Shown here in pieces: positions 1 through 64,000 of a DNA stretch of 64,000 nucleotides (positions are counted from its first letter, which is position 1; the number at the start of each line of letters is the position of its first letter). The notes beneath the pieces are model-generated. The model searched no databases. It was given only the letters and a program-made list of their open reading frames with translations, and was not told the DNA's origin. The stretch covers positions 5,449,001 through 5,513,000 of the forward strand of contig NZ_CP030265.1 in the NCBI RefSeq assembly GCF_008843145.1, read 5' to 3'. The position numbers were made by a program, and so were the translations under genes. This stretch comes from Skermanella pratensis. GTDB lineage: Bacteria; Pseudomonadota; Alphaproteobacteria; Azospirillales; Azospirillaceae.

Positions 1-1282
1 TCCGGGGCGCCGCCGGGGAGTCCTCGGCCGGAGCGGCATAGCGGTGCGAGGACTGGAACTGGAGCGCCGAATGCTGATTCAGCGGCGGCGGCAGCATCGC
101 CGCCGCGACCTCCGCGCCGTCGTGGAGCACCACGACATTGCGGATCACGTTCTGCAGCTGCCGCACGTTGCCGGGCCAGTGGTAGTGCCGCAGCACCTGC
201 TCGACGGCGGGGTGGAAATGGCTGAAGCTCTTGCCCTCCTCCGCCGCGTAGTCGATCAGGAACTGGCGCGCGATGTCCAGCACGTCGTCCTCGCGCTCGC
301 GGAGCGGCGGCAGGTGGACCGGGATCACGTGCAGGCGGTAATAGAGGTCTTCGCGGAAGCGGTTCTCCTCGACCTCGCGCAGGGGGTCGCGGTTGGTGGC
401 GCACAGGATGCGGAGGTCCACCTTCTCCAGCCGGGTGCCGCCGACCTTCTGGAAAGTGCCGGTCTGGATGAAGCGGAGCAGCTTCGTCTGCAGCCCCAGC
501 TCCATCTCGCAGATCTCGTCCAGGAACAGCGTCCCTCCATCGGCCCGGGCGGCGGCACCCTCCCGCTCCGCCACGGCGCCGGTGAAGGCGCCCTTCGCGT
601 GGCCGAAGATCTCGCTCTCCATCAGTTCCTTCGGGATCGCGCCGCAATTGATCGCGACGAACGGCTTGTCGCGGCGCGGGCTCTGCCGGTGGATGGCTTC
701 CGCGCAGACTTCCTTGCCTGTGCCCGACTCGCCGGTGATGAACACGGTGGCCCGGCTGGCGGCCGCGCTGTCGATGATCCGGTAGACCGCCTGCATCGGG
801 AACGAGCTGCCGATGAATCCGTGGAAGCGGCTGCGGCCGAGTTCGTCGGTGAAGGTGTCGACGATCTGGGCGAGGCGCAGCCGCTCGACCGCGTTGCGGA
901 CGGTGACCAGCAGCCGGTCCGCCGTGAACGGCTTGACGACGAAATCATAGGCGCCGTACCGCATCGCCTCCACCGCGAGGTTGACGGAGGCATGCGCGGT
1001 GATGACGACCACCGCGGTCGGGATCTGCTGGCCGGAGACATGCTTGAGGATCTCCATGCCGTTCATGTCGGGCAACTGGAGGTCGAGCAGCACGACCTGG
1101 GGCACGGTTTCCCGCAGGGCTTCCAGGGCGGCCGCGCCGGTCTCCACGGTTTCGACCGTGAAAGCAGCCTTTTTCAGATATTCGGCGTAGACACGGGCCA
1201 GGGAGGGAGTGTCTTCGACCAGCAGAACCTTGGCGATGACGATGATCTTTCTGTCGCTTAGAGAAAGATTGATACAATGCAT
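1..1282 (-). CDS. sigma-54-dependent response regulator (NtrC/LuxO type), 3' end off window
   Basis: Two-component response regulator that would activate sigma-54 promoters when phosphorylated. The gene runs leftward out of the window, so the C-terminal DNA-binding end is not seen. A receiver domain covers about residues 18-130, with acidic pocket VEDTP, phospho-acceptor Asp67 in LLDLQLPD, and switch residues in VITAHAS and VVKPF. An AAA+ domain follows with Walker A GESGTGKE, the sigma-54 contact loop GAFTGA and Walker B GTLFLDEI. The [13 protein letters not shown] wording resembles LuxO/QseF-type regulators. I chose the ATG at 1282 because it is the only ATG before the receiver domain. No partner kinase is adjacent; the divergent neighbour is a dehydrogenase gene. 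Family assignment is firm; target genes are unknown. Confidence 0.93.
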
Positions 1283-1438
1283 CCTACCCGATCTCACCGA
1301 GCCGGAGCAACGTTCCGGTGGTACGGCTGACGGATTGCACGAATCGGCAATCCCTGCCACCGTTATGCCGCCGCGGCGCAGGCAATCGCGCCGTGACGTG
1401 CAAGGGTCTTGAAGCAAAAGAGAAAAATTGGAGGAATA

Positions 1439-2197
1439 ATGCGCCTGGCCAACAAAATCGCAATCGTCACCGGTGCCGGATCCGGCTTCGGCGAAGGCAT
1501 CGCGCGGACCTTCGCGCGCGAGGGGGCCAGCGTCGTGGTCAACGATCTCGACGAGGAACGGGGCCGCCGGGTCGCCGACTCGATCTCGTCGGCGCGGGAG
1601 GGCGCCGCGGTGTTCTTCAAGGCCGACGTCACCGACGACGGCGCGGTCAAGGCCATGGTCGAGGCCGCCGGGGAGCGGTTCGGCGGGCTGGACATCATGG
1701 TCAACAACGCCGGCTACACCCACCGCAACAAGCCGATGCTGGAGGTGACCGAGGCCGAGTTCGACCGGATCTACGCGGTCAACGTCAAGGCCCTGTTCCT
1801 GGCGGCCCGGCACGTGGTGCCGGCGCTGGAGCGGCGCGGCGGCGGCGTGATCCTGACCACGGCCTCGACCGCCGGCCTCCGGCCGCGCCCGGGGCTGACC
1901 TGGTACAACAGCTCCAAGGGGGCGGCGATCGTCGCCACCAAATCCATGGCGGTGGAACTGGCGCCGCTGAAGATCCGGGTCAACGCGCTGTGCCCGGTGA
2001 TCGGGGACACCGGGATGATCCAGGACTTCATGGGCGAGGACACGCCCGAGCGGCGGCGCCAGTTCACCGCGACCATCCCGCTCGGCCGCATGAGCCGGCC
2101 CGACGACATCGCCAACGCGGCACTCTACCTGGTGTCCGACGAGGCCGAATTCATCACCGGAGTGGCACTGGAGGTGGATGGCGGCCGTTGCATATGA
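1439..2197 (+). CDS. short-chain dehydrogenase/reductase (FabG-like SDR)
   Basis: Cytosolic NAD(P)-dependent oxidoreductase of the classical SDR family, 252 residues, the usual length. Visible are the cofactor motif TGAGSGFG (residues 11-18), the NNAG motif (89-92), catalytic Ser143, and Tyr156/Lys160 in YNSSK. The C-terminus ends in the typical VDGGRCI form seen in glucose-dehydrogenase and oxoacyl-reductase relatives. The substrate cannot be read from sequence. The start is the ATG at 1439 because a strong ribosome-binding site (GGAGG) lies four bases upstream; a longer frame from 1409 lacks one. The gene stands alone between a divergent response regulator and, 68 bases downstream, a sensor kinase. 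Confidence 0.93.
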
Positions 2198-2265
2198 ATT
2201 CGGTTGCAAGGGACAAGACGGCGGCTGCAAGGATGGGCGTACCGGCACCCGGCCAGGAGATCTGA

Positions 2266-4152
2266 TTGCCGATTCCCGACGATTTTGCCCAGGACCCCGC
2301 CGCCCGGCGGATCGCGGAACTGGAGGAGCGGCTGCGGGCGGAAACCGCGGCGCGCCTCCGGGCCGAGGAGGCGGCCGGCGACTGGCGGAGCCGGTACGAG
2401 GCGACGGTGATGGCCGCCGGCCACGTGTTCTACGATTGGGACGCGCGGACCGACGCCATGTCCTGGGGCGGCGGCTGCGAGGAGGTGCTGGGCTGGACCG
2501 CGGATGAGCTGGCCGAGGGCGGCCTGGCCCATACCATAGAGCTGATCCATCCCGAGGACCGCGCCGCCTTCGAAAGGGAAATCGCCCGCGTCCGCGCCAC
2601 CCGGATGCCGTTCCACCTGGAATACCGGTTCCGCCACAAGGACGGACGCTGGATGACCATGCAGGACGACGGGCGCTTCTTCTTCGATGCCGAGGGAAAG
2701 CCGCTGCGCATGCTGGGCTTCCTGGTCGACATGACCGGGCGCAAGGCGATCGAGGCGGAACTGCTGCGCCAGGCCGCGGAGCTGGACGCGGTGATCGAGA
2801 GCATCCCCGACGCGGTCTATGTCGGAACCCTGGCCGGCATCGCCCGCTGCAACCGGCGCGCCCTGGACATGCTGGGCCTGGACAGCCTGGAGGACCTGAA
2901 CCACCCGGTGCCGGAACTGGCGGAGCTGATCCAGGTCCGCGACGCCCGCACCGGGGTGCCGCTGCGCCCGGACGAGCAGACTTTCCTGCGGGCCTTGGCC
3001 GGGCACCGCACCGTCCGGGACGTGCTGGTCCGCAACGTCAGGACCGGGCGCGACCTGGTTCTCCGGTCGGCGGCGGCGCCGATCCGGCTGGGCGATTCGA
3101 TCCTGGGGGCGGTCGCGATCAATACCGACGTGACCCAGGCCAGCGACGACGGCCGCCGCCTGCTCGAAAGCGAGCTTCGGCTGAGGCTTGCGGTGGAGGC
3201 CGCCGACCTGGGCACCTGGGTGATCGACCCGGAGAGCGGCGCGGTGGAAGCGTCCGAGCGCTGCAAGACCATGCTGGGCCTGGCGCCCGACGCGGTCATC
3301 AGCATGAACACAAAGCTGGAGCTGATCGACCACGACCACCGCAGGGCGGTCAGGGAGGCGCTGCGGCGGGCCTGCGATCCCGGGGGCGACGGGCGGTTCG
3401 ACCTGGAGTTCCGCGTCCGCCGGCCGGACGGCTCGGTCCGCTGGATCGCGTCGCGCGGCCGCAGCCAGTTCGCCGAGACCGATGGCGCCCGGAAGGCGGT
3501 CCGGATCGACGGCACCGTGCGCGACGTTACCCGGCGCCGCCGCGTCGACGAGCACCAGAAGACCCTGCTGGCGGAGCTGAGCCACCGGGTCAAGAACACG
3601 CTGGCGATCGTCCAGGCGATCGCCTCGCAGACCCTGCGGCGGAGTTCGAGCCGGGAGGATTTCGTCCAGTCCTTCTCCGGCCGGCTCGGCGCGCTGTCCC
3701 GCGCCCACAGCCTGCTGACCGACCAGAACTGGGAAGCGGCCTACCTGCCCGATCTGGTCGCCCAGACATTGGAACCCTATCGGGCCAACGGCACCGCGAT
3801 CCGGCTGGCGCTTCAGCCGATCGCGCTCAACCCGGCGGGCGCCGTCGCGCTTGCCATGGTGTTCCACGAACTGACCACCAACGCGGCCAAGTACGGCGCG
3901 CTGTCCGATCCGGGCGGGAGCTTGGCGGTCGACTGCGTGCTGGAGATCGCGCCGGCGGGCCGACGCCTGACGGTCCGCTGGGCCGAGACGACCCGGCTGC
4001 CGGGCGGTCCGGCGACCGGGCGGGGGTTCGGCATGAACCTGATCGAGCGGACCGTCGGCGGCCAGCTTGAGGGGGAGGTCGAGTTCGACTGGCGCGCCGA
4101 CGGACTGCTGTGCCGCATGGCGCTGCCCTGGGAATCGGTCGCGGGACCATGA
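2266..4152 (+). CDS. PAS-domain sensor histidine kinase, HWE type
   Basis: Soluble sensor kinase of 628 residues that would autophosphorylate on histidine and signal to a separate response regulator. A short coiled coil (about 15-45) is followed by three PAS domains: about 45-170 (PAS with PAC), 175-295, and 300-425 with the PAC-type ending VRDVTRRR. The dimerisation/phosphotransfer region follows, with the H-box [15 protein letters not shown] (His near 439) typical of HWE/HisKA_2 kinases, then a HATPase domain with the N-box [10 protein letters not shown] near 535. No membrane segment is present, so the ligand or light signal is probably cytosolic. The start is TTG at 2266, chosen because AGGAGA lies six bases upstream and no ATG fits. 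No response regulator follows; the regulator at 1-1282 is a possible but unproven partner. Confidence 0.9.
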
Positions 4153-4199
4153 GCGGGGGCTCTGATACCTGCTCCGTGTGCCTCCCGTGCCGGATGTCG

Positions 4200-4556
4200 C
4201 TACAGCCAGCCCTTGCGGCGGAAAAAGAGCAGCGGCAGGATCGCCGAGACGACCATCACCAGGAGCGCCAGGGGATAGCCCCAGGATTCGTCCAGTTCGG
4301 GCATGAACTGGAAATTCATGCCATAGATGCTGGCGATCAGGGTCGGCGGCAGGAACACCACGGCGACGACCGAGAAGATCTTGATGATGCCGTTCTGCTC
4401 GATGTTGATGACGCCGAGCGTCGCGTCGAGCAGGAAGTTGGTCTGGTGGCTGAGATAGCCCGCATGCTCGCCGAGCGACCGCAGGTCGCGGTTGAGGCTC
4501 TTCAGCAGCGCCTTCTGCTCCTTGTCCAGCCGGCCGGCGCTGACCGTCGCCAGATA
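4200..4556 (-). pseudogene. corA: corA-type Mg2+/Co2+ transporter, 3' part cut off by an IS element
   Basis: C-terminal 118 codons of a CorA-family divalent-cation channel, separated from its 5' part (6287-6919) by the IS element at 4566-6286. The fragment holds the end of the cytoplasmic helical funnel and both transmembrane helices, including the selectivity motif in ASIYGMNFQFMPEL and the basic tail FFRRKGWL. Joining base 6287 directly to base 4556 gives an uninterrupted frame (DRLVA then YLATVSAGR) of 329 residues. The insertion is therefore the only visible lesion, and this part has no start of its own. An intact second CorA gene lies at 49068-50036. Confidence 0.9.
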
Positions 4557-4565
4557 GGCCACCAG
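4557..4565. repeat. left target-site duplication of the IS66-type element
   Basis: GGCCACCAG, repeated exactly at 6287-6295 on the other side of the element. It could be read as eight or nine bases depending on where the terminal repeat is taken to begin; IS66 elements usually make eight. Confidence 0.85.
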
Positions 4566-6286
4566 GGACTTGGTCAGTTTCCCCGGTCGGCGGGTGTGTC
4601 GAGGTGATGTGAGGGCTTCCCATGATGAGGGTGGACATGGTTGTCTAAGCCATGTCCGTAGCGCCGCTTCCAGACTTGGACGCCCTGTCTCTCGCCGAGC
4701 TGAAGAAGCTGGTGGTCGAGCTGCTGGTTCGCGTATCGACATTGGAAGAGGAGAACCAGCAGCTGCGGGCAGAGAACGCCCAGCTGAAGGATCTACCGAA
4801 GAAACCGAAGCTGGCACCGGGCGGCATGGACAAGGCGACAGAGCCGGACAGGCGGGCCAGGACCAAGGAGGCGCGCCGGCAGCGGCGCAACCGGCAGAGT
4901 GGCCGGCGCACCCCGCCGGTGACCACGGAGCGCACCCTTGTCATCGAGGCCCCGGCGGGCTCGCGCCGGCGCGGCTTCGAGCCCTTCACCGTGCAGGATC
5001 TGATCCTGGCGCCGCAGGTCATCCGCTTCCGCCGCGAGCGCTGGGTGACACCGGACGGCCAGGAGATCATCGCACCGCTGCCGCCCGAGGTGCGCGGCCA
5101 CTTTGGCCCCGGGATCGTGCGCTTCGTGCTGATGCAGCACGTCCAGGGGCAGGTGACGGTGGAGCGCCTGCGCGCCCAGCTGAGAGGCCTGGGCGTGCGC
5201 ATTTCCAAGGGTCAGATTATCACCCTCCTGACGGCCAACAAGGATGCTTTCCATGCCGAGAAGGACGCCATCCTGGAGGCCGGGCTGGCAACTGCCGCCT
5301 GGGTGACGGTCGATGATACCGGCGCCCGCCACGCTGGGGCCAACGAGTACACGACGCACATTGGCAATGACCGCTTCGCCTGGTTCGCTACCCGGCCGTC
5401 GAAGAGCCGACTGAACTTCCTCGACCTACTCCGTGCCGGCCATCCCGACTACGTGATCAATGCCACGGCGCTGGCCTACCTGGTCGAACACGGCGTGCCG
5501 GAAAGCATCGTCGCCGCTCTGCTCGCCGCCGGACCCCGGAGCTTTGCCGACGATGCGGCGTGGCAGGCCCAGCTGGACAGCTTCGGCTTCGGCGCCGGTC
5601 ATCGTCGGCGGGTCACCGAGGCGGCCATGGTCGGAGCCATCGTCGCCCGCGGCCTGCTGACCGACACCGTGATCATCTCCGATGATGCCGGTCAGTTCGA
5701 CGTTTTCCAGCACGCCTTGTGTTGGATCCACGCCGAGCGCCATCTCCGCCGGATCGTCTGCGTGACCAACGAGCAGCAGCGCCAGGTCGCGCTGCAGCGC
5801 CAGCTGGTCTGGTGGTTCTACGCCGATCTCAAACTCTACAAGGACGACCCGAACGCCATCCGCCGAACGGCGTTGAGGCGGCGCTTCGATCGGATCTTCA
5901 CCCGGGTCACCGGCTTTGCCGAACTCGATGAGGCCGTCGCCCGGACCCTTGCCAACAAGGACGAGCTGCTGCTTGTCCTCGACCGGCCAGATATCCCGCT
6001 GCACACCAACGGCTCGGAGAACGATGTCCGCAGCTTCGTCACCAAACGCAGGATCTCCGGCGAGACCCGCTCCGCGGCCGGCAAGCAGGCGCGGGACACC
6101 TTTCTCAGCCTGCTGAAAACCTGCTCCAAGCTCGCCATCTCGTTCTGGGACTACCTCGGGGCCCGGCTAAATATCCCGGACGCCGACCGCGTGCCCTGGC
6201 TCCCCGATCTCATCCGCCAAAACGCCTCAGCGTAGTCCACAGCAAACCGCCGTGGCCGCTATCCGCCGACGAAACTGACCAAGTCC
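4566..6286 (+). mobile_element. IS66-family insertion sequence, single-ORF type, inserted in corA
   Basis: A complete 1,721-bp insertion sequence. Its ends are a perfect 16-bp inverted repeat, GGACTTGGTCAGTTTC at 4566-4581 and its complement at 6271-6286, followed by partly matching sequence. It is flanked by a 9-bp direct repeat. It carries one transposase gene (4652-6235) and no tnpA or tnpB, as in the ISBst12-like branch of IS66. Intact frame, perfect ends and an unmutated target repeat suggest recent arrival. Confidence 0.93.
4652..6235 (+). CDS. IS66-family transposase
   Basis: DDE transposase of 527 residues. An N-terminal leucine-rich coiled coil (about 8-50) is followed by a basic zinc-finger/HTH-like region and the catalytic core. 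The likely catalytic acids are Asp in VTVDDTGARH (near 220), Asp in IISDDAGQF (near 343) and Glu in TNGSENDVRSF (near 453). A short IS66 C-terminal domain follows. The frame is intact and no truncation is seen, so the enzyme is probably functional. It begins 86 bases inside the left end of the element and stops 51 bases before the right end. It reads opposite to the interrupted corA gene. Confidence 0.95.
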   Translation: MSVAPLPDLDALSLAELKKLVVELLVRVSTLEEENQQLRAENAQLKDLPKKPKLAPGGMDKATEPDRRARTKEARRQRRNRQSGRRTPPVTTERTLVIEAPAGSRRRGFEPFTVQDLILAPQVIRFRRERWVTPDGQEIIAPLPPEVRGHFGPGIVRFVLMQHVQGQVTVERLRAQLRGLGVRISKGQIITLLTANKDAFHAEKDAILEAGLATAAWVTVDDTGARHAGANEYTTHIGNDRFAWFATRPSKSRLNFLDLLRAGHPDYVINATALAYLVEHGVPESIVAALLAAGPRSFADDAAWQAQLDSFGFGAGHRRRVTEAAMVGAIVARGLLTDTVIISDDAGQFDVFQHALCWIHAERHLRRIVCVTNEQQRQVALQRQLVWWFYADLKLYKDDPNAIRRTALRRRFDRIFTRVTGFAELDEAVARTLANKDELLLVLDRPDIPLHTNGSENDVRSFVTKRRISGETRSAAGKQARDTFLSLLKTCSKLAISFWDYLGARLNIPDADRVPWLPDLIRQNASA

Positions 6287-6295
6287 GGCCACCAG
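6287..6295. repeat. right target-site duplication of the IS66-type element
   Basis: GGCCACCAG, identical to 4557-4565. This copy belongs to the reconstructed corA frame (Leu-Val-Ala on the minus strand). Confidence 0.85.
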
Positions 6296-6919
6296 CCGGT
6301 CGAGCCCGGCCAGGCTGTCGCGCACCTTGTTGGTGACGTCGCCGATCCGTCCGATGTCGCGCATGACCTCGCGCAGGGAATCCGGCTTGCGCACCCGCTT
6401 GCGCGATTTCGCCGGCAGGGGATCGTCGAACACGCGGCGGCTGATCCCGTCAATCCTGGTGCCGATCAGTTCCAGCACGTCCGCCGCGCGGTCGACCACG
6501 GCGTCCAGCATGCCGAGCAGCGCGCTCTCCGGCCCGGCGATCAGGTCGGGCTGGCGCTGGAGCCGGACGGCGAAGGTGTCGACGCTCTTGGGCTCCACGT
6601 AGCGGACCGTGACCAGGTGGCCCGGCGTCAGGATGAAGGTCAGGACGCCCAGCCCCGGATGCTCGGTGTCGGCGCGGGTGATCACCGGGGTGGTCATGTA
6701 GGCGCTGCCGTTCTCGACATAGAGACGGCTGGAGACCTCGATCTCCATCATCTCCTCGTGGGTCGGCAGGTCGATGCCGAGGAACCGGGCGATGACGCCC
6801 CGCTCCTCCTCGGTCGGGTGGAGCAGGTCGATCCAGACGGCGCCGTCCGGCAATGCCGCGCCGGTCTCCAGCGACTCCTTGAAGACACCCGACCCCGTGC
6901 GGCCGTAGGCGGTGATCAT
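6287..6919 (-). pseudogene. corA: corA-type Mg2+/Co2+ transporter, 5' part cut off by an IS element
   Basis: N-terminal 211 codons of the CorA protein whose end lies at 4200-4556. It holds the cytoplasmic alpha/beta domain and the first long helices ([13 protein letters not shown] to GLDRLVA). Beyond the insertion the frame would read 20-odd residues into the IS and stop at 6227, giving a protein without transmembrane helices that cannot conduct ions. Its ATG at 6919 overlaps the folD stop codon by four bases (ATGA), so it was the last gene of a yggT-DUF167-folD-corA operon. Confidence 0.9.
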
Positions 6920-7824
6920 GGCGCCGGGACCGCCACGCCGTTCTGCCGGCAGGTCGCGGTCAGCGTGTTGAGCAGCAGGCAGGCGATCGTCATGGGGCCG
7001 ACGCCGCCCGGCACCGGCGTGATGGCGCCGGCCACGCGGGCCGCCTCGTCGAAGGCGACGTCGCCGACCAGCCGCGTCCTGCCTTCCGACGCCGCGACCG
7101 GATCGAGCGACGGGACCCGGTTGATGCCGACGTCGATCACGGTGGCTCCCGGCTTGATCCAGTCCCCGCGCACCATCTCCGGCCGGCCGACCGCCGCCAC
7201 CAGGATGTCGGCGCGCCGGCATTCCTCGGCCAGGTCGCGGGTGCGCGAATGGGCGGTGGTGACGGTGCAGGACGCCGCGAGCAGCAGGCTCGCCATCGGC
7301 TTGCCGACGATCGACGACCGGCCGAGCACCAGCGCCCGCCGGCCGGCGAGGTCGTCGCCCAGCACGTCGTTCAGCAGCATCATGCAGCCGAGCGGCGTGC
7401 AGGGCACCATGCCGGGCAGCCCGAGCGCAAGGCGGCCCGCGTTCTCCACATGGAAGCCGTCCACGTCCTTGTCCGGGTCGATCGCGGCGATCACGGCCGC
7501 CGGGTCGATCTGCGGCGGCAGCGGAAGCTGCACCAGGATGCCGTTGACGGCGGGGTCGCGGTTCAATTGCTCGACCAGGTCTATCAGCGTCGCCTGGTCG
7601 GTGGTGTCGGGAAGCTTGTGCTCGAACGAGCGCATGCCGGATGCTACCGTCGCCTGTCCCTTGTTGCGGACATAGACCTGGCTGGCCGGGTTCTCCCCGA
7701 CCAGCACGACGGCCAGGCCGGGCCGCAGCCCGTGGGCTTCCCCGAGGCCGGCGACCTGGAGGGACAGGCGGTCGCGCAGGCGCTGGGCAAAGGCCTTGCC
7801 GTCGATGATTCTTGCCTGGCTCAT
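6916..7824 (-). CDS. folD: bifunctional methylenetetrahydrofolate dehydrogenase/cyclohydrolase FolD
   Basis: Cytosolic enzyme interconverting 5,10-methylene-, 5,10-methenyl- and 10-formyl-tetrahydrofolate with NADP+. The 302 residues match the family length. Visible are the substrate-site YVRNK (Tyr and catalytic Lys), the conserved GILVQLPLP, the DVDGFH loop, the NADP-binding GRSSIVGKP and the C-terminal [12 protein letters not shown] signature. Start and stop both overlap neighbours by four bases (ATGA), so translation is probably coupled to the DUF167 gene upstream and corA downstream. Confidence 0.97.
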
Positions 7825-8198
7825 GGCTTGGAACTTCCGGGCGGGTCGGTTGGGACGGACTGTGCCGTCAAACGGGTCATGAGATCGGCGGGGTCGCCGG
7901 CGACGTGCAGGATCTTGTTGCGGTCGGCGGCGCCCGCAACCAGCGTGATGGAGGATCTGGCCACTTTCCACTCCTTCGCCAGCAGCCGGACCAGGGCCTC
8001 GTTGGCGCGGCCGGACTCCGGAACGGCGGTCACCATCACCTTCAGCACGGCCTGTTCCCGCCCCGCCTGCCCGGTGCCGGAGGATGATGCGGTGCCGATC
8101 CCGACGGTGCCGATCCCGGCCACGGCGTTGCGCGATGCCCTAGGCGTGAGCCGGACGGCGACCGTTACCCCGTCGGCAACCGGCTTGAACGGCGTCAC
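7821..8198 (-). CDS. DUF167 (YggU-like) protein
   Basis: Small basic protein of about 125 residues with the DUF167 core: [12 protein letters not shown] near the start, then [20 protein letters not shown] and [14 protein letters not shown]. The function of the family is unknown; it commonly sits beside yggT, as it does here. The start is the GTG at 8198, which overlaps the yggT stop codon; the stop overlaps the folD ATG. An insertion rich in Gly/Thr/Ser (about residues 28-45) makes it slightly longer than typical relatives. Confidence 0.85.
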
Positions 8199-8479
8199 AC
8201 CAGGAACGCGTACTCGCGCAGCAGATTGCGGATGAAGAAGATCAGCAGGATCACGATGATCGGCGAAAGATCCAGTCCGCCCAGGTTGGGCAGGATGCGC
8301 CGGATCGGCGCCAGCACCGGTTCGGTCACGCGATACAGGAAGTCGCCGATCACATAGACCGCTCGGTTGCGGGTATTGACCACGTTGAAGGCGACAAGCC
8401 AGCTCAGGATCGCGGAGGCGATCAGGATCCAGACATAGAGCCCCAGAATGGTATCGATCAGCAGGAGAAAAGATTGCAT
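8195..8479 (-). CDS. YggT family integral membrane protein
   Basis: Small inner-membrane protein of 94 residues with two hydrophobic segments (about residues 4-28 and 68-88) and the conserved central stretch [16 protein letters not shown] that defines the YggT family. The family has been linked to membrane-protein or osmotic homeostasis, but the exact role is unsettled. It is the first gene of a tightly overlapping leftward operon with DUF167, folD and the interrupted corA. The promoter should lie in 8480-8588, but I see no convincing -35/-10 pair. Confidence 0.9.
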
Positions 8480-8588
8480 GGTCTACCGGGCCGCAGGACA
8501 AAAAAATGCGCTGCACCCTACCCTCCCCACCTGCCTCAGGCAAGCACCGCAGCCTGCGGAGCCGCAAGCATATTTCGACGCAGGACGC

Positions 8589-8617
8589 TTGACAGACCCC
8601 GTTCCGCCCACCATTAT
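8589..8617 (+). promoter_or_regulatory. probable promoter of the tRNA-Ala gene
   Basis: TTGACA at 8589-8594, a 17-base spacer, and CATTAT at 8612-8617. The tRNA begins 47 bases further on, a sensible leader length. The -35 is perfect; the -10 matches four of six bases. Confidence 0.55.
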
Positions 8618-8664
8618 CCGGCCCACTCCACCGCGACGGTTTCGGCGGTACGGGGTTCAGGTGT

Positions 8665-8740
8665 GGGGCCGTAGCTCAGCTGGGAGAGCGACGCGTTCGC
8701 AATGCGTAGGTCGGGAGTTCGATCCTCCTCGGCTCCACCA
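8665..8740 (+). tRNA. tRNA-Ala (anticodon CGC)
   Basis: A 76-base cloverleaf with encoded CCA. The acceptor arm pairs GGGGCCG with CGGCTCC and contains the G3:U70 wobble that identifies alanine tRNAs. The D arm is GCTC/GAGC, the anticodon stem ACGCG/TGCGT encloses TTCGCAA (anticodon CGC, codon GCG), and the T arm carries GTTCGATCC. The AT-richer islet begins directly downstream, and 11 bases of the tRNA end recur at 9809. Confidence 0.97.
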
Positions 8741-8743
8741 ATT
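8733..8743 (+). repeat. tRNA 3'-end repeat (possible att site, left)
   Basis: CTCCACCAATT, covering the last eight bases of the tRNA gene and three beyond. It recurs exactly at 9809-9819. Elements that integrate into tRNA genes leave such copies, but 11 bases is short and no integrase is present. Confidence 0.45.
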
Positions 8744-8914
8744 TCATGGTAATCGGAAAATTTGCCTTCGGAAAGCCGTAGCTATTAGCTGCCCGCGATG
8801 AAAGATGGCGGGTGCGGCTTCCGATTAAGCTGAAGCAATGGCGAAAACGCGGTTGAACGATTCGAGCCAGAAAATTCCTATGACGCATACTGCGCCGAGA
8901 ATGGGGCAGATAAA

Positions 8915-9343
8915 ATGAACGAAGAAGAAAAATGGGCGTTCATTACCGCCCTTGACGATGAAATCTTGAAAGGCGGCGCAACTATGTCCGAATGGTGCGC
9001 ATTTATCGTCAAGGAATGCGATTACGCATTTATAGCAGGGGCAAACTTGGCGACGGTCGTAATGGCGGTCGCGGCTATCGAGACCTATCTTCGGGCAGAT
9101 TATGCCGCAAACGAACGGATACCTCTCGCAGATTTGATAGACAAAGCGCTAATTGCACAAGAACTGTGAGAAGACATTCACAAGCTGCGAAGATACCGGA
9201 ACACTTGGGTTCACGTCGCGACGCCAGAAAAAGACCAAGCAATACTAAACAATCCTGAATCGTACGAAGCGGAACTTGAAGCCTCGGCCATGCTGGCACA
9301 ACGAACGCTCCGTCGGACCATATACGAAAATCAATGGGTTTAG
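8915..9343 (+). pseudogene. HEPN-motif protein broken by an in-frame stop
   Basis: The frame reads 84 residues from the ATG at 8915, meets TGA at 9167-9169, and continues open in the same frame to TAG at 9341. One base change (CGA to TGA) would explain the break. The second half holds RRYRNTWVH, fitting the Rx4H motif of HEPN ribonucleases and HEPN-like proteins, preceded by helical sequence. A 26-codon frame (8838-8918) overlaps the start by ATGA and might be a tiny partner. Base composition is clearly AT-richer than all neighbours, suggesting transfer. The HEPN call rests on one motif and helical character; the nonsense codon is certain. Confidence 0.55.
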
Positions 9344-9797
9344 AGGGTGTAGAAATGGAATCCCAAGAAACTAAAGCATAATGCTTATGGTAGAGCGTCC
9401 GGTATTTTCGCTTCCAGGGAGGCTGGAGGGGCGGCTTATCAGCAGGTCCAGATCAATGTAGATGGTCGGGTCTGCGATAGGCAGAACAATGCCGGCCATC
9501 AAAGAAAGGGATCGGCGATCAGCAGGCCCACTTGCATGTGACGCTGACCAAGTCGCTTCGGACGACATCCCGACGTGCCTCATCGAACACGACCTTGATC
9601 TCAATGATCACCCGGCGTGCTTCCCAGACGGCGTGGGAATGGCTGCCGGTCAACAGGAAACGATTGATCCTGGTCCGGCCCAGTACCGACCGAACGTCGG
9701 TGGGGACGCGAGTTCAGAAATGCCAGCCCCCCGCAGACGACTCCGCAGTCTGATCAATGGGATAAGCAGGAGTAGCTGAGCGGAGCCGACCAGGAGC
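9344..9797. other. gene-poor stretch, probable degraded remnant
   Basis: No convincing gene on either strand. The minus strand has a roughly 65-codon open stretch (about 9710-9520) with a protein-like composition (for example FLLTGSHSHAVWEARR), but it has no start and matches no family I recognise. Composition shifts back toward the host GC level across this interval. Confidence 0.4.
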
Positions 9798-9808
9798 ATG
9801 ATCGGGGT

Positions 9809-9819
9809 CTCCACCAATT
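9809..9819 (+). repeat. tRNA 3'-end repeat (possible att site, right)
   Basis: CTCCACCAATT, identical to 8733-8743. It would mark the right end of the islet that begins at the tRNA-Ala gene. Confidence 0.45.
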
Positions 9820-9914
9820 GGGCCAGGCTCGATTGTCCGCACCGGCGGCGTTGCACAGTCCAGCGGTTGCCTGTAAATTCAATTTTGAAGGCAACTGTCG
9901 GACCGGAGGGGCGC

Positions 9915-11072
9915 ATGCGGGAGCTTGGGCTGGCTATACAGACCCTGTTCGCCGACCTGGAGCAGCGCAGCCTGGACGCCGAGTTCGATGCGGCTTTCCC
10001 CGCCACCGGAAACTTCTCGAAGAAGGAACGTAAGGGTCGGGGCTACTGGTATTTCCAGGGCTACGAGGATCGCCAACGTTACAGCCGCTATGTCGGTCCG
10101 GCCGACGACCCGGAGATTGCGGCCCGCGTCGAACGGTTCCGCGACCTGAAGGCGGATTTCACCGAGCGGCGGCGGATGGTCTCCGCCCTCAAGGCCGCCG
10201 GATTGCCGGCACCCGATGCCTTCACCGGCGACCTCGCCGAGGCCCTGCGGCAGGCCGGTCTGTTCCGGCTCCGTGGTGTCCTGGTCGGCACGCTGGCGTT
10301 CCAATGCTATGCCGGAATGCTCGGCTTACGGCTTCCCGCCGCCCATCTACGCACCGGCGACATGGACATCGCCCAGTTCCACTCGGTATCCATTTCGATC
10401 GAGGACAGTTTGCCGCCCATCCTGGACGTGCTCCGGCAGGTCGACCCCGGCTTCCAGGAAGTGCCGCATCAGGCCGACGCCCGACAGGCCACGGCGTTTC
10501 GTAACCGCAAAGGCTTCCTGGTGGAGTTCCTGGTGCCCAACACCGGCAAGGACGAGCACCAGGGCAAGCCTGCCGCGATGCCGGCCTTGGGCGGAGCCGC
10601 CGCCCAGCCCCTACGGTTCCTCGACTTCCTGATCCACGCGCCGGTTCGGTCCGTGTTGCTTCACGCCGGCGGCGTCTCCGTCCGGGTACCAGCGCCAGAG
10701 CGGTACGCGGTCCATAAGCTGATCGTCGCGGCACGGCGACGCGCCGACCCGGGCGGACGGCTGAAGGCGGACAAGGATGTCGCCCAGGCCGGCATCCTGA
10801 TCGAGGCCATGGCTCCCAGGCGTCACCATGATCTCGCCGATGCCTGGATCGAGGCATGGTCGCGGGGACCGAAATGGCGAAGCGCCCTGGTCGAAGGCCT
10901 GTCCCGGCTACCGGACGAGCAATGGGAAATGCTAGCCGCCGCCATCCGGCGGGCCGGCGGGACTCAGGGACGAAAGGCGGAGGACTTTGGTTTCCTGAAA
11001 GTCGGCCCTGTCGGCGCAGGAACGGCGGGCGATGGCTCTCAGCCGCCGTCCAAACCGGGTTCTTCGCGCTAG
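9915..11072 (+). CDS. GSU2403-family nucleotidyltransferase-fold protein
   Basis: A 385-residue protein resembling the GSU2403 family. It opens with MRELGLAIQTLFADL and the characteristic KGRGYWYFQGYEDRQRYSRYVGP stretch (split here as KGRGYWYFQG and RQRYSRYVGP), then a nucleotidyltransferase-like core with GVLVGTLAFQCYAGMLG and the acidic pair in RTGDMDIAQF. A helical C-terminal part follows. Members are annotated as nucleotidyltransferase-fold proteins of unknown biological role, often near mobile or stress genes. The start ATG at 9915 has GGAGGG just upstream; a longer frame to 9798 lacks support. It borders the tRNA-linked islet and converges on the App1-type gene with a four-base overlap. 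Confidence 0.8.
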   Translation: MRELGLAIQTLFADLEQRSLDAEFDAAFPATGNFSKKERKGRGYWYFQGYEDRQRYSRYVGPADDPEIAARVERFRDLKADFTERRRMVSALKAAGLPAPDAFTGDLAEALRQAGLFRLRGVLVGTLAFQCYAGMLGLRLPAAHLRTGDMDIAQFHSVSISIEDSLPPILDVLRQVDPGFQEVPHQADARQATAFRNRKGFLVEFLVPNTGKDEHQGKPAAMPALGGAAAQPLRFLDFLIHAPVRSVLLHAGGVSVRVPAPERYAVHKLIVAARRRADPGGRLKADKDVAQAGILIEAMAPRRHHDLADAWIEAWSRGPKWRSALVEGLSRLPDEQWEMLAAAIRRAGGTQGRKAEDFGFLKVGPVGAGTAGDGSQPPSKPGSSR

Positions 11073-12340
11073 CTTCGTCGCCGGCTCGTCGGCTCCACGA
11101 CCAGGTTCGGCGGAGCGGCGTCCCGGTCGGCACCCTCGGCGGTGACGGTCCGGCGCAGGTCGCGGCGGGATACGCTCCGCATCGGTCCCGGAGAGGCCCC
11201 GCCGGCCGTCTCCGATTCGATCTCCGCGCGCACCTTCGCCGCGGCCTCGGGGGCCATCAGTCCCAGGCCGGCGGCGTGCTCGGCCATCGCGAGGCTGTCC
11301 GCGGCCAGCACCATGCTGCTTCCGGCCGCCGTGACCGCCTTCGCCAGTTCCTCGATCTCGGCGATCCTGGCCTCGTCGCGGGACACGTTGCGGATATAGA
11401 CGGCCAGCACCCGGCCCGGGTGCTCGTCCACGATCCGGCGGTAGACCTCGGGATCGTGCTGGCCGCTGTCGCCGACCAGGACGAACGGCAGGTCCTCGTA
11501 GAGCCGCAGCATGTTGCCGATCAGTTCGCGCTTGTGATCCTCGGCCTTGCGCGGCAGCGGGCTCTTCCAGGTGATGCCCCATTCCCGAAGGAACAGCACC
11601 GGACCCACGGGAATGCCGTGCATCCGGAAGAACTCGTCCAGCACGTCGTAGATCCCCCAGGGTGCCCGCGACACGTAGAGCATCGGGTTCCGCTCGTCGC
11701 CGCCGGCCCCGTCGTGGAACGCGCGGTACAGGGCCGCCGCTCCCGGAAATGCCACCCGGCTCTCGGCGTCCTGGACGAACAGCCGCCACAGCATCTTGAG
11801 CTTGCCGGCGACGCCGGTGAACATCACGGTGTCGTCGATGTCGCTGATCACCACGTAGCGGCAGCGCTCCGGCGGAACGAAGATGTCGGCCCGGGCGTGG
11901 ACCGGTTCGGGCTGGTCCAGCGTCAGGTCCATGGGCCGCCAGGCGTCTTCGGACGGAGGCAGCGCTCCGTGCCGCAGATGCACCCTGAAATAGCCGTCCT
12001 TGTCGGTCTCCACCCGCTCCTCGGCTCCGCCGAACCGGGCGGTGACCGTGGCTCCGGCGACCGCGCGCCGTGCGATCCGGCGGCCGATATCCCGCAAATG
12101 GCCGGCGATGTCCTCCTCGCCGCCGCCATGCTGCGTACGAGACTGCTTGAAGACCCTGCCGATCAGGAAGACCTCTTCCCGCGAGCCGTAGCCCCGGTAG
12201 GGCTGGAGCACCACGCCGCGCTTGCCGTGGGCGGTGCGCACCGGACGGGCCGCCAGATTCAGGATCCGCGACGCCGCCCGCTTCCATTTCCTCGTCCTGC
12301 CGCCCGTCGCCATTGTCCGCCCCCGCCGCTTCGCCGTCAT
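11069..12340 (-). CDS. App1-family phosphatase (DUF2183)
   Basis: Protein of 423 residues related to yeast App1p, a Mg2+-dependent phosphatidate phosphatase of the HAD superfamily. The catalytic motif I is DIDDT in VVISDIDDTVMFTG (near residue 168), with later motifs in YVSRAPWG and VLVGDSGQHDPEVY. The N-terminal third (about 45-150) is a beta-rich domain typical of bacterial DUF2183 proteins. No signal peptide or membrane segment is visible, so a cytosolic or peripheral location is likely. Two ATGs (12340 and 12313) are possible starts. The phosphatidate substrate is inferred from the family. Confidence 0.88.
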   Translation of the reverse strand: MTAKRRGRTMATGGRTRKWKRAASRILNLAARPVRTAHGKRGVVLQPYRGYGSREEVFLIGRVFKQSRTQHGGGEEDIAGHLRDIGRRIARRAVAGATVTARFGGAEERVETDKDGYFRVHLRHGALPPSEDAWRPMDLTLDQPEPVHARADIFVPPERCRYVVISDIDDTVMFTGVAGKLKMLWRLFVQDAESRVAFPGAAALYRAFHDGAGGDERNPMLYVSRAPWGIYDVLDEFFRMHGIPVGPVLFLREWGITWKSPLPRKAEDHKRELIGNMLRLYEDLPFVLVGDSGQHDPEVYRRIVDEHPGRVLAVYIRNVSRDEARIAEIEELAKAVTAAGSSMVLAADSLAMAEHAAGLGLMAPEAAAKVRAEIESETAGGASPGPMRSVSRRDLRRTVTAEGADRDAAPPNLVVEPTSRRRS

Positions 12341-12464
12341 ATCAATGATCCGAAGATCAATGGTCCGAAGAGCGAAACATTCCCGGGGACGGTCCTGTTT
12401 CCATCGCCTCTGTAAATCGGCGGACGGGGTTCGTACCTATGGTTAAACCTAAGAGGAACCAGAA

Positions 12465-12776
12465 ATGCCAAAGCCCGTGGTCGTGACGATCCCCCACCAG
12501 CTCGGACGCGAGGAGGCCAAGCGGCGCCTTCAGGGCGGCATGGGGCAGGTGCGTTCCCAGCTCGCCGGCGTGGGCGCCTCGGTGGAGGACCACTGGTCGG
12601 AGAGCCAGATGCGCTTCGAGGTCGCCGTCCTGGCCCAGACCATCGGCGGCCGGATCGACGTGCAGGACGATCTGGTCCGGCTCGAAGTCGACCTGCCCTG
12701 GGTGCTCGCCATGCTGGCGGAGAAGATCACCGGCCGGATCGCCAAGCAGGGGACCCTGATGCTCACGAAGGGCTGA
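12465..12776 (+). CDS. polyhydroxyalkanoic acid system family protein
   Basis: A 103-residue protein with the PHA_gran_rgn fold. Its MPKPVVVTIPHQLGREEAKRRL start, central QMRFEVAVLAQTIGGRI and end VDLPWVLAMLAEKI are typical. Family members are encoded with PHA granule genes and are thought to help granule organisation or regulation, though the mechanism is not settled. It has a good ribosome-binding site (AAGAGGA) upstream of the ATG. It is divergent from the App1-type gene. The phasin gene at 47074-47538 supports PHA storage in this organism. Confidence 0.85.
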   Translation: MPKPVVVTIPHQLGREEAKRRLQGGMGQVRSQLAGVGASVEDHWSESQMRFEVAVLAQTIGGRIDVQDDLVRLEVDLPWVLAMLAEKITGRIAKQGTLMLTKG

Positions 12777-12782
12777 GCGGCC

Positions 12783-13478
12783 TCAGGCCCCGCGGGCCGC
12801 CAAGTCGCGCAGCGGGTCGGCCTGCGGGTTGGAGACGGTGCGGCTGACCAGGATGTCCACCGGGCGCACGGCGCGTCCGTAAAAGGCGGCGTTCCAGGCG
12901 TCGCGCGTCGTGATCACCGAGCCGTCCAGGGTGACCCCGCCATAGAGCCCCCTGGAGCGCGAGAAGGACAGGATGTCCGACGTCGCGACCCGGGCGCCGG
13001 CCCCGACCGGTCCGGCCGCCACGCCGACGTCGGCGCCCAGCTTGAGGCTGTTGCCGAGCATCGCGTCGCGGCCGCGCACGCTGCGGATCATCAGGATCAC
13101 CTCGGCGACCTCGGCCCCGGCCTGGAGCCCCACGCTGCCCGCCGCCACCGTGTAGAAGGCGGGATAGCTCCAGCTGCCGCCGGCGCTGTCGCGCGTGATC
13201 AGCACCCCGTTGCCGCCGGCGCCCCCGAAGATGAAGCCCGCACGCAGGAAGGTCGGCACGATCAGCAGGCCCTGGGCCGTCGGCAGGTTGTCGCGGAACC
13301 AGGCCATGTTGGGATCGCGCGTGAAGTTGGACAGGGTCGTCGTCGCCGCGGCGACGAGATCGGCGGGAGCCTCCTCGGTCCGCGGCGCCGCCGACGAGCA
13401 GCCCGCGACGACCAGGGAGACCGCGGCCCCCTGGGTTCCCAGCACCAGAAAACGGCGGCGTGACAGAGTGGCATGCAT
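12783..13478 (-). CDS. SYLF/Ysc84-domain lipoprotein
   Basis: Exported lipid-binding-type protein of 231 residues. The N-terminus carries a twin-arginine-like stretch (SRRRFLVLG), a hydrophobic core and a lipobox ending at Cys in LVVAGC (near residue 26), so it is probably a Tat-type lipoprotein. The SYLF domain covers about residues 60-215, with AQGLLIVPTFLRAGFIFGG, SYPAFYTVAAGSVGLQAGAE and SRSRGLYGGVTLDGS. SYLF domains bind phosphoinositides in eukaryotes; the bacterial role is unclear. It lies 51 bases downstream of modE on the same strand, but no functional link to molybdenum is apparent. Confidence 0.88.
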   Translation of the reverse strand: MHATLSRRRFLVLGTQGAAVSLVVAGCSSAAPRTEEAPADLVAAATTTLSNFTRDPNMAWFRDNLPTAQGLLIVPTFLRAGFIFGGAGGNGVLITRDSAGGSWSYPAFYTVAAGSVGLQAGAEVAEVILMIRSVRGRDAMLGNSLKLGADVGVAAGPVGAGARVATSDILSFSRSRGLYGGVTLDGSVITTRDAWNAAFYGRAVRPVDILVSRTVSNPQADPLRDLAARGA

Positions 13479-13529
13479 GCTGGCTTCTCCCCCACTTGGA
13501 TGGACGATGACGACGTTATGCCGGGACCG

Positions 13530-14006
13530 TCAGTTCGGACGCCCCGCCGGCTGCTTCGACAGGCTGCGCTGCATCGCCTTGCGGCCGTCGCAATCGCGCT
13601 CCTGCTCACCCCTTTCCGATCCGTCCTCGGGAACCGGGCACTCCCGGGGCGGCGCCACCGCGTCGCCGCCGGCCACGACCTCGTCCTGAAGGGCTTTCAG
13701 GTGGCGGGCCAGCGCCTCGTGCGCCTCCGCCTCCATCTCGCGGTAATGGCGGATGACGCTGTCACCGAACGCGGTCAGGCCGGCACCGCCGCCCTTGCGG
13801 CCACCGACCATGGCGTTCACCACCGGCTGGCGGAAGGTCTGGTTGAGGTCGTCCACCAGCAGCCAGGCGCGCCGGTAGGACATGTCCAGTTCGCGCGCGG
13901 CGCTGGAGATCGACCCGCAGCGCCGGATCGCTTCCAGCAGCGCCACCTTGCCGGGACCCAGCGAACCTTCCGGCTCGAAATCGATGCGCAGCCTCAGCTT
14001 CGCCAT
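13530..14006 (-). CDS. modE: ModE-type molybdate-responsive regulator, DNA-binding domain only
   Basis: Winged-helix transcription factor of 158 residues. The first 115 match the ModE N-terminal LysR-like HTH: GPGKVALLEAIRRCGSISSA, LDMSYRRAWLLVDDLN and VGGRKGGGAGLTAFG. The Mop/TOBE molybdate-binding half of full-length ModE is absent. The tail is instead a charged, low-complexity stretch. Such single-domain forms occur in alphaproteobacteria and may sense molybdate indirectly or act with other factors. It is the last gene of modA-modB-modC-modE. The start at 14006 (ATG) follows GAGG by about 11 bases. A four-unit 16-bp tandem repeat lies just upstream. Confidence 0.85.
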   Translation of the reverse strand: MAKLRLRIDFEPEGSLGPGKVALLEAIRRCGSISSAARELDMSYRRAWLLVDDLNQTFRQPVVNAMVGGRKGGGAGLTAFGDSVIRHYREMEAEAHEALARHLKALQDEVVAGGDAVAPPRECPVPEDGSERGEQERDCDGRKAMQRSLSKQPAGRPN

Positions 14007-14042
14007 GACGGTTGATTCCTCAACTCTGTTCTTGGTCCTTCC

Positions 14043-14106
14043 ACCCCGACGGCACTGTACCCCGACGGCACTGTACCCCGACGGCACTGTACCCCGACGG
14101 CACTCT
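14043..14106. repeat. four tandem copies of a 16-bp unit between modC and modE
   Basis: The unit ACCCCGACGGCACTGT is repeated four times head to tail; only the last copy differs by one base (CTCT for CTGT). It overlaps the last bases of modC and fills the leader of modE. It is not a CRISPR (no spacers). Such arrays change length by slippage and could alter modE translation or hold repeated regulator sites. Confidence 0.95.
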
Positions 14107-15214
14107 ACAAGGCGACGCCTCGTCCCGCCGGACCGGGAAAAACCCGGTCGAAGGCGACGCTCTTGACCAGCGCGAAGACCGGCGTTCCGACCCCCAGGCC
14201 CAGCCGCTCGATCGAATGGCGGGTGACCCGCGCCAGCAGGAACGATCCGCCGATGTCGATCCTGACGTCCCGCGACGGTCCGGCCGCCTCGTCCAGTTCG
14301 ACGATACGCCCTTCCAGCATATTGTGCACGCTGATCCGCGAGGGCGGCTCCAGCGCCAGGATCACGTCGCGCGCCTGGATGCGCACCCGGAGCGGCTGGC
14401 CGGCGGCGAGATCGAGCAAGGGCACCGTCAGGGTCCCGCCGGGAAACCGCAGCTCGGTCAGCCCGGTGGCCGGGTCGTGGCCGGCGACGGTGGTGTCCAG
14501 CACGGCCCCGGTCTCCAGCCCGCCGATCACGGCGCCCACGTCCAGCCGCACCGACAGTTCCGCCACCGTGCCCGCCGCCCGTACCCGTCCGTCGGCCACC
14601 AGGACCAGGGTGGTGGCGAGCCGCACCACCTCGTCCACCGAATGGCTGACGAACACGATCGGGATGTTCAGCTCGTCCCGCAGGCGCTCGATATAGGGCA
14701 GGATCTCCGCCTTGCGCTCCGCGTCGAGGGAGGCCAGCGGCTCGTCCATCAGCAGGATGCGCGGCTGGGCCAGCAGAGCGCGGCCGACCGCGACCCGCTG
14801 CTTCTCGCCGCCCGACAGGCTGTAGGGCCGGCGCTTCAGCAGCCCGCCGATGCCCAGCAGGTCCACCACCGGCTCCAGCGCGATGCGCCGCTCCTCCTGC
14901 GGCACCCGGCGCATGCCGTAGAGCAGGTTGTCCTGCACCGACATGTGGGGGAACAGGCGCGAGTCCTGGAACACGTACCCGGTCCGCCGCCGCTCGGCCG
15001 GCACGTCGATCCGCCGCGCGCTGTCGAACAGCACGGTGCCGTCCAGCAGGATATGCCCGGCGTCCGGCTTCGCCAAGCCGGCGATGGCGTTGATGACGGA
15101 GCTCTTGCCCGACCCGCTCCGTCCGAACAGGGCGGTGACGCCCCGGCTCGGCGCCTGGAACCTGATGTCCAGGTCGAAGGCCCCTTGCCGCCGCCGGATC
15201 GCCACGTCGAGCAT
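14105..15214 (-). CDS. modC: molybdate ABC transporter ATP-binding protein ModC
   Basis: ATPase that energises molybdate import through ModB, 369 residues, the usual length. Walker A is GRSGSGKS (31-38), the ABC signature LSGGEKQR is near 133, Walker B is RILLMDEP, and the switch His lies in VFVSHS. The C-terminal part (about 290-360) is the molybdate-binding TOBE/Mop domain found in ModC, with SRISVHNMLEGRIVEL. It is separated from modB by a group II intron and a palindromic repeat; without the intron the gap would be 193 bases. The intron must splice, or modC must have its own promoter, for normal expression. Confidence 0.95.
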   Translation of the reverse strand: MLDVAIRRRQGAFDLDIRFQAPSRGVTALFGRSGSGKSSVINAIAGLAKPDAGHILLDGTVLFDSARRIDVPAERRRTGYVFQDSRLFPHMSVQDNLLYGMRRVPQEERRIALEPVVDLLGIGGLLKRRPYSLSGGEKQRVAVGRALLAQPRILLMDEPLASLDAERKAEILPYIERLRDELNIPIVFVSHSVDEVVRLATTLVLVADGRVRAAGTVAELSVRLDVGAVIGGLETGAVLDTTVAGHDPATGLTELRFPGGTLTVPLLDLAAGQPLRVRIQARDVILALEPPSRISVHNMLEGRIVELDEAAGPSRDVRIDIGGSFLLARVTRHSIERLGLGVGTPVFALVKSVAFDRVFPGPAGRGVAL

Positions 15215-15261
15215 GCTTCTGTGTTCCCCGGAGAGTTGAGTAATGGTTGAGTGCTTTGTTG

Positions 15262-15380
15262 GGCCGCAGATGGATGCAGATAAACTCAGATAAGAATAGA
15301 AATAATAAGTATATTCGATATAGTTAAAATGATTATTACCATTGATGATAGAACTATTATATTTTTCTTATCTGAGTTTA
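15262..15380. repeat. 138-bp palindromic element, larger part (left arm, AT-rich centre, part of right arm)
   Basis: The left arm (15262-15296) pairs with a right arm that is split: 16 bases at 15365-15380 (TTCTTATCTGAGTTTA) and 19 bases at 17280-17298. The 35-base arms match at 33 positions. The loop (15297-15364) is 68 bases and strikingly AT-rich. The arm words CAGATGGATGCAGATAAA resemble a repeat dispersed in many bacterial genomes (recollection, not a search result). Confidence 0.85.
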
Positions 15381-16922
15381 ATCGCGGTAGGGACGCCCGT
15401 TACCGGGCGCCCCCGCACAGAACCGGACGTGCCCGATTAAGGCATCCGGCTCCCACCTTGGGTGTTTGACGCGGAAGCGGTTTCCGGGCCAGGGATGAAT
15501 GATGCGCGGCCGTGGCAGCCAGTGATCGGCAAGGCGCGTGAGTTTGTCCCACGGTGTCTTGTCCTTCTGGCTGCGCCGACGCAGCGCCCTCATCCACAGG
15601 ACGCCGACATGGTAGCGCAGGTTGGCAAGGGCCCGGTAGTTGGTCGGGACGGCGAAGTAGGCGTAGAAGCCGCTCATCACCTGTCCCAGCCACCGGCCTT
15701 GCTCCGGGATGCCCTGGTGCCAGCGCCGCCGGAGTTCCTCCTTGATTTCCTTGAGCTTGGCCTGCTTGCGCTGGCGCCGGGTCTGGCGTCGCAGCAGGAA
15801 GCCGCCACGCCGGGACCGCCCACAGATGTGGGTGAAGCCCAGGAAGTCGAAGGTCTCCGGTTTTCCCGCGCCGCGCTTGGCCCGGTCGGCCTGTGCCTGC
15901 CGGCCGAACTCGATCAGGCGGGTCTTGTCGGCGTTCAGTTCCAGGGCGAACCGCGCCAGGCGCTCCCGCAAGTCCGCGAGGAACCGCTCGGCGTCCGACC
16001 GGTGCTCGAACCCGACGACGGTGTCGTCGGCGTAGCGCACCACGACCATGGTCCCGGTCGCGTGGCGCTGGCGCCACTGCCGGACCCACAGGTCGTAGAC
16101 GTAGTGGAGATAGACGTTGGCCAGCAGTGGCGATGCCACCGCCCCTTGCGGGCTGCCGGCCGTCGCCGGCTGCCGTTTCCCCGTCTCGTCCACCACGCCG
16201 ACCGTCAGCCACTTGCGGATCAGCCGCAGGACGCGGGCATCGCCGATCCGGTGTTCCAGGAACCGCATCATCCAGGTGTGGTCGATGCTGTCGAAGAACG
16301 CCCGGATATCGGCATCCAGGATCCAGTTCACCCGGCACTCGCCGATCGCCACCGCCAACGCGTCGAGCGCGTCGTGCTGCCCCCGTCCCGGCCGGAAGCC
16401 GTAGGAGAAGCCGAGGAAGTCTTCCTCGTAGATGGCGTTCAGCACCTCCACCAGCGCCCGCTGGACGATCTTGTCCTCCAGCGCCGCGATCCCGAGCGGC
16501 CGCATCCGGCCGTCCGGCTTGGGGATGACATGCCGGCGTGACGGGTGCGCCCGGTAGCGGCCGGAATGCACGCGGTCCTTCAGGTCCGCCAGCCGTTCCT
16601 CCAGCCCCTCCGCGTACTCCCGCCACGTCATTCCGTCCACACCCGGTGCCGCGTCCCGCTTCAATGCCCGATAGGCAAAGCGCAGCAGGTCGGTATCCAC
16701 GTGCGTCAGAAGGGTGGTGAACCGCTCCTCCTTTCGCTCCCGTGCCGCTTGACGTATGCGCTCCAGCCCCGAGAGCACGGGGGCCCGGTCCTGAGCCCGG
16801 CCCGTGTGCGGCGGAGACGCATTCCCCTCGGCCCCACCCCTTCCCTCCACCGGCTCCGCGTCCGCGTTCGCCGGCTTCACAGGTACTATGGATGGGTCTG
16901 ACCTCTTCGGCGCGTGCGTCAC
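15378..16922 (-). CDS. ltrA: group II intron reverse transcriptase/maturase
   Basis: Intron-encoded protein of 514 residues that would assist splicing and retrohoming. RT motifs run from GVDGMTWREYAEGLEERL, through RPLGIAALEDKIVQRAL, FSYGFRPGRGQHDALDAL and SPQGAVASPLLANVYLHYV, to the catalytic VVRYADDTVVGF (near 295). The maturase/X domain follows (about 400-480). No HNH endonuclease domain is visible. The reading frame continues through intron domain V (WEPDALIGHVRFCAG) and domain VI, and its TAA stop lies at the first bases of the downstream exon. It is intact and on the same strand as the mod operon. Confidence 0.95.
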   Translation of the reverse strand: MTHAPKRSDPSIVPVKPANADAEPVEGRGGAEGNASPPHTGRAQDRAPVLSGLERIRQAARERKEERFTTLLTHVDTDLLRFAYRALKRDAAPGVDGMTWREYAEGLEERLADLKDRVHSGRYRAHPSRRHVIPKPDGRMRPLGIAALEDKIVQRALVEVLNAIYEEDFLGFSYGFRPGRGQHDALDALAVAIGECRVNWILDADIRAFFDSIDHTWMMRFLEHRIGDARVLRLIRKWLTVGVVDETGKRQPATAGSPQGAVASPLLANVYLHYVYDLWVRQWRQRHATGTMVVVRYADDTVVGFEHRSDAERFLADLRERLARFALELNADKTRLIEFGRQAQADRAKRGAGKPETFDFLGFTHICGRSRRGGFLLRRQTRRQRKQAKLKEIKEELRRRWHQGIPEQGRWLGQVMSGFYAYFAVPTNYRALANLRYHVGVLWMRALRRRSQKDKTPWDKLTRLADHWLPRPRIIHPWPGNRFRVKHPRWEPDALIGHVRFCAGAPGNGRPYRD

Positions 16923-17279
16923 CGGCTACGGCTCCTCGCCTTCCCGGTGCGGACCAGACGGCCATCGGCCCCTGGTCACGCCGAAGATCTCCCGGTTCCC
17001 GCGCAAGGAGCGTCCGCACATGCCAGGGTCTCTGACCACGCCGGACCGCCGGGGTGCTCGCATGACGCGCCCCGCCGTATCGCCTTCCAGGCACAGAACC
17101 CTGTCGGCATCCGGGATCGAGATTCTTACGCGGCTCAATGGCTGGCCTATGCGCTCCCCTGTCAACGCTTCGCCGGCGGCCTCGCGACCGCCGCCGCATG
17201 ACTCGGGGCCGGTGTGGGTCGCTACTCCTTCACCGTACAGGACTTTCACCCGCTACTCCTTGCCGGTCTCCCGGCGCTC
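15381..17279 (-). mobile_element. group II intron inserted in a palindromic repeat between modB and modC
   Basis: A 1,899-bp intron. The 5' end (minus strand) is GAGCGCCGGG, close to the GUGYG consensus, and the 3' end is CTACCGCGAT, fitting the AY ending. Boundaries were set by comparing the interrupted palindrome arm with its intact partner: removing 15381-17279 restores a 35-base arm. About 360 bases of structured RNA precede the ORF and include GGTGAAAGTCC, typical of domain I. Domain V is at 15420-15452. Confidence 0.88.
15420..15452 (-). ncRNA. group II intron domain V
   Basis: On the minus strand, GAGCCGGATGCC pairs with its 3' half, which includes CACGTCCGGTTC. It has the AGC catalytic triad at positions 2-4, an eight-base lower helix, a two-base bulge and a short distal stem. 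It is coding as well, since the maturase frame runs through it. A GC-rich hairpin (domain VI) follows up to the 3' splice site. Confidence 0.85.
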
Positions 17280-17298
17280 TCTGCGTCCATCTGTGGCC
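17280..17298. repeat. 138-bp palindromic element, outer part of the right arm
   Basis: TCTGCGTCCATCTGTGGCC, complementary with two mismatches to 15262-15280. It is parted from the rest of its arm (15365-15380) by the group II intron. Confidence 0.8.
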
Positions 17299-17306
17299 AA
17301 AAACCC

Positions 17307-17996
17307 TTAGAACCGCCCCATCATCCGGCGCACCCGGCGGCCCAGGTACTCGGACAGGATCAGGGCGCCCAGCGACAGGCCGAAGGACAGGGCTACCAGC
17401 CGCGCCGCTTCCGCGTCGCCGTCCGGCGTCTGCGTGGCGGTGTAGATCGCCAGCGGCAGGGTCCGCGTCTCCCCCGGGATGTTCGACACGAAGGTGATCG
17501 TCGCCCCGAACTCTCCCAGGCTCGCGGCGAACGCCAGCACCGCGCCGGACAGGACGCCCGGCAGCATCAGCGGCAAGGTGATGGTCAGGAACCGGTCGAG
17601 CGGGCCGGCCCCCAGGGTCCGGGCCGCCGCCTCCAGCCCGGTGTCGATGGCCTCGATCGCCTGCCGGATCGCGCGCACCATCAGCGGGAAGGCCATGACG
17701 CCCGCCGCGACCGAGGCGCCGGCGGAGGTGAAGATCAGGCGGATGCCGAAAGTCTCCAGCAGCCACGACCCGATCGGGCCGCGGGTTCCCAGCGTTATCA
17801 GCAGCAGGTATCCGATCACCACCGGCGGCAGCACCAGCGGCATGTGGATGATGCCGTCGAACAGCGACTTTCCCCAGAAATCGGCCCGGGCCAGGATGAA
17901 GGCGGCCAGGATCGCGAACGGCAGCACGGCCAGCGTGCTCCAGGTCGCGACCCACAGGCTGAGGCTGAGCGCCTCGATCTCCAGGGGGGTCAGCAT
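17307..17996 (-). CDS. modB: molybdate ABC transporter permease ModB
   Basis: Inner-membrane permease of 229 residues that forms the molybdate channel with ModC. Five or six hydrophobic helices are visible, with the ABC-permease EAA loop in LEAAARTLGAGPLDRFLTI, and FAASLGEFGATITFVSNIPG, which is highly characteristic of ModB. The start ATG at 17996 (MLTPLEIEALSLSLW) lies 14 bases after the modA stop codon. The stop is followed within nine bases by the end of the palindrome that the group II intron interrupts. Confidence 0.95.
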   Translation of the reverse strand: MLTPLEIEALSLSLWVATWSTLAVLPFAILAAFILARADFWGKSLFDGIIHMPLVLPPVVIGYLLLITLGTRGPIGSWLLETFGIRLIFTSAGASVAAGVMAFPLMVRAIRQAIEAIDTGLEAAARTLGAGPLDRFLTITLPLMLPGVLSGAVLAFAASLGEFGATITFVSNIPGETRTLPLAIYTATQTPDGDAEAARLVALSFGLSLGALILSEYLGRRVRRMMGRF

Positions 17997-18010
17997 CGGC
18001 CGGGCTTCCG

Positions 18011-18826
18011 TCAGCCCTGCGTGGCGGGGGCCGGGGTGAAGCCGTATTTCCGGAACACGTCGAAGGCGTCCGGCGACTTCAGGAAGGCCAGGAACGCGGC
18101 GGCATCCGGCGCCTTGCCCGCCGTGGTCAGGGCGGCCGGGTAGATGATGGCGGGATAGCTGTCGGCCGGGAAGATGCCCACGATCTCCACGCCCTTGTCC
18201 ACCTTGGCGTCGGTCTCGTACACGATGCCGAACAGCGCCTCGCCGCGCGACACGAAGGCCAGGGCCGAGCGGACGCTTTCGGCCCGCACCAGCCTCGGCT
18301 CGACCTTGTCCCACACGCCCAGATGCGTCAGCGCCGCCTTGGCGTATCTGCCGACCGGCACGCTGTTCGGCTCGCCCGTCGCCAGCCGGCTTTCGCCCAG
18401 CCGCTGGAGGATCGGGAAATCGCCCTTCCCGATGGTAATCGGGCTGGCGACCGCCTTGGGGGCGATCAGCACCAGCCGGTTGCCCAGCAGGCTCGCGCGG
18501 CTCTCCGGCTTGATCAGGTCGCGCCTGGCCAGATAATCCATCCAGTCCAGGTCAGCGGAGATGAAGATGTCGGCCGGGGCCTGCTGCTCGATCTGCTTGG
18601 CGAGCGCCGAGCTGGCGGCGAAGGACAGGCCGACCTTGTTGCCCGTCTTCCGCTCGTAGAGTTTCGCCACTTCCTCCAGGCTGTCCTTCATACTGGCCGC
18701 GGCCATGACAAGGGTGTTCCGGGCATGGGCCGCCGGAGCCGTCACGGCGCCGAAAGCGGCCAGGGCGACGGCCAGGGTGGCCGCGAGGAGGCTGCGCCGC
18801 TTCGGAAAGGCTGCCGAAATCTTCAT
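18011..18826 (-). CDS. modA: molybdate ABC transporter substrate-binding protein ModA
   Basis: Periplasmic molybdate/tungstate-binding protein of 271 residues. It has a cleavable signal peptide (about 1-35, ending in PAAHA) and the ModA signature: TLVMAAASMKDSLEEVAKLY, FAASSALAKQIEQQAPADIF and FISADLDWMDYL. GIVYETDAKV and SYPAIIYPAALT come later. It is the first gene of the leftward mod operon. The start ATG at 18826 was chosen because it gives a normal signal peptide; frames upstream of it do not. A candidate regulator palindrome lies 30 bases upstream. Confidence 0.95.
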   Translation of the reverse strand: MKISAAFPKRRSLLAATLAVALAAFGAVTAPAAHARNTLVMAAASMKDSLEEVAKLYERKTGNKVGLSFAASSALAKQIEQQAPADIFISADLDWMDYLARRDLIKPESRASLLGNRLVLIAPKAVASPITIGKGDFPILQRLGESRLATGEPNSVPVGRYAKAALTHLGVWDKVEPRLVRAESVRSALAFVSRGEALFGIVYETDAKVDKGVEIVGIFPADSYPAIIYPAALTTAGKAPDAAAFLAFLKSPDAFDVFRKYGFTPAPATQG

Positions 18827-18855
18827 GTCCGATGCCCTTTCAGGAGAGTTGTATC

Positions 18856-18870
18856 CGTCGATATACGACG
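18856..18870. promoter_or_regulatory. palindrome between modA and the MoeA-like gene, candidate ModE (Mo-box) site
   Basis: CGTCGATATACGACG is a perfect 5-5-5 inverted repeat with an ATATA centre, lying between the divergent modA and MoeA-like starts. ModE boxes in other proteobacteria are palindromes with ATAT-rich cores, and a ModE-type gene ends this operon. The assignment is inference. Confidence 0.45.
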
Positions 18871-18935
18871 AAAAAATCGCGACTTGCAAATTCCTTTCCC
18901 GTGCCGCGCCGGTGCCGCCGCTGTACGATAAGGCC

Positions 18936-20150
18936 ATGATGCCGCCTGAAACCATTCCCGATCCGACATCCCGCCCGCGCGTGCGGGGATTCGCCGCGCG
19001 TGCCGGCCTGGAGCAGGCCTGGGCCTGGATCGACGCCCGATCCCCCGCGCGCGGGATCGAGACGGTCGCCCCCTGGGAGGCGGTCGGTCGCCATGCCGGA
19101 TCGGATGTGGCCGCCGGATCGGACCTGCCGCCGGCCGACCGGGTCGCGGCGGACGGCTTCGCGGTCCGCGCCGCCGACACGGTCGGCGCTTCCGATTACA
19201 ACCCGATTCCGCTGGGACTCTCGGGGCCGCTGCTGCCGGTGTCGGCCGGCGACGCCGTGCCGCCCGGCACCGACGCGATGGCCGCGGCCGAGCATACCCG
19301 TTCCGATTTCGGAATGATCGAGCTGGTGGCCTCCGTCGCCGAGGGCGAGGGGATAGAACGGCGCGGTGACGATGTCGGGGCCGGAACGATCGTCCTGGCG
19401 GCAGGCCGCCGGGTCCGCCCGTCCGATGCCGCGCTGCTGGCGGCCCTGGGTATCGACACGGTCGCGGTGGTGCGCCGCCCCGTGGTCCGGATCGTGCCGG
19501 TCGGCCGTGACGTTGGGGACGGCAACGATCTCGACTCGCCGATGCTGGCGGCGCTGGTCGAGCGGGACGGCGGCATCGCCGATCGCCGGCCCGCCGACCG
19601 CCGGCCCACCGTGCCCGACGGGTTGGCCGCCCTGCGCGGGGTGCTGGCCGAGCCGGGCGCCGACCTGATCCTGCTGGCGGGCGGCAGCGGCCTCGGCGAG
19701 ACCGACCGGTCCGCCGAGGCGCTGGCCTCCGCCGGTTCGCTGGACATCCACGGCATCGCCCTGCGGCCTGCGGACAGCCTGGCGCTGGGGATGGCCGGCG
19801 GCACGCCGGTCGTGGTCCTGCCCGGCAGCCCGGCCCGCTGCTTCGCGGGCTACGAGGCGGTGGCCGGGCGGGCGGTGCGGCGCATGGCCGGCGGAAATGC
19901 CGGCTTCCCGTTTCCGCAGGCGACCCTGGTCACGGCGCGCAAGATCGTCTCGCCCGGCGGCTGGAGCGATTTCTGCCGCGTCCGCCTGACGGGGGAGGGC
20001 GGGGTCGAGCCGATCGGGTCCGGCGGCCTCGCCAGCCTGTCGTCGGTCGCCCGCGCCGATGGCTTCGTGCTGGTGCCCGCCGACCGCGAAGGATACCCGG
20101 CCGGCAGCGCCGTCGCCGTCCACCTGTTCGATCCCGGCGCCGGGACCTGA
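18936..20150 (+). CDS. divergent MoeA-like molybdopterin-binding protein
   Basis: Cytosolic protein of 404 residues related to MoeA, which inserts molybdate into adenylated molybdopterin. Conserved patches include [18 protein letters not shown], the [11 protein letters not shown] turn, the [19 protein letters not shown] nucleotide/pterin loop, [18 protein letters not shown] and a C-terminal beta domain ([17 protein letters not shown]). Several usual MoeA residues differ, so it may be a paralogue with an altered role rather than the housekeeping enzyme. It is divergent from modA and begins a rightward series with ynfA and the MoeA-PBP fusion. The start is the ATG at 18936 (or 18939) after AAGG. 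Confidence 0.8.
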
Positions 20151-20158
20151 CCGGCACC

Positions 20159-20488
20159 ATGGCGGCGACGTTCCTGCTCTACGCCGGCGCGGCGGTGGCC
20201 GAGATCGCGGGCTGCTTCTCCTTCTGGGCCTGGGCCCGGCTCGGCAAGACCGCCCTCTGGCTGCTGCCGGGCATGGCCAGCCTCGCCGCCTTCGCCTGGA
20301 TCCTGACCCGGATCGACGCCGATTTCGCCGGCCGTGCCTATGCGGCCTATGGTGGGGTATATATCGCGGCGTCGCTGGGCTGGCTGTGGGCGGTGGAGGG
20401 CGCGCGCCCCGACCGCTGGGACCTGGCCGGCACGGCCTTGTGCCTGGCCGGGGCCGCGGTCATCCTGTTCGGCCCCCGGAATGCTTGA
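20159..20488 (+). CDS. ynfA: YnfA family (UPF0060) small membrane protein
   Basis: Inner-membrane protein of 109 residues with four hydrophobic helices. Its signatures are [17 protein letters not shown] and [22 protein letters not shown]. The family resembles SMR-type small transporters, and some members have been linked to efflux, but the physiological role is open. It starts eight bases after the MoeA-like stop, so it is probably cotranscribed. Its place between two molybdenum-cofactor genes is unusual and no functional tie is known. Confidence 0.92.
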
Positions 20489-20539
20489 CCGGAACGTTCG
20501 AGGCGACATGCGTGAAGTTGGTTTTCCCCGAGGTGAGTG

Positions 20540-22531
20540 ATGTCTGAGTCAGACCTGCGGCAGAAGCTGCGCGCCGCGGCCCGGCAGGAACAGTTCCTGG
20601 AGGTGGTCGGCCGCGACGAGGCCACGGCCCGGTTCCACCGGCACCTGACCCTGGCCCCCGTCGGGTCCGAGACGGTCACCCTCTCCGGCGCGCTGAACCG
20701 GGTGCTGGCCCGCGACGTGGTGGCGGGAGTCGACGTGCCGGGCTTTGATCGCTCCGGCGTCGACGGTTTCGCCCTGCGCTCGGCCGACACGGTCGGCGCG
20801 TCGGAGGAACGGCCCCGCGTCCTGACCCTCAATGCCGAGGTGCTGACTCCCGGACGGGCGCCCGCCGTGACGGTCGAGCCCGGCACCGCGACCCTGATCG
20901 CCACCGGCGGCATGGTGCCGCGCGGCGCCGACGCGGTCGTGATGGTCGAGCATACCGACGTGATCGACGAGGGCACGGCCGATGGGGCGGATGCCGCCGT
21001 GCGGGTCGAGTTCCACCGCGCCGCGGCGCCCGGCCAGTTCATCGCCCATGCCGCCAGCGACATCGCGCGCGGCGAGACGGTGCTGCGCGCCGGCCAGCTC
21101 CTGACCTCGCGCGAGCTCGGCGTGCTCGCCGCCATCGGCCGCGCCGAGGTCGAGGTCTGCCGCCGCCCGCGCGTCGCCGTCCTGTCCACCGGCGACGAGA
21201 TCGTGACGCCGGGCGATCCGATCGCACCCGGAAAGGTCTATGATTCCAATGGTGCCATCGTCGCCGCCGCGGTCACCGAACTGGGCGGCGAGGCGGTCCC
21301 GATGGGCATCCGCCCGGACAACGAGGAGGCGCTGCGCGAAGCGGTGGACCAGGGTCTTTCCGGCTGCGACATGATGATCCTGTCCGGCGGCACCTCCAAG
21401 GGCGCCGGCGACCTGTGCTACCGGGTGATCAGCCGCTTCACCGATCCCGGCATCGTCGTCCACGGGGTCGCCCTCAAGCCCGGCAAGCCGCTGTGCCTCG
21501 CGGTGACCGGCGGCAAGCCGCTGGTCGTCCTGCCCGGTTTCCCGACCTCCGCGATCTTCACCTTCCACGAGTTCGTGGCCCCCGTGATCCGGGCGCTGGC
21601 CGGGCTTCCGCCGGAGCGCGGCGAGACCATCCAGGCCACCCTGCCGATCCGCCTGACCTCGGAACGCGGCCGGACCGAGTTCTCGATGGTTTCGCTGGTC
21701 CGCACCGACGCTGGGCTGGCGGCCTATCCGCTCGCCAAGGGCTCCGGCGCGGTCACCGCCTTCAGCCACGCCGACGGCTTCGTCGCGATCCCCCAGCACG
21801 AGGAGGCTGTGGAAGCCGGCACCGATGTCTCCGTCCGGCTGATCGGGCGGGGCGTCGAGCCGGCCGATCTCGTGGTGATCGGCAGCCACTGCGTCGGGCT
21901 CGACCATCTGCTGGGCCTGCTCCAGCGGCGCGGCGTGACCGTCAAGGTGCTGAACGTGGGCAGCATGGGCGGGCTGACCGCGGCCCGGCGCGGCGAGTGC
22001 GATCTGGCCCCCGTCCACCTGATGGACCCGGCGACCGGCCGCTACAACGAACCGTTCCTGACCGAGGGGCTGACGCTGGTCCCCGGATACCGGCGCCTCC
22101 AGGGCGTCCTGTTCCGCCCCTTCGATACCCGTTTCGAGGGCCGCGACGCCGCGGAGGCCATGGCGCAGGCGTCGGCCGACCCCGGCTGCCTGATGATCAA
22201 CCGCAACCCCGGCAGCGGCACCCGGATCCTGGCCGACCGCGTCCTCGCCGGCGCCCGCCCGGCCGGCTACCAGGCCCAAGCCAAGTCCCACAACGCGGTC
22301 GCCGCCGCGGTGGCGCAGGGCCGGGCCGACTGGGGCGTCGCGATCGAAACGGTGGCGGCCGATTACGGGCTGGGCTTCCTGCCGCTCCAGCCCGAGCATT
22401 ACGACTTCGTCGTCCCCGCCGGCCGCCTGGACCGCCCGGCCGTCCAGTCCTTCATCGGCCTGCTGGCCGACCCGGAGACACGGCGCTGGCTGGAGGAGAA
22501 GGGCTTCAGCCCGGCACCGGCTCCCCGCTGA
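20540..22531 (+). CDS. MoeA fused to a periplasmic-binding-protein-like (PBP_like) domain
   Basis: Cytosolic fusion of 663 residues. The first 430 are a full MoeA (molybdopterin molybdotransferase): VPGFDRSGVDGFALRSADT, ATGGMVPRGADAVVMVEHTD, VAVLSTGDEIVTPGDP, MILSGGTSKGAGDLCYRVI and VLPGFPTSAIFTFHEFV. The C-terminal 220 residues resemble the molybdate-binding-type PBP_like domain: LVVIGSHCVGLDHLLGLLQR, RGECDLAPVHLMDP, INRNPGSGTRILAD and AAAVAQGRADWGVAIE. Such fusions may bring oxyanion or cofactor sensing to MoeA; this is inference. Start ATG 20540 follows GAGGTG. It converges with and overlaps the PPOX gene by 26 bases. Confidence 0.92.
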   Translation: MSESDLRQKLRAAARQEQFLEVVGRDEATARFHRHLTLAPVGSETVTLSGALNRVLARDVVAGVDVPGFDRSGVDGFALRSADTVGASEERPRVLTLNAEVLTPGRAPAVTVEPGTATLIATGGMVPRGADAVVMVEHTDVIDEGTADGADAAVRVEFHRAAAPGQFIAHAASDIARGETVLRAGQLLTSRELGVLAAIGRAEVEVCRRPRVAVLSTGDEIVTPGDPIAPGKVYDSNGAIVAAAVTELGGEAVPMGIRPDNEEALREAVDQGLSGCDMMILSGGTSKGAGDLCYRVISRFTDPGIVVHGVALKPGKPLCLAVTGGKPLVVLPGFPTSAIFTFHEFVAPVIRALAGLPPERGETIQATLPIRLTSERGRTEFSMVSLVRTDAGLAAYPLAKGSGAVTAFSHADGFVAIPQHEEAVEAGTDVSVRLIGRGVEPADLVVIGSHCVGLDHLLGLLQRRGVTVKVLNVGSMGGLTAARRGECDLAPVHLMDPATGRYNEPFLTEGLTLVPGYRRLQGVLFRPFDTRFEGRDAAEAMAQASADPGCLMINRNPGSGTRILADRVLAGARPAGYQAQAKSHNAVAAAVAQGRADWGVAIETVAADYGLGFLPLQPEHYDFVVPAGRLDRPAVQSFIGLLADPETRRWLEEKGFSPAPAPR

Positions 22532-23075
22532 ACAGGCCGGTCGGCAGGCCGTCCATGCTGCGGGCGTTCTTCTCCCGGCGGTAGGCCTCCAGGCCCTCCT
22601 CGCCCTTGGCCGCCGCCCAGCGGTCCAGGTTGCGCCGGTCGTCGCGGTAGTCGAACAGCGGGACGCCGTACCCGCAGGAGGTCTGGACCAGATCGACGTC
22701 CAGCGCGACGATCTGCCGGGCGCCGGCCGGCTCCTCCCCGCCGAACGGGTCGGACAGGAGCCCGGCGTAGTCCCGGCCGCCCCGATGCAGCACCCGCCCC
22801 CTGCCGTACAGGCGGAGGATCATGGGCGCGCCCTCGAACGCGCAGAACATGATCGTCAGCCGCCCGTCGGCCAGCAGGTGGGCCGCCGTCTCGTTGCCGC
22901 TGCCGGTCTGGTCGATATACGCGACCGCGTTCTCCCCGAGCACCCGGAAGGCGTCGGCCGGCTTCGGCGACAGGTTGACCCGCGTCCCCTCGGCGGCCGA
23001 CGCCGTGAAGAAGATGTGCTGCCGCGCGATGAAGTCCCGGTGCGCGCCGGTGATGCGGGGGAACTGCTTTGCCAT
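22506..23075 (-). CDS. pyridoxamine 5'-phosphate oxidase family protein
   Basis: Cytosolic flavin-binding split-barrel protein of 189 residues. FITARQHIFF-like text (read here as FIARQHIFFTASA), VNLSPKPADAFRVL and TAAHLLADGRLTIMFCAFEG match the PPOX-type family that binds FMN or F420. The DYRDDRRNLDRWAAAKG tail is typical of a conserved proteobacterial subgroup whose substrate is unknown. It lies 32 bases after the Fic gene on the same strand and could be cotranscribed with it. Confidence 0.88.
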   Translation of the reverse strand: MAKQFPRITGAHRDFIARQHIFFTASAAEGTRVNLSPKPADAFRVLGENAVAYIDQTGSGNETAAHLLADGRLTIMFCAFEGAPMILRLYGRGRVLHRGGRDYAGLLSDPFGGEEPAGARQIVALDVDLVQTSCGYGVPLFDYRDDRRNLDRWAAAKGEEGLEAYRREKNARSMDGLPTGLFSGEPVPG

Positions 23076-23107
23076 GCTGCCGTCGTGCTCCCGGAGTTTC
23101 GGTCACC

Positions 23108-24262
23108 TTACCGTACCGTGTTTCGGGCGCTGTCGAACAGGGCGATCACTTCGGGAGCCGCGAACAGCCTTTCCCGTCCCGCGGCATTGGCCGGCTCGAT
23201 CAATCCAAGAGCCGCCAAGCGCCCGATCGCCGTGTTCATGCTGGCGAAAGTGCCGGCGCCGATACCTGCCAGAGCATCCCTCACGGTGAATGCCGGCCGG
23301 GTCAGCACCCAGGGAACGAGCCGGTGGACCAGGCTGTGCGATCGGAGTCCAGCCGTGGCGGCCTGCCATCGCCCGAGGATCTCCCCCAGCCTTTCGAGCC
23401 GCATGAGGTTCCGTTCGGCGGTCTGCGCCGCGAACGACAGCAGAAGCCTTGTCCAGTGCGCCAGATCTCCGGTCAGCCGGCCCCGTTTCAGCCCGTCGAC
23501 ATAGAGGTCCTTGTTCGAATGGACGGCCTCCCCCAGGAAGCAGCAGGCATTGTCGGTGGCTGATTTCCGCTTCAGCACCAGCGGGACCAAAAGGCGCCCC
23601 ACCCGTCCATTGCCGTCGTCCACGGGATGAATATGCTCGAACATCCAATGCGACAGCGCTTGCCTGACCAGTTCAGGTCCGCCGGTATCCAGCGTGAACC
23701 TCTCCCAGTCGTCCAAAGCCGCGTCGACCGAGCCGGGCCGCGTGTAGAAGAACATGCCGTTCGGGCTGTCGTAGTCCGCCGTGCAGTTGGCGTAGCGTTT
23801 CCAGTGGCCGGCCGTGGCCGAGACGTGCGGGTCGGGAACCCGCTCGAACAGGCGACGGTGGATTTCCAGGATGGCGGCCTTCGGGGCGAATGCCTTGCCC
23901 TGCAAGGCTTCGAAGGCATCGGCGCAGGCGGCCACTTGGCCGGCGTCCTGCGGATCGGGCGCGCGGTTCAGGGAAGTCTCGTATTCCAGCAGATCGGTGA
24001 AGGTCGTCGTCGCCCCCTCCGCGCCTGAGGAATGGACCGCATCGAGCCGGGCGAACAGCCGGCCGATCGTTCCCGGCACCGGTCGTCCCGAGATCCGGAA
24101 CCCGCTCAGCGCACGGTCGAACGCGCCGACCGCCGCCGTCGCGTGCTCGACGGCCGGCCAGACATCGTCCAGCGACGGCAAGGGTGGAACAGGCGGCCTG
24201 TAGCAGGAGAGCAGCCGGCCCCCTCCGCCTTCGTCCGCCTCGTGGAAGCCGAAACCCATCAT
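23108..24262 (-). CDS. Fic family protein (AMPylator-type, with inhibitory motif)
   Basis: Protein of 384 residues that would transfer AMP or a related nucleotide moiety to protein hydroxyls. The Fic core motif is HPVDDGNGRVGR (near residue 212); Val replaces the usual Phe after HP. An N-terminal inhibitory helix motif of the (S/T)xxxE(G/N) type is present as SSGAEG (78-83), so it belongs to the self-inhibited class. A C-terminal winged-helix-like domain (about 310-384) suggests DNA binding or autoregulation. Either of two adjacent ATGs (24262, 24259) can start it. A perfect AT-rich palindrome lies 13 bases upstream. Confidence 0.93.
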   Translation of the reverse strand: MMGFGFHEADEGGGGRLLSCYRPPVPPLPSLDDVWPAVEHATAAVGAFDRALSGFRISGRPVPGTIGRLFARLDAVHSSGAEGATTTFTDLLEYETSLNRAPDPQDAGQVAACADAFEALQGKAFAPKAAILEIHRRLFERVPDPHVSATAGHWKRYANCTADYDSPNGMFFYTRPGSVDAALDDWERFTLDTGGPELVRQALSHWMFEHIHPVDDGNGRVGRLLVPLVLKRKSATDNACCFLGEAVHSNKDLYVDGLKRGRLTGDLAHWTRLLLSFAAQTAERNLMRLERLGEILGRWQAATAGLRSHSLVHRLVPWVLTRPAFTVRDALAGIGAGTFASMNTAIGRLAALGLIEPANAAGRERLFAAPEVIALFDSARNTVR

Positions 24263-24275
24263 GAAACATGTCCAT

Positions 24276-24303
24276 ATTATAGTTTTCCATCAAAAACTAT
24301 AAT
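24276..24303. promoter_or_regulatory. perfect 11-bp-arm palindrome upstream of the Fic gene
   Basis: ATTATAGTTTT, six bases, AAAACTATAAT. It is strikingly AT-rich in a GC-rich region and sits just upstream of the Fic start, where the promoter should be. It could be an operator bound by the winged-helix end of the Fic protein itself. No T-run follows on the useful side, so a terminator is less likely. Confidence 0.6.
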
Positions 24304-24392
24304 GACATGCGGCACGGCGGTGGTTTCGGCGCGTGAGACTGGTCCAGGAAGATTGGAACCGGCGGAAGGTGCTGCCCGACAGACCCCCGCCT

Positions 24393-25229
24393 TCAGGATC
24401 CTTCGGCCAGCTTCCGGCCCCGGGCGGCGGCCCGGCCCGCGGCGGCATCCACCCCTTCCAGGAAATCCGCCTCCCCGCGCCAGAACGGCAGGGGACCCAG
24501 CGTCGCCGCCAGCACCGTCGGCGCGCCGGGCAGCGACGCCGCGCCGAAAAGGTCGCCGGGGACCGGGCGGCCCTGCCAGAACGCGGCCGCATCTGCGCGC
24601 AACGGTGCGGGCGGCACCGGCGGCGGTTCCGGCACCGCCGTCTCGACCGGTCCGCCGAGCAGGGCCACGAAATCGTCGCGCGAGCGTCCGCGCAGGCGGA
24701 ACAGCAGGAAGGGATCGGTGTCGAAGGTCTCCGCCAGCAGATAGTAGACGGCCGCCACGTGCTTGCACGGGTTCGACCAGTCGGGGCAGGCACACCGGGT
24801 TTCGAGATCGCGGAGCCGCGACGGGAACAGCGGCACGCCGGCCGCCTTGAAGGTGTCCTCCAGGGTTTCCGGCATCTCGCCCGCGATCAGGCGGGCGGCG
24901 CTCCAGGTGTCCTCCGACACCGCTTCGGCGACCTTCCTCCACTGGGCGTCGGTCAGCGGCTTCATCCCGATTTCGACCTCGTAGGGCCACGGCCTCGATC
25001 CCTGGACCTTGGCGGCGACCACTCCCGGATCGACCGTGAGGTCGAGCACCTGGCCCTTGCGGGCATAGGTGCGGCCCCGGCCCAGCCGCCCGCCGATGTC
25101 GAAGGACTCCAGCACCTCGATCCAGCGCCGGCCCCACCAGCTCTCGGCGAAGCCGCCGCGCTTGCTGCGCGCCTTGATCCCGCCCTTGGCCTCGCGCGGG
25201 CGGGTCGGCCCCCATTCGTACCAGGACAT
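24393..25229 (-). CDS. SWIM zinc-finger protein partnered with the SNF2 helicase
   Basis: Protein of 278 residues with a SWIM zinc finger of the form CxCx6CxH: Cys146, Cys148, Cys155 and His157 (RCACPDWSNPCKHVAAVYY). The N-terminal half carries SWWGRRWIEVLESF, a marker of the bacterial SWIM proteins encoded next to SNF2 helicases. The C-terminal part is proline- and alanine-rich without known domains. It starts 15 bases after the helicase stop codon, so the two are certainly cotranscribed and probably form a complex acting on DNA or nucleoprotein. The biological role of the pair is not established. Confidence 0.9.
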   Translation of the reverse strand: MSWYEWGPTRPREAKGGIKARSKRGGFAESWWGRRWIEVLESFDIGGRLGRGRTYARKGQVLDLTVDPGVVAAKVQGSRPWPYEVEIGMKPLTDAQWRKVAEAVSEDTWSAARLIAGEMPETLEDTFKAAGVPLFPSRLRDLETRCACPDWSNPCKHVAAVYYLLAETFDTDPFLLFRLRGRSRDDFVALLGGPVETAVPEPPPVPPAPLRADAAAFWQGRPVPGDLFGAASLPGAPTVLAATLGPLPFWRGEADFLEGVDAAAGRAAARGRKLAEGS

Positions 25230-25244
25230 GACGATGCCCCTCCG

Positions 25245-28373
<3,129 letters not shown>

Positions 28374-28399
28374 GGCGCGACCATAGCCGTCATTCCCGG

Positions 28400-28777
28400 T
28401 CAGATCATCCTCTGGCCGAACAGGTCTTCCTCGATCAGCCCGATCTCCTCCGTCAGGTCGAAGTACCGGGCGGTCCAGGCCTCGTCGCCGCGCTTGCAGC
28501 CGTGCTCGTTGACCTCGCAGGTGTGGGCCGTGCAGATCGGGCGCAGATGCGGGGCGACGGTGCAGCCGCGCGGCCCCATGAAAGGCAGGGCGGGATGCCA
28601 GGTCGGTTCCAGCCTCTCGCCCCAGTATTCCAGCGCGAAGTCGCGCGTCAGGTCGCAATACATCGGCGCGCAGCAGGACAGCGGCTTGGCGCACCGGCTG
28701 CCGGCGCATTCGGGTTCGGTATGGGCGGCCAGTTCGGCATAGAGCGCGATCAGGCGCTGCCTCGGATCGTCGGGCAT
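28400..28777 (-). CDS. small cysteine-rich protein upstream of the SNF2 helicase
   Basis: Unrecognised protein of 125 residues with nine cysteines at 24, 29, 35, 36, 41, 72, 82, 87 and 94. The first cluster reads CAGSRCAKPLSCCAPMYC. The spacing suggests zinc or an iron-sulfur cluster, as in YkgJ-type proteins, but I cannot assign a family. It has no signal peptide, so disulfides are unlikely. It is the first gene of the operon with the helicase and SWIM protein, which suggests a nucleic-acid-related job. Its promoter would lie in 28778-28990, shared with the divergent gene at 28994. Confidence 0.75.
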   Translation of the reverse strand: MPDDPRQRLIALYAELAAHTEPECAGSRCAKPLSCCAPMYCDLTRDFALEYWGERLEPTWHPALPFMGPRGCTVAPHLRPICTAHTCEVNEHGCKRGDEAWTARYFDLTEEIGLIEEDLFGQRMI

Positions 28778-28993
28778 CTGCCAAGTCCTGGAAGCGGTCT
28801 CCGATGGTGCGTCGGCGGCGGGCCGGAATCAAGACCCTCCTGCCCGATCTATCGGGGCATCCGGCTGAATCCGGTCAACCCTTCTGTAAGGCAACCCAAC
28901 CAATACCCATCTGTTAATAGATGTAACTGTCTAAATGCGGACCCGGCGCCCGCCGCCGCGACCGCTCGGCCCTCGTCGATGCAAGGAACCGCA

Positions 28994-29227
28994 ATGAAGT
29001 CGCAGAAAAGTCAGGTTGGATCGATCAACGATCTCAACGCTCTGGTCGACGAGTATCTCGCCAAGGGCAACAAGATCACCCAGTGCCCGCCCGGTCCGTC
29101 GGAAGAAGTCGTCTACAAGAACCAATACCGCAAGCGCCCCAAGAAGCCCGACGCGGCCGCCGCCCCCGCCGAGGCGCCGGCCGACGCATCGCCGGACAAG
29201 ACCGACGCGCCGGCCGCGTCGGAGTAA
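28994..29227 (+). CDS. small hypothetical protein with Ala/Pro-rich acidic tail
   Basis: Protein of 77 residues with no family I recognise. The first 50 residues look folded or peptide-binding (INDLNALVDEYLAKGNKITQ, then YKNQYRKRPKK). The rest is a repetitive Ala/Pro/Asp tail. The start at 28994 has AAGGAA five bases upstream. It is single, divergent from the Cys-rich gene, with a short inverted repeat (CATCT/AGATG, 28908-28923) in the shared upstream region. Confidence 0.65.
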   Translation: MKSQKSQVGSINDLNALVDEYLAKGNKITQCPPGPSEEVVYKNQYRKRPKKPDAAAAPAEAPADASPDKTDAPAASE

Positions 29228-29257
29228 CCGCCTCCGCTCCGGCACTCCCAGCGGGGC

Positions 29258-31522
29258 TCAGCCCCGCCGGGCCGTGTCGACGATCTCCGCCAAAACTCTC
29301 CCTTCGGCGGCTGACGGCGCCGGGATGCTCTCCAGGATGACGCAGGGTCCACGGGCGCCGAACGTTCCGGCAGCGGATTCGACGCTGCCGACCACTGCGG
29401 CGAGGTCATAGCCCAAACCCCGCAGCTTTGCGACGCACGCCTCCGCCCGGCCGGCCGGCACCCCGGCGAGCAGGCCGCCGGCGGTCTGCGGGTCGAACAG
29501 CAGGTCCGGCACGGGACCGTCGGCATGCGCCGCCGCCGCGGAGTTGCCGGCGTGAAGGGTGCTTCGGATGCCCGCCTCCAGCAGTTCCCGGGCACCCGCC
29601 AGCGCCGGGACGGCGGCGGGGTCGAGCCGGACGCAGGTTCCCGACGCCTGCATCATCTCGACCAGATGGCCGAACAGGCCGAACCCGGTCACGTCGGTGC
29701 AGCCGCCGGCGCCGTGCTCCGCCAGGCAGCGCGCGGCGGGTCCCGACGGCTGGTCCATCACCGCGAGCGCGCCCGCCACCCAGCGCGCCCGCGCCCTGCC
29801 CCGCATCGCGCCGGCGAGCAGCACCCCGGTGCCGAGCGGCTTGGTCAGGATCAGGCGGTCGCCCGGCCGGAGGCCCCCTTTGCGCAGCACGCGCTCCGGC
29901 TCGACCGAGCCGGTGACGGCGAAGCCCAGGGCGGGCTCCGATGCCTCCGCGCTGTGGCCGCCGGCCAGCAGGGCGCCCGCGTCCCGCAGGACGTCCAGCC
30001 CGCCCTTCAGCATCTGGAACAGGTCGTCCTCGACGATGTCCAGCCGCCCCGGCGGCACGCAGACGATGGCGAGCGCGGTCGAGGGTTCCGCCCCCATGGC
30101 GTGGATGTCGCCCAGCGCATGGTTGGCCGCGATCCGGCCGAACAGGTAGGGATCGCCGGTGAAGGCGCGGAGGAAATCGACGGTCTGGACGGTCAGCCGC
30201 CCCGGCGGCGGCGGCTCCAGCACGACGGCGTCGTCGGCGCCGGTTCCCAGTCCGAGCCCGAGCCCGAGCCGGCGCAGCGCGCCCTTCAGTGCCTCGGCCG
30301 GCACCTTGGCGCCGCAGCCGGCGCATCGCGGCTCGGCCTCCGGTCCCGGCATGGGCTTCGGCATCATCGCCGGGACGTCCTGGAACTTGGCCATGAACCG
30401 CCGGTCGATACGGTCCTTCAGCGCCCAGGCCCAGCGCCCCTCCGCCGAGACTCCCCCGCGCGAGGCGACGGCGTAGCGGTCCCCGGTGCTGATCAGCTTC
30501 AGGTAATTCCGCTGCGGCGTGAAGGGCACCGGCGGCTCGCCCGCCAGGGCGCGGCGCAGGTTGCCGGTCAGCGGCGGTCCCTGCCGGACCGCGAAGACCC
30601 CGGCCTTCTCGCGCGGGTGCTCCAGCACCGAGGCGACATCGCCCGCCGCGAACACCCGCGGGTCGGCGACCGAGCGGAGCGTCGCGTCGACCGCGACGAA
30701 GCCGCGCCCGTCGAGCGTCAGCCCCGTCTCGCGCAGCCAGGGCGCCGCCCCCGCCTGGACCGCCCACAGCGCCTCGTCGAACCCGATCCGCCGGCCGTCG
30801 GCGCAGACCACGGCGCCGGGCTCGACCCGGACCACCTCCGCGTCGGTGTGAACCGCGACCCCCCGTTCCGCCAGCAGCCGGTCGAAGCGGGCGCGGACCC
30901 GCGCGCTGTCGTTGGCCAGGAGCCGGCCCCGCGTCACCAGCACCACGCGGGGCCGGAGCGCCGCCTTTCCTTCCGCCGCCATCAGGCCCTTCAGGCGGTG
31001 GTCGATCGCCAGCGCCAGCTCCACGCCCGCCGCCCCGCCGCCGACCACGACCACGTCGAGCCGCCGGTCGGCCCCACGCACCCGCTCCACCAGCGCGGCC
31101 CAGCGGCCGGCCAGCCTGTCCACCGGCTTGACCGCCGTCGTGTGCTCGGCGGCGCCCGGAACGTCGTGGGCCCTGGGCGTGGACCCGATGTCGAGCGACA
31201 GCACGTCATAGCGCACCGGCGGCCGGCCGCTCAGCAGCACGGCGCGGTTCTCCCGGTCCAGGCCCGCCGCCTCGGCATGGATCAGCCGGGCGCCGGCGAA
31301 CCCCGCCAGCTTCATCAGGTCGATATGGCAGGCGTCGTGGCCGTAGTGGCCGGCGATGAAGCCCGGCAGCATGCCGGAATAGGGCGTCTCCACGTCCCGG
31401 GTCACCAGCGTGACCCGCACCCCCGGCATCGGGCGCATGCCGAAGCTCCTGAGCACCTGGACGTGGGAATGGCCGCCGCCGACCAGCACCAGCTCGGCAT
31501 GCACGGAGTCCGTGGGCATCAT
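29258..31522 (-). CDS. selD: FAD/NAD(P) oxidoreductase fused to selenide, water dikinase SelD
   Basis: Fusion of 754 residues. Residues 1 to about 375 are a pyridine-nucleotide-disulfide-type oxidoreductase with the FAD motif VLVGGGHSHVQVLRSFG, the NAD motif VVVVGGGAAGVELA and the C-terminal RVFAAGDVAS. The rest is SelD, which makes selenophosphate from selenide and ATP: the catalytic RCAGCGAKVP (Cys and Lys), GADDAVVLEPP, FGRIAANHALGDIHAMGAEP, LAGGHSAE and LLFDPQTAGGLL. Cysteine, not selenocysteine, is at the active site. The oxidoreductase half probably supplies reduced selenium. Either of two adjacent ATGs (31522, 31519) can start it. No selA, selB or mnmH lies in the window. Confidence 0.95.
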   Translation of the reverse strand: MMPTDSVHAELVLVGGGHSHVQVLRSFGMRPMPGVRVTLVTRDVETPYSGMLPGFIAGHYGHDACHIDLMKLAGFAGARLIHAEAAGLDRENRAVLLSGRPPVRYDVLSLDIGSTPRAHDVPGAAEHTTAVKPVDRLAGRWAALVERVRGADRRLDVVVVGGGAAGVELALAIDHRLKGLMAAEGKAALRPRVVLVTRGRLLANDSARVRARFDRLLAERGVAVHTDAEVVRVEPGAVVCADGRRIGFDEALWAVQAGAAPWLRETGLTLDGRGFVAVDATLRSVADPRVFAAGDVASVLEHPREKAGVFAVRQGPPLTGNLRRALAGEPPVPFTPQRNYLKLISTGDRYAVASRGGVSAEGRWAWALKDRIDRRFMAKFQDVPAMMPKPMPGPEAEPRCAGCGAKVPAEALKGALRRLGLGLGLGTGADDAVVLEPPPPGRLTVQTVDFLRAFTGDPYLFGRIAANHALGDIHAMGAEPSTALAIVCVPPGRLDIVEDDLFQMLKGGLDVLRDAGALLAGGHSAEASEPALGFAVTGSVEPERVLRKGGLRPGDRLILTKPLGTGVLLAGAMRGRARARWVAGALAVMDQPSGPAARCLAEHGAGGCTDVTGFGLFGHLVEMMQASGTCVRLDPAAVPALAGARELLEAGIRSTLHAGNSAAAAHADGPVPDLLFDPQTAGGLLAGVPAGRAEACVAKLRGLGYDLAAVVGSVESAAGTFGARGPCVILESIPAPSAAEGRVLAEIVDTARRG

Positions 31523-31595
31523 GTCTTTCGTGTCTTCAGCGTATCGATGCCGCCCCGGAAACGTCGGCATCAAGGTTTGCCGGGGGCAGTGGGCA

Positions 31596-31988
31596 TCATT
31601 GCTTGGCAGGATTGCGTATCGGATCAAGATATCGCTTGACGTAACCTGCTATGCTTTCCGCCGGTTTCGAACTCTCTTCAACGTCTATGACGTAGTAGGT
31701 GAGCTTTGGGTTCTGAGATTCCGAAGCATCGGTGAATTTCTTCATCAGGATAGCCTTGATGTTGCCCAACCTGATGGAGAAGACGGATGAAGTCCCGTCT
31801 GCCTCGTAACAGGTCGCCCTCAGCTTCCGGGGGTCTGTTTCCAGGAACCTTATGGTTTCGAGGAAATCCACCGTTCCCTGCTTGTCGGTCATGCGGTCGA
31901 GCTTGGCCGCGACTTCGTTCCTGAGGAGTACTTCGCCCCTCGGGAGCGTTTCGGAGGGAGCAGGACCGGGCAACCGTTGGCTTTTCAT
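31596..31988 (-). CDS. hypothetical cytosolic protein of a two-gene module
   Basis: Unrecognised protein of 130 residues with no signal peptide or membrane segment. The middle (about 45-110) reads as an alpha/beta domain (TVDFLETIRFLETDP, then SVFSIRLGNIKAIL), ending in a charged helix. Its ATG overlaps the stop codon of the upstream membrane-protein gene by four bases (ATGA), so the two are translationally coupled. Both genes are AT-richer and use rarer codons than their neighbours, which suggests a transferred module. It has no assigned function. Confidence 0.7.
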   Translation of the reverse strand: MKSQRLPGPAPSETLPRGEVLLRNEVAAKLDRMTDKQGTVDFLETIRFLETDPRKLRATCYEADGTSSVFSIRLGNIKAILMKKFTDASESQNPKLTYYVIDVEESSKPAESIAGYVKRYLDPIRNPAKQ

Positions 31989-32410
31989 CTCCTGAACCTC
32001 TCCAAGACTTCCGATAGCGTCAATAGGGTGCCGTTGCGTATATCGTCCTCGGCCTTGCGGCACAGGCTGTCCAAGTGAATTTTCGTCACCAGCGCTTCGA
32101 TGAAATCAGGATCTCCATATCTCATGATATCCCTCTCGTGCCGGTCCGAGTAGAAGATATAGACCCCTGTGACGAGAATGCTTGCCAGGAGCATCCAGAA
32201 AGCGCTGGCGTCGGTGTAACCCGCCCAGTCGAGCGTCAGGGTGGCGAGAACCTCTCCGTCCGGTCTTTTGATGACTTCGGTGTTGGTCATCTGGAATACG
32301 AGGAATCCCGCGAGGACGGAGTTCACGACATTCATCGAGGATGTGATGAGCGTCCGGAGGGTCGTATTCTCGACCAGATGTCTTAAGAACGCGACCATCC
32401 AGCATGGCAT
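31985..32410 (-). CDS. hypothetical two-helix membrane protein of a two-gene module
   Basis: Unrecognised protein of about 141 residues. Two transmembrane helices are visible (SSMNVVNSVLAGFLVFQM near 25-45 and WMLLASILVTGVYIFYS near 75-92). A loop of about 30 residues joins them, and a cytosolic helical tail rich in charged residues follows. The start is uncertain: ATGs at 32410 and 32398 are both possible and neither has a strong ribosome-binding site; an open frame extends to 32524. It is coupled to the downstream gene at 31596-31988. Small membrane protein plus cytosolic partner is a layout seen in some defence and toxin modules, but nothing here proves that. Confidence 0.65.
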   Translation of the reverse strand: MPCWMVAFLRHLVENTTLRTLITSSMNVVNSVLAGFLVFQMTNTEVIKRPDGEVLATLTLDWAGYTDASAFWMLLASILVTGVYIFYSDRHERDIMRYGDPDFIEALVTKIHLDSLCRKAEDDIRNGTLLTLSEVLERFRR

Positions 32411-32546
32411 TCCGGTATTATCCGGCCAAGCAGGCCGGAAGATGCAGACGACTCTCCATCTAGCGCAAAAGCCCTTGATGATCGAGATTATTCGCGCGAC
32501 AGGACCGCATGATCCGGCGTGCACACGTATGTGATGGTGGACCCGC

Positions 32547-33839
32547 TCACAGGCGCCACAGCCGTATGCCCTCCGGCGCCGCGGCCCGGTCCAGGCACGA
32601 CTTGACGTCCACCGCCAGCCCCCGTCCGCCTTCCAGCAGCCGGGCGATGCCGGGCCAGCCCGCCGCCATGTAGCCGGCGTGGGGGACGGCCAGGATCACG
32701 GCATCGGCCGGCGGGAGATCCTCCAGGGGCAGCAGGTCGATGCCGTACTCGTGCCGGGCCTCCGCCGGGTCGGCCAGGGGATCGTGCAGGGCGACGGACA
32801 CGCCGAAGCTTTCCAGCTCGCGCAGGATGTCGACGACGCGGGTGTTCCGGATATCCGGCACGTTCTCCTTGAAGGTCAACCCCAGGACCGTGACCCGCAT
32901 CCCGCCGGCACCGCCGCCGCCCTCCCGCATCAGCCGCTTGACGGTTTCCTGCGCGATGAAGGCGCCCATGCCGTCGTTGATCCTGCGCCCGGCGAGGATC
33001 ACCTCCGGCTGGTAGCCCGCCTGCTCCGCCCGGTGCGTCAGGTAATAGGGGTCGACCCCGATGCAGTGGCCGCCGACCAGGCCGGGGGTGAAGTTCAGGA
33101 AGTTCCACTTGGTCCCCGCCGCCTCCAGCACGTCGCGGGTGTCGATGCCCAGGCGCTGGAAGATGCAGGCCAGCTCGTTCATCAGGGCGATGTTCAGGTC
33201 GCGCTGGGTGTTCTCGATCACCTTGGCGGCCTCCGCCACCGCGATCGAGGGCGCCCGGTGGATTCCGGCGCGCACCACCCCGCCATACAGGGCCGCGACC
33301 CGGTCGAGCGCCTCAGGGCTGGAGGCCGAGACCACCTTGGTGATCGTCTCGAACCGGTGCTCGCGGTCGCCGGGGTTGATCCGTTCCGGCGAATAGCCCA
33401 CCGCGAAGTCGCGGCCGTATGCCAGCCCGGACCGCGCCTCCAGGATCGGCACGCATTCCGCCTCGGTGGCGCCGGGAAACACCGTCGATTCGAAGACCAC
33501 GAGGTCGCCGCGCTTCAAACGGTCCCCGACGGTGCGGGACGCGGCCAGCAGCGGCCCCAGGTCGGGACGCTTCGCGTCGGAGATCGGCGTCGGCACCGTG
33601 ACGATATGGACGGTCGCCTCCGCCAGGGCGGCGGGATCGTCGGTCAGCCCGATAGCGGCCTCCGCCAGCGCCTCCGCCGTGACCTCGCCGGTCCGGTCGT
33701 GGTGACGCCGCAGCTCGGCGATCCGCCGGGAGTCGATGTCGAATCCTATGACCCGATGGCCGTTCCGGCCGAAGGCGACCGCGATGGGCAGTCCGACATA
33801 TCCCAGCCCGACGATGGAGACGGCGTGATCGCTGCGCAT
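32547..33839 (-). CDS. nucleotide-sugar dehydrogenase (UDP-GlcNAc/UDP-Glc 6-dehydrogenase type)
   Basis: Cytosolic NAD+-dependent enzyme of 430 residues that oxidises a UDP-sugar twice to a uronate for surface polysaccharide. It has the Rossmann motif VGLGYVGLP (10-18), [23 protein letters not shown], the catalytic Cys near 257 in [16 protein letters not shown], and the UDP-binding [17 protein letters not shown]. The wording is closest to the TviB/WbpA/VipA group, suggesting UDP-N-acetylglucosamine or -galactosamine as substrate, but that is inference. It stands alone with no other sugar genes nearby. Confidence 0.92.
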
Positions 33840-33934
33840 GGACCCGGTGTCTTTCGGTCTGGAGGAGGGCGGGAACGGACAGATAGCAGATAGGCGCCCC
33901 CGCGGGAAATCCGATGGGCCGGCCCTGCCAAACG

Positions 33935-33969
33935 AAAAAAGCCCCGGTGCGCGGGGTCGCGCACCGGGG
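33935..33969 (-). terminator. Rho-independent terminator of the curli operon
   Basis: On the minus strand, an 11-bp perfect stem (CCCCGGTGCGC with its complement, six-base loop) followed by GC and then TTTTTT. It lies 85 bases after the stop codon of the last curlin gene. Confidence 0.92.
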
Positions 33970-34053
33970 TTTCAGTCTGGCTAATGTCGCACTCTCGTGC
34001 GTGCACGGCCCCCCTCTCATGCCTCGACGGCAAGGGCCCATGCCTGGGAACGG

Positions 34054-34458
34054 CTACCGGACGGTCCTGACGGAGACCTTGGCTCCGGTGCCGAATTGGG
34101 TGATGGTGACCGGCGGGGCGTTCCGGTCGGCGGTCACGTTGCTGGAGAACGCGGCCTCGTGCCGGCTGCCGGTCTGCGTGATGGTCGCCGCCATGGAGCC
34201 GGCCTGGAAACCGGTCGCCTGGTTCCGGCTGCCGGTCTGGTTGACCACCGCGAAATTGCCGGACCCGGTCTGGACGAGGGATGTCTCGTTCCGCTGTCCC
34301 TTCTGCCGGGTCTCGAAGAAGTTGTTCGATCCGTGCTGCGTGACCGTGGCCGCATTGCCGTGCCCGATCTGGTCGATATAGGCGCTGCCGGAACCCGCGA
34401 CGGCCGGAGCGGAGCCGAGCGCCGCCAGGACAAGGGCGGAAAACAGGAACTTGCGCAT
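34054..34458 (-). CDS. curlin-repeat protein 3 (short, CsgB/minor-subunit-like)
   Basis: Secreted amyloid-type protein of 134 residues. It has a signal peptide (about 1-21, ending AVAGS) followed by four or five curlin repeats of the form xQxGxxNxaxVxQ, for example YIDQIGHGNAATVTQHGSNN and VVNQTGSRNQATGFQAGS. The C-terminal 25 residues leave the repeat pattern. Its small size and divergent repeats suggest a nucleator or minor subunit like CsgB, exported through CsgG. It is the last gene of the curli operon, 70 bases after curlin 2 and upstream of a strong terminator. Confidence 0.85.
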   Translation of the reverse strand: MRKFLFSALVLAALGSAPAVAGSGSAYIDQIGHGNAATVTQHGSNNFFETRQKGQRNETSLVQTGSGNFAVVNQTGSRNQATGFQAGSMAATITQTGSRHEAAFSSNVTADRNAPPVTITQFGTGAKVSVRTVR

Positions 34459-34528
34459 CGTCGCCTCCGGGCTGGAAGAGTGAGGAAGAAGGGGGGAAGC
34501 CCGGAGGCTTCCCCGGAATCGGCAGGGA

Positions 34529-35479
34529 TCAGTTCTGCTTGACGGCGGACTGGTTGCCGTTGCCGACCTGGGCCGTCGAGCCGTAGTTGCCGTTGCCGGC
34601 CTGGGACATGCCGGAGCGGTTCTGCGAGCCGACCTGCTGCACCAACGACTTGTTGGCGTCGCCGTTCTGGTACTGGAAGGAAATGTTGGCTCCACCCTTC
34701 TGCGTCAGGTCCAGGAGGTTGCCGTCGCCGAAAGTGGCCTGCATTCCGAAGTTGCCGGTGCCCTCCTCCTGGGAGATGCCCGCCAAGTTGTCGTCGCCGA
34801 CCTGGATCTGCCCCGCGAAATTGGCGGCGCTGATCTGGTCGATCTGTGCCAGGTTGCGGTTGCCGGCCTGGGCCTGCGCGGCGACGTTGTCGCCGCCTTT
34901 GGATTTGGCGGTACCGGCCCTGGAGGTGGCGATGGCTTGGTTGTCGTCGCCCGACTGGAACTGGGCCGCCAGGTTGCCGTTCGACGAGTGCCGAATGTTG
35001 ACCTTGTTCCGGTTGCCGTTCTGCTGCTGGTACGCCTGGTTGCCCTCGACGTCGGGCTTGGCGAGGGTTCCCTTCTGGACCAGGATCGCCTGGTTCGAAG
35101 TGCCATCCTGGAGGACGACCGAACCGTTGCCGTCGCCCACCTGCGTCTGCCGGCTCCAGTTCTTCGTGCCGCTGACGGCGGCCGACGCGCTGTTCCCGTC
35201 GCCCTTCTGGTACTGGAAGGACCGCGAGTCATAGCTGATCCCGTCCACCGGGGTGGAATACTGCAGGTACCCGTTGTCGGTGCCGGTCTGCGACATGGAG
35301 GCGGAGTTGCCGTCCCCTTCCTGGGTGACGGTGATCTCGTTCCGGCTGCCGCTCTGGGCCGTGTCGTTGAAGTTGCCGTTACCGATCTGGTCGATATAGG
35401 CGTAGTTGTTGTCCGCCAGCACCGGCCCGGCGGCTGCGAGGGCGGCGAGGGCCACCGTGGAGAGAAGAATTTTCCGCAT
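34529..35479 (-). CDS. curlin-repeat protein 2 (CsgA-like fibre subunit)
   Basis: Secreted protein of 316 residues with a signal peptide (1-22, ending VLADN) and about a dozen curlin-type repeats rich in Gln, Asn, Gly and Ser. Examples are YIDQIGNGNFNDTAQSGSRN and SGMSQAGNGNYGSTAQVGNG. A non-repeat insertion occurs near residues 70-90. Repeats of this type stack into cross-beta amyloid fibres on the cell surface. It is twice the length of enterobacterial CsgA. It lies between two other curlin genes that differ clearly from it, so this is not a simple recent duplication. Confidence 0.88.
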   Translation of the reverse strand: MRKILLSTVALAALAAAGPVLADNNYAYIDQIGNGNFNDTAQSGSRNEITVTQEGDGNSASMSQTGTDNGYLQYSTPVDGISYDSRSFQYQKGDGNSASAAVSGTKNWSRQTQVGDGNGSVVLQDGTSNQAILVQKGTLAKPDVEGNQAYQQQNGNRNKVNIRHSSNGNLAAQFQSGDDNQAIATSRAGTAKSKGGDNVAAQAQAGNRNLAQIDQISAANFAGQIQVGDDNLAGISQEEGTGNFGMQATFGDGNLLDLTQKGGANISFQYQNGDANKSLVQQVGSQNRSGMSQAGNGNYGSTAQVGNGNQSAVKQN

Positions 35480-35598
35480 GGTCGTTCAGCCTCTCTTGCG
35501 TTCGTAAGCGCCGGTCGCTGGCCGGCTTGAATTCGGGGGACGGGTGGAGGAAGGGACGCGCGGGAGCGTGGCGGCTCCCGCGCCGGTCCGCTTCAGCT

Positions 35599-36750
35599 TC
35601 AGCGCTGGGTCACGGTCGACCGGTTGCCGGAACCGTTCTGCGTCACGTGGGCGGCGTTCTTGGAGTGGTACTGCTCGACCTTCGAGTTGTTGCCGCTGCC
35701 GGTCTGCGAGACCAGCGCGTAGTGCTCGGAACCGTTCTGGAGGGTGGTGGAGACGTTCCACGAGCCGGCCTGCGTCACGTCCGACTTGTTGTCGTCGCCG
35801 AACTGGTACTGGTAGGAGAAGTTGCCGCCGTGGCCGGACTGGCTCAGCTTGGCCAGGTTGTCGTCGCCTTCCTGCAGCTGGAGGCCGTAGCTGAGAACGG
35901 CGGTGCCCTGGGTCATGCGGGCCTCGTTCGAATCGCCCGCCTGGACCTGCTCGCCCTTGCTCAGGTTGCCGGTCTGCGTGATGTAAGCCTGGTTGAAGTC
36001 ACCGACCTGGGTCTGGTAGGCTGCCAGCCCGAAGCCGTCGGCCTTGGCCTCGGCGCGGTTGTGGTCGCCCCTCTGATACTGGTCGATCAGGCCGAGCGTG
36101 CCGCCCTGCGTGTTGACGATGGCGATGTTCACGTCACCGTTCTGCTTCTGCTTGGTGGTCAGGGACGAGCCGGTGTTCTGGTAGGCGATGGCGTCGTTGT
36201 GGTAGCCGTCCTGCTCCTGGTCGATCAGGTTGTTCGAGCCGATGCCCGGCTGACCGGCGACGGCGTAGTTCTCGACGCCGTCCTGGTCCTGCAGGATGGT
36301 CTGCCGGGACCCGCCTTGCTGGGTCGCGATCGCGTAGTTCTTGTGGTTCTTCTGCTCCTGCGAGATCCGGTTTTTGCTGCCCGCCTGGGTCGCTTCGGCC
36401 TTCTGCTCGGTGCCGGACTGGGTCTGGTCGATGCCGTAGACGGTGGTGCCGAAGAAGTACGTGGTCACGGGCCGGTTGTCGGAGCCGGACTGGACCGCCG
36501 TGGCAAGGTGGTCGGAGCCGGTCTGCGTCTGCGTCGTGTTGTTGCGCGCGCCGGTCTGCGTGATGTAGGCGTCGGAGCCGTTGCCGCCGGACTGGGTGAC
36601 CGTGCCCTTCAGGTAGGAGCCGGTCTGCCTGACGTCGGCCATGTGATTGTTGCCGACCTGATCGACATAGGCCGAGTTGCTGTCCGCCAGCGCGGCGCCC
36701 GAGACGGTCAGCGCGGCGAACGCGACGGTGGAGAGAAGAAGAGTACGCAT
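35599..36750 (-). CDS. curlin-repeat protein 1 (CsgA-like fibre subunit)
   Basis: Secreted protein of 383 residues with a signal peptide (1-22, ending AALADS) and about 15 Gln/Asn/Gly-rich repeats. Examples are AYVDQVGNNHMADVRQTGSY and TQAGSWNVSTTLQNGSEHYA. It ends in a typical strand, HVTQNGSGNRSTVTQR. It is the largest of the three curlins and probably the main fibre subunit; this is inference from size and position. A 243-base AT-richer gap separates it from csgG and may hold its own promoter, with two copies of GTTAGACCATT (minus strand). Confidence 0.88.
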   Translation of the reverse strand: MRTLLLSTVAFAALTVSGAALADSNSAYVDQVGNNHMADVRQTGSYLKGTVTQSGGNGSDAYITQTGARNNTTQTQTGSDHLATAVQSGSDNRPVTTYFFGTTVYGIDQTQSGTEQKAEATQAGSKNRISQEQKNHKNYAIATQQGGSRQTILQDQDGVENYAVAGQPGIGSNNLIDQEQDGYHNDAIAYQNTGSSLTTKQKQNGDVNIAIVNTQGGTLGLIDQYQRGDHNRAEAKADGFGLAAYQTQVGDFNQAYITQTGNLSKGEQVQAGDSNEARMTQGTAVLSYGLQLQEGDDNLAKLSQSGHGGNFSYQYQFGDDNKSDVTQAGSWNVSTTLQNGSEHYALVSQTGSGNNSKVEQYHSKNAAHVTQNGSGNRSTVTQR

Positions 36751-36795
36751 GTTCTTGGACCTTTCCTCGACTCTTACAGAAATAACGACCAGCAG

Positions 36796-36896
36796 AATGG
36801 TCTAACCAAATCACGAGCAGGCAGGCGGAAACTTGGAACTCCTGCTTGTTGCAGGAATACCGATTGATTGAAGAAGCCGACTCGAAATGGTCTAAC
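36796..36896 (-). promoter_or_regulatory. paired direct repeat upstream of curlin 1
   Basis: On the minus strand GTTAGACCATT occurs at 36896-36886 and again at 36806-36796, exactly 90 bases apart, within the AT-richer gap between csgG and curlin 1. Two identical 11-mers in a leader suggest binding sites for an activator. No regulator gene is nearby. Confidence 0.4.
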
Positions 36897-36993
36897 GAAT
36901 TTTCTTTTTGGAACCTCCCGCAGGCCGGAGGCGGAAAACTGTCCGGACCCACGGGTGTTCGCTGATTGATTTACGATTGTTTCGGCAGGCGGA

Positions 36994-38061
36994 TCATTCT
37001 CTGACCGAGGGTGCCGCGGGGATCGGGCTGCGGCCGTCGGGCAGCACGTAGACCGGGGCCGGAGGGGCGGGCGGCAATCCCGGCTGCACTTCCGGCTGGA
37101 TCCGGCCTTCCGGGCTGGGCCGGACCTGGGGCTCGTCGCTCGGCGGCGGCTCGATCCGGGTGCCGTTCTGGCCGTTCCGGTACTCCTCCAGCGTGGTCTT
37201 GACCGAGGTGACCCCGAACACGCCGTCCTTCTGCTTCCAGTGGCGGTCGATCAGCGGCTGGGCCAGCGCCTGGTCCTTCAGGCTCCAGTAGCCGTCCACC
37301 AGGCCCTCGACCACCAGGGAGTAGACCGCCTTCTCGATCGCCTGGCGGACCGCCAGGGTCGGCGGCTCGTTGGTGGTGAAGCCGGTCTCGACCTCAAGCA
37401 GTTCCTTGAAGCCGACATAGCGGAACGCGCCGCCCTGGGCGCCGACCGAGTAGATCGTCTTGGTCGTGCTGACCGACTTCAGGATTTCTCCGGTCTGCAC
37501 CGCGATGGCGCGGAGATAGACGGTCACCGTGTCGCGCCGGTACTTCACGTCGCCGCCGATGCCGAGGAACCTGGCGCCGAGGCCGCCGGTGAAGGTGTTG
37601 CTGTCGTAGCCGATGATGCCGCCGTCCAGGATGATCCCGGCGAAGCTCATGGGCGGCAGCGGCGGCTGGCTGCGTCCGCCGTACTCCTCGCGGGTCGCCC
37701 GGATGATCTGGCGTTCCTGGAGGACCGAGGGGAGCGAGGCCCGCTCGACGGTGGTGAACCATTTGCGGCCGCCGGCCTTCTCCAGCGCCTGGACCAGGAT
37801 GGTGGCGCCGCCCTGGGTCACCGCCCGGCTGTACTCGGAGAAGTTCTCGTTCGGCTTGTTCTGGCCGGTCAGGTCGTCGAACCGGTAGACCGCGACCGAC
37901 AGCTTGCGCGCCGGCTCGGGCAGCGAGGCCAGTTCATCGAGGCTGACGGTCTGCTGCTCCAGCATGGGCTGTTCGGACAGTGCCAGTTCGGGGTGGGTCG
38001 AGGCGCAGGCCGACAGGGCGACCAGGCTGGTCGCCACAAGGGCGAGTTTCCTGAAATTCAT
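36994..38061 (-). CDS. csgG: curli secretion channel lipoprotein CsgG
   Basis: Outer-membrane nonameric pore subunit, 355 residues. The lipoprotein signal ends at Cys19 in VALSACAS. CsgG motifs follow: KLSVAVYRFDDLTGQNK, VTQGGATILVQALEKAG, WFTTVERASLPSVLQERQII, GIIGYDSNTFTGGLGARFLG, VTVYLRAIAVQTGEILKSV and KAVYSLVVEGL. It exceeds E. coli CsgG (277 residues) mainly through a proline-rich C-terminal tail of about 60 residues. It lies 59 bases downstream of csgF. The curlin genes that follow are its presumed cargo. Confidence 0.96.
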   Translation of the reverse strand: MNFRKLALVATSLVALSACASTHPELALSEQPMLEQQTVSLDELASLPEPARKLSVAVYRFDDLTGQNKPNENFSEYSRAVTQGGATILVQALEKAGGRKWFTTVERASLPSVLQERQIIRATREEYGGRSQPPLPPMSFAGIILDGGIIGYDSNTFTGGLGARFLGIGGDVKYRRDTVTVYLRAIAVQTGEILKSVSTTKTIYSVGAQGGAFRYVGFKELLEVETGFTTNEPPTLAVRQAIEKAVYSLVVEGLVDGYWSLKDQALAQPLIDRHWKQKDGVFGVTSVKTTLEEYRNGQNGTRIEPPPSDEPQVRPSPEGRIQPEVQPGLPPAPPAPVYVLPDGRSPIPAAPSVRE

Positions 38062-38120
38062 GATCGGAGGTCTCCGTCGTCATCGATTGTCCGCGGGTTC
38101 TGGATGAGGTCCGGAGACGC

Positions 38121-38543
38121 TCAGAACCGGGGGATGGTGATGACGGAGGTGCCGCCGCCGCCGCTCAGGGTCAGGTTGATGTCGTTGCCGGCGCGGTTCC
38201 ATTCGATGATCTGGTCATCGATCACGACGCGGCCCGCGTCCTGCGCGTTCTCGCCATAGATCTGCTCGGAGATCTGGCTCGCGACGCGGCTCAGGATGCT
38301 GGAGCGGATGATGCGGGAGAATTCGTCCTGCTGGGTCGTGGCGCCGTAGCTGTAGTCCTTGGCCGACGGGTCCTTGTACTTGTCGATGGCGCTGGCGATG
38401 CCGAGCAGATGGGCGGAATTGCCGGGATAGCCGCCGAACGAGGGATTGACCGGCTGGTAAACCAGTTCTCCTGCGGACGTTGAAGCAATACCAGCGGTCA
38501 GAATGAGAGTTGAAATGAGAGAGTATTTTGCGATCTTAGCCAT
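38121..38543 (-). CDS. csgF: curli assembly accessory protein CsgF
   Basis: Secreted curli factor of 140 residues with a signal peptide (about 1-24, ending TSAGE). The mature start, GELVYQPVNPSFGGYPGN, is the conserved CsgF region that plugs into the CsgG pore. The C-terminal IIEWNRAGNDINLTLSGGG is also typical. CsgF couples secretion to nucleation at the cell surface. It is the first gene of the operon; no csgE lies beside it. An inverted repeat lies 20 bases upstream of the start. Confidence 0.93.
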   Translation of the reverse strand: MAKIAKYSLISTLILTAGIASTSAGELVYQPVNPSFGGYPGNSAHLLGIASAIDKYKDPSAKDYSYGATTQQDEFSRIIRSSILSRVASQISEQIYGENAQDAGRVVIDDQIIEWNRAGNDINLTLSGGGGTSVITIPRF

Positions 38544-38563
38544 TGTCGTCCCTATTTTTTAGT

Positions 38564-38585
38564 TACTGACCATTTGATGTCAGTA
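38564..38585. promoter_or_regulatory. inverted repeat upstream of csgF
   Basis: TACTGAC, eight bases, GTCAGTA: a perfect 7-bp inverted repeat with the spacing of a dimeric regulator site, 20 bases before the csgF start codon. Its position close to the start fits a repressor site or a leader hairpin. Confidence 0.45.
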
Positions 38586-39066
38586 CCGGGTCGATTTTCA
38601 TTGCCGGGCTTGGTTGTTCGTAGTCGCCGGCATGACCAAGACACTACCGATTAATAGTATTTTAGCAAAATGCTCGTGTGAGAATAAAAAGCATATAAAG
38701 TTTTATACTTTCTCGAAACGGAACTCCTCCCCGGAGCTTCTCGTTGTGAGCGCCAACCGCTCCACAGGTTAACAAAGTGTGAATGCGTACCGGGGTAGCC
38801 GCCCCCCGGTCGCGGTTCCCTTCCGGCAGGCCGGGGTCGTACCCCTCGGGGGCCTCGCCGTCGCAAGGCTTCCGTCGCAAGGCTCCTGCGGGTCGTCCGG
38901 CAACTGGACAGCATACCCGGTGGATCGTCATCTCCCGAAACTGATTTTCCGCATGGCAGGCGGCTGACAGGTCTGTCCTTTTCCACGGCTTCAACAAGGA
39001 ACCCGGGACTTCTTCAACCTGTTCCTCCGGTTCCGGCGCAAGGCGCCTTGGTGGGAGACAGAGAGC
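38586..39066. other. AT-rich upstream region of the curli operon, no gene seen
   Basis: This gap has no frame with coding character on either strand. The part nearest csgF (about 38640-38720) is markedly AT-rich, with runs such as TATTTTAGCAAAA and GCATATAAAGTTTTATAC, as expected for a regulated promoter. The rest is GC-rich and leads to the secreted-protein gene at 39067. Confidence 0.5.
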
Positions 39067-39462
39067 ATGAGAAGCACAGCACTGGGCGCTGCCTTGGCCG
39101 CCGGCGTCCTGGCGGTCCTCGCTCCGGGCGGAGCCCGGGCCCAGGACGTCAAGGAGACGGTCTGCGCGCAGGGGACCTATTCGGAGCCGTGCCCCCAGGT
39201 GATCTGGTGTCCGGCGACCAATTGCGGGATCGGCATTCCGCAGCCGGACGGGGGGCTCGAAATCATTTCCTCGACCGAGAAGAAGATGGACGGCACGTCG
39301 CGCCGCCCGGTCCAGGCCGGCAAGCCGATGACGCTGGAAAGCATCACCGGCCGGGTGATCGTCTTCGAGTGGGAGGATGCCGGGCAGGTCGGGCAGGCGG
39401 GATCGGACCTCACCATCAAGGACATCCTGTACGTCGTCATGCCGCCCGCCGGGTCGGGCTGA
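39067..39462 (+). CDS. secreted hypothetical protein with four cysteines
   Basis: Protein of 131 residues with a clear signal peptide (about 1-25, ending ARAQD). The mature part has four cysteines in the first 30 residues ([22 protein letters not shown]), which could form two disulfides in the periplasm. A beta-rich domain follows. I recognise no family. It lies 88 bases upstream of the iorA-type gene on the same strand and might be cotranscribed, but a role in that enzyme is not shown. Confidence 0.7.
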
Positions 39463-39550
39463 GGGCCGGACCGATCCGCGCACGGGGCTGGGGCTGCGCT
39501 CCGCACCGGGGCCGAGCCATCGAACGGCATTCACACGGAAAGAATATTCC

Positions 39551-40003
39551 ATGATCAAGTTGCGCATCAACGGGCAGGACAAGCAGTACGACGGCGACGG
39601 GGAAATGCCGCTGCTGTGGTACCTGCGGGACGAGCTGGGGCTGACCGGGACCAAGTTCGGCTGCGGCATCGCGTCGTGCGGGGCCTGCACCGTCCATCTG
39701 GAAGGCGAGGCCGTGCGGTCGTGCCAGACCCCGGTCAGCGCCGCCGAGGGCATGTCGGTGACCACCATCGAGGGCCTGGACCCCGAGGGCAACCACCCGC
39801 TCCAGAAGGCGTGGCGCGCCCAGGCCGTTCCCCAATGCGGCTATTGCCAGACCGGCCAGATCATGCAGGCGGCTGCCCTGCTGAAGCAGACCCCGAACCC
39901 CACCGACGAGGACATCGACAGCGTGATGTGGGGCAATATCTGCCGCTGCGGCACCTACACCCGCATCCGCAGCGCGATCCGCGCCGCGGCGAAGGAGGCC
40001 TGA
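39551..40003 (+). CDS. iorA: (2Fe-2S) subunit of a molybdenum hydroxylase (IorA-like)
   Basis: Electron-transfer subunit of 150 residues carrying two [2Fe-2S] clusters. The plant-type cluster uses Cys38, Cys43, Cys46 and Cys58 ([15 protein letters not shown]). The second uses Cys96, Cys99, Cys131 and Cys133 (QCGYCQTG and NICRCGTY). It matches the small subunit of isoquinoline 1-oxidoreductase and related aldehyde/purine hydroxylases. The large subunit starts one base after its stop codon. The actual substrate cannot be told from sequence. Confidence 0.93.
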
Positions 40004-40004
40004 G

Positions 40005-42293
40005 ATGGCGGCCACCCGACTTTTCAATTTCAGCCGGCGCGACGTGCTCAAGGGCATCGTCGCCGGCGGCGGCCTGGTGCTGGCGGCGCGGATCATGCCT
40101 TTGGGCAGCTCCGTCGCCCAGACCGCCGGGGCCTATGGCGCCGCCGCCATGCCGCACGGCACGGTCAACAACCCCAACGCCTTCATCTCGATCGGCAAGG
40201 ACGGCATCGTCACCATCGTCTGCCACCGGTCGGAGATGGGCCAGGGCGTCCGCACCGGCATGCCGCAGATCGTCGCCGACGAGCTGGAGGCCGACTGGGC
40301 GCGGGTGCGCGTGGTCAACGCGCCGGGCGACGAGGAGAAGTTCGGCAACCAGGACACCGACGGGTCGCGCAGCACCCGGCACTTCATGCAGCCCATGCGC
40401 GAGGCGGGGGCGGCTGCCCGCATGATGCTCGAGGCGACGGCGGCCAAGCGCTGGGGCGTCGAGTCCGGCGAGGTCGAGGCGCGCAACCACGAGATCGTCC
40501 ACAAGGCATCGGGCCGCAAGCTCGGCTACGGCGAACTGGCCGAGGAGGCGGCGACCCTGGAGGTCCCGGCCAACGACCAGCTCCGCCTGAAGAACCCGGG
40601 ACAGTTCCGCTACATCGGCAAGCCGATGCCGCTGGCCGACGGCTTCGACATCACGGTGGGCAAGGCCCAGTACGGCTTCGACACCTGGATGGAGGGGATG
40701 AAGTACGCGGTGGTCGCCCGGCCGCCCGTGTTCGGCGGCAAGGTCGCCTCGGTCGACGACAGCGAGGCGCTGAAGGTCCCCGGCGTCGAGAAGATCGTCC
40801 GGATCGAGGGCACCCCGGCGCCCGCCAAGTTCCAGCCGCTGGGCGGCGTCGCCGTGATCGCGAAGAACACCTGGGCGGCGATGAAGGGCCGCGAGGCGCT
40901 GAAGATCACCTGGGAGGACGGGCCGCACGGGTCCTACGACAGCGAGGCCTTCCGCAAGCAGATGGAAGAGACCGCGCGCAGGCCGGCCAAGGTGGTGCGC
41001 GACGACGGCGACGCCGAGGCGGCGCTGGGCAAGGCGGCCAAGAAGGTCGAGGCGGAGTACTACATCCCGCACCTGGCGCAGGCGCCGATGGAGCCGCCGG
41101 CCGCGACGGCGCGGATCGCCGGCGGCAAGTGCGAGGTCTGGTCCTGCGTCCAGGCGCCCCAGGTCACCCGCACCGACGTGGCGGAGCGGCTGGGCATGAA
41201 GGTGGAGGACGTGACCGTCCATGTCACGCTGCTCGGCGGCGGCTTCGGGCGCAAATCCAAGCCGGATTTCGCGATCGAGGCGGCGCTCCTGTCCAAGGAG
41301 ATGGGCGGCGCCCCGGTCAAGCTGCTGTGGACCCGCGAGGACGATATCCGGCACGGCTACTACCATACCGTCTCGGTCGAGCGGATCGACGCCGGGCTGG
41401 ACGACAAGGGCAAGGCGGTGGCGTGGCGGCATCGCAGCGTGGCCCCGACCATCACCTCGATCTTCATGCCGGACACCAAGCACCAGGGACCGTTCGAGTT
41501 GGGCATGGGGCTGGTTGACGTGCCGTTCGACATTCCCAACCTGCGCTGCGAGAACGGCGAGGCCGAGGCCCACGCCCGGATCGGCTGGTTCCGGTCGGTG
41601 TCGAACATCCCGCACGCCTTCGCGATCCAGTCCTTCGCGGCCGAGCTGGCGGCGGCGGCCGGCAAGGACCAGAAGGACTATCTTCTGGAACTGCTGGGAC
41701 CGCCGCGGGTGGCGGCGCTGGAGTCGCTCGACACCCTGTGGAACTACGGTGAATCGACCAAGGTCTATCCGGTCGATGTCGGCCGGTTGCGCCACGTGGT
41801 CGAGCTGGTGGCGGAGAAGTCGGGCTGGGGGCGCCAGCTGCCCAAGGGCCACGGCCTGGGCATCGCGGCGCACCGCAGCTTCGTGACCTATGTCGCGACG
41901 GTGGTCGAGACGGTGGTGGCCGAGGACGGCACCCTGACCATTCCCCGGGTCGACGTGGCGGTCGACTGCGGCAACGTGGTCAACCCGGAACGGGTGCGCG
42001 CCCAGATGGAAGGGGCCTGCATCATGGGCCTCAGCCTGGCTCTGTCGAGCGAAATCTCCTTCAAGGAGGGCCGCGTGGTCCAGGGCAACTTCGACGACTA
42101 CCAGGTCGCCCGGATCGACCAGGCCCCGCGGGAGATCAACGTCCACATCGTGCCGTCGAACTGGGACCTGGCGCCGGGCGGCGTCGGCGAGCCGGGTCTC
42201 CCGCCCTTCGCGCCGGCCCTGACCAACGCCATCTTCGCGGCGACCGGCAAGCGCATCCGCCGGCTACCGATCGGCGACCAGCTCAGGGCCTGA
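40005..42293 (+). CDS. iorB: molybdopterin-binding subunit of a molybdenum hydroxylase (IorB-like)
   Basis: Catalytic subunit of 762 residues of the xanthine oxidase family. A twin-arginine signal ([20 protein letters not shown], about 9-28) indicates export of the folded, cofactor-loaded enzyme with its small subunit to the periplasm. Conserved stretches include [34 protein letters not shown] for molybdopterin contact, and [20 protein letters not shown] with the catalytic Glu. The IorB assignment is by overall wording; the substrate may be an N-heterocycle or an aldehyde. It would need the Mo cofactor supported by the mod/moeA region at 13.5-22.5 kb. Confidence 0.93.
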
Positions 42294-42352
42294 CGGCAGG
42301 GTACGGAGGACGGAAAAGGCCGGGCGCATCCCGGGACGGCACCGGGGATATT

Positions 42353-42397
42353 TGAACAGCTGTTCAGATTGACAGGTGCTGTTGCCGCCACTAAGGT
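42353..42397 (+). promoter_or_regulatory. sigma-70-type promoter of mntP with overlapping palindrome
   Basis: TTGACA at 42369-42374, a 17-base spacer, and TAAGGT at 42392-42397. Two bases upstream of the -35 is the perfect palindrome TGAACAGCTGTTCA (42353-42366), a likely regulator site. Transcription would begin near 42404, just before the riboswitch. Confidence 0.75.
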
Positions 42398-42404
42398 GCG
42401 CCCG

Positions 42405-42535
42405 ACCATTGGGGAGTAGCCACCCTCCTGCGGGAGGGGTTCGCGCCAACAGACTCGGGGATAGCCCGTGGCGCGTGCGGCAGCCGGACGTCAGGTTCGG
42501 AGGCTCGGCGAGACTGATGGCACGACCGCCGCCCG
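42405..42535 (+). ncRNA. yybP-ykoY (manganese) riboswitch upstream of mntP
   Basis: The leader has the family signature GGGGAGTAGCC at 42411, a GC hairpin (CCCTCCTGCGGGAGGG), a central GCGCCAACAGACTCGG/ATAGCCCGTGGCGC helix, and a closing CGGCGAGACTGATGG. These are the expected elements of the Mn2+-sensing yybP-ykoY class, which often precedes mntP. A further helix (GCACG at 42530 with CGTGC near 42555) could act as the expression switch before the start codon. The class is called from memory of the consensus, without a covariance-model search. Confidence 0.78.
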
Positions 42536-42590
42536 AAGGCCAACCGGGTGCGGGCGTGCTATCTCGTTTCGTCTGGCCGGAGACACCCGG

Positions 42591-43154
42591 ATGTTCGGCG
42601 CCACTTCGTTCGCGCTCGCCTTCAGCCTTTCCATGGATTCGTTCGCCGCGGCATTGGGACGCGGCGCCGCCCATTCGCGGCCCGGCCTGCCCGAGGCGCT
42701 GCGCGTCGGTGCCACCTTCGGCGCGTGCCAGCTCGTGATGTCGGTGGTCGGCTGGGCGGTCGGTGCGTCCTTCGCCGAGGTGGTCCAGGGCATCGACCAC
42801 TGGATCGCCTTCGCGCTGCTTCTCCTCATCGGCGGCAGCATGGTCCGCAACGCGCTGGCGGGAGAAGCCGACGACGGCGCCGCGGCCAGGCGATCCGGCT
42901 GGCTGTCGCTGCTGGCGACCGGCGTCGCCACGAGCATCGACGCCAGTGCGGTCGGCGTGGGCCTCGCCATGGCCGACGTGGACATCGCGGCGACGGCGAC
43001 GGTTGTGGGAGTCGTGACTTTCCTGATGGCGTTCGGCGGCGTCATGCTGGGCCACGTGGCCGGTCCGCTGCTCGGGCGCCGCGCCGAATTGATCGGGGGG
43101 CTTGGCCTGATCGGCATCGGCACCAAGATCCTACTCGAACACCTGAAGTCGTGA
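42591..43154 (+). CDS. mntP: manganese efflux pump MntP
   Basis: Inner-membrane exporter of 187 residues with six hydrophobic helices in two repeats. The paired Asp motifs of the family are present: FSLSMDSFAAALGRG in the first half and GVATSIDASAVGVGLAMAD in the second. The start is the ATG at 42591 after GGAG, giving the normal MFGATSFALAFSLS beginning; a longer frame would run through the riboswitch. The riboswitch should turn expression on when cytosolic Mn2+ is high. Confidence 0.93.
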   Translation: MFGATSFALAFSLSMDSFAAALGRGAAHSRPGLPEALRVGATFGACQLVMSVVGWAVGASFAEVVQGIDHWIAFALLLLIGGSMVRNALAGEADDGAAARRSGWLSLLATGVATSIDASAVGVGLAMADVDIAATATVVGVVTFLMAFGGVMLGHVAGPLLGRRAELIGGLGLIGIGTKILLEHLKS

Positions 43155-43211
43155 TGCATATTGCCCGGTACGTATCGGACGCAAGACCATCAAGAGCCTG
43201 GAGATCCTGCC

Positions 43212-43388
43212 ATGTGCTGCCGCATAGCCGTCGAACGAGCCTTTTCCGAGATGAAGGCGTCCGGAGCCCCCGACCGGCACGCACTTGAGGCCGCACTGAT
43301 CATCCACCGCTTCCACCATCCCGAGATCCCGTTCGACGAGGCGCTGACGGAAGTGTCGCGGTGGACCGTCGGACGCCTGGTGCATTAG
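43212..43388 (+). CDS. small hypothetical protein
   Basis: Protein of 58 residues (MCCRIAVERAFSEMKASGAP to SRWTVGRLVH), helical and without membrane segment or signal. GGAG lies eight bases before the ATG. It follows mntP by 57 bases on the same strand. The wording (ALIIHRFHHPEIPFDEAL) looks like a real, folded small protein, but I recognise no family. Confidence 0.55.
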   Translation: MCCRIAVERAFSEMKASGAPDRHALEAALIIHRFHHPEIPFDEALTEVSRWTVGRLVH

Positions 43389-43554
43389 AGCTGTGCCCGA
43401 TCAGGTCGATCCGGCCAGGGCAGCCGGGCCGATGCGCTGGGCCACGGCCCAACGCATCGCGGCGAATGGAACGGCAGGCCGCATGGACCGGAGCGGTTCA
43501 ACCTGTTCGGAAACCGCTCTAGTGGCTCGGCACAGGGGTTTTGATTGATTTATC
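43389..43554. other. non-coding interval before the REP-like hairpin
   Basis: No gene seen on either strand. With the hairpin at 43555-43650 and the sequence up to 43786 it makes a gene-free gap of about 400 bases between mntP and the DUF533 gene. Confidence 0.5.
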
Positions 43555-43650
43555 GTAGGTCGGCCTCAGCCGAAGGCCGACGCCGACAGCGTGGCCGGAG
43601 CCTTGACGCAGGGCGTCGGCGTTCGCCCTGACGGGCGAAGGCCGACCTAC
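43555..43650. repeat. REP-like inverted-repeat element
   Basis: Outer arms GTAGGTCGGC (43555-43564) and GCCGACCTAC (43641-43650) are perfectly complementary. Inside are further complementary GGCCGACGCCGAC- and GTCGGCGTTCGCC-type stretches that could fold into a long cruciform. Elements beginning GTAGGTCGG are a common dispersed type in GC-rich proteobacteria; copies elsewhere in this genome cannot be checked here. Confidence 0.75.
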
Positions 43651-43786
43651 CGCACTCCGCTCCGCCGAACGTCATCAAAAACACTGTGCGGGACAACTAG
43701 GCGCCCGGTGCATTGACCGCCCGGTCCGGGCGGGCGTGGGAGGCAACAGGGGCGACAGGATGCCGCCCCTCGGGTCGATCCGCTCC

Positions 43787-44476
43787 TTACGAAGCGACGC
43801 TGTCCAGCTCCCGGCGGCGGTCGTCGGGAATGTTCAGGCGGCTCGCCAGGAAGTCCAGGTAACGCCGCTCGGTCTCGGAACCGCCGCGGATCGCGATCTC
43901 CGATGCCAGATAGACCTGTTCGGCGGTGTCCTGGTCCTTGACCTGGCGGATGATGTCGTCGGTCGAGCGGGGCTGGCGGATCTCCTGCTCGACGATCTGC
44001 CGCTCCTCCGGCCCGGCACCTGCCTTGTCCAGGTGCTGCACGATGCGCTGGCGCTCCTCGGCGGTGATCTGGCCGTCGGCGTTCGCCGCGGAGATCATGG
44101 CGCGGATCAGCAGCAGGGCCTGGTCCTCGTTCATCTGCGGTTCCGCCGGGACCTCCTTGGTCGGCTGGAACACGCCGAGAGCGTCGAAGATCGGGGCGAA
44201 GGGACCGCTGGCCCCCGCCTTCGGAGCCGGCTCCGCCGGGGTGGCCGCCGCCTGCCCGCCGCTGCCGCTGCCGCTGCCGCTGTCCCGATAGGTCTTGTAG
44301 GCGAGATAAGCCAGCGCCGCCATGCCGGCCTTGCCGCCCAGGCCCATGCCGCCCTTCGTCCTGCCGCCGCCGAGCAGCATCGGCGCCGCGGTCGCCAGCG
44401 CGGCACCTCGTCCGCCGGTCCGTCCTGCAAGCCCGGATACCAGCATCGTGCCGAGCACCTTGGTCAGATTGGCCAT
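43787..44476 (-). CDS. DUF533 (TerB-fold) protein
   Basis: Protein of 229 residues. The N-terminal 75 residues are glycine-rich with a hydrophobic segment (MGLGGKAGMAALAYLAYKTY), suggesting membrane association. A Ser/Gly linker follows, then a helical TerB-like domain (about 120-225) with LLLIRAMISAANADGQITAEE, ERQRIVQHLDKAGAGPEE and EQVYLASEIAI. DUF533 proteins resemble tellurite-resistance TerB and may bind metal through acidic residues; their function is not known. The start is the ATG at 44476 (MANLTKVLGTML). Confidence 0.88.
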   Translation of the reverse strand: MANLTKVLGTMLVSGLAGRTGGRGAALATAAPMLLGGGRTKGGMGLGGKAGMAALAYLAYKTYRDSGSGSGSGGQAAATPAEPAPKAGASGPFAPIFDALGVFQPTKEVPAEPQMNEDQALLLIRAMISAANADGQITAEERQRIVQHLDKAGAGPEERQIVEQEIRQPRSTDDIIRQVKDQDTAEQVYLASEIAIRGGSETERRYLDFLASRLNIPDDRRRELDSVAS

Positions 44477-44553
44477 GTCGGCCTCCCGTATCTTGTTTCG
44501 CTGGATCGTTAACGATTGCCGGCCTCCGAGGTTCAGCATGCCCCGGGGTTCTG

Positions 44554-45231
44554 TCACCGCAGGTCGGCTAGAGCGTCATGTTCGCGATTTCTACGGACAG
44601 CGATCACCAGGGCCGCCAGCGCCGCCGCCGGTGGGACAAGGGCGTCGGGGGCCTCCATCGTCCACAGCGTGGCGCCGCTGGCCATGCACCACAGGACGGG
44701 GATGACCATCAGACCCCAGCGCCACGGGCCGGACGCGAGCGCCGCGATGCCGAGCGTGCCGACAGCGGTGGGATCGGGCGTCATGGCGAACACTTCCACC
44801 TGCGCCCAGTCCCGCCCGGCCAGCACGCCGGCCAGCGGCTGCACCGCCAGGGCGAAGAAGAACAGGCCGAGCCGCCAGGGGCGGCCGGCGGCGAGATCCA
44901 GCTTTCCGCCGAGGGTGCCCACGACCACCAGCAGCACGGCCTGGACCAGGAACAGGCCCGCGAACCATGTCGCCGCCCAGTTGATCGTGGCGTAGCGGGT
45001 ATAAAGGAAGCTCCAGGCGACCCAGGCCCAGCAGGCCGCCAGCAGGGCCGCGACGATGCGGCCCCGCGCCGGGCCGCCGCGCGCCGCCAGCGCCAGGATC
45101 GCGACGCCGGCGGCGAGCGCCGCCAGATGCGCCGGCCACAGGCTCCCGTTGTGAAGCTCGAACAGGCGGTAGTAGGTGCGCGGCGAGAACAGCAGGAAGT
45201 CGGAGAGCGTGTAGGTCCACCACTCCGACAT
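44554..45231 (-). CDS. DUF6064-type integral membrane protein
   Basis: Membrane protein of 225 residues with six or seven hydrophobic helices. It opens with MSEWWTYTLSDFLLFSPRTY, a start I associate with DUF6064 proteins of unknown function. Its ATG overlaps the stop codon of the aldo/keto reductase gene by one base (TGATG), so the two are coupled. The family name is from memory of the N-terminal wording and is less certain than the membrane character. Confidence 0.75.
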   Translation of the reverse strand: MSEWWTYTLSDFLLFSPRTYYRLFELHNGSLWPAHLAALAAGVAILALAARGGPARGRIVAALLAACWAWVAWSFLYTRYATINWAATWFAGLFLVQAVLLVVVGTLGGKLDLAAGRPWRLGLFFFALAVQPLAGVLAGRDWAQVEVFAMTPDPTAVGTLGIAALASGPWRWGLMVIPVLWCMASGATLWTMEAPDALVPPAAALAALVIAVRRNREHDALADLR

Positions 45232-46163
45232 CAGAGATCCTCGACATGGGCCGCCATGCGCCGGCGCATCGCCTCGTCCGGCATCGGCCCGTGCGCGGCG
45301 GCCATGTTTTCCCGCACATGGTCTATCCGGGTGGTCGCCGGGATGGCGCAGGTGACGGCCGGGTGCGAGATGATGAATTTCAGGAGCAGCTGCGCCCAGG
45401 TTTCGCACCCGATCTCCGCCGCCCAGCCGGGCAGCGCCTGCCCTTCCAGTCCGCGGGTCAGGGCGCCCTGGCGGAACGGCCGGTTGACGATCACGCCGAT
45501 GCCGCGTTCGGCGGCCAGCGGCAGGATGCGCTCCTCCACCTCGCGGTCCAGCACGTTGTAGCTGACCTGGACGAAGTCGAGCGGGTAGTCGCGCATGATA
45601 CGCTCGAACTCGCCGTGGCGCCGGCCCTCGGAGGTGGTGATGCCGACATACCGCAGCCGTCCCTCCGCCTTCATGGCGAACAGGGTCTCCAGGTGCCGTT
45701 CCCACGAGAGCAGGTTGTGGACCTGGAGCAGATCGAACCGGGGCACGTCCCAGAGGCGGCGCGATTCCTCGATCTGGCCGGGACCGGCGGCGGGGGACGA
45801 GATCCAGACCTTGTCCGCCGAGAACAGGGCCGGCGGGCCGCCGAGCCGGCCAAGCCCGTGGCCGATCACCGCCTGGGACGAGCCGTACATGGGCGAACTG
45901 TCGATCATCCGCCCGCCGGCCTCGAAGAAGGCGGCCATCACGTCGGCGCACTCGTCTCGCAGGACCGGGTCGTCGCCGACATTGAAGGTGATCCAGGAGC
46001 CGAGCCCGACAGCCGGGATCGACTCGCCGCTCGACGGGATCGGCCGCGTCGTCGGCGGCTCGGCTTGCGCCCTGCCCGAGGAGGGCGCCAGGACGGCGAC
46101 CGCCCCGGCCGCCGTCATCAGGCCCAGCAGGGAGCGGCGGCTGAGTTTCGGCGTCAAGGTCAT
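45231..46163 (-). CDS. Tat-exported aldo/keto reductase
   Basis: Oxidoreductase of 310 residues in the aldo/keto reductase fold. A twin-arginine signal (LSRRSLLGLMTAAGAVAVLA, 8-27) sends it to the periplasm, which is unusual for an NADPH enzyme. The AKR core shows GGRMIDSSPMYGSSQAVIG with the catalytic Asp/Tyr, LDFVQVSYNVLDREVEERIL, and HPAVTCAIPATTRIDHVREN near the cofactor end. The downstream membrane protein is translationally coupled and may anchor it or work with it. Substrate unknown. Confidence 0.9.
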   Translation of the reverse strand: MTLTPKLSRRSLLGLMTAAGAVAVLAPSSGRAQAEPPTTRPIPSSGESIPAVGLGSWITFNVGDDPVLRDECADVMAAFFEAGGRMIDSSPMYGSSQAVIGHGLGRLGGPPALFSADKVWISSPAAGPGQIEESRRLWDVPRFDLLQVHNLLSWERHLETLFAMKAEGRLRYVGITTSEGRRHGEFERIMRDYPLDFVQVSYNVLDREVEERILPLAAERGIGVIVNRPFRQGALTRGLEGQALPGWAAEIGCETWAQLLLKFIISHPAVTCAIPATTRIDHVRENMAAAHGPMPDEAMRRRMAAHVEDL

Positions 46164-46238
46164 CGGGCGGTCTCCATTCCGGGAAATCAGGGCCGAGGAC
46201 GGCCGGTTTCCCTGAGATGGACCTCCAGGCCGCCGGAG

Positions 46239-46778
46239 TCAGGCCGGATCGTCGGGTTTCTTCGCGGCACGCCCCTCCGGCACCGTTCTATCCCCGGTCC
46301 GGGCACGCCTGGACGGGGACAGGACCTTGAACCGCTCGAGTTGGTCCGGCTCGTTGTAGCCGCCCAGGAACAGATCGCCCAGCGCCCTCCGGCTGAGCGC
46401 CCGGACGCGGTTACGAATGGCGTTGCGCAGCGCCTCCTGGCTCATCTGGCAGCGGCGGCAGAGCTTGCGGAGCTTGCCGCTGGCGTCGCCGGACAGCCGC
46501 ACGAGACGCACGGTCACCGGCATGTCGCGGACCTCGGCGTATTCGACCACGTTCGGCCAGGCGGCGCGGCGCCCGCGCCGGTCGCGCCAAGTCTGGTCGT
46601 CGGCATCGAACCAGCGTCCGTCCGCCAGGCAGCGCACCACCGTGCCGTGCTTCCGCCCGCAGTCCCGGCAGCGTTCGTTGGCGCTGACCGGGGTCGTGTC
46701 CGTATAGCGCACGCTCTCGCCCGAAGGGTCGAGCTGCGGCCGGTATGAAGCCTTTCGCCGTCCTGCGCTGCTCATCAT
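46239..46778 (-). CDS. hypothetical basic protein with two Cys pairs
   Basis: Unrecognised protein of 179 residues. It has CRDC (37-40), Cys50 and CRRC (107-110), a set that could bind one zinc ion, embedded in an Arg-rich sequence (TWRDRRGRRAAWPN, SRRALGDLF). The composition suggests nucleic-acid binding. Either of two ATGs (46778, 46775) can start it. It is upstream of the aldo/keto reductase gene on the same strand with a 75-base gap. It is not clearly HNH, as no His-Asn-His set is visible. Confidence 0.65.
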   Translation of the reverse strand: MMSSAGRRKASYRPQLDPSGESVRYTDTTPVSANERCRDCGRKHGTVVRCLADGRWFDADDQTWRDRRGRRAAWPNVVEYAEVRDMPVTVRLVRLSGDASGKLRKLCRRCQMSQEALRNAIRNRVRALSRRALGDLFLGGYNEPDQLERFKVLSPSRRARTGDRTVPEGRAAKKPDDPA

Positions 46779-47073
46779 GTCCCCTCGACCACGCGGCCAC
46801 CATGCCACACCCGAACCGTGGCGGCTATGGCCCTCCCTGCTCACAGGGATTAGACCATTGGTCATAGGCATCCGTGCCGAAACACGTCCTTGCGTACAGC
46901 TCCGGCGGTTTTCCAGAAAAATGCACTCTGGCTACGCACGATTCCTCTTGAACCGGAAGCCGATCCCTCTCATGTTGCAGTGCAGCAAGAGACCAGCCCC
47001 GAACGTTCCCCCAGGGGGGACGGACCCGGCATCTCAACGCAACCAAATCATCATCTTCTTGGGAGACGCTTTC

Positions 47074-47538
47074 ATGAATACGTTCACTCCGTTCAAGGTT
47101 CCCGGCTTCGAGCAGTTCAAGGTTTCCGGCTTCGAGCAGTTCAAGGTTCCCGGCTTCGACTTCAACGCCATGTTCGACATCCAGCGCCGCAACGTCGAGG
47201 CTCTGACCGCCGCCGGCCAGACCTTCGCCCAGGGCATGCAGACCGTCGTCCAGCGCCAGGGCGAGATCGCTCGCCAGTCCATGGAGCAGTTCCAGGGCCT
47301 CCTGTCGAACGCCGCGCCGACCGCCAAGGTCGAGGACACCATCATCAAGCAGGCCGATCTGGTCAAGGCCGCCTACGAGAAGAACGTCTCGAACGCCCGC
47401 GAGCTTCAGGACATCGTCTCGAAGGTCACCAACGAGGCTTCGGACATCCTGAGCCGCCGCGTCGTCGCCAGCCTGGACGAGATCAAGGCCGTCGCCCAGC
47501 CGAAGAAGGTCTCCGAGCGCACCGTCAAGGCCGCCTGA
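47074..47538 (+). CDS. phaP: phasin (PHA granule surface protein) with N-terminal triple repeat
   Basis: Granule-coating protein of 154 residues that covers polyhydroxyalkanoate inclusions and controls their size. The phasin_2 region (about 35-140) is amphipathic and helical: NAMFDIQRRNVEALTAAGQT, GMQTVVQRQGEIARQSMEQF and KQADLVKAAYEKNVSNAREL. Before it, the motif FKVPGFEQ is present three times (residues 6-28), the repeat also being near-identical in DNA (47090-47163). The start at 47074 follows GGGAG. A GC hairpin downstream may end transcription. It is single-gene, as expected for an abundant protein. Confidence 0.93.
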   Translation: MNTFTPFKVPGFEQFKVSGFEQFKVPGFDFNAMFDIQRRNVEALTAAGQTFAQGMQTVVQRQGEIARQSMEQFQGLLSNAAPTAKVEDTIIKQADLVKAAYEKNVSNARELQDIVSKVTNEASDILSRRVVASLDEIKAVAQPKKVSERTVKAA

Positions 47539-47548
47539 GGCAGGGTTC

Positions 47549-47567
47549 CGGGCCCTTACCGGGCCCG
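47549..47567 (+). terminator. GC hairpin downstream of phaP
   Basis: CGGGCCC, five bases, GGGCCCG, beginning ten bases after the phaP stop codon. No run of T follows, so it is a weaker candidate for a factor-independent terminator or a stabilising 3' hairpin. Confidence 0.5.
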
Positions 47568-47760
47568 TCGGGAGCCGAGAACTTCAAATTGTACCTAATT
47601 CAAACGGTGACAATGTCGGGTTCTCGGTCCGCTTTGCTGGAATAGTGACTCGGTTGTGGTAGTTTCCACTGACCGAACGGATACTGAGGGACCGGTTTCC
47701 GGCCCTGATCTTCACCGCGACGCGGCACCTTGCCAGGAGCCGGGGATCCATAGGGAGAAC

Positions 47761-48099
47761 ATGATGCGCGACATCGCCATTACCCTCGAGCAGGCCGCCC
47801 ATTGGCTGAATTGCAGCACCACGAAGGTCAAGGAATATCTGGCGGCCGGTCGTCTGCGTGCGTTCGAAGGCAAGTCGGGCGATGCCGCCAAGGTTATCTC
47901 GCTGAACGCGACCGTGATCCTGGCCGAAAGCCTTCCCCCGGAAGCCGGCATCTTCCAGATCGCCGAGAAGCGCGACTACGACTCCGCGCCCCGGCCGCGC
48001 CAGGCCGGCATGGGCCGCGAGCGTCCGCCGCTCGAAGTCGTCCGCACTTCCGGTCCGATCGTCGAGCGCCGTCCGCTGCGGCCTTTCGTAGCTCGCTGA
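47761..48099 (+). CDS. small protein with excisionase/MerR-like helix-turn-helix
   Basis: Protein of 112 residues. The first 50 residues (DIAITLEQAAHWLNCSTTKV to GRLRAFEG) form a winged-helix DNA-binding domain like those of excisionases and small MerR relatives, used here to read a short DNA site. The rest is basic and proline-rich without known domains. GGAG lies before two adjacent ATGs (47761, 47764). No recombinase or phage gene is nearby, so a plain regulator is more likely than a true excisionase. It converges with the next gene with no spacing. Confidence 0.75.
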   Translation: MMRDIAITLEQAAHWLNCSTTKVKEYLAAGRLRAFEGKSGDAAKVISLNATVILAESLPPEAGIFQIAEKRDYDSAPRPRQAGMGRERPPLEVVRTSGPIVERRPLRPFVAR

Positions 48100-49020
48100 T
48101 CAGCCCGGCTTACCGGCGTCGGCCTCCGGCACCAGCGTGGTGCCGTTGAGGCCCGCCGTGATGTCCGACAGCATCGGCACATAATCGTCGCCGTGCCCGC
48201 CGCCGACGGCGAGCGCGTAGGAATTCCGGACGGCCGCGCCGAGCGGGTTGGCGACGCCGGCCGCGTTGGCGAAGGACGACATGTAGGTCATGTCCTTCAA
48301 CGCGTTGCGCAGCGTGAAGCGGTGGGCGTTCCGGTCGCGCTCCAGCACAAATTTGAAGAAGGTCTGGTAGAACCCGCAGTCCATCCGGCCGCCCCGGATC
48401 ACGCTGTCGAACACCGCCGGCTTCAACCCCGCCTTGGCGCCCAGGGTCAGCGCCTCCGAATAGAGCGCCGCGTAGCCCATCGCCAGGAAGTTGTTGAGCA
48501 GCTTCATCGTGTGGCCGGTGCCGGTCGGCCCGGTCTCGATGATGCGGCCGGCGAAGCAGTCCAGCACCGGGCGCGCCCGAGCGACGGCGTCGGGTCCGCC
48601 GCCCACCATCACGTCGAGCGTGCCTTCCCAGGCGTCCTTGGGCGTCCGGCTGAGCGGCGCGTCGATCAGGGTGATGCCCTTCGGCTCCAACTCGGCCGCC
48701 AGACGGGTGGTCACCGCCGGCTCCGACGTCGAGCAGTCGACGATGAGCAGCGGCTTGCCAGCCGAGGCGAGGCCGTCCGGCCCGTTGATCACCGCCTCGA
48801 CCTGCGGGCTGCCGGTCACGCAGAGCACGACGATGTCGCAGGCTTCCGCCAGGTCGCGGGCGCTGCCGGCCTCGGCGGCGCCGCGCTGCTTCAGGTCATC
48901 GACCGGCTCGCGGTTGCGGTGGCCGAGCACGGTCAGCGGATAGCCCTTGCCGACGATGTTGGCTGCCATGCCATGGCCCATCAGGCCGACGCCGACGAAG
49001 CCGATTCTTTCCTTGCCCAT
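48100..49020 (-). CDS. NAD(P)-dependent beta-hydroxyacid dehydrogenase (HIBADH family)
   Basis: Cytosolic enzyme of 306 residues. It has the dinucleotide motif GFVGVGLMGHGMAANI (7-22), the substrate-site sequence LIDAPLSRTPKDAWEGTL, and the catalytic Lys in GTGHTMKLLNNFLAMGYAA (near 170). Family members act on 3-hydroxyisobutyrate, tartronate semialdehyde, 6-phosphogluconate-like or related acids; I cannot choose. In most relatives the substrate loop reads DAPVSGG, here DAPLSRTP, so the substrate may differ. It precedes corA by 47 bases in reverse orientation sense: corA is upstream on the same strand. Confidence 0.9.
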   Translation of the reverse strand: MGKERIGFVGVGLMGHGMAANIVGKGYPLTVLGHRNREPVDDLKQRGAAEAGSARDLAEACDIVVLCVTGSPQVEAVINGPDGLASAGKPLLIVDCSTSEPAVTTRLAAELEPKGITLIDAPLSRTPKDAWEGTLDVMVGGGPDAVARARPVLDCFAGRIIETGPTGTGHTMKLLNNFLAMGYAALYSEALTLGAKAGLKPAVFDSVIRGGRMDCGFYQTFFKFVLERDRNAHRFTLRNALKDMTYMSSFANAAGVANPLGAAVRNSYALAVGGGHGDDYVPMLSDITAGLNGTTLVPEADAGKPG

Positions 49021-49067
49021 GGATGTCTCCCCTCGATTGTTCTTTGCGGGTGGTTGTTCAACGCTTG

Positions 49068-50036
49068 TCAGAGCCATCCGCTCCGCTTGAACCGCAAATA
49101 GAGCCACAGGCACACGCCCAGGATCACCGCGACCGCCGCCGGATAGCCGTAGCGCCAGTGCAGTTCGGGCATGTGCTCGAAATTCATGCCGTACAGGCCC
49201 GCGATGGCGGTGGGGACCGCCAGGATGGCGGCCCAGCCCGCCAGCTTCTTCATCACCTCGTTCTGCCGGATCGAGACGATCAGCAGGTTGGCCTCCAGCG
49301 CCGAGGCCAGCAGCTCGCGCAGGTTCTCGATCCGCTCCGAGAGCCGGGTGGTATGGTCCTGCACGTCCCGGAAATAGGGCTTCAGATCCTCGTCGATCAG
49401 CGGCACCTCGACGCGCGCGAGCCGGCCGGCCATCTCGATCAGCGGCGTCACCGAACGCCGCAGGACCTGGAGTTCGCGGCGGATCTCGTAGATGCGGGCG
49501 ATCCGCTCCGGGGAGAAGGCGGCGGTCAGCACCTCGGCGGCGGTCTCCTCGACCTCCGTCTCCAGCGTCTCGACGATCGGGAAATACTTGTCCACGACGA
49601 AGTCGATGATCGAGTAGAGGACGAAATCGACGCCCTTGCCGAGCATCCTGGGCACCGTCTCGCAGCGCTTGCGAAGCTCCGCGTAGGAGGACGACGCGCC
49701 GTGGCGCACGGTGATGACATAGCCGTGCCCGATGAAGACGTGGGTCTCGCCGCACTCGACCCGGCCCGACCGCAGTTCGGCGGTGCGCAGCACGACGAAC
49801 AGCGATTGCCCGTAGGCTTCCAGCTTCGGCCGCTGGTGGGCCCGGTGGGCGTCCTCGACCGCCAAGTCGTGCAGGCCGAACCGCGCCTGGACGGTGTGCA
49901 GCAGCTCCTCGCTGGGCTCCAGCAGCCCGATCCAGACGAAATGGTCCGGCTGATCGGGCGGCTCCGCCTGGTCGATGCTCACCGAGCGGTTGCGATGACC
50001 CCCGATATAGAGGGCGCTGTCGACCACCATGTCCAT
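49068..50036 (-). CDS. corA: CorA-family Mg2+/Co2+ transporter (intact copy)
   Basis: Inner-membrane divalent-cation channel of 322 residues. The cytoplasmic funnel (about 1-260) ends in two C-terminal helices. The pore signature is AGLYGMNFEHMPEL, followed by a basic tail FKRSGWL. It differs markedly from the interrupted CorA at 4200-6919, so the two are paralogues and not recent copies. With the other gene broken, this may now be the main CorA route in this region; others elsewhere in the genome cannot be excluded. The start ATG at 50036 is preferred over an extension to 50075. Confidence 0.93.
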   Translation of the reverse strand: MDMVVDSALYIGGHRNRSVSIDQAEPPDQPDHFVWIGLLEPSEELLHTVQARFGLHDLAVEDAHRAHQRPKLEAYGQSLFVVLRTAELRSGRVECGETHVFIGHGYVITVRHGASSSYAELRKRCETVPRMLGKGVDFVLYSIIDFVVDKYFPIVETLETEVEETAAEVLTAAFSPERIARIYEIRRELQVLRRSVTPLIEMAGRLARVEVPLIDEDLKPYFRDVQDHTTRLSERIENLRELLASALEANLLIVSIRQNEVMKKLAGWAAILAVPTAIAGLYGMNFEHMPELHWRYGYPAAVAVILGVCLWLYLRFKRSGWL

Positions 50037-50112
50037 GGAGCTGTCCCGTCGCGCGCAAAGCGCGATCATAGGCACGTATGCGCCGACCTGTCGAGCGACG
50101 GCGCCGTGCGCC

Positions 50113-52986
50113 TTACTTCCGGCCCGACAGCGCCGCCTCGAAGTCGCCCAGGAGCTCGATCATGTCCTGGTGGCGCTCGGCGCCGCGAAGCGACAGGCCC
50201 TTCAGCAGGACCTTCTCCACCGCCGGCGGGATCGCGACGCCCAGGCGGGATGGCGGTATCAGGTCGTCCTGCTCGATCCGGGCCAGCGCGTCGGCCGGCA
50301 TCTGGGCGGCGAGCGTGCGGTAGAGGGTGGCGCACAAGGCGTAGACGTCGGTCCAGGGTCCCTGGCGGCCGCCGGCGTTGTACTGCTCCAGCGGGGCGTA
50401 GCCGCGCTTCAGGATCACCGTCAGGTTCTGCTCTCCCTGGGAGAGGGCCATGCGGGCAGCGCCGAAGTCCAGCAGCTTGGAGCGCTTGTCGTTGGTGATG
50501 TAGATGTTGTCCGGGCTGATGTCCCGGTGGAGCACGTTCTTCTCATGGACCCGCGCCAGGCCGCGCATCACCGGCAGGATCACGCTCAGCGCCTCGCCGA
50601 ACGGCAGCCGGCCGCCGCGCTCGTTCAGCACCTCCTGCAGCGAGCGGCCCTCCAGGTATTCCATCACCATGTAGGCGGTGCCGTTCTCGGTGAAGAAGTC
50701 CAGCACGTCGACGATCTCCGGCGTGGTGCGGAACTGCGCCAGCAGGCGCGCCTCGTCCAGGAACTTCTCCATCCCGGTGCGGTACGGCCCGGCCTGCTCG
50801 GCCCCGCTGGGCGCCACCAGCGAGCTGGCGGGCATGCGAACCGAATACATGGAGGGGTAGTATTCCTTCACCGCGACGAGCGCGTGAAGCCGCTCGTCGC
50901 GGCCGACATAGGTGATGCCGAAGCCGCCCAACCCCAGCACCCGGCCGATCCGGTAGCGTCCGGTCAGCATGACGTTGGGAGCCAGGATGAAGCCGTCGCG
51001 CTGGCTCGGCACGTGGCGGTAGCCGCACGCGGGGCACATGTCGGTGAAGCCGGGGGCGAAGCAGCTCGGGCAGACCCGGACCTCGACCGCGGGCGTCCCC
51101 AGCCGGGTGGCGCCGGAGCCGGCCATGGCGCCATGGTCGAGCAGCCGGGTCGCCGCCGGCTCCGCGGGTTTCGGCTCTGTGCCCCGGCCCGCCACCCAGT
51201 CGCCGCGGCTCTCGGTCGTCCGCGGCTCCGGCTGCGGCACGGCGGCCAGCAGCTCCTGGAGGGACGCCAGCTCGCGCTTGCGTTCGGCCGGGTCGGCCAG
51301 GTCCGACACCACCAGCGTCTCGAAGCCGTTGCGCGCGACCAGGGCGAACAGCCGGGTGCGCGCCATGTCCAGCGGCCGGCCGGGGGTCAGCAAGCCCTGG
51401 GTGCAGAGCTGGGCCAGCTTGATCACCCGCTGCCGCAGGCTCAGCTCGGGATTGTCCAGCTTCTCCAGGATGCGGTTCTCGGTCAGGAAGTCGGTGAAGA
51501 CCGTGTCGACCATGTGGAGCAGCTTGGACCGGATGTCGCCGGGAAGCTGGGCGGCGCTCAGCAGGGCATGGGTGTTGCTCAGCACCTTCATCTTCTGGAC
51601 CGGGTGCGATCCGCTGTCCACGAAGCTGCTGATCAGGCGCGGCCGGGCCGCCATGTCGTCCAGGGCTTCCAGCATCAGGCGGGGCTGGCGCTGGGCCAGC
51701 GGCGACTGGGCCAGCGCCTGGATATAGTTGATCTTGCGCGCCGGCTCCCCCATCAGGGCCAGCAGCCTCGCCATCGCCTCCTTCAAGCCGGCGAGACCGC
51801 CCTGCTCCTGGGTCCGCGCGTGCCGCGAGGTGATCGCCTCCGCCATCTCGGGCCCGCCCTCGACCCCCTGCTCGGTCACCAGCCGGTCGAGCAGCGCCAT
51901 GAAGGAGGACGCCTTGGCGTCGCGCGCGGACGGGCGGCTGTCACCGAGCTGGACCTGGATGTGGAACAGCGCCGCCCCGCGCGCCTGGGGCAGCCGGCCG
52001 GCGTCGAACTGGTGGGCCAGCGCCCTCAGGTTGTCGGGCAGCGAGGCCAGCAGCGCCGAGGTCTCGTCGCCCCGGACCACGTCGTACAGCCGGCACAGGC
52101 GCAGGCTGGGGTCGGCATCGGATCCGAACAGCTCGCGGACGGCGGCGCCAGACGCGAACAGGTCGGCGACCAGCCCGTCCAGCACGGCCGCCGCCTTGTC
52201 GTCGACCGGTTCATAGAGCCAGTCGGTCAGCCGCGACAGCTTGCCGGCCCAGTCGCGAGCCCCCAGCAGCTCGGTGCAGGCGGCATGGGTCAGGGCGAAG
52301 CGGGCATCGTCGGGCTTGCCGGCCGCCTTGCCTCCCTTGGCCGCTCCTTTGGCCCCGCGCCCCGAATCGCCCGGCCCGGCCTTGCCGAACCGTTCGGCCA
52401 GCGGCGCGAAAGCCTGGCGGGACTTGAAGTTCCGCTGGTAGGTGCCGCGCGCGGCGCGGGCGCGGGCCGCCATCTCGTCGATCCGCCGGTTCAGCGCGTT
52501 GCGCGCCCCGGCGGCGTCGCCGCCGGTCAGCCGGGCATGGCTGCCGGCGGCGGTGGTCACCGCGCTCTTGATCAGCGGGATCACGGCCAGCAGCTTGTCC
52601 GCCTCGTCGGCGCAATGGAGCACCTCGCTGACCAGCAGCATCTTCTGGTCGAGATAATCGGCCAGCAGGCGGCGGATCGTCAGCCGGCTTGACAGTTCGT
52701 AGTAGTTTTCGAGCGACTCGCAGAAGGGCGCCTCGATGCCGTCGGCGATCCGGACCTGGGTCAGCGGCATCGACGTCTTCATCACCTCGGAGACGACGAC
52801 GCCGACGCTGCCGCCGTCCTGCCGGAGGATCTTCTTGGTGATCCGGACGCCGGCCGTGGTCGGCTGGAGCATCAGCCGGTCCGCAGCACTCTTGGCCTGA
52901 TCCTCGTCATCCAGCAGATGCTCCAGCATCCACTGTTCGTCGCGGAAGATCAGAACCTCGTAAGCGGACTTCTTTTTGCGCAGCAT
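50113..52986 (-). CDS. large Ser/Thr protein kinase with N-terminal helical region and zinc ribbon
   Basis: Protein of 957 residues with an unusual layout. Residues 1 to about 600 are a helical region of unknown family that begins MLRKKKSAYEVLIFRDEQWM. A four-cysteine zinc ribbon (CPSCFAPGFTDMCPACGY, near 642) follows, then a Hanks-type kinase domain (about 680-950). The kinase has a complete active site: glycine loop LGLGGFGITYVG, VAVKEYYP (near 705), HRDISPDN (near 820) and LDFGAAR (near 842). No transmembrane helix or PASTA domain is present, so it acts in the cytosol. It is a single gene; no phosphatase or FHA protein is nearby. Substrates are unknown. Confidence 0.92.
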   Translation of the reverse strand: MLRKKKSAYEVLIFRDEQWMLEHLLDDEDQAKSAADRLMLQPTTAGVRITKKILRQDGGSVGVVVSEVMKTSMPLTQVRIADGIEAPFCESLENYYELSSRLTIRRLLADYLDQKMLLVSEVLHCADEADKLLAVIPLIKSAVTTAAGSHARLTGGDAAGARNALNRRIDEMAARARAARGTYQRNFKSRQAFAPLAERFGKAGPGDSGRGAKGAAKGGKAAGKPDDARFALTHAACTELLGARDWAGKLSRLTDWLYEPVDDKAAAVLDGLVADLFASGAAVRELFGSDADPSLRLCRLYDVVRGDETSALLASLPDNLRALAHQFDAGRLPQARGAALFHIQVQLGDSRPSARDAKASSFMALLDRLVTEQGVEGGPEMAEAITSRHARTQEQGGLAGLKEAMARLLALMGEPARKINYIQALAQSPLAQRQPRLMLEALDDMAARPRLISSFVDSGSHPVQKMKVLSNTHALLSAAQLPGDIRSKLLHMVDTVFTDFLTENRILEKLDNPELSLRQRVIKLAQLCTQGLLTPGRPLDMARTRLFALVARNGFETLVVSDLADPAERKRELASLQELLAAVPQPEPRTTESRGDWVAGRGTEPKPAEPAATRLLDHGAMAGSGATRLGTPAVEVRVCPSCFAPGFTDMCPACGYRHVPSQRDGFILAPNVMLTGRYRIGRVLGLGGFGITYVGRDERLHALVAVKEYYPSMYSVRMPASSLVAPSGAEQAGPYRTGMEKFLDEARLLAQFRTTPEIVDVLDFFTENGTAYMVMEYLEGRSLQEVLNERGGRLPFGEALSVILPVMRGLARVHEKNVLHRDISPDNIYITNDKRSKLLDFGAARMALSQGEQNLTVILKRGYAPLEQYNAGGRQGPWTDVYALCATLYRTLAAQMPADALARIEQDDLIPPSRLGVAIPPAVEKVLLKGLSLRGAERHQDMIELLGDFEAALSGRK

Positions 52987-53136
52987 GGCCGGACAGAAGG
53001 AACTGAAACGCCGACCGGGCGCGGAAGCCGTTGCACCGTCCTCCGGGAAATCCCTTCGGGCGATTGCACCGCGACAAGTCGAATCAATTCCAACTTATTG
53101 TTCCAGCATCGAACAGTAAAGCGCCGCGTGACGGCG

Positions 53137-53231
53137 GCGGCCACCTTTCGCCGATTGGCCGCAGGCGGATCCCCCGATACCCGGACCGGTAACCGGTTCC
53201 CGCCGGCGGCCAACCGTTGAAAGGTGGCCGC
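53137..53231. repeat. long imperfect inverted repeat between the kinase and zinc-finger genes
   Basis: Arms of about 32 bases (53137-53168 and 53200-53231). Both begin, in their own sense, with GCGGCCACCTTTC and continue with a few mismatches. The loop is 31 bases. It lies downstream of the zinc-finger gene and upstream of the kinase gene, both leftward. It may end transcription of the first, or be a copy of a small dispersed element. Confidence 0.7.
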
Positions 53232-53245
53232 CCGCCCGGCTGCCG

Positions 53246-53428
53246 TCAGTGGCCGTGCCCGGCCTTGGCGCCCGGCTTCAGGACGAAGCGGCGTCCGCAG
53301 TAGGGGCAGTCGGCGCGGCCCGAGTCGCTGAGCGTCAGGTACACCATGGGATGGCCGAGCGCGCCGCCGCCGCCGTCGCAGCCCACAGTTTCCGTCTCCA
53401 CTTGAATTGTTTCTGTCGGCTGCATCAC
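53246..53428 (-). CDS. zinc-finger protein of the complex I NDUFS6-like type
   Basis: Small protein of 60 residues with Cys17, a His in LGHPMVYL, and CPYCGRRFVL near residue 41, which together form the zinc site of the zf-CHCC family. Mitochondrial relatives (NDUFS6) belong to respiratory complex I, and alphaproteobacterial versions are probably the ancestral subunit. The tail AKAGHGH is His-rich. Two adjacent ATGs (53428, 53425) can start it. It stands alone, away from nuo genes. Confidence 0.88.
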   Translation of the reverse strand: MMQPTETIQVETETVGCDGGGGALGHPMVYLTLSDSGRADCPYCGRRFVLKPGAKAGHGH

Positions 53429-53648
53429 CTATGTCCCTGTCTTGAGTCCGGCGCGCCGCTGGAACGCCGCCCCGGCATGTCCTGACGGCCGCCGGGATGA
53501 TACAAGACGGCGCTGCCCGATCAACGCGATTGTTGGTACCCGCGTACCGGGGCCGCGGCCCGCACCGCCGCCCGTGACGCAACCGCCCGTGACGATGTCC
53601 GCCAGGAGAATCCGCCCTGGCATTGCCCGAAGAAGAACCGGTCCGATC

Positions 53649-54686
<1,038 letters not shown>

Positions 54687-54702
54687 CCGGGGCCGCGCGC
54701 GG

Positions 54703-55746
54703 ATGGCGCCGCCGTCCCGGGCCGGACGCCCGCGGGCGCGGATCGCGCTCCTTGCCGCGCTGCTGCTGGCGGCAGGGTGCTCCGCCACCTTCCAGCCGAG
54801 GGGACCGATGGTCCGGGCACCTGACCTGACGGCGGAACGGATCGTCACGCCGGACGGCGTGGCGCTGCCGATGCGCGTCTGGACGGCGGAACCGGGCGGG
54901 CCGCCGATCCGCGCGGTCGTCCTGGCGCTGCACGGGTTCAACGACTATTCCAACGCGTTCGAGGGGGCCGGGCGCTTCTTCGCGGCCCACGGCCTCGCGA
55001 CCTACGCCTACGACCAGCGCGGCTTCGGCGCCCACGACAGGCCCGGCATCTGGCCCACCGCGGACACCCTGGTCGCCGACCTGCACACGGCGGCGGTGCT
55101 GGTGCGCAGGCGGCATCCCGGCCTCCCCCTGTACCTGCTGGGCGAGAGCATGGGCGGAGCGGTGATCCTGAGCGCGCTGGCCGGTCCGCCCCCGCCGGGG
55201 TTCGAACCGCTGGAGCCGGCGGGCACGATCCTGTCTGCCCCGGCGGTGTGGGACCGCGACTCCATGACCACGCTCCAGCGCACGGCGCTCTGGGTCAGCT
55301 ACCGCACGGTCCCGTGGCTGCGGCTGACGGCGCCGCGCGAGCTGAAGATCAAGCCCTCGGACAATATCGAGATGCTGCGCGGGCTGAGCCGCGACCCGCT
55401 GGTGATCAAGGGCACCCGGGTCGACGCGGTCGAGGGGCTGGTCCGGCTGATGAGCCGCGCCTCGGCGGCGGTACCGAGGTTGCCGGCGCCGGCCCTGGTG
55501 CTCTATGGCCGCAACGAGCAGGTGATCCCGCGCGCGCCGATCGAGAAGGCGCTCGCGGCAATGCCCCGCCGCGTGCACGTCGCGGTCTACGATCAGGGCT
55601 ATCACATGCTGATGCGGGATCTCCAGGGGGAGACGGTGCTGCGCGACATGGTCAGCTGGATCGGCGATCCCTCGGCGCCCCTGCCCAGCGGCGCCCACCG
55701 TCAGCCCTTCTCCGAACCGGCGGGCACCGAGATGGCAGGCCGGTGA
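54703..55746 (+). CDS. alpha/beta-hydrolase lipoprotein (monoglyceride lipase/lysophospholipase type)
   Basis: Exported hydrolase of about 347 residues. With the ATG at 54703 it has a short lipoprotein signal ending at Cys in LLLAAGCSA, so it is anchored in a membrane facing the periplasm. The oxyanion region is LALHGFNDYSNAFEGAGRFF, the nucleophile is Ser in LLGESMGGAV (near 149), and the catalytic His is in DQGYHMLMRD. The acid position reads GRNEQVIP, with Glu where most relatives have Asp. An alternative ATG at 54637 overlaps the ABC gene. The close spacing to the ABC ATPase suggests one operon. Confidence 0.88.
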   Translation: MAPPSRAGRPRARIALLAALLLAAGCSATFQPRGPMVRAPDLTAERIVTPDGVALPMRVWTAEPGGPPIRAVVLALHGFNDYSNAFEGAGRFFAAHGLATYAYDQRGFGAHDRPGIWPTADTLVADLHTAAVLVRRRHPGLPLYLLGESMGGAVILSALAGPPPPGFEPLEPAGTILSAPAVWDRDSMTTLQRTALWVSYRTVPWLRLTAPRELKIKPSDNIEMLRGLSRDPLVIKGTRVDAVEGLVRLMSRASAAVPRLPAPALVLYGRNEQVIPRAPIEKALAAMPRRVHVAVYDQGYHMLMRDLQGETVLRDMVSWIGDPSAPLPSGAHRQPFSEPAGTEMAGR

Positions 55747-55808
55747 ATGGACCTTCTCGGCACGTCGCGGGTTTCCCCTTGACGGTTATGACGATGGGAG
55801 GAAGCGGA

Positions 55809-56309
55809 ATGGCTGACACGCTACGGGACGGCGCGGGAGCGTCCGGCCGGGGCACGGCGGCGCGGGGAAGGTTCCGGCCGCTGGCCGGGTTCGTCGCCGG
55901 GTTCATCGGGGTCCTGGTGTTCCACCAGGCGATGCTCGGACTGCTTCACCTCGCCGGACTGACCGCGGGCCAGCCCTGGACGCTGCGGCCGGTACCGCCG
56001 CTCGGGATCCCCGCCGTGCTGTCGGCGGCGTTCTGGGGCGGCGTGTGGGGCATCGCCCTGGCCGCGGCGGAGCGGTTCTTTCCGCGCGGGGCGGGCTACT
56101 GGCTGGCCGCCTTCCTGTTCGGCGCGGTCCTGCCGACCCTGGTCGCCTGGTTCGTCGTCCTGCCGCTGAAGGGGATGCCGGCCGGGAACGGCTGGCAGCC
56201 GGCCGGCATGCTGACCGGCGTGCTGGTCAACGGCGCCTGGGGATTGGGCACGGCATTCATCCTGTCGCGGTTCTCCACCGGGCGGCGGAACCTTACCAAG
56301 GCGGTATGA
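55809..56309 (+). CDS. hypothetical four-helix membrane protein
   Basis: Protein of 166 residues with four hydrophobic segments (for example FVAGFIGVLVFHQAMLGLLH, VLSAAFWGGVWGIALAAAE, AAFLFGAVLPTLVAWFVVLP and GVLVNGAWGLGTAFILSRF). GGAGG lies seven bases before the ATG at 55809. I know similar sequences only as uncharacterised membrane proteins. It follows the lipoprotein hydrolase gene by 62 bases and precedes a terminator, so it may be the last gene of that operon. Confidence 0.75.
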   Translation: MADTLRDGAGASGRGTAARGRFRPLAGFVAGFIGVLVFHQAMLGLLHLAGLTAGQPWTLRPVPPLGIPAVLSAAFWGGVWGIALAAAERFFPRGAGYWLAAFLFGAVLPTLVAWFVVLPLKGMPAGNGWQPAGMLTGVLVNGAWGLGTAFILSRFSTGRRNLTKAV

Positions 56310-56342
56310 CGGTATCGGATGCTCCGGTCCGGAACCGCTTGG

Positions 56343-56366
56343 ACAGTTGAATAATCAACTGTTTTT
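56343..56366 (+). terminator. hairpin with T-run after the membrane-protein gene
   Basis: ACAGTTGA, four bases, TCAACTGT, then TTTT. The stem is AT-rich and therefore weak, but the position (33 bases after a stop codon) and T-run fit a terminator. The same palindrome could serve as an operator for the PAP2 gene. Confidence 0.6.
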
Positions 56367-56413
56367 CGGGAAAACTGCGCACATCTTCCAGAACATCCTC
56401 GTGCGCCCCCGAC

Positions 56414-56998
56414 ATGATGCATACCGTTACGAGCCTCGGCGATTCCGGGCTGCTGCTGCCCGCTTCCGTCTGCGTGTTCGCCTACCTGCTGTGGCGCGGC
56501 GCCCATTCGGTGGCGCTGCTCTGGGCGGCGACGCTTGCGATCGGGCTGGGCACCACGCTGGTCGCCAAGCTGGGCTTCATCGCCTGCGGAAGCTCCATCG
56601 GCCTGGCGGCCCTGGAGAGCCCGAGCGGGCACACCAGCTTCGCGGCGATCTTCTTCGGGTGCTGCGCCCTGATCGCCGGGTTCGGCCGACCAGCCTGGCA
56701 GCGCCTCGTCATCCTGGCGACCGCCGGGACGGTGATCCTGCTGGTGGCGATCAGCCGCGTCGCCCTGAGGGCCCATACGGCGGAGGAGGTGGTCGGCGGC
56801 CTGGCGATCGGCTGCGCCTGCGTCGGCCTGTTCGCCTGGGCCCACGCCCGGATCGATCCGCCCGCGGTGAGGCTGCGCCCGTTCGCCGTGGTCTTCGCGG
56901 TGCTGGTGGTCCTGCTGAACGGCCACAGCCTGAGCGCCGAGCCGCTGATCCGCGACATCGCGCACAAGCTGCGCATCACCATGGATGTCTGCGGTTAG
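56414..56998 (+). CDS. PAP2-family membrane phosphatase
   Basis: Inner-membrane phosphatase of 194 residues with five or six helices. The second and third PAP2 motifs are present: SPSGHTSFAA (near 70) and SRVALRAHTAEEVVGG (near 115), containing the catalytic His residues. The first motif, normally KxxxxxxRP, is not clear, which could mean altered specificity. Likely substrates are lipid phosphates such as undecaprenyl pyrophosphate or phosphatidate, inferred from the family. No strong ribosome-binding site is seen before the paired ATGs at 56414. Confidence 0.85.
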   Translation: MMHTVTSLGDSGLLLPASVCVFAYLLWRGAHSVALLWAATLAIGLGTTLVAKLGFIACGSSIGLAALESPSGHTSFAAIFFGCCALIAGFGRPAWQRLVILATAGTVILLVAISRVALRAHTAEEVVGGLAIGCACVGLFAWAHARIDPPAVRLRPFAVVFAVLVVLLNGHSLSAEPLIRDIAHKLRITMDVCG

Positions 56999-57001
56999 GG
57001 A

Positions 57002-57568
57002 TCAGGGGGCCGGCTGGCGGGGCGGCGGATAGCCGATCGCGACCACCTCGATCTGCTCCGGTCCGGCGGGGGTGCGCAGGTCGACCACGTCGCCGACGCG
57101 CGCCTTGAGCAGCGCCTTGGCGACCGGGGAGATCCAGCTGATGCGCCCCCGGTCCAGGTCCGTCTCGTCGATGCCGACGATGGTGACGGTGCGTTCCTCG
57201 TCCCGTTCGTTGGCATAGGTGACGGTGGCGCCGAAGAAGACGCGGTCGCGGTTCTTCTGGGCCGAGGGGTCGACCACCTGCGCCGCCTCCATCCGCTTGG
57301 TCAGGAAGCGGATGCGCCGGTCGATCTCCCGCAGGCGCTTTTTGCCGTAGATATAGTCGCCATTCTCCGAACGATCGCCGTTGCCGGCGGCCCAGGAGAC
57401 GACCTCGACCGTCTTGGGGCGCTCGACCCGAATGAGTTGCCTGAACTCGTCCTGGAGTCGCTGGAAGCCCTCGGGCGTTATGTAGTTCTTGACACCCGCC
57501 GGCCGGGTTTCCTTCTCGTCCGGCAGATCTTCATCGGCGTCGCTTTCGCGGACGAAGGCCTTGCTCAT
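57002..57568 (-). CDS. greB: transcription elongation factor GreB
   Basis: Factor of 188 residues that rescues backtracked RNA polymerase by stimulating transcript cleavage. It has the N-terminal coiled coil (about 30-100), with the family stretch GNGDRSENGDYIYGKKRLRE holding the acidic tip residues. A C-terminal FKBP-like domain follows, with FFGATVTYANERDEERTVTI and SWISPVAKALLKARVGD. GDYIYGKKRLREIDRRIRFL favours GreB over GreA. An acidic N-terminal extension of about 25 residues is extra. It converges with the PAP2 gene three bases apart. Confidence 0.95.
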   Translation of the reverse strand: MSKAFVRESDADEDLPDEKETRPAGVKNYITPEGFQRLQDEFRQLIRVERPKTVEVVSWAAGNGDRSENGDYIYGKKRLREIDRRIRFLTKRMEAAQVVDPSAQKNRDRVFFGATVTYANERDEERTVTIVGIDETDLDRGRISWISPVAKALLKARVGDVVDLRTPAGPEQIEVVAIGYPPPRQPAP

Positions 57569-57651
57569 GGCGTGCGGCTTTTTCCAACTGGTTGCATCGG
57601 TCCCGGCGGTGCAGGGTGGCGTCCCACATCATGCTCATGCAAGGGATAATC

Positions 57652-58896
57652 ATGCCGGGTGGAAAAATGCCGGCGGCCCTGACGCGGATCCTGGTCGGAC
57701 GCGGACTGCGGTCGTTCGCCGACGGCTTCGTGGCGCTTCTGCTGCCGATCCACCTGTCGCGGCTCGGCTACGGCCCGGCGGAAGTCGGGCTGGTCGCGAC
57801 CGCGACCCTGCTGGGATCGGCGGCGCTGACCCTGGGCCTGGGCTTGGCCGGGCACCGGATGCCGCTGGGCCGCGCGCTGGCCGGGGCGGCAATGCTGATG
57901 GCGGCCACGGGGCTCGGCTTCGCGGGGATCGAGGCTTTCTGGCCGCTGCTGCTCGTCGCCTTCGTCGGGACGATCAACCCGTCGAGCGGCGACGTCAGCG
58001 TTTTCCTGCCGCTGGAGCACACGCTGATCGCGCATCTGGTGGGCGACACGGAGCGGACGGCGGTGTTCGCGCGCTACAGCCTGGTCGGGTCGGTCGGGTC
58101 GGCGCTGGGGGCGCTGTCGATCGGCACGCTGCACTGGTTCGACCGGGCGGCGCCGGGTGCCGCGACCCAGGTGCTGTTCGCGCTGTACGGCGCCCTCGGG
58201 CTCGTCACGCTGCTGCTCTACGCCCGGATGCCTGCGGCGGCGCCGGCGGCGGCGACCGCGCCGGGGAGTGGCGGCTCCCTCGGCCCGTCGCGCCGGCGGG
58301 TCTGGGGCTTGGCGGCCCTGTTCTCGGTCGATTCCTTCGGCGGCGGCTTCGTCGTGAACTCCCTGCTTGCGCTGTGGCTGTTCGAGCGGTTCGGGCTGTC
58401 GGTCGCCACCGCCGGGACGATCTTCTTCGTGACCGGGCTGTGCTCGGCCGTCTCGTATCTGGTGGCGGTCAGGCTGGCGCGTCGGATCGGGCTGGTCAAC
58501 ACCATGGTCTTCACCCACCTGCCGGCCAATGTCCTGCTGATCCTGGCGGCCTTCGCGCCGTCGCTGCCGGTCGCGGTAACCTTCCTGGTGCTGCGCAGCC
58601 TGCTGTCCCAGATGGACGTGCCGGCGCGCACCTCCTACGTGATGGCGATCGTGGAGCCCGCCGAGCGGCCGGCCGCGGCCAGCCTGACGGCGGTGCCGCG
58701 CAGCCTGGCCTCCGCCCTGTCGCCGGCCCTGGCGGGAGTGATGCTGGGAGCCGGCAGCTTCGGCTGGCCGCTGGTCTGCGCCGGCGCCCTCAAGATCGCC
58801 TACGACCTTGCGCTGCTCGCGTGCTTCCACGCGGTCAGGCCCCCGGAGGAGCGGAATCCTCCGGGGGCCTCGGACCGGGCAGGTTCGCGGCCGTGA
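57652..58896 (+). CDS. major facilitator superfamily transporter
   Basis: Inner-membrane transporter of about 414 residues with 12 hydrophobic helices in two halves joined by an Ala/Gly-rich loop (near 210-230). Characteristic stretches are GRGLRSFADGFVALLLPIHL at the start and VLRSLLSQMDVPARTSYVMA before helix 10. Substrate not inferable. The start is uncertain: ATGs at 57631, 57652 and 57667 are in frame. 57652 has AAGGGA five bases upstream and is preferred. It is divergent from greB and may share its promoter region. Confidence 0.88.
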   Translation: MPGGKMPAALTRILVGRGLRSFADGFVALLLPIHLSRLGYGPAEVGLVATATLLGSAALTLGLGLAGHRMPLGRALAGAAMLMAATGLGFAGIEAFWPLLLVAFVGTINPSSGDVSVFLPLEHTLIAHLVGDTERTAVFARYSLVGSVGSALGALSIGTLHWFDRAAPGAATQVLFALYGALGLVTLLLYARMPAAAPAAATAPGSGGSLGPSRRRVWGLAALFSVDSFGGGFVVNSLLALWLFERFGLSVATAGTIFFVTGLCSAVSYLVAVRLARRIGLVNTMVFTHLPANVLLILAAFAPSLPVAVTFLVLRSLLSQMDVPARTSYVMAIVEPAERPAAASLTAVPRSLASALSPALAGVMLGAGSFGWPLVCAGALKIAYDLALLACFHAVRPPEERNPPGASDRAGSRP

Positions 58897-58909
58897 CCGC
58901 TGAAGCGGA

Positions 58910-59425
58910 TCAGATCTTGGCCGATTCGCCGCGCGCGCCGATCTCGATGTACTTGCGGGTGATCGGCTCGACCAGGTCGGCGACCTGGCGGGCCATCGTG
59001 ACTTCCTCATCCAGGGACTGGCGGAGGCCGGTCAGGTTGCTGAAGCCGGCGGCTTCGCCCATCACCAGCAGGGACTTGTAGGAGGCGATCTCGTAGTTTT
59101 CGAACGCGGTGTTCGCCAGCATGTTCTTGATGATCTCGTCCGACGCGACGGAATGCGCGATCGCGGCGGCGTTGCCCATGAAGCCCTGGACGGCTTCCTT
59201 GAGGGCGGACGGGCTGTCGCCGAGTTGGCTCATCACCTCTTCGAGGCGGACGCGCTGCTGCTCGGTTTCCTGGATGTGGCGGCGCAGGATCTGCTCGAGT
59301 TCCGGATAGTTCTCCAGCCGCTCCACCTGCCGGTTCATGATCTGAAGCGCCTGCTGCTCGAGGGCATGGGCGTTGTGCAGGCCGGTCGTGAAGATATCGC
59401 GCGCGGCATCCGTAGTCGAAGCCAT
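58910..59425 (-). CDS. YciE-like ferritin-fold protein (DUF892)
   Basis: Cytosolic four-helix-bundle protein of 171 residues. The family pattern is clear: DIFTTGLHNAHALEQQALQI, HIQETEQQRVRLEEVMSQLG and EIASYKSLLVMGEAAG, placing Glu and His residues at a di-metal site like that of ferritins. YciE relatives are induced by osmotic or general stress; enzymatic function is not established. It converges with the MFS gene 13 bases apart. Its upstream region (59426-59618) is shared with the tiny membrane-protein gene. Confidence 0.88.
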   Translation of the reverse strand: MASTTDAARDIFTTGLHNAHALEQQALQIMNRQVERLENYPELEQILRRHIQETEQQRVRLEEVMSQLGDSPSALKEAVQGFMGNAAAIAHSVASDEIIKNMLANTAFENYEIASYKSLLVMGEAAGFSNLTGLRQSLDEEVTMARQVADLVEPITRKYIEIGARGESAKI

Positions 59426-59618
59426 GGTAGGAACCCTCCGTTGGTGTATCTGGGGGCATCAACCGGTCGGGGTCTTGGGTGGTTCCCGATGAATCCGGGT
59501 GATTTTCAGCCGCTCCCGCCTGTCGGGGACTCTTGGAGCCCGCCCCCTTTCCATAACGGCCCGCAGCGATACATCACTTTATTACCCAAGGTCATGCCCC
59601 GCATCAAGGAGGAGCACC

Positions 59619-59774
59619 ATGCTGCCACTTCCCCTGCCGCCTAATCCGTTGAATCCATTCGGCATTGTGTCCGGCGCCGTCGCGGTCACCGCGACCGTGG
59701 CGGGACTGGGCATCGGACTGGCGCTCGGCGCCGCGATGCTCGCCGCCGGTTCCGCGATGTCCCGCAGCCGCTGA
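59619..59774 (+). CDS. tiny one-helix membrane protein
   Basis: A 51-residue protein with a proline-rich start (MLPLPLPPNPLNP) and one long hydrophobic helix (VSGAVAVTATVAGLGIGLAL), ending in a short basic tail. A very strong ribosome-binding site, AAGGAGG, lies five bases before the ATG, which supports real expression. I recognise no family. It precedes a second small membrane protein by 11 bases. Confidence 0.7.
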   Translation: MLPLPLPPNPLNPFGIVSGAVAVTATVAGLGIGLALGAAMLAAGSAMSRSR

Positions 59775-59785
59775 GGAGACCTGCC

Positions 59786-60016
59786 ATGATCCGGACCATG
59801 ATGAACAGCGCCGTGCATTTCGGCGGCGGGATCCTCCTGGGCGTGCTGACGATTTTCGCCCTCAAGGGAATGGCGGACATCAACGACGACCGGACGGGCG
59901 GCGGGCTGGACCGGGGGCTGGACCGGGGAATGGGCCGGGGGATGGGCGGAACGGGAACCGCGCCGCCTCCCGATTCCACCGCGGGCCGCGGCTTCGACAA
60001 GGCCGAGGGCATCTGA
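59786..60016 (+). CDS. small one-helix membrane protein with Gly/Arg/Asp repeats
   Basis: A 76-residue protein. One hydrophobic helix (FGGGILLGVLTIFALKGM, about 12-29) is followed by a soluble repeat tail (GLDRGLDRGMGRGMGGTG). A GAGGAGA site precedes the ATG. The tail would face the periplasm or cytosol depending on orientation. It is cotranscribed with the 51-residue protein. Function unknown. Confidence 0.7.
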   Translation: MIRTMMNSAVHFGGGILLGVLTIFALKGMADINDDRTGGGLDRGLDRGMGRGMGGTGTAPPPDSTAGRGFDKAEGI

Positions 60017-60113
60017 GGCCGGGACCGCCCGGTCCGGGAATTCCACCGTTCGGGCATGACCAACCGGCGTAATACGTTGGCGTCGTATCCCGGAGGATGT
60101 CCGGGGTGGATTA

Positions 60114-61700
60114 ATGCCCATCGGACCAACGACCGGCGGTTCCCGAAAGCACGCCATGCCGATATCGGATCTCCTGGCCGAGTATTTCACGGTGACCGGC
60201 GACGTCATCATGGTGACGGAGACGGGGCCCCTGGACGAACCCGGCCCGTTGATCACCTACGTGAGTCCCGCCTTCGAGCGCCTGACCGGCTATCCCGCCG
60301 AGCACGCCGTGGGCCGGTCGCCGCGGTTCCTGCAGGGCGGCGGGACCGACCGGGCCGCTCTGGCGCGCATCCGGAGCGCGCTCGAGCGGCGCCAGCCCAT
60401 CCGGGAGGACCTGCTCAACTATCGTCCCGACGGCAGTCCCTTCTGGATCGAGCTGGCCATCCATCCCATCACCGACGCGCGTGGAAAGCTCCAGTGCTTC
60501 CTGAGCGTGCTGCACGACATCACGGAGCGGAAGCGCATCGAGGCCATGCTCCGGGACGCCGAGAGCGAGGCGCGGCAGGCCCGCCGGGTGGCCGAGGAGG
60601 CCACTCTGTCGCGGTCCAGGTTCTTCGCCGCGGCGAGCCACGACCTGCGCCAGCCCTATCAGGCGATCCGGCTGCTCCACCAGCTCCTGGCGGACCGGCT
60701 GGAGGACCCCGCCCAGCGCGCCCTCTCCGAGAAGCTGGGGGAGGCGATCCAGGCGGGAGAGTCCCTGCTGAACGTCCTGCTGGACGTCTCCGCGCTGGAG
60801 GCGGGAACCATCCTGCCGCGCATGGACGACGTCGCGGTGGACGTCCTGCTGACCCGGCTCGCCCACGAGATGGAACCGCAGGCCCAGGCGGCCGGCCTGC
60901 GGTTCCGGGTCCACCCGTGCCGGGCCTCGGTGCGGAGCGATCCGGTGCTGCTCCAGCGGATGATCTCCAACCTTCTCAGCAACGCCCTGCGCTACACGCC
61001 GTCCGGAGGCATCCTGCTCGGCTGCCGGCGGCGGGGCGACGCGGTCCGCATCGAGGTCTGGGACACCGGGATCGGGATTCCGGAACACCGCCTCGGCGAG
61101 GTGTTCGAGGATTTCATCCAGCTCGGCAACCCCGAGCGCGACAGGACCCGGGGCCTGGGGCTGGGGCTCGCGGTGGTGGCGCGCATGGCGAAGCTGCTGG
61201 ACCATCCGGTCGAGGTCCGCTCCGTGCCGGGACGCGGCTCGATGTTCGCCGTGACGGTGCCGCTGGCGGAACCCCGCGCCGCCGCCGCTTCACACGCCGC
61301 GGCCATGCCCGGGAAGCGCAGCCTGGAGGGCGGGACCGCCGTCGTGGTCGACGACGATCCCATCGTCCTGGAGAGCCTTGGCCTGGTGGTCGAGAGCTGG
61401 GGCATGTCGGCGGTCCGCGTCGCCAGCCTGGACGAGCTGCCCGCAGCGCTGGCCCGCGTCTCCCGCCCTCCCGACCTGATCCTGGCGGATTACCGGCTCC
61501 AGGGCGACCGCAGCGGGTCCGACGCCGTGGAGATGGTTCGAAGCCATTACGGGACGACGGTCCCGGCGCTGCTGCTGACCGGGGACACCCATCCCGACCG
61601 GCTCCGGGAGGCGGCGGCCCACGGCTACCGCCTCCTGCACAAGCCGATCCATCCCGGCGTGCTGCGGGAGCAGGTGGAACTGCTGCTCGCTCCGGCCTGA
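60114..61700 (+). CDS. hybrid histidine kinase (PAS-HisKA-HATPase-receiver)
   Basis: Cytosolic hybrid kinase of 528 residues. A PAS/PAC domain (about 25-140) has the LOV-like wording YVSPAFERLTGYPAEHAVGRSPRFLQG (split: ITYVSPAFERLTGYP, VGRSPRFLQG). It has Gln-Gly where true LOV domains have the flavin-binding Cys, so photochemistry is unlikely. A coiled linker leads to the H-box FFAAASHDLRQPYQAIRLL (His near 180), the N-box LLSNALRYTPSG and the G boxes DTGIGIP and GLGLGLAVV. A receiver (about 410-525) with VVDDDP and Asp in LILADYRLQGD ends it. No output partner is adjacent. Confidence 0.92.
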   Translation: MPIGPTTGGSRKHAMPISDLLAEYFTVTGDVIMVTETGPLDEPGPLITYVSPAFERLTGYPAEHAVGRSPRFLQGGGTDRAALARIRSALERRQPIREDLLNYRPDGSPFWIELAIHPITDARGKLQCFLSVLHDITERKRIEAMLRDAESEARQARRVAEEATLSRSRFFAAASHDLRQPYQAIRLLHQLLADRLEDPAQRALSEKLGEAIQAGESLLNVLLDVSALEAGTILPRMDDVAVDVLLTRLAHEMEPQAQAAGLRFRVHPCRASVRSDPVLLQRMISNLLSNALRYTPSGGILLGCRRRGDAVRIEVWDTGIGIPEHRLGEVFEDFIQLGNPERDRTRGLGLGLAVVARMAKLLDHPVEVRSVPGRGSMFAVTVPLAEPRAAAASHAAAMPGKRSLEGGTAVVVDDDPIVLESLGLVVESWGMSAVRVASLDELPAALARVSRPPDLILADYRLQGDRSGSDAVEMVRSHYGTTVPALLLTGDTHPDRLREAAAHGYRLLHKPIHPGVLREQVELLLAPA

Positions 61701-61709
61701 CGGCCCGGG

Positions 61710-62828
61710 TCAGGCCACCTTGCCGAGCGGGAGCGGGGCCGCCCCGTCCCCGTCCGCACCGGCCTCGGCCGCCGCGCGGGCGTCATCCGAATCCACGGGG
61801 ACATAGTCGTACCGGCCCTTCGGTGCCGGCCCGTTCCGCAGCGATGCCAGCCCGGACTCCATGTCGCGCCGGCCGGCGGCCCGGCGGTCGCGGACCGACC
61901 CGGGCGAGAAGTCCAGCGTCTTGACCGCCAGTTCGTGGGCAGCCGCCTGGTAGGCCAGATGGAGCAGCCGGGCCGACGGGCCGTCCGGATCCTGCCGCTC
62001 CATCAGGGCGAACTCGCGCCGGAGGGCGGCGACGCTGCGCCGGGTGGCGCTGGCGAACACGATGTCCTGGGTGCGTTCGAGCACGGCGTCCAGCGAGGCG
62101 GGCCGCGGGCTGCGCAGGCTGAACAGGTCGACCGCGACGACGGTCAGGTCGCGGCGGAGCGGTTCCCGGAACGGGTAGTCGAGCGGCAGGTTGTTGGTGT
62201 AGCCGGGATCGCACAGCAGCCGGCCGCCGATCTCGACCGGCGGGAAGAGCGGGGTGATGGCGGTGCTGGCCAGGATGTGCTCCGGACCGATCCGGTCGCG
62301 GGCGGTGTCGAAATAGACTTCGTCGCCGGTCTCCAGATCGACGCAGGCGGCCGTGAACCGGACCTCCCCGCCGTTGAGCCGGTCGAAATCCACCAGGCGC
62401 TCCAGGGTCGCGCGCAGCGGCGCCGTGTCGTACAGGGCGATGTCGTTCGGAACCCACGGCAACGCCGACCACAGGCCGGGATAGCGGTGCCGGAAGATGT
62501 TCGGCCGGCCGAACATCGCCGCCAGGGCCGCGTTCATGCCGTTGTAGATCTGGCGCGGCTTGGCCCCGGGGAAGAGCGGCATGCGGGAGGTCGGCAGGGT
62601 GGCCTCCTCCCAGAAGCGGGCCAGCTTCGCGTTCCTGTCCTCCGGCGCGTTGCCCGCCAGGATGGCGCCGGTGATCGCCCCCACCGAGGCGCCGATGATC
62701 CAGCCGGGGCGAACCCCCTGCTCGTGCAGCTCCTCGTAGGCGCCCGCCAGATAGGCGCCCAGCGCGTTGCCGCCGCCGAGGACAAGCGCGATATCCCGGT
62801 TTCCGCCCGGGATGGAGGATAAAGGCAT
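61710..62828 (-). CDS. patatin-like phospholipase
   Basis: Serine hydrolase of 372 residues with a Ser-Asp dyad. The oxyanion glycine loop is VLGGGNALGAY (16-26), the nucleophile elbow is GASVG with Ser48, and the Asp lies in LCDPGYTNN (near 214), where most relatives have DGG. A family C-terminal domain typical of DUF3734-containing patatins may be present (about 300-365), with SARLLHLAYQAAAHELAVKT. It probably cleaves membrane lipids or storage acyl esters. The ATG at 62828 is chosen because AAGGAA lies six bases upstream; an ATG at 62846 is also possible. Confidence 0.9.
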   Translation of the reverse strand: MPLSSIPGGNRDIALVLGGGNALGAYLAGAYEELHEQGVRPGWIIGASVGAITGAILAGNAPEDRNAKLARFWEEATLPTSRMPLFPGAKPRQIYNGMNAALAAMFGRPNIFRHRYPGLWSALPWVPNDIALYDTAPLRATLERLVDFDRLNGGEVRFTAACVDLETGDEVYFDTARDRIGPEHILASTAITPLFPPVEIGGRLLCDPGYTNNLPLDYPFREPLRRDLTVVAVDLFSLRSPRPASLDAVLERTQDIVFASATRRSVAALRREFALMERQDPDGPSARLLHLAYQAAAHELAVKTLDFSPGSVRDRRAAGRRDMESGLASLRNGPAPKGRYDYVPVDSDDARAAAEAGADGDGAAPLPLGKVA

Positions 62829-63060
62829 TTCCGATTCCTTGTGCATTCCTGAAAGGTCGAGGATGTTGGTCCGCGATGCGACTTCGCACCTGCGAGATGG
62901 CGACCGCGGAGGCAACCGGCAAGGGCCGGCGTCGTTCCAAGGGGCTAGCCCCGACGCCATGGCCGCTCCGTCCTTGTTCCTTAAAAATTTATTTAAATTC
63001 TGGATTAGCCTCGATCGCGTAGGAGAACCCGTTGAAACATCCAATGACAGGAGTTGCGCG

Positions 63061-63312
63061 ATGGAGAACGACGATCTGGAGAAAGGCGCGGGCGACAAGC
63101 TCGAGATGGAGCGGCGGAAGTTCCTGGGTCAATGCGGGCGCTTCGCGATCGCCACGCCGCCGGCCATCACCCTGCTGATGTCGACCAGCCTGACGTCGCA
63201 GGCGATCGCCAAGTCGGGCGGCAAGGGCCACCCCAACAACGGGTACGGCAACGGCCCGCGTGACGGCGTCCCCGGAAAGTCCTGGAAGAACCACGGCGAC
63301 AAGTACCGCTGA
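63061..63312 (+). CDS. short peptide with twin-arginine-type leader, possible modified-peptide precursor
   Basis: An 83-residue protein. An acidic start is followed by ERRKFLGQCGRFAIATPPAI (17-36) and LLMSTSLTSQAIAKSG, which look like a Tat-type signal or leader. The last 30 residues are Gly/Asn/Pro/Lys-rich (GKGHPNNGYGNGPRDGVPG). I recall similar small proteins beside PqqD and HPr-kinase-like genes, but no function for them. The gene lies 48 bases upstream of just such a protein here. It may be a precursor that its neighbour modifies, or a small exported protein. The ATG at 63061 is preferred to upstream frames. Confidence 0.65.
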   Translation: MENDDLEKGAGDKLEMERRKFLGQCGRFAIATPPAITLLMSTSLTSQAIAKSGGKGHPNNGYGNGPRDGVPGKSWKNHGDKYR

Positions 63313-63404
63313 AGACTCCCGGCCCCGTTTCGAGACGCACCAGCGCATGGAAACCATCTGATGATCGCCGAGGGCGTATCTCTTGCCTTCATCGGGGGCA
63401 CAAG

Positions 63405-64000
63405 GTGCTCTTCAACGAGGCCAGGCAGGAACTGTTCGAGCTGGACGACGGGATGGCGTTCGTCTGGAACCGCCTGACCGAAGGGACCGCGATCGACCGC
63501 ATCGCCGAAGAGGTGGCCGGTCGCGGCCTGCCCGACGGGCAGGTGCGCGCCTGGCTGGACCATGCCGTCTCCGAATGGACCCGCCTGGGGCTGCTCCGGT
63601 CGCCGGCCCTCCGCCAGCGCCTGGGGATCGGCGGGGCATGCATCGAGATCCGCTACGCGACCGCCGCCCTCGCGGAGTTCGCGGCACCGGACTTCAGGCA
63701 TCTGGAGGCGGCGGAGACGGCGGAGAGCGGTCAGGACGGTCGGGTCCCGGATTGCCGACTCGACCTGGCGGAGGAGGACGGCGCGGTCATGATCCGCCGC
63801 GGCGCGGTCGATTTGGCGACCTGCCGGCGGGACGAGATCATACCCGCCCTGAGGGGAGCCCTCACCCTGGAGGCGCTCGGACGGGGACGCTACGAGGTGG
63901 CGCTCCATGCCGCGACGGTCGCCGCAGGCGGCCATGCCCTTCTGCTCAGCGGCTGCCCGGGAGCCGGCAAATCGACGCTGGCCGTGGCGCTGGCCCATTC
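63405..64000 (+). CDS. PqqD-like/HPr-kinase-like protein, 3' end off window
   Basis: N-terminal 198 residues of a protein cut by the window edge. Residues 1-75 resemble PqqD-type peptide-binding winged helices (FNEARQELFELDDGMAFVWN, RIAEEVAGRGLPDGQVRAWL). The later part ends in Walker A LLLSGCPGAGKSTLAVALAH (near 181), the nucleotide site of HPr-kinase/phosphorylase-like proteins. GTG at 63405 is the only usual start in this frame. A better start, ATG 63361 after GGAAA, reads MIAEGVSLAFIGG but is one base out of frame; a sixth G in the run at 63394-63398 would join them. PqqD/HprK-like proteins occur in peptide-modification clusters. Confidence 0.75.
   Translation, partial: MLFNEARQELFELDDGMAFVWNRLTEGTAIDRIAEEVAGRGLPDGQVRAWLDHAVSEWTRLGLLRSPALRQRLGIGGACIEIRYATAALAEFAAPDFRHLEAAETAESGQDGRVPDCRLDLAEEDGAVMIRRGAVDLATCRRDEIIPALRGALTLEALGRGRYEVALHAATVAAGGHALLLSGCPGAGKSTLAVALAH

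What the first reader, a model, noticed from the sequence alone, without database searches (positions are those of the whole stretch)
63061..64000. Possible peptide-modification locus: short twin-arginine-type peptide followed by a PqqD/HPr-kinase-like protein
The sequence shows an 83-residue protein with RRKFLG, a hydrophobic stretch and a Gly/Asn/Lys-rich tail, 48 bases before a protein with PqqD-like N-terminus and Walker A SGCPGAGKST. PqqD domains deliver peptide precursors to modifying enzymes, and HPr-kinase-like proteins phosphorylate some lasso peptides. That the small protein is the substrate is inference. The right edge cuts the locus, so cyclase, protease or transporter genes may follow.
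Basis: partly seen in the sequence, partly recalled or inferred. Interest (0 to 1): 0.75.

Follow-up and report, generated by a model that had tools for sequence, protein, structure and literature searches.

The report
Peptide paired with a peptide-binding kinase
A soil bacterium carries a three-gene set - a tiny protein with an export-signal-like start, a kinase fused to a peptide-grabbing domain, and a nucleotidyltransferase - that recurs together in many related bacteria, so the tiny protein is probably the target these enzymes modify, though no modification has been shown.

Summary
The small ORF (63061-63312) and the PqqD/HprK-like protein are real. Past the window edge a third gene follows, an NTP_transf_5 nucleotidyltransferase (PF14907, E 8.5e-31). 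The held genome has no lasso-type leader peptidase match and no asparagine-synthase match near the locus, so this is not a lasso cluster. The kinase profile matches a lasso-peptide recognition protein (TbiB1) at its N-terminus and HPr kinase at its C-terminus. In 385 sampled genomes of the class a fused kinase is in 9; 8 also have a peptide by search, and the ninth has one cut by a contig end; in 6 of 9 the two are neighbours. All 27 plasmid records with this kinase have a peptide within 2 kb. The peptides share a gap-free leader (RRxFLxxCGxFAxxTPPxxxLLS...AxA), then a Ser at position 35 in 47 of 58 distinct copies; tails vary. Beside unfused HprK-related kinases another RR-leader peptide family recurs. 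Best reading: the peptide is the kinase's substrate, phosphorylated and then extended by the nucleotidyltransferase; modification, site and export are inferred. The window's own kinase is frame-shifted near its start relative to two relatives.

The parts
63049..63053 (+). AGGAG, ribosome-binding-site-like sequence before the peptide ORF
   Evidence: read directly
63061..63312 (+). small peptide ORF, 83 aa (P0003)
   Evidence: homologues
63112..63213 (+). conserved 34-residue leader of the peptide (R18 to K51): RRxFLxxCGxFAxxTPPxxxLLS...AxA
   Evidence: 28 peptides aligned without gaps
63214..63216 (+). codon of Ser52, 35th residue counted from the RR; candidate acceptor of the kinase (inferred)
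   Evidence: Ser at this place in 47 of 58 distinct peptides
63217..63309 (+). variable tail of the peptide
63361..64000 (+). RRE(PqqD)-HprK-like fusion gene, cut by the window edge (ends at window position 64451 = G000:C1:5513451); conserved-frame GTG at 63405
63394..63398 (+). G run at which the window's kinase frame is shifted relative to relatives G001 and G002
63948..63977 (+). Walker A of the kinase, SGCPGAGKST

Best explanation
The three genes form a peptide-modification module. The N-terminal PqqD-type domain of the fused protein (an RRE) binds the conserved leader of the small peptide; the HprK-type domain phosphorylates a Ser of it, most likely the conserved Ser just after the AxA at the leader's end (Ser52 here); the PF14907 nucleotidyltransferase then adds a nucleotide or sugar to that phosphate, as reported for the lasso peptide pseudomycoidin; the modified peptide is exported by a Tat-type route and cut after the AxA, leaving a short hydrophilic tail with the modified Ser near its new N-terminus. 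Shown by sequence: the three-gene arrangement, its recurrence, the conserved leader, the conserved kinase residues. Inferred: binding, phosphorylation, its site, the second modification, export and cleavage.
For: Recurrence: fused kinase (over 140 bits) in 9 of 385 class genomes, peptide (E <= 1e-3) in 15, both in 8 (Fisher p 5e-12; leaving out the 4 genomes whose kinases built the profile, 4 of 5, p 1.9e-6); the ninth, G391, has a peptide's start right after the kinase, cut by the contig end. Plasmids: 27 of 27 kinase records have a peptide within 2 kb (15 read; 12 by listed coordinates); the nucleotidyltransferase is in 15 of the 15 read. Domain identity: best solved-structure matches of the kinase profile are TbiB1 (lasso RRE, positions 11-91, E 1.5e-5) and, for the other half, HPr(Ser) kinase 3tqf (187-236, E 1.3e-4) with His, GKS and DD aligned; these residues are invariant in 8 fused kinases. 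Leader: 34 gap-free residues, RR in 28 of 28, G9 28, P17 27, A31 27, then Ser in 27 of 28. A genome may hold several peptides and one fused kinase (G068, G460, G438). Beside unfused HprK-related kinases another RR-leader family occurs: in 17 of 35 such genomes, v 34 of all 385 (p 3e-11; without the 7 seed genomes 10 of 28, p 3.5e-6). Precedent: lasso kinases phosphorylate a core Ser, and the pseudomycoidin nucleotidyltransferase adds hexoses to the phosphate (PMC8498205, passages). TatC is present.
Against: Nothing biochemical was tested. The known lasso kinases act on the C-terminal Ser; the Ser proposed here is internal. That Ser is not at position 35 in 11 of 58 peptides; most of these have one 1-5 places earlier, but the G372 peptides and one of G159 have none at positions 29-37. 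The Tat reading rests on a recalled motif; no Tat-signal model in NCBIfam or Pfam matched any of 15 peptides at E <= 1. Some genomes have the peptide and no strong fused kinase (G194, G202, G372). The fused kinase is not next to a peptide in 3 of the 9 class genomes: G438 (nearest about 50 kb), G159 (other contigs) and G312 (about 100 kb; the peptide there is next to a second kinase). Half of the genomes with the second leader family, 17 of 34, are not among the 35 with an unfused kinase. The RRE assignment is below Pfam's cut-off for the window's own protein, and the AlphaFold model was too poor to use (pLDDT 51). The window's kinase is frame-shifted.
Confidence: 0.55

Rival explanations
1. 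The peptide is the kinase's substrate, but phosphorylation regulates it rather than building a modified product: for example it gates export, cleavage or a role in exopolysaccharide production, and the nucleotidyltransferase reverses or tunes this.
For: HPr kinases proper are regulatory (established knowledge). Several cassettes lie among polysaccharide genes: Leisingera caerulea (annotated export gene and rfbF), Parasedimentitalea (annotated glycosyltransferase and lipopolysaccharide gene) and, by reading ORFs, the Azospirillum loci L056 and L058. The conserved Ser lies just after the AxA where a signal peptidase could cut.
Against: Sinorhizobium meliloti Ak57 and Ensifer canadensis show no polysaccharide genes in the annotated neighbourhood, nor did I see any beside the window's cassette (by eye). 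An RRE fused to the kinase is typical of peptide-modifying enzymes.
Confidence: 0.2
2. A lasso or other cyclised peptide cluster whose remaining genes lie elsewhere in the genome.
For: PqqD, HprK and nucleotidyltransferase types all occur in lasso clusters (PMC8498205); one of 8 fused kinases matches a lasso PqqD chaperone model. Asparagine-synthase-family genes exist elsewhere in the genome, as in 13 of 14 control genomes.
Against: No PF13471 leader peptidase in the held genome (that search rang in only 3 of 14 control genomes, and the contig, 5.87 Mb, is smaller than the 7.8-8.5 Mb of same-genus genomes, so replicons may be missing). No asparagine-synthase match near the cassette. No such gene is annotated beside the cassette in the four annotated plasmid loci.
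Confidence: 0.05
3. Neighbours without functional link: the peptide is an ordinary small secreted protein that happens to sit by the kinase.
For: Peptides without a fused kinase exist (G194; many Sinorhizobium records). Leaders resemble ordinary Tat signals; 4 of 15 class hits lie in long frames, one of them (G413) reading like a TRAP-type binding protein.
Against: Co-occurrence p 5e-12 in 385 genomes, 27 of 27 plasmid records, order and strand that vary while the set stays together, and a parallel pairing of another leader family with unfused kinases.
Confidence: 0.1

Closest known systems
Lasso-peptide tailoring kinase and nucleotidyltransferase (paeninodin kinase; pseudomycoidin K and N)
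   Same: HprK-type kinase plus nucleotidyltransferase encoded with a small peptide; PqqD-type recognition domain
   Different: no leader peptidase match in the genome and no cyclase near; RRE fused to the kinase; precursor leader looks like a Tat signal with TPP in its middle; candidate Ser internal, not C-terminal
HPr-rel-A kinases (NCBIfam TIGR04352, HprK-related kinase A)
   Same: all 8 fused kinases match this model; unfused relatives in the class often sit by small RR-leader peptides
   Different: 72.6 bits against a cut-off of 200; fused RRE; no paper on this family was found
DUF2063 RRE with DUF2282 precursors
   Same: an RRE protein paired with precursors that begin with a secretion signal (PMC12710340, section 7 read)
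   Different: Sec signal there, RR leader here; no kinase in that account
SynChlorMet cassette (NCBIfam TIGR04249 ScmC, TIGR04248 ScmD)
   Same: weak matches of the G438 fused kinase to both models
   Different: far below cut-offs; gene content of that cassette is recalled, not tested

Membership tests
Lasso peptide clusters | transglutaminase-like leader peptidase (PF13471) | tested here: not met
   0 matches in the held genome at E <= 0.01; the control rang in 3 of 14 genomes
Lasso peptide clusters | asparagine-synthase-like cyclase in the cluster (PF00733) | tested here: not met
   4 matches in the genome, none near the cassette
Lasso peptide clusters | PqqD-type recognition domain | tested here: met
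   profile best matches TbiB1, E 1.5e-5; 7 of 8 members match PqqD; the window's own protein is below the cut-off
HPr-rel-A kinase (TIGR04352) | score at or above the curated cut-off of 200 bits | tested here: not met
   72.6 bits
HPr(Ser) kinase/phosphatase (TIGR00679) | score at or above the cut-off of 240 bits | tested here: not met
   16.9 bits
HprK-type kinases in the wide sense | His, Walker A Lys/Ser and Asp pair aligned with a solved HPr kinase | tested here: met
   alignment to 3tqf; invariant in 8 members; that these are the catalytic residues is recalled
NTP_transf_5 (PF14907) | score above the gathering cut-off | tested here: met
   107.8 v 31.2 bits, model positions 2-249 of 249
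RiPP systems | conserved leader and variable core | tested here: inconclusive
   leader 57% mean identity without gaps v 46% for tails aligned with gaps and 32% for the stretch before RR; the measures are not equal, one tail was typed short, and the contrast is modest
RiPP systems | enzymatic modification of the peptide | not testable with these tools
   needs mass spectrometry
Tat-exported proteins | Tat-signal model match | tested here: not met
   no Tat model at E <= 1 for 15 peptides in NCBIfam or Pfam (that the libraries hold a general Tat model is recalled); RRxFL and AxA read by eye; TatC present

The most novel reading that the evidence does not exclude
HprK-related kinases across Proteobacteria are dedicated kinases of a so far unnamed class of small RR-leader peptides: the kinase marks the Ser at the leader's end and, where the nucleotidyltransferase is present, that phosphate becomes a sugar- or nucleotide-phosphate on an exported peptide, perhaps the anchor or primer of a surface glycan where the cassette lies in polysaccharide loci.
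Probability: 0.3. Interest if true: 0.85.

Novelty: new variant of a known kind. Interest (0 to 1): 0.68.

Why it matters
HprK-related kinases of the HPr-rel-A type are named in NCBIfam, but my full-text search for those names found no paper. A recurring small partner peptide, with a leader and a candidate Ser, gives a concrete substrate to test, in tractable bacteria such as Sinorhizobium and Azospirillum. If right, it adds a peptide-phosphorylating class of RiPP-like systems with a secretion-signal-like leader.

Tried and rejected
Lasso reading: set aside and on gene content. AlphaFold model of the A. rugosum kinase with 4 sequences: mean pLDDT 51, not used for any fold search. Viral contigs: no relative of the peptide. 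NCBIfam and Pfam: no family for the peptides (the hits at E <= 1 were scattered and look like chance; one group-B peptide matched a formate-dehydrogenase-region TAT target at E 0.019 and a His-Xaa-Ser repeat model at 1e-4, both below cut-off). Conserved tail Ser (DGxPGxS) as the acceptor: set second, because G002 has Pro there while keeping the Ser at position 35, and many tails lack it; it is not excluded. A loose six-frame filter for RR peptides gave mostly noise; I kept seven candidates with a shared RLGL...P...AxA pattern, chosen by eye, and tested them. Hits dropped before a count: four peptide hits in frames of 206-396 aa (G249, G287, G307, G413) were left out of the stricter test (11 of 385, overlap 8, p 1.3e-13, and p 2e-7 without seeds); the unfiltered test is the one given as evidence. 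Group-B matches above E 1e-5 (16 of 50 genomes) were left out of the group-B count. The class-wide searches scored only 5 (kinase), 13 (peptide) or 12 (group B) candidates per genome, so absences are soft. Many of the 27 plasmid records are near-copies; in NZ_CP015882 the peptide is split over two frames, in NZ_CP121310 it matched in two pieces, and the Parasedimentitalea peptide was found only by the profile, not by the BLAST searches. The 58 peptides are those passing a leader profile (E <= 1e-8) and a motif filter. The ORF filter is imperfect: it missed the nucleotidyltransferase; a second reading is.

Full report
What is there. The window is G000:C1:5449001-5513000 of a 5.87-Mb contig, from the same family as Azospirillum rugosum (G083:C3 has the contig length of NZ_JAGINP010000003.1). 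The 83-aa ORF at 63061-63312 is preceded by AGGAG. After 48 bases comes ATG 63361, but its frame follows the relatives' protein for only 13 codons and stops after 38; the PqqD/kinase frame has GTG 63405 as first usual start. The same stretch is in one frame in two same-genus relatives, so the window's copy is frame-shifted in the G run 63394-63398, by error or in fact. The kinase ends at window position 64451 and a 333-aa nucleotidyltransferase (PF14907, 107.8 bits against a cut-off of 31.2) can start in an ATGA overlap with its stop. A patatin-like gene lies divergent upstream. Further downstream I saw, by eye, a cupin-like and a peptidase-like protein and others of no apparent link.

Parts of the kinase. 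The profile of 8 fused kinases finds TbiB1, a lasso-peptide recognition protein, for positions 11-91 (E 1.5e-5) and HPr(Ser) kinase for 187-236 (E 1.3e-4), with the His, GKS and DD aligned and invariant in the 8. The window's protein scores far below the cut-offs of TIGR04352 and TIGR00679.

Not a lasso cluster. PF13471 has no match in the held genome; PF00733 has four, at contig positions 0.21, 0.59, 0.67 and 2.14 Mb, against 5.51 Mb for the cassette. The contig is smaller than same-genus genomes (7.8-8.5 Mb), so a missing replicon cannot be excluded.

Relatives. Two of four same-genus genomes have the same peptide-kinase pair (G001, G002; G003 and G004 do not); the nucleotidyltransferase follows in G001. 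In the family the peptide is found in 8 of 82 genomes at E <= 0.01, two of them weak (G079, G093). Azospirillum rugosum and A. canadense carry peptide, kinase and nucleotidyltransferase among what read as polysaccharide genes, and the MAG bin98 (G012) has a kinase and nucleotidyltransferase with a convergent peptide.

Co-occurrence. In 385 genomes drawn from the class the peptide is found in 15 at E <= 1e-3 and a fused kinase of more than 140 bits in 9; 8 have both (p 5e-12). Four of the 9 kinases had been found by their peptide and built the profile; without them it is 4 of 5 (p 1.9e-6). The ninth, G391, has the first residues of a peptide behind the kinase, cut by the contig end. Peptide and fused kinase (or a fragment of it) are within 2 kb in 6 of the 9 (G000, G460, G265, G167, G391, G447) and apart in G438, G159 and G312. 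Three genomes (G194, G202, G372) have a short peptide and no strong fused kinase. On plasmid records the kinase is in 27 at E <= 1e-5 and the peptide in 92 at E <= 0.1. All 27 have a peptide within 2 kb: 15 read in full and 12 by listed coordinates; many are near-copies, so the independent lineages are fewer. The nucleotidyltransferase is in all 15 read. At least 65 peptide records have no kinase match; 71 of the 92 are Sinorhizobium, pSymB of S. meliloti 1021 among them, and chromosomes are not in that collection as a rule. In S. meliloti Ak57 the cassette stands beside murA, hisD and infA. In 398 genomes drawn from the phylum the peptide is in 10 at E <= 1e-4, three of them (G491, G748, G750) outside the class, each with kinase and nucleotidyltransferase beside it.

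The peptide. In 28 peptides the 34 residues from RR align without a gap: RR 28, F4 26, G9 28, A12 27, P17 27, A31 27 of 28, followed by Ser in 27 of 28. Over 58 distinct peptides found in the held loci the Ser at position 35 is kept in 47; the 11 exceptions come from G491, G748, G750, G159, G372, G312, G447 and Parasedimentitalea, and most of them have a Ser one to five places earlier. Tails differ: GNG-rich with DGxPGxS and often a terminal DxxR, Lys/Arg-rich, or Cys-rich in tandem (G159).

A wider pattern. Beside some unfused HprK-related kinases of the class stand small peptides of another leader family (RRxxLxRLGLxA...P...AxA) with repetitive tails. A profile of seven of them hits 34 of 385 genomes at E <= 1e-5; 17 of these are among the 35 genomes with unfused kinases, 17 are not (p 3e-11; without the seven seeds 10 of 28, p 3.5e-6). 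Eight of those ten lie within 2 kb of the kinase by the listed coordinates. In G239 and G396 I saw peptide and kinase with neither a nucleotidyltransferase- nor a PqqD-like ORF beside them (by eye in a filtered list).

Mechanism. Reported precedent: lasso kinases phosphorylate the C-terminal Ser of the core, and a nucleotidyltransferase adds hexoses to that phosphate in pseudomycoidin (PMC8498205, passages seen); an RRE family is paired with precursors that start with a secretion signal (PMC12710340, section 7 read). By analogy the RRE binds the leader, the kinase phosphorylates a Ser, probably the one behind the AxA, and the nucleotidyltransferase extends it. None of these steps was tested. 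Tat export is suggested by RRxFL and AxA, recalled motifs; no Tat model matched; TatC is present.

Literature. Full-text searches for HprK with PqqD, nucleotidyltransferase, lasso or Tat terms, for TIGR04352 and for PF14907 showed no paper on this pairing in the listings seen (two listings were capped: 15 of 47, 10 of 22); subscription papers are mostly outside that library.

Noticed in passing
63394-63398: The window's kinase gene is out of frame with its start ATG, unlike two same-genus relatives; resequencing would tell error from mutation.
   Followed up: partly
60114-61700: A NahK/ErcS-type hybrid histidine kinase lies two genes upstream; an orphan peptide of Azospirillum canadense (L057:7160-7516) also stands beside an ORF that reads like a histidine kinase.
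   Followed up: no
L129:7081-9282: In G312 one 733-aa ORF holds a nucleotidyltransferase-like part (by eye) and the PqqD-kinase part (profile match), which would link the activities physically.
   Followed up: no
L101:7427-8338: Three tandem peptides in G159 share the leader but have Cys-rich tails (CEPCSTCTPCD type).
   Followed up: no
L207, L208, L209, L210: Four genomes of one genus (g276) have 3 to 6 peptide matches each, some apparently broken copies; of these four loci two have a kinase nearby.
   Followed up: partly
L174: A g276 peptide has the tail GNNGVGNGTDPQPPGNPPINDGSGTGPGNPGNRPN, a different tail type behind the same leader.
   Followed up: no
L149: The 3.7-Mb record CP090106.1 called pSymB carries murA, hisD and infA, so it looks like a chromosome under a wrong name.
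   Followed up: no
L046:6407-6676: In G010 a weakly matching peptide (E 0.001) about 1.3 kb from a kinase-like hit ends right after the leader (ALALSGE), that is leader plus Ser-Gly with almost no tail.
   Followed up: no
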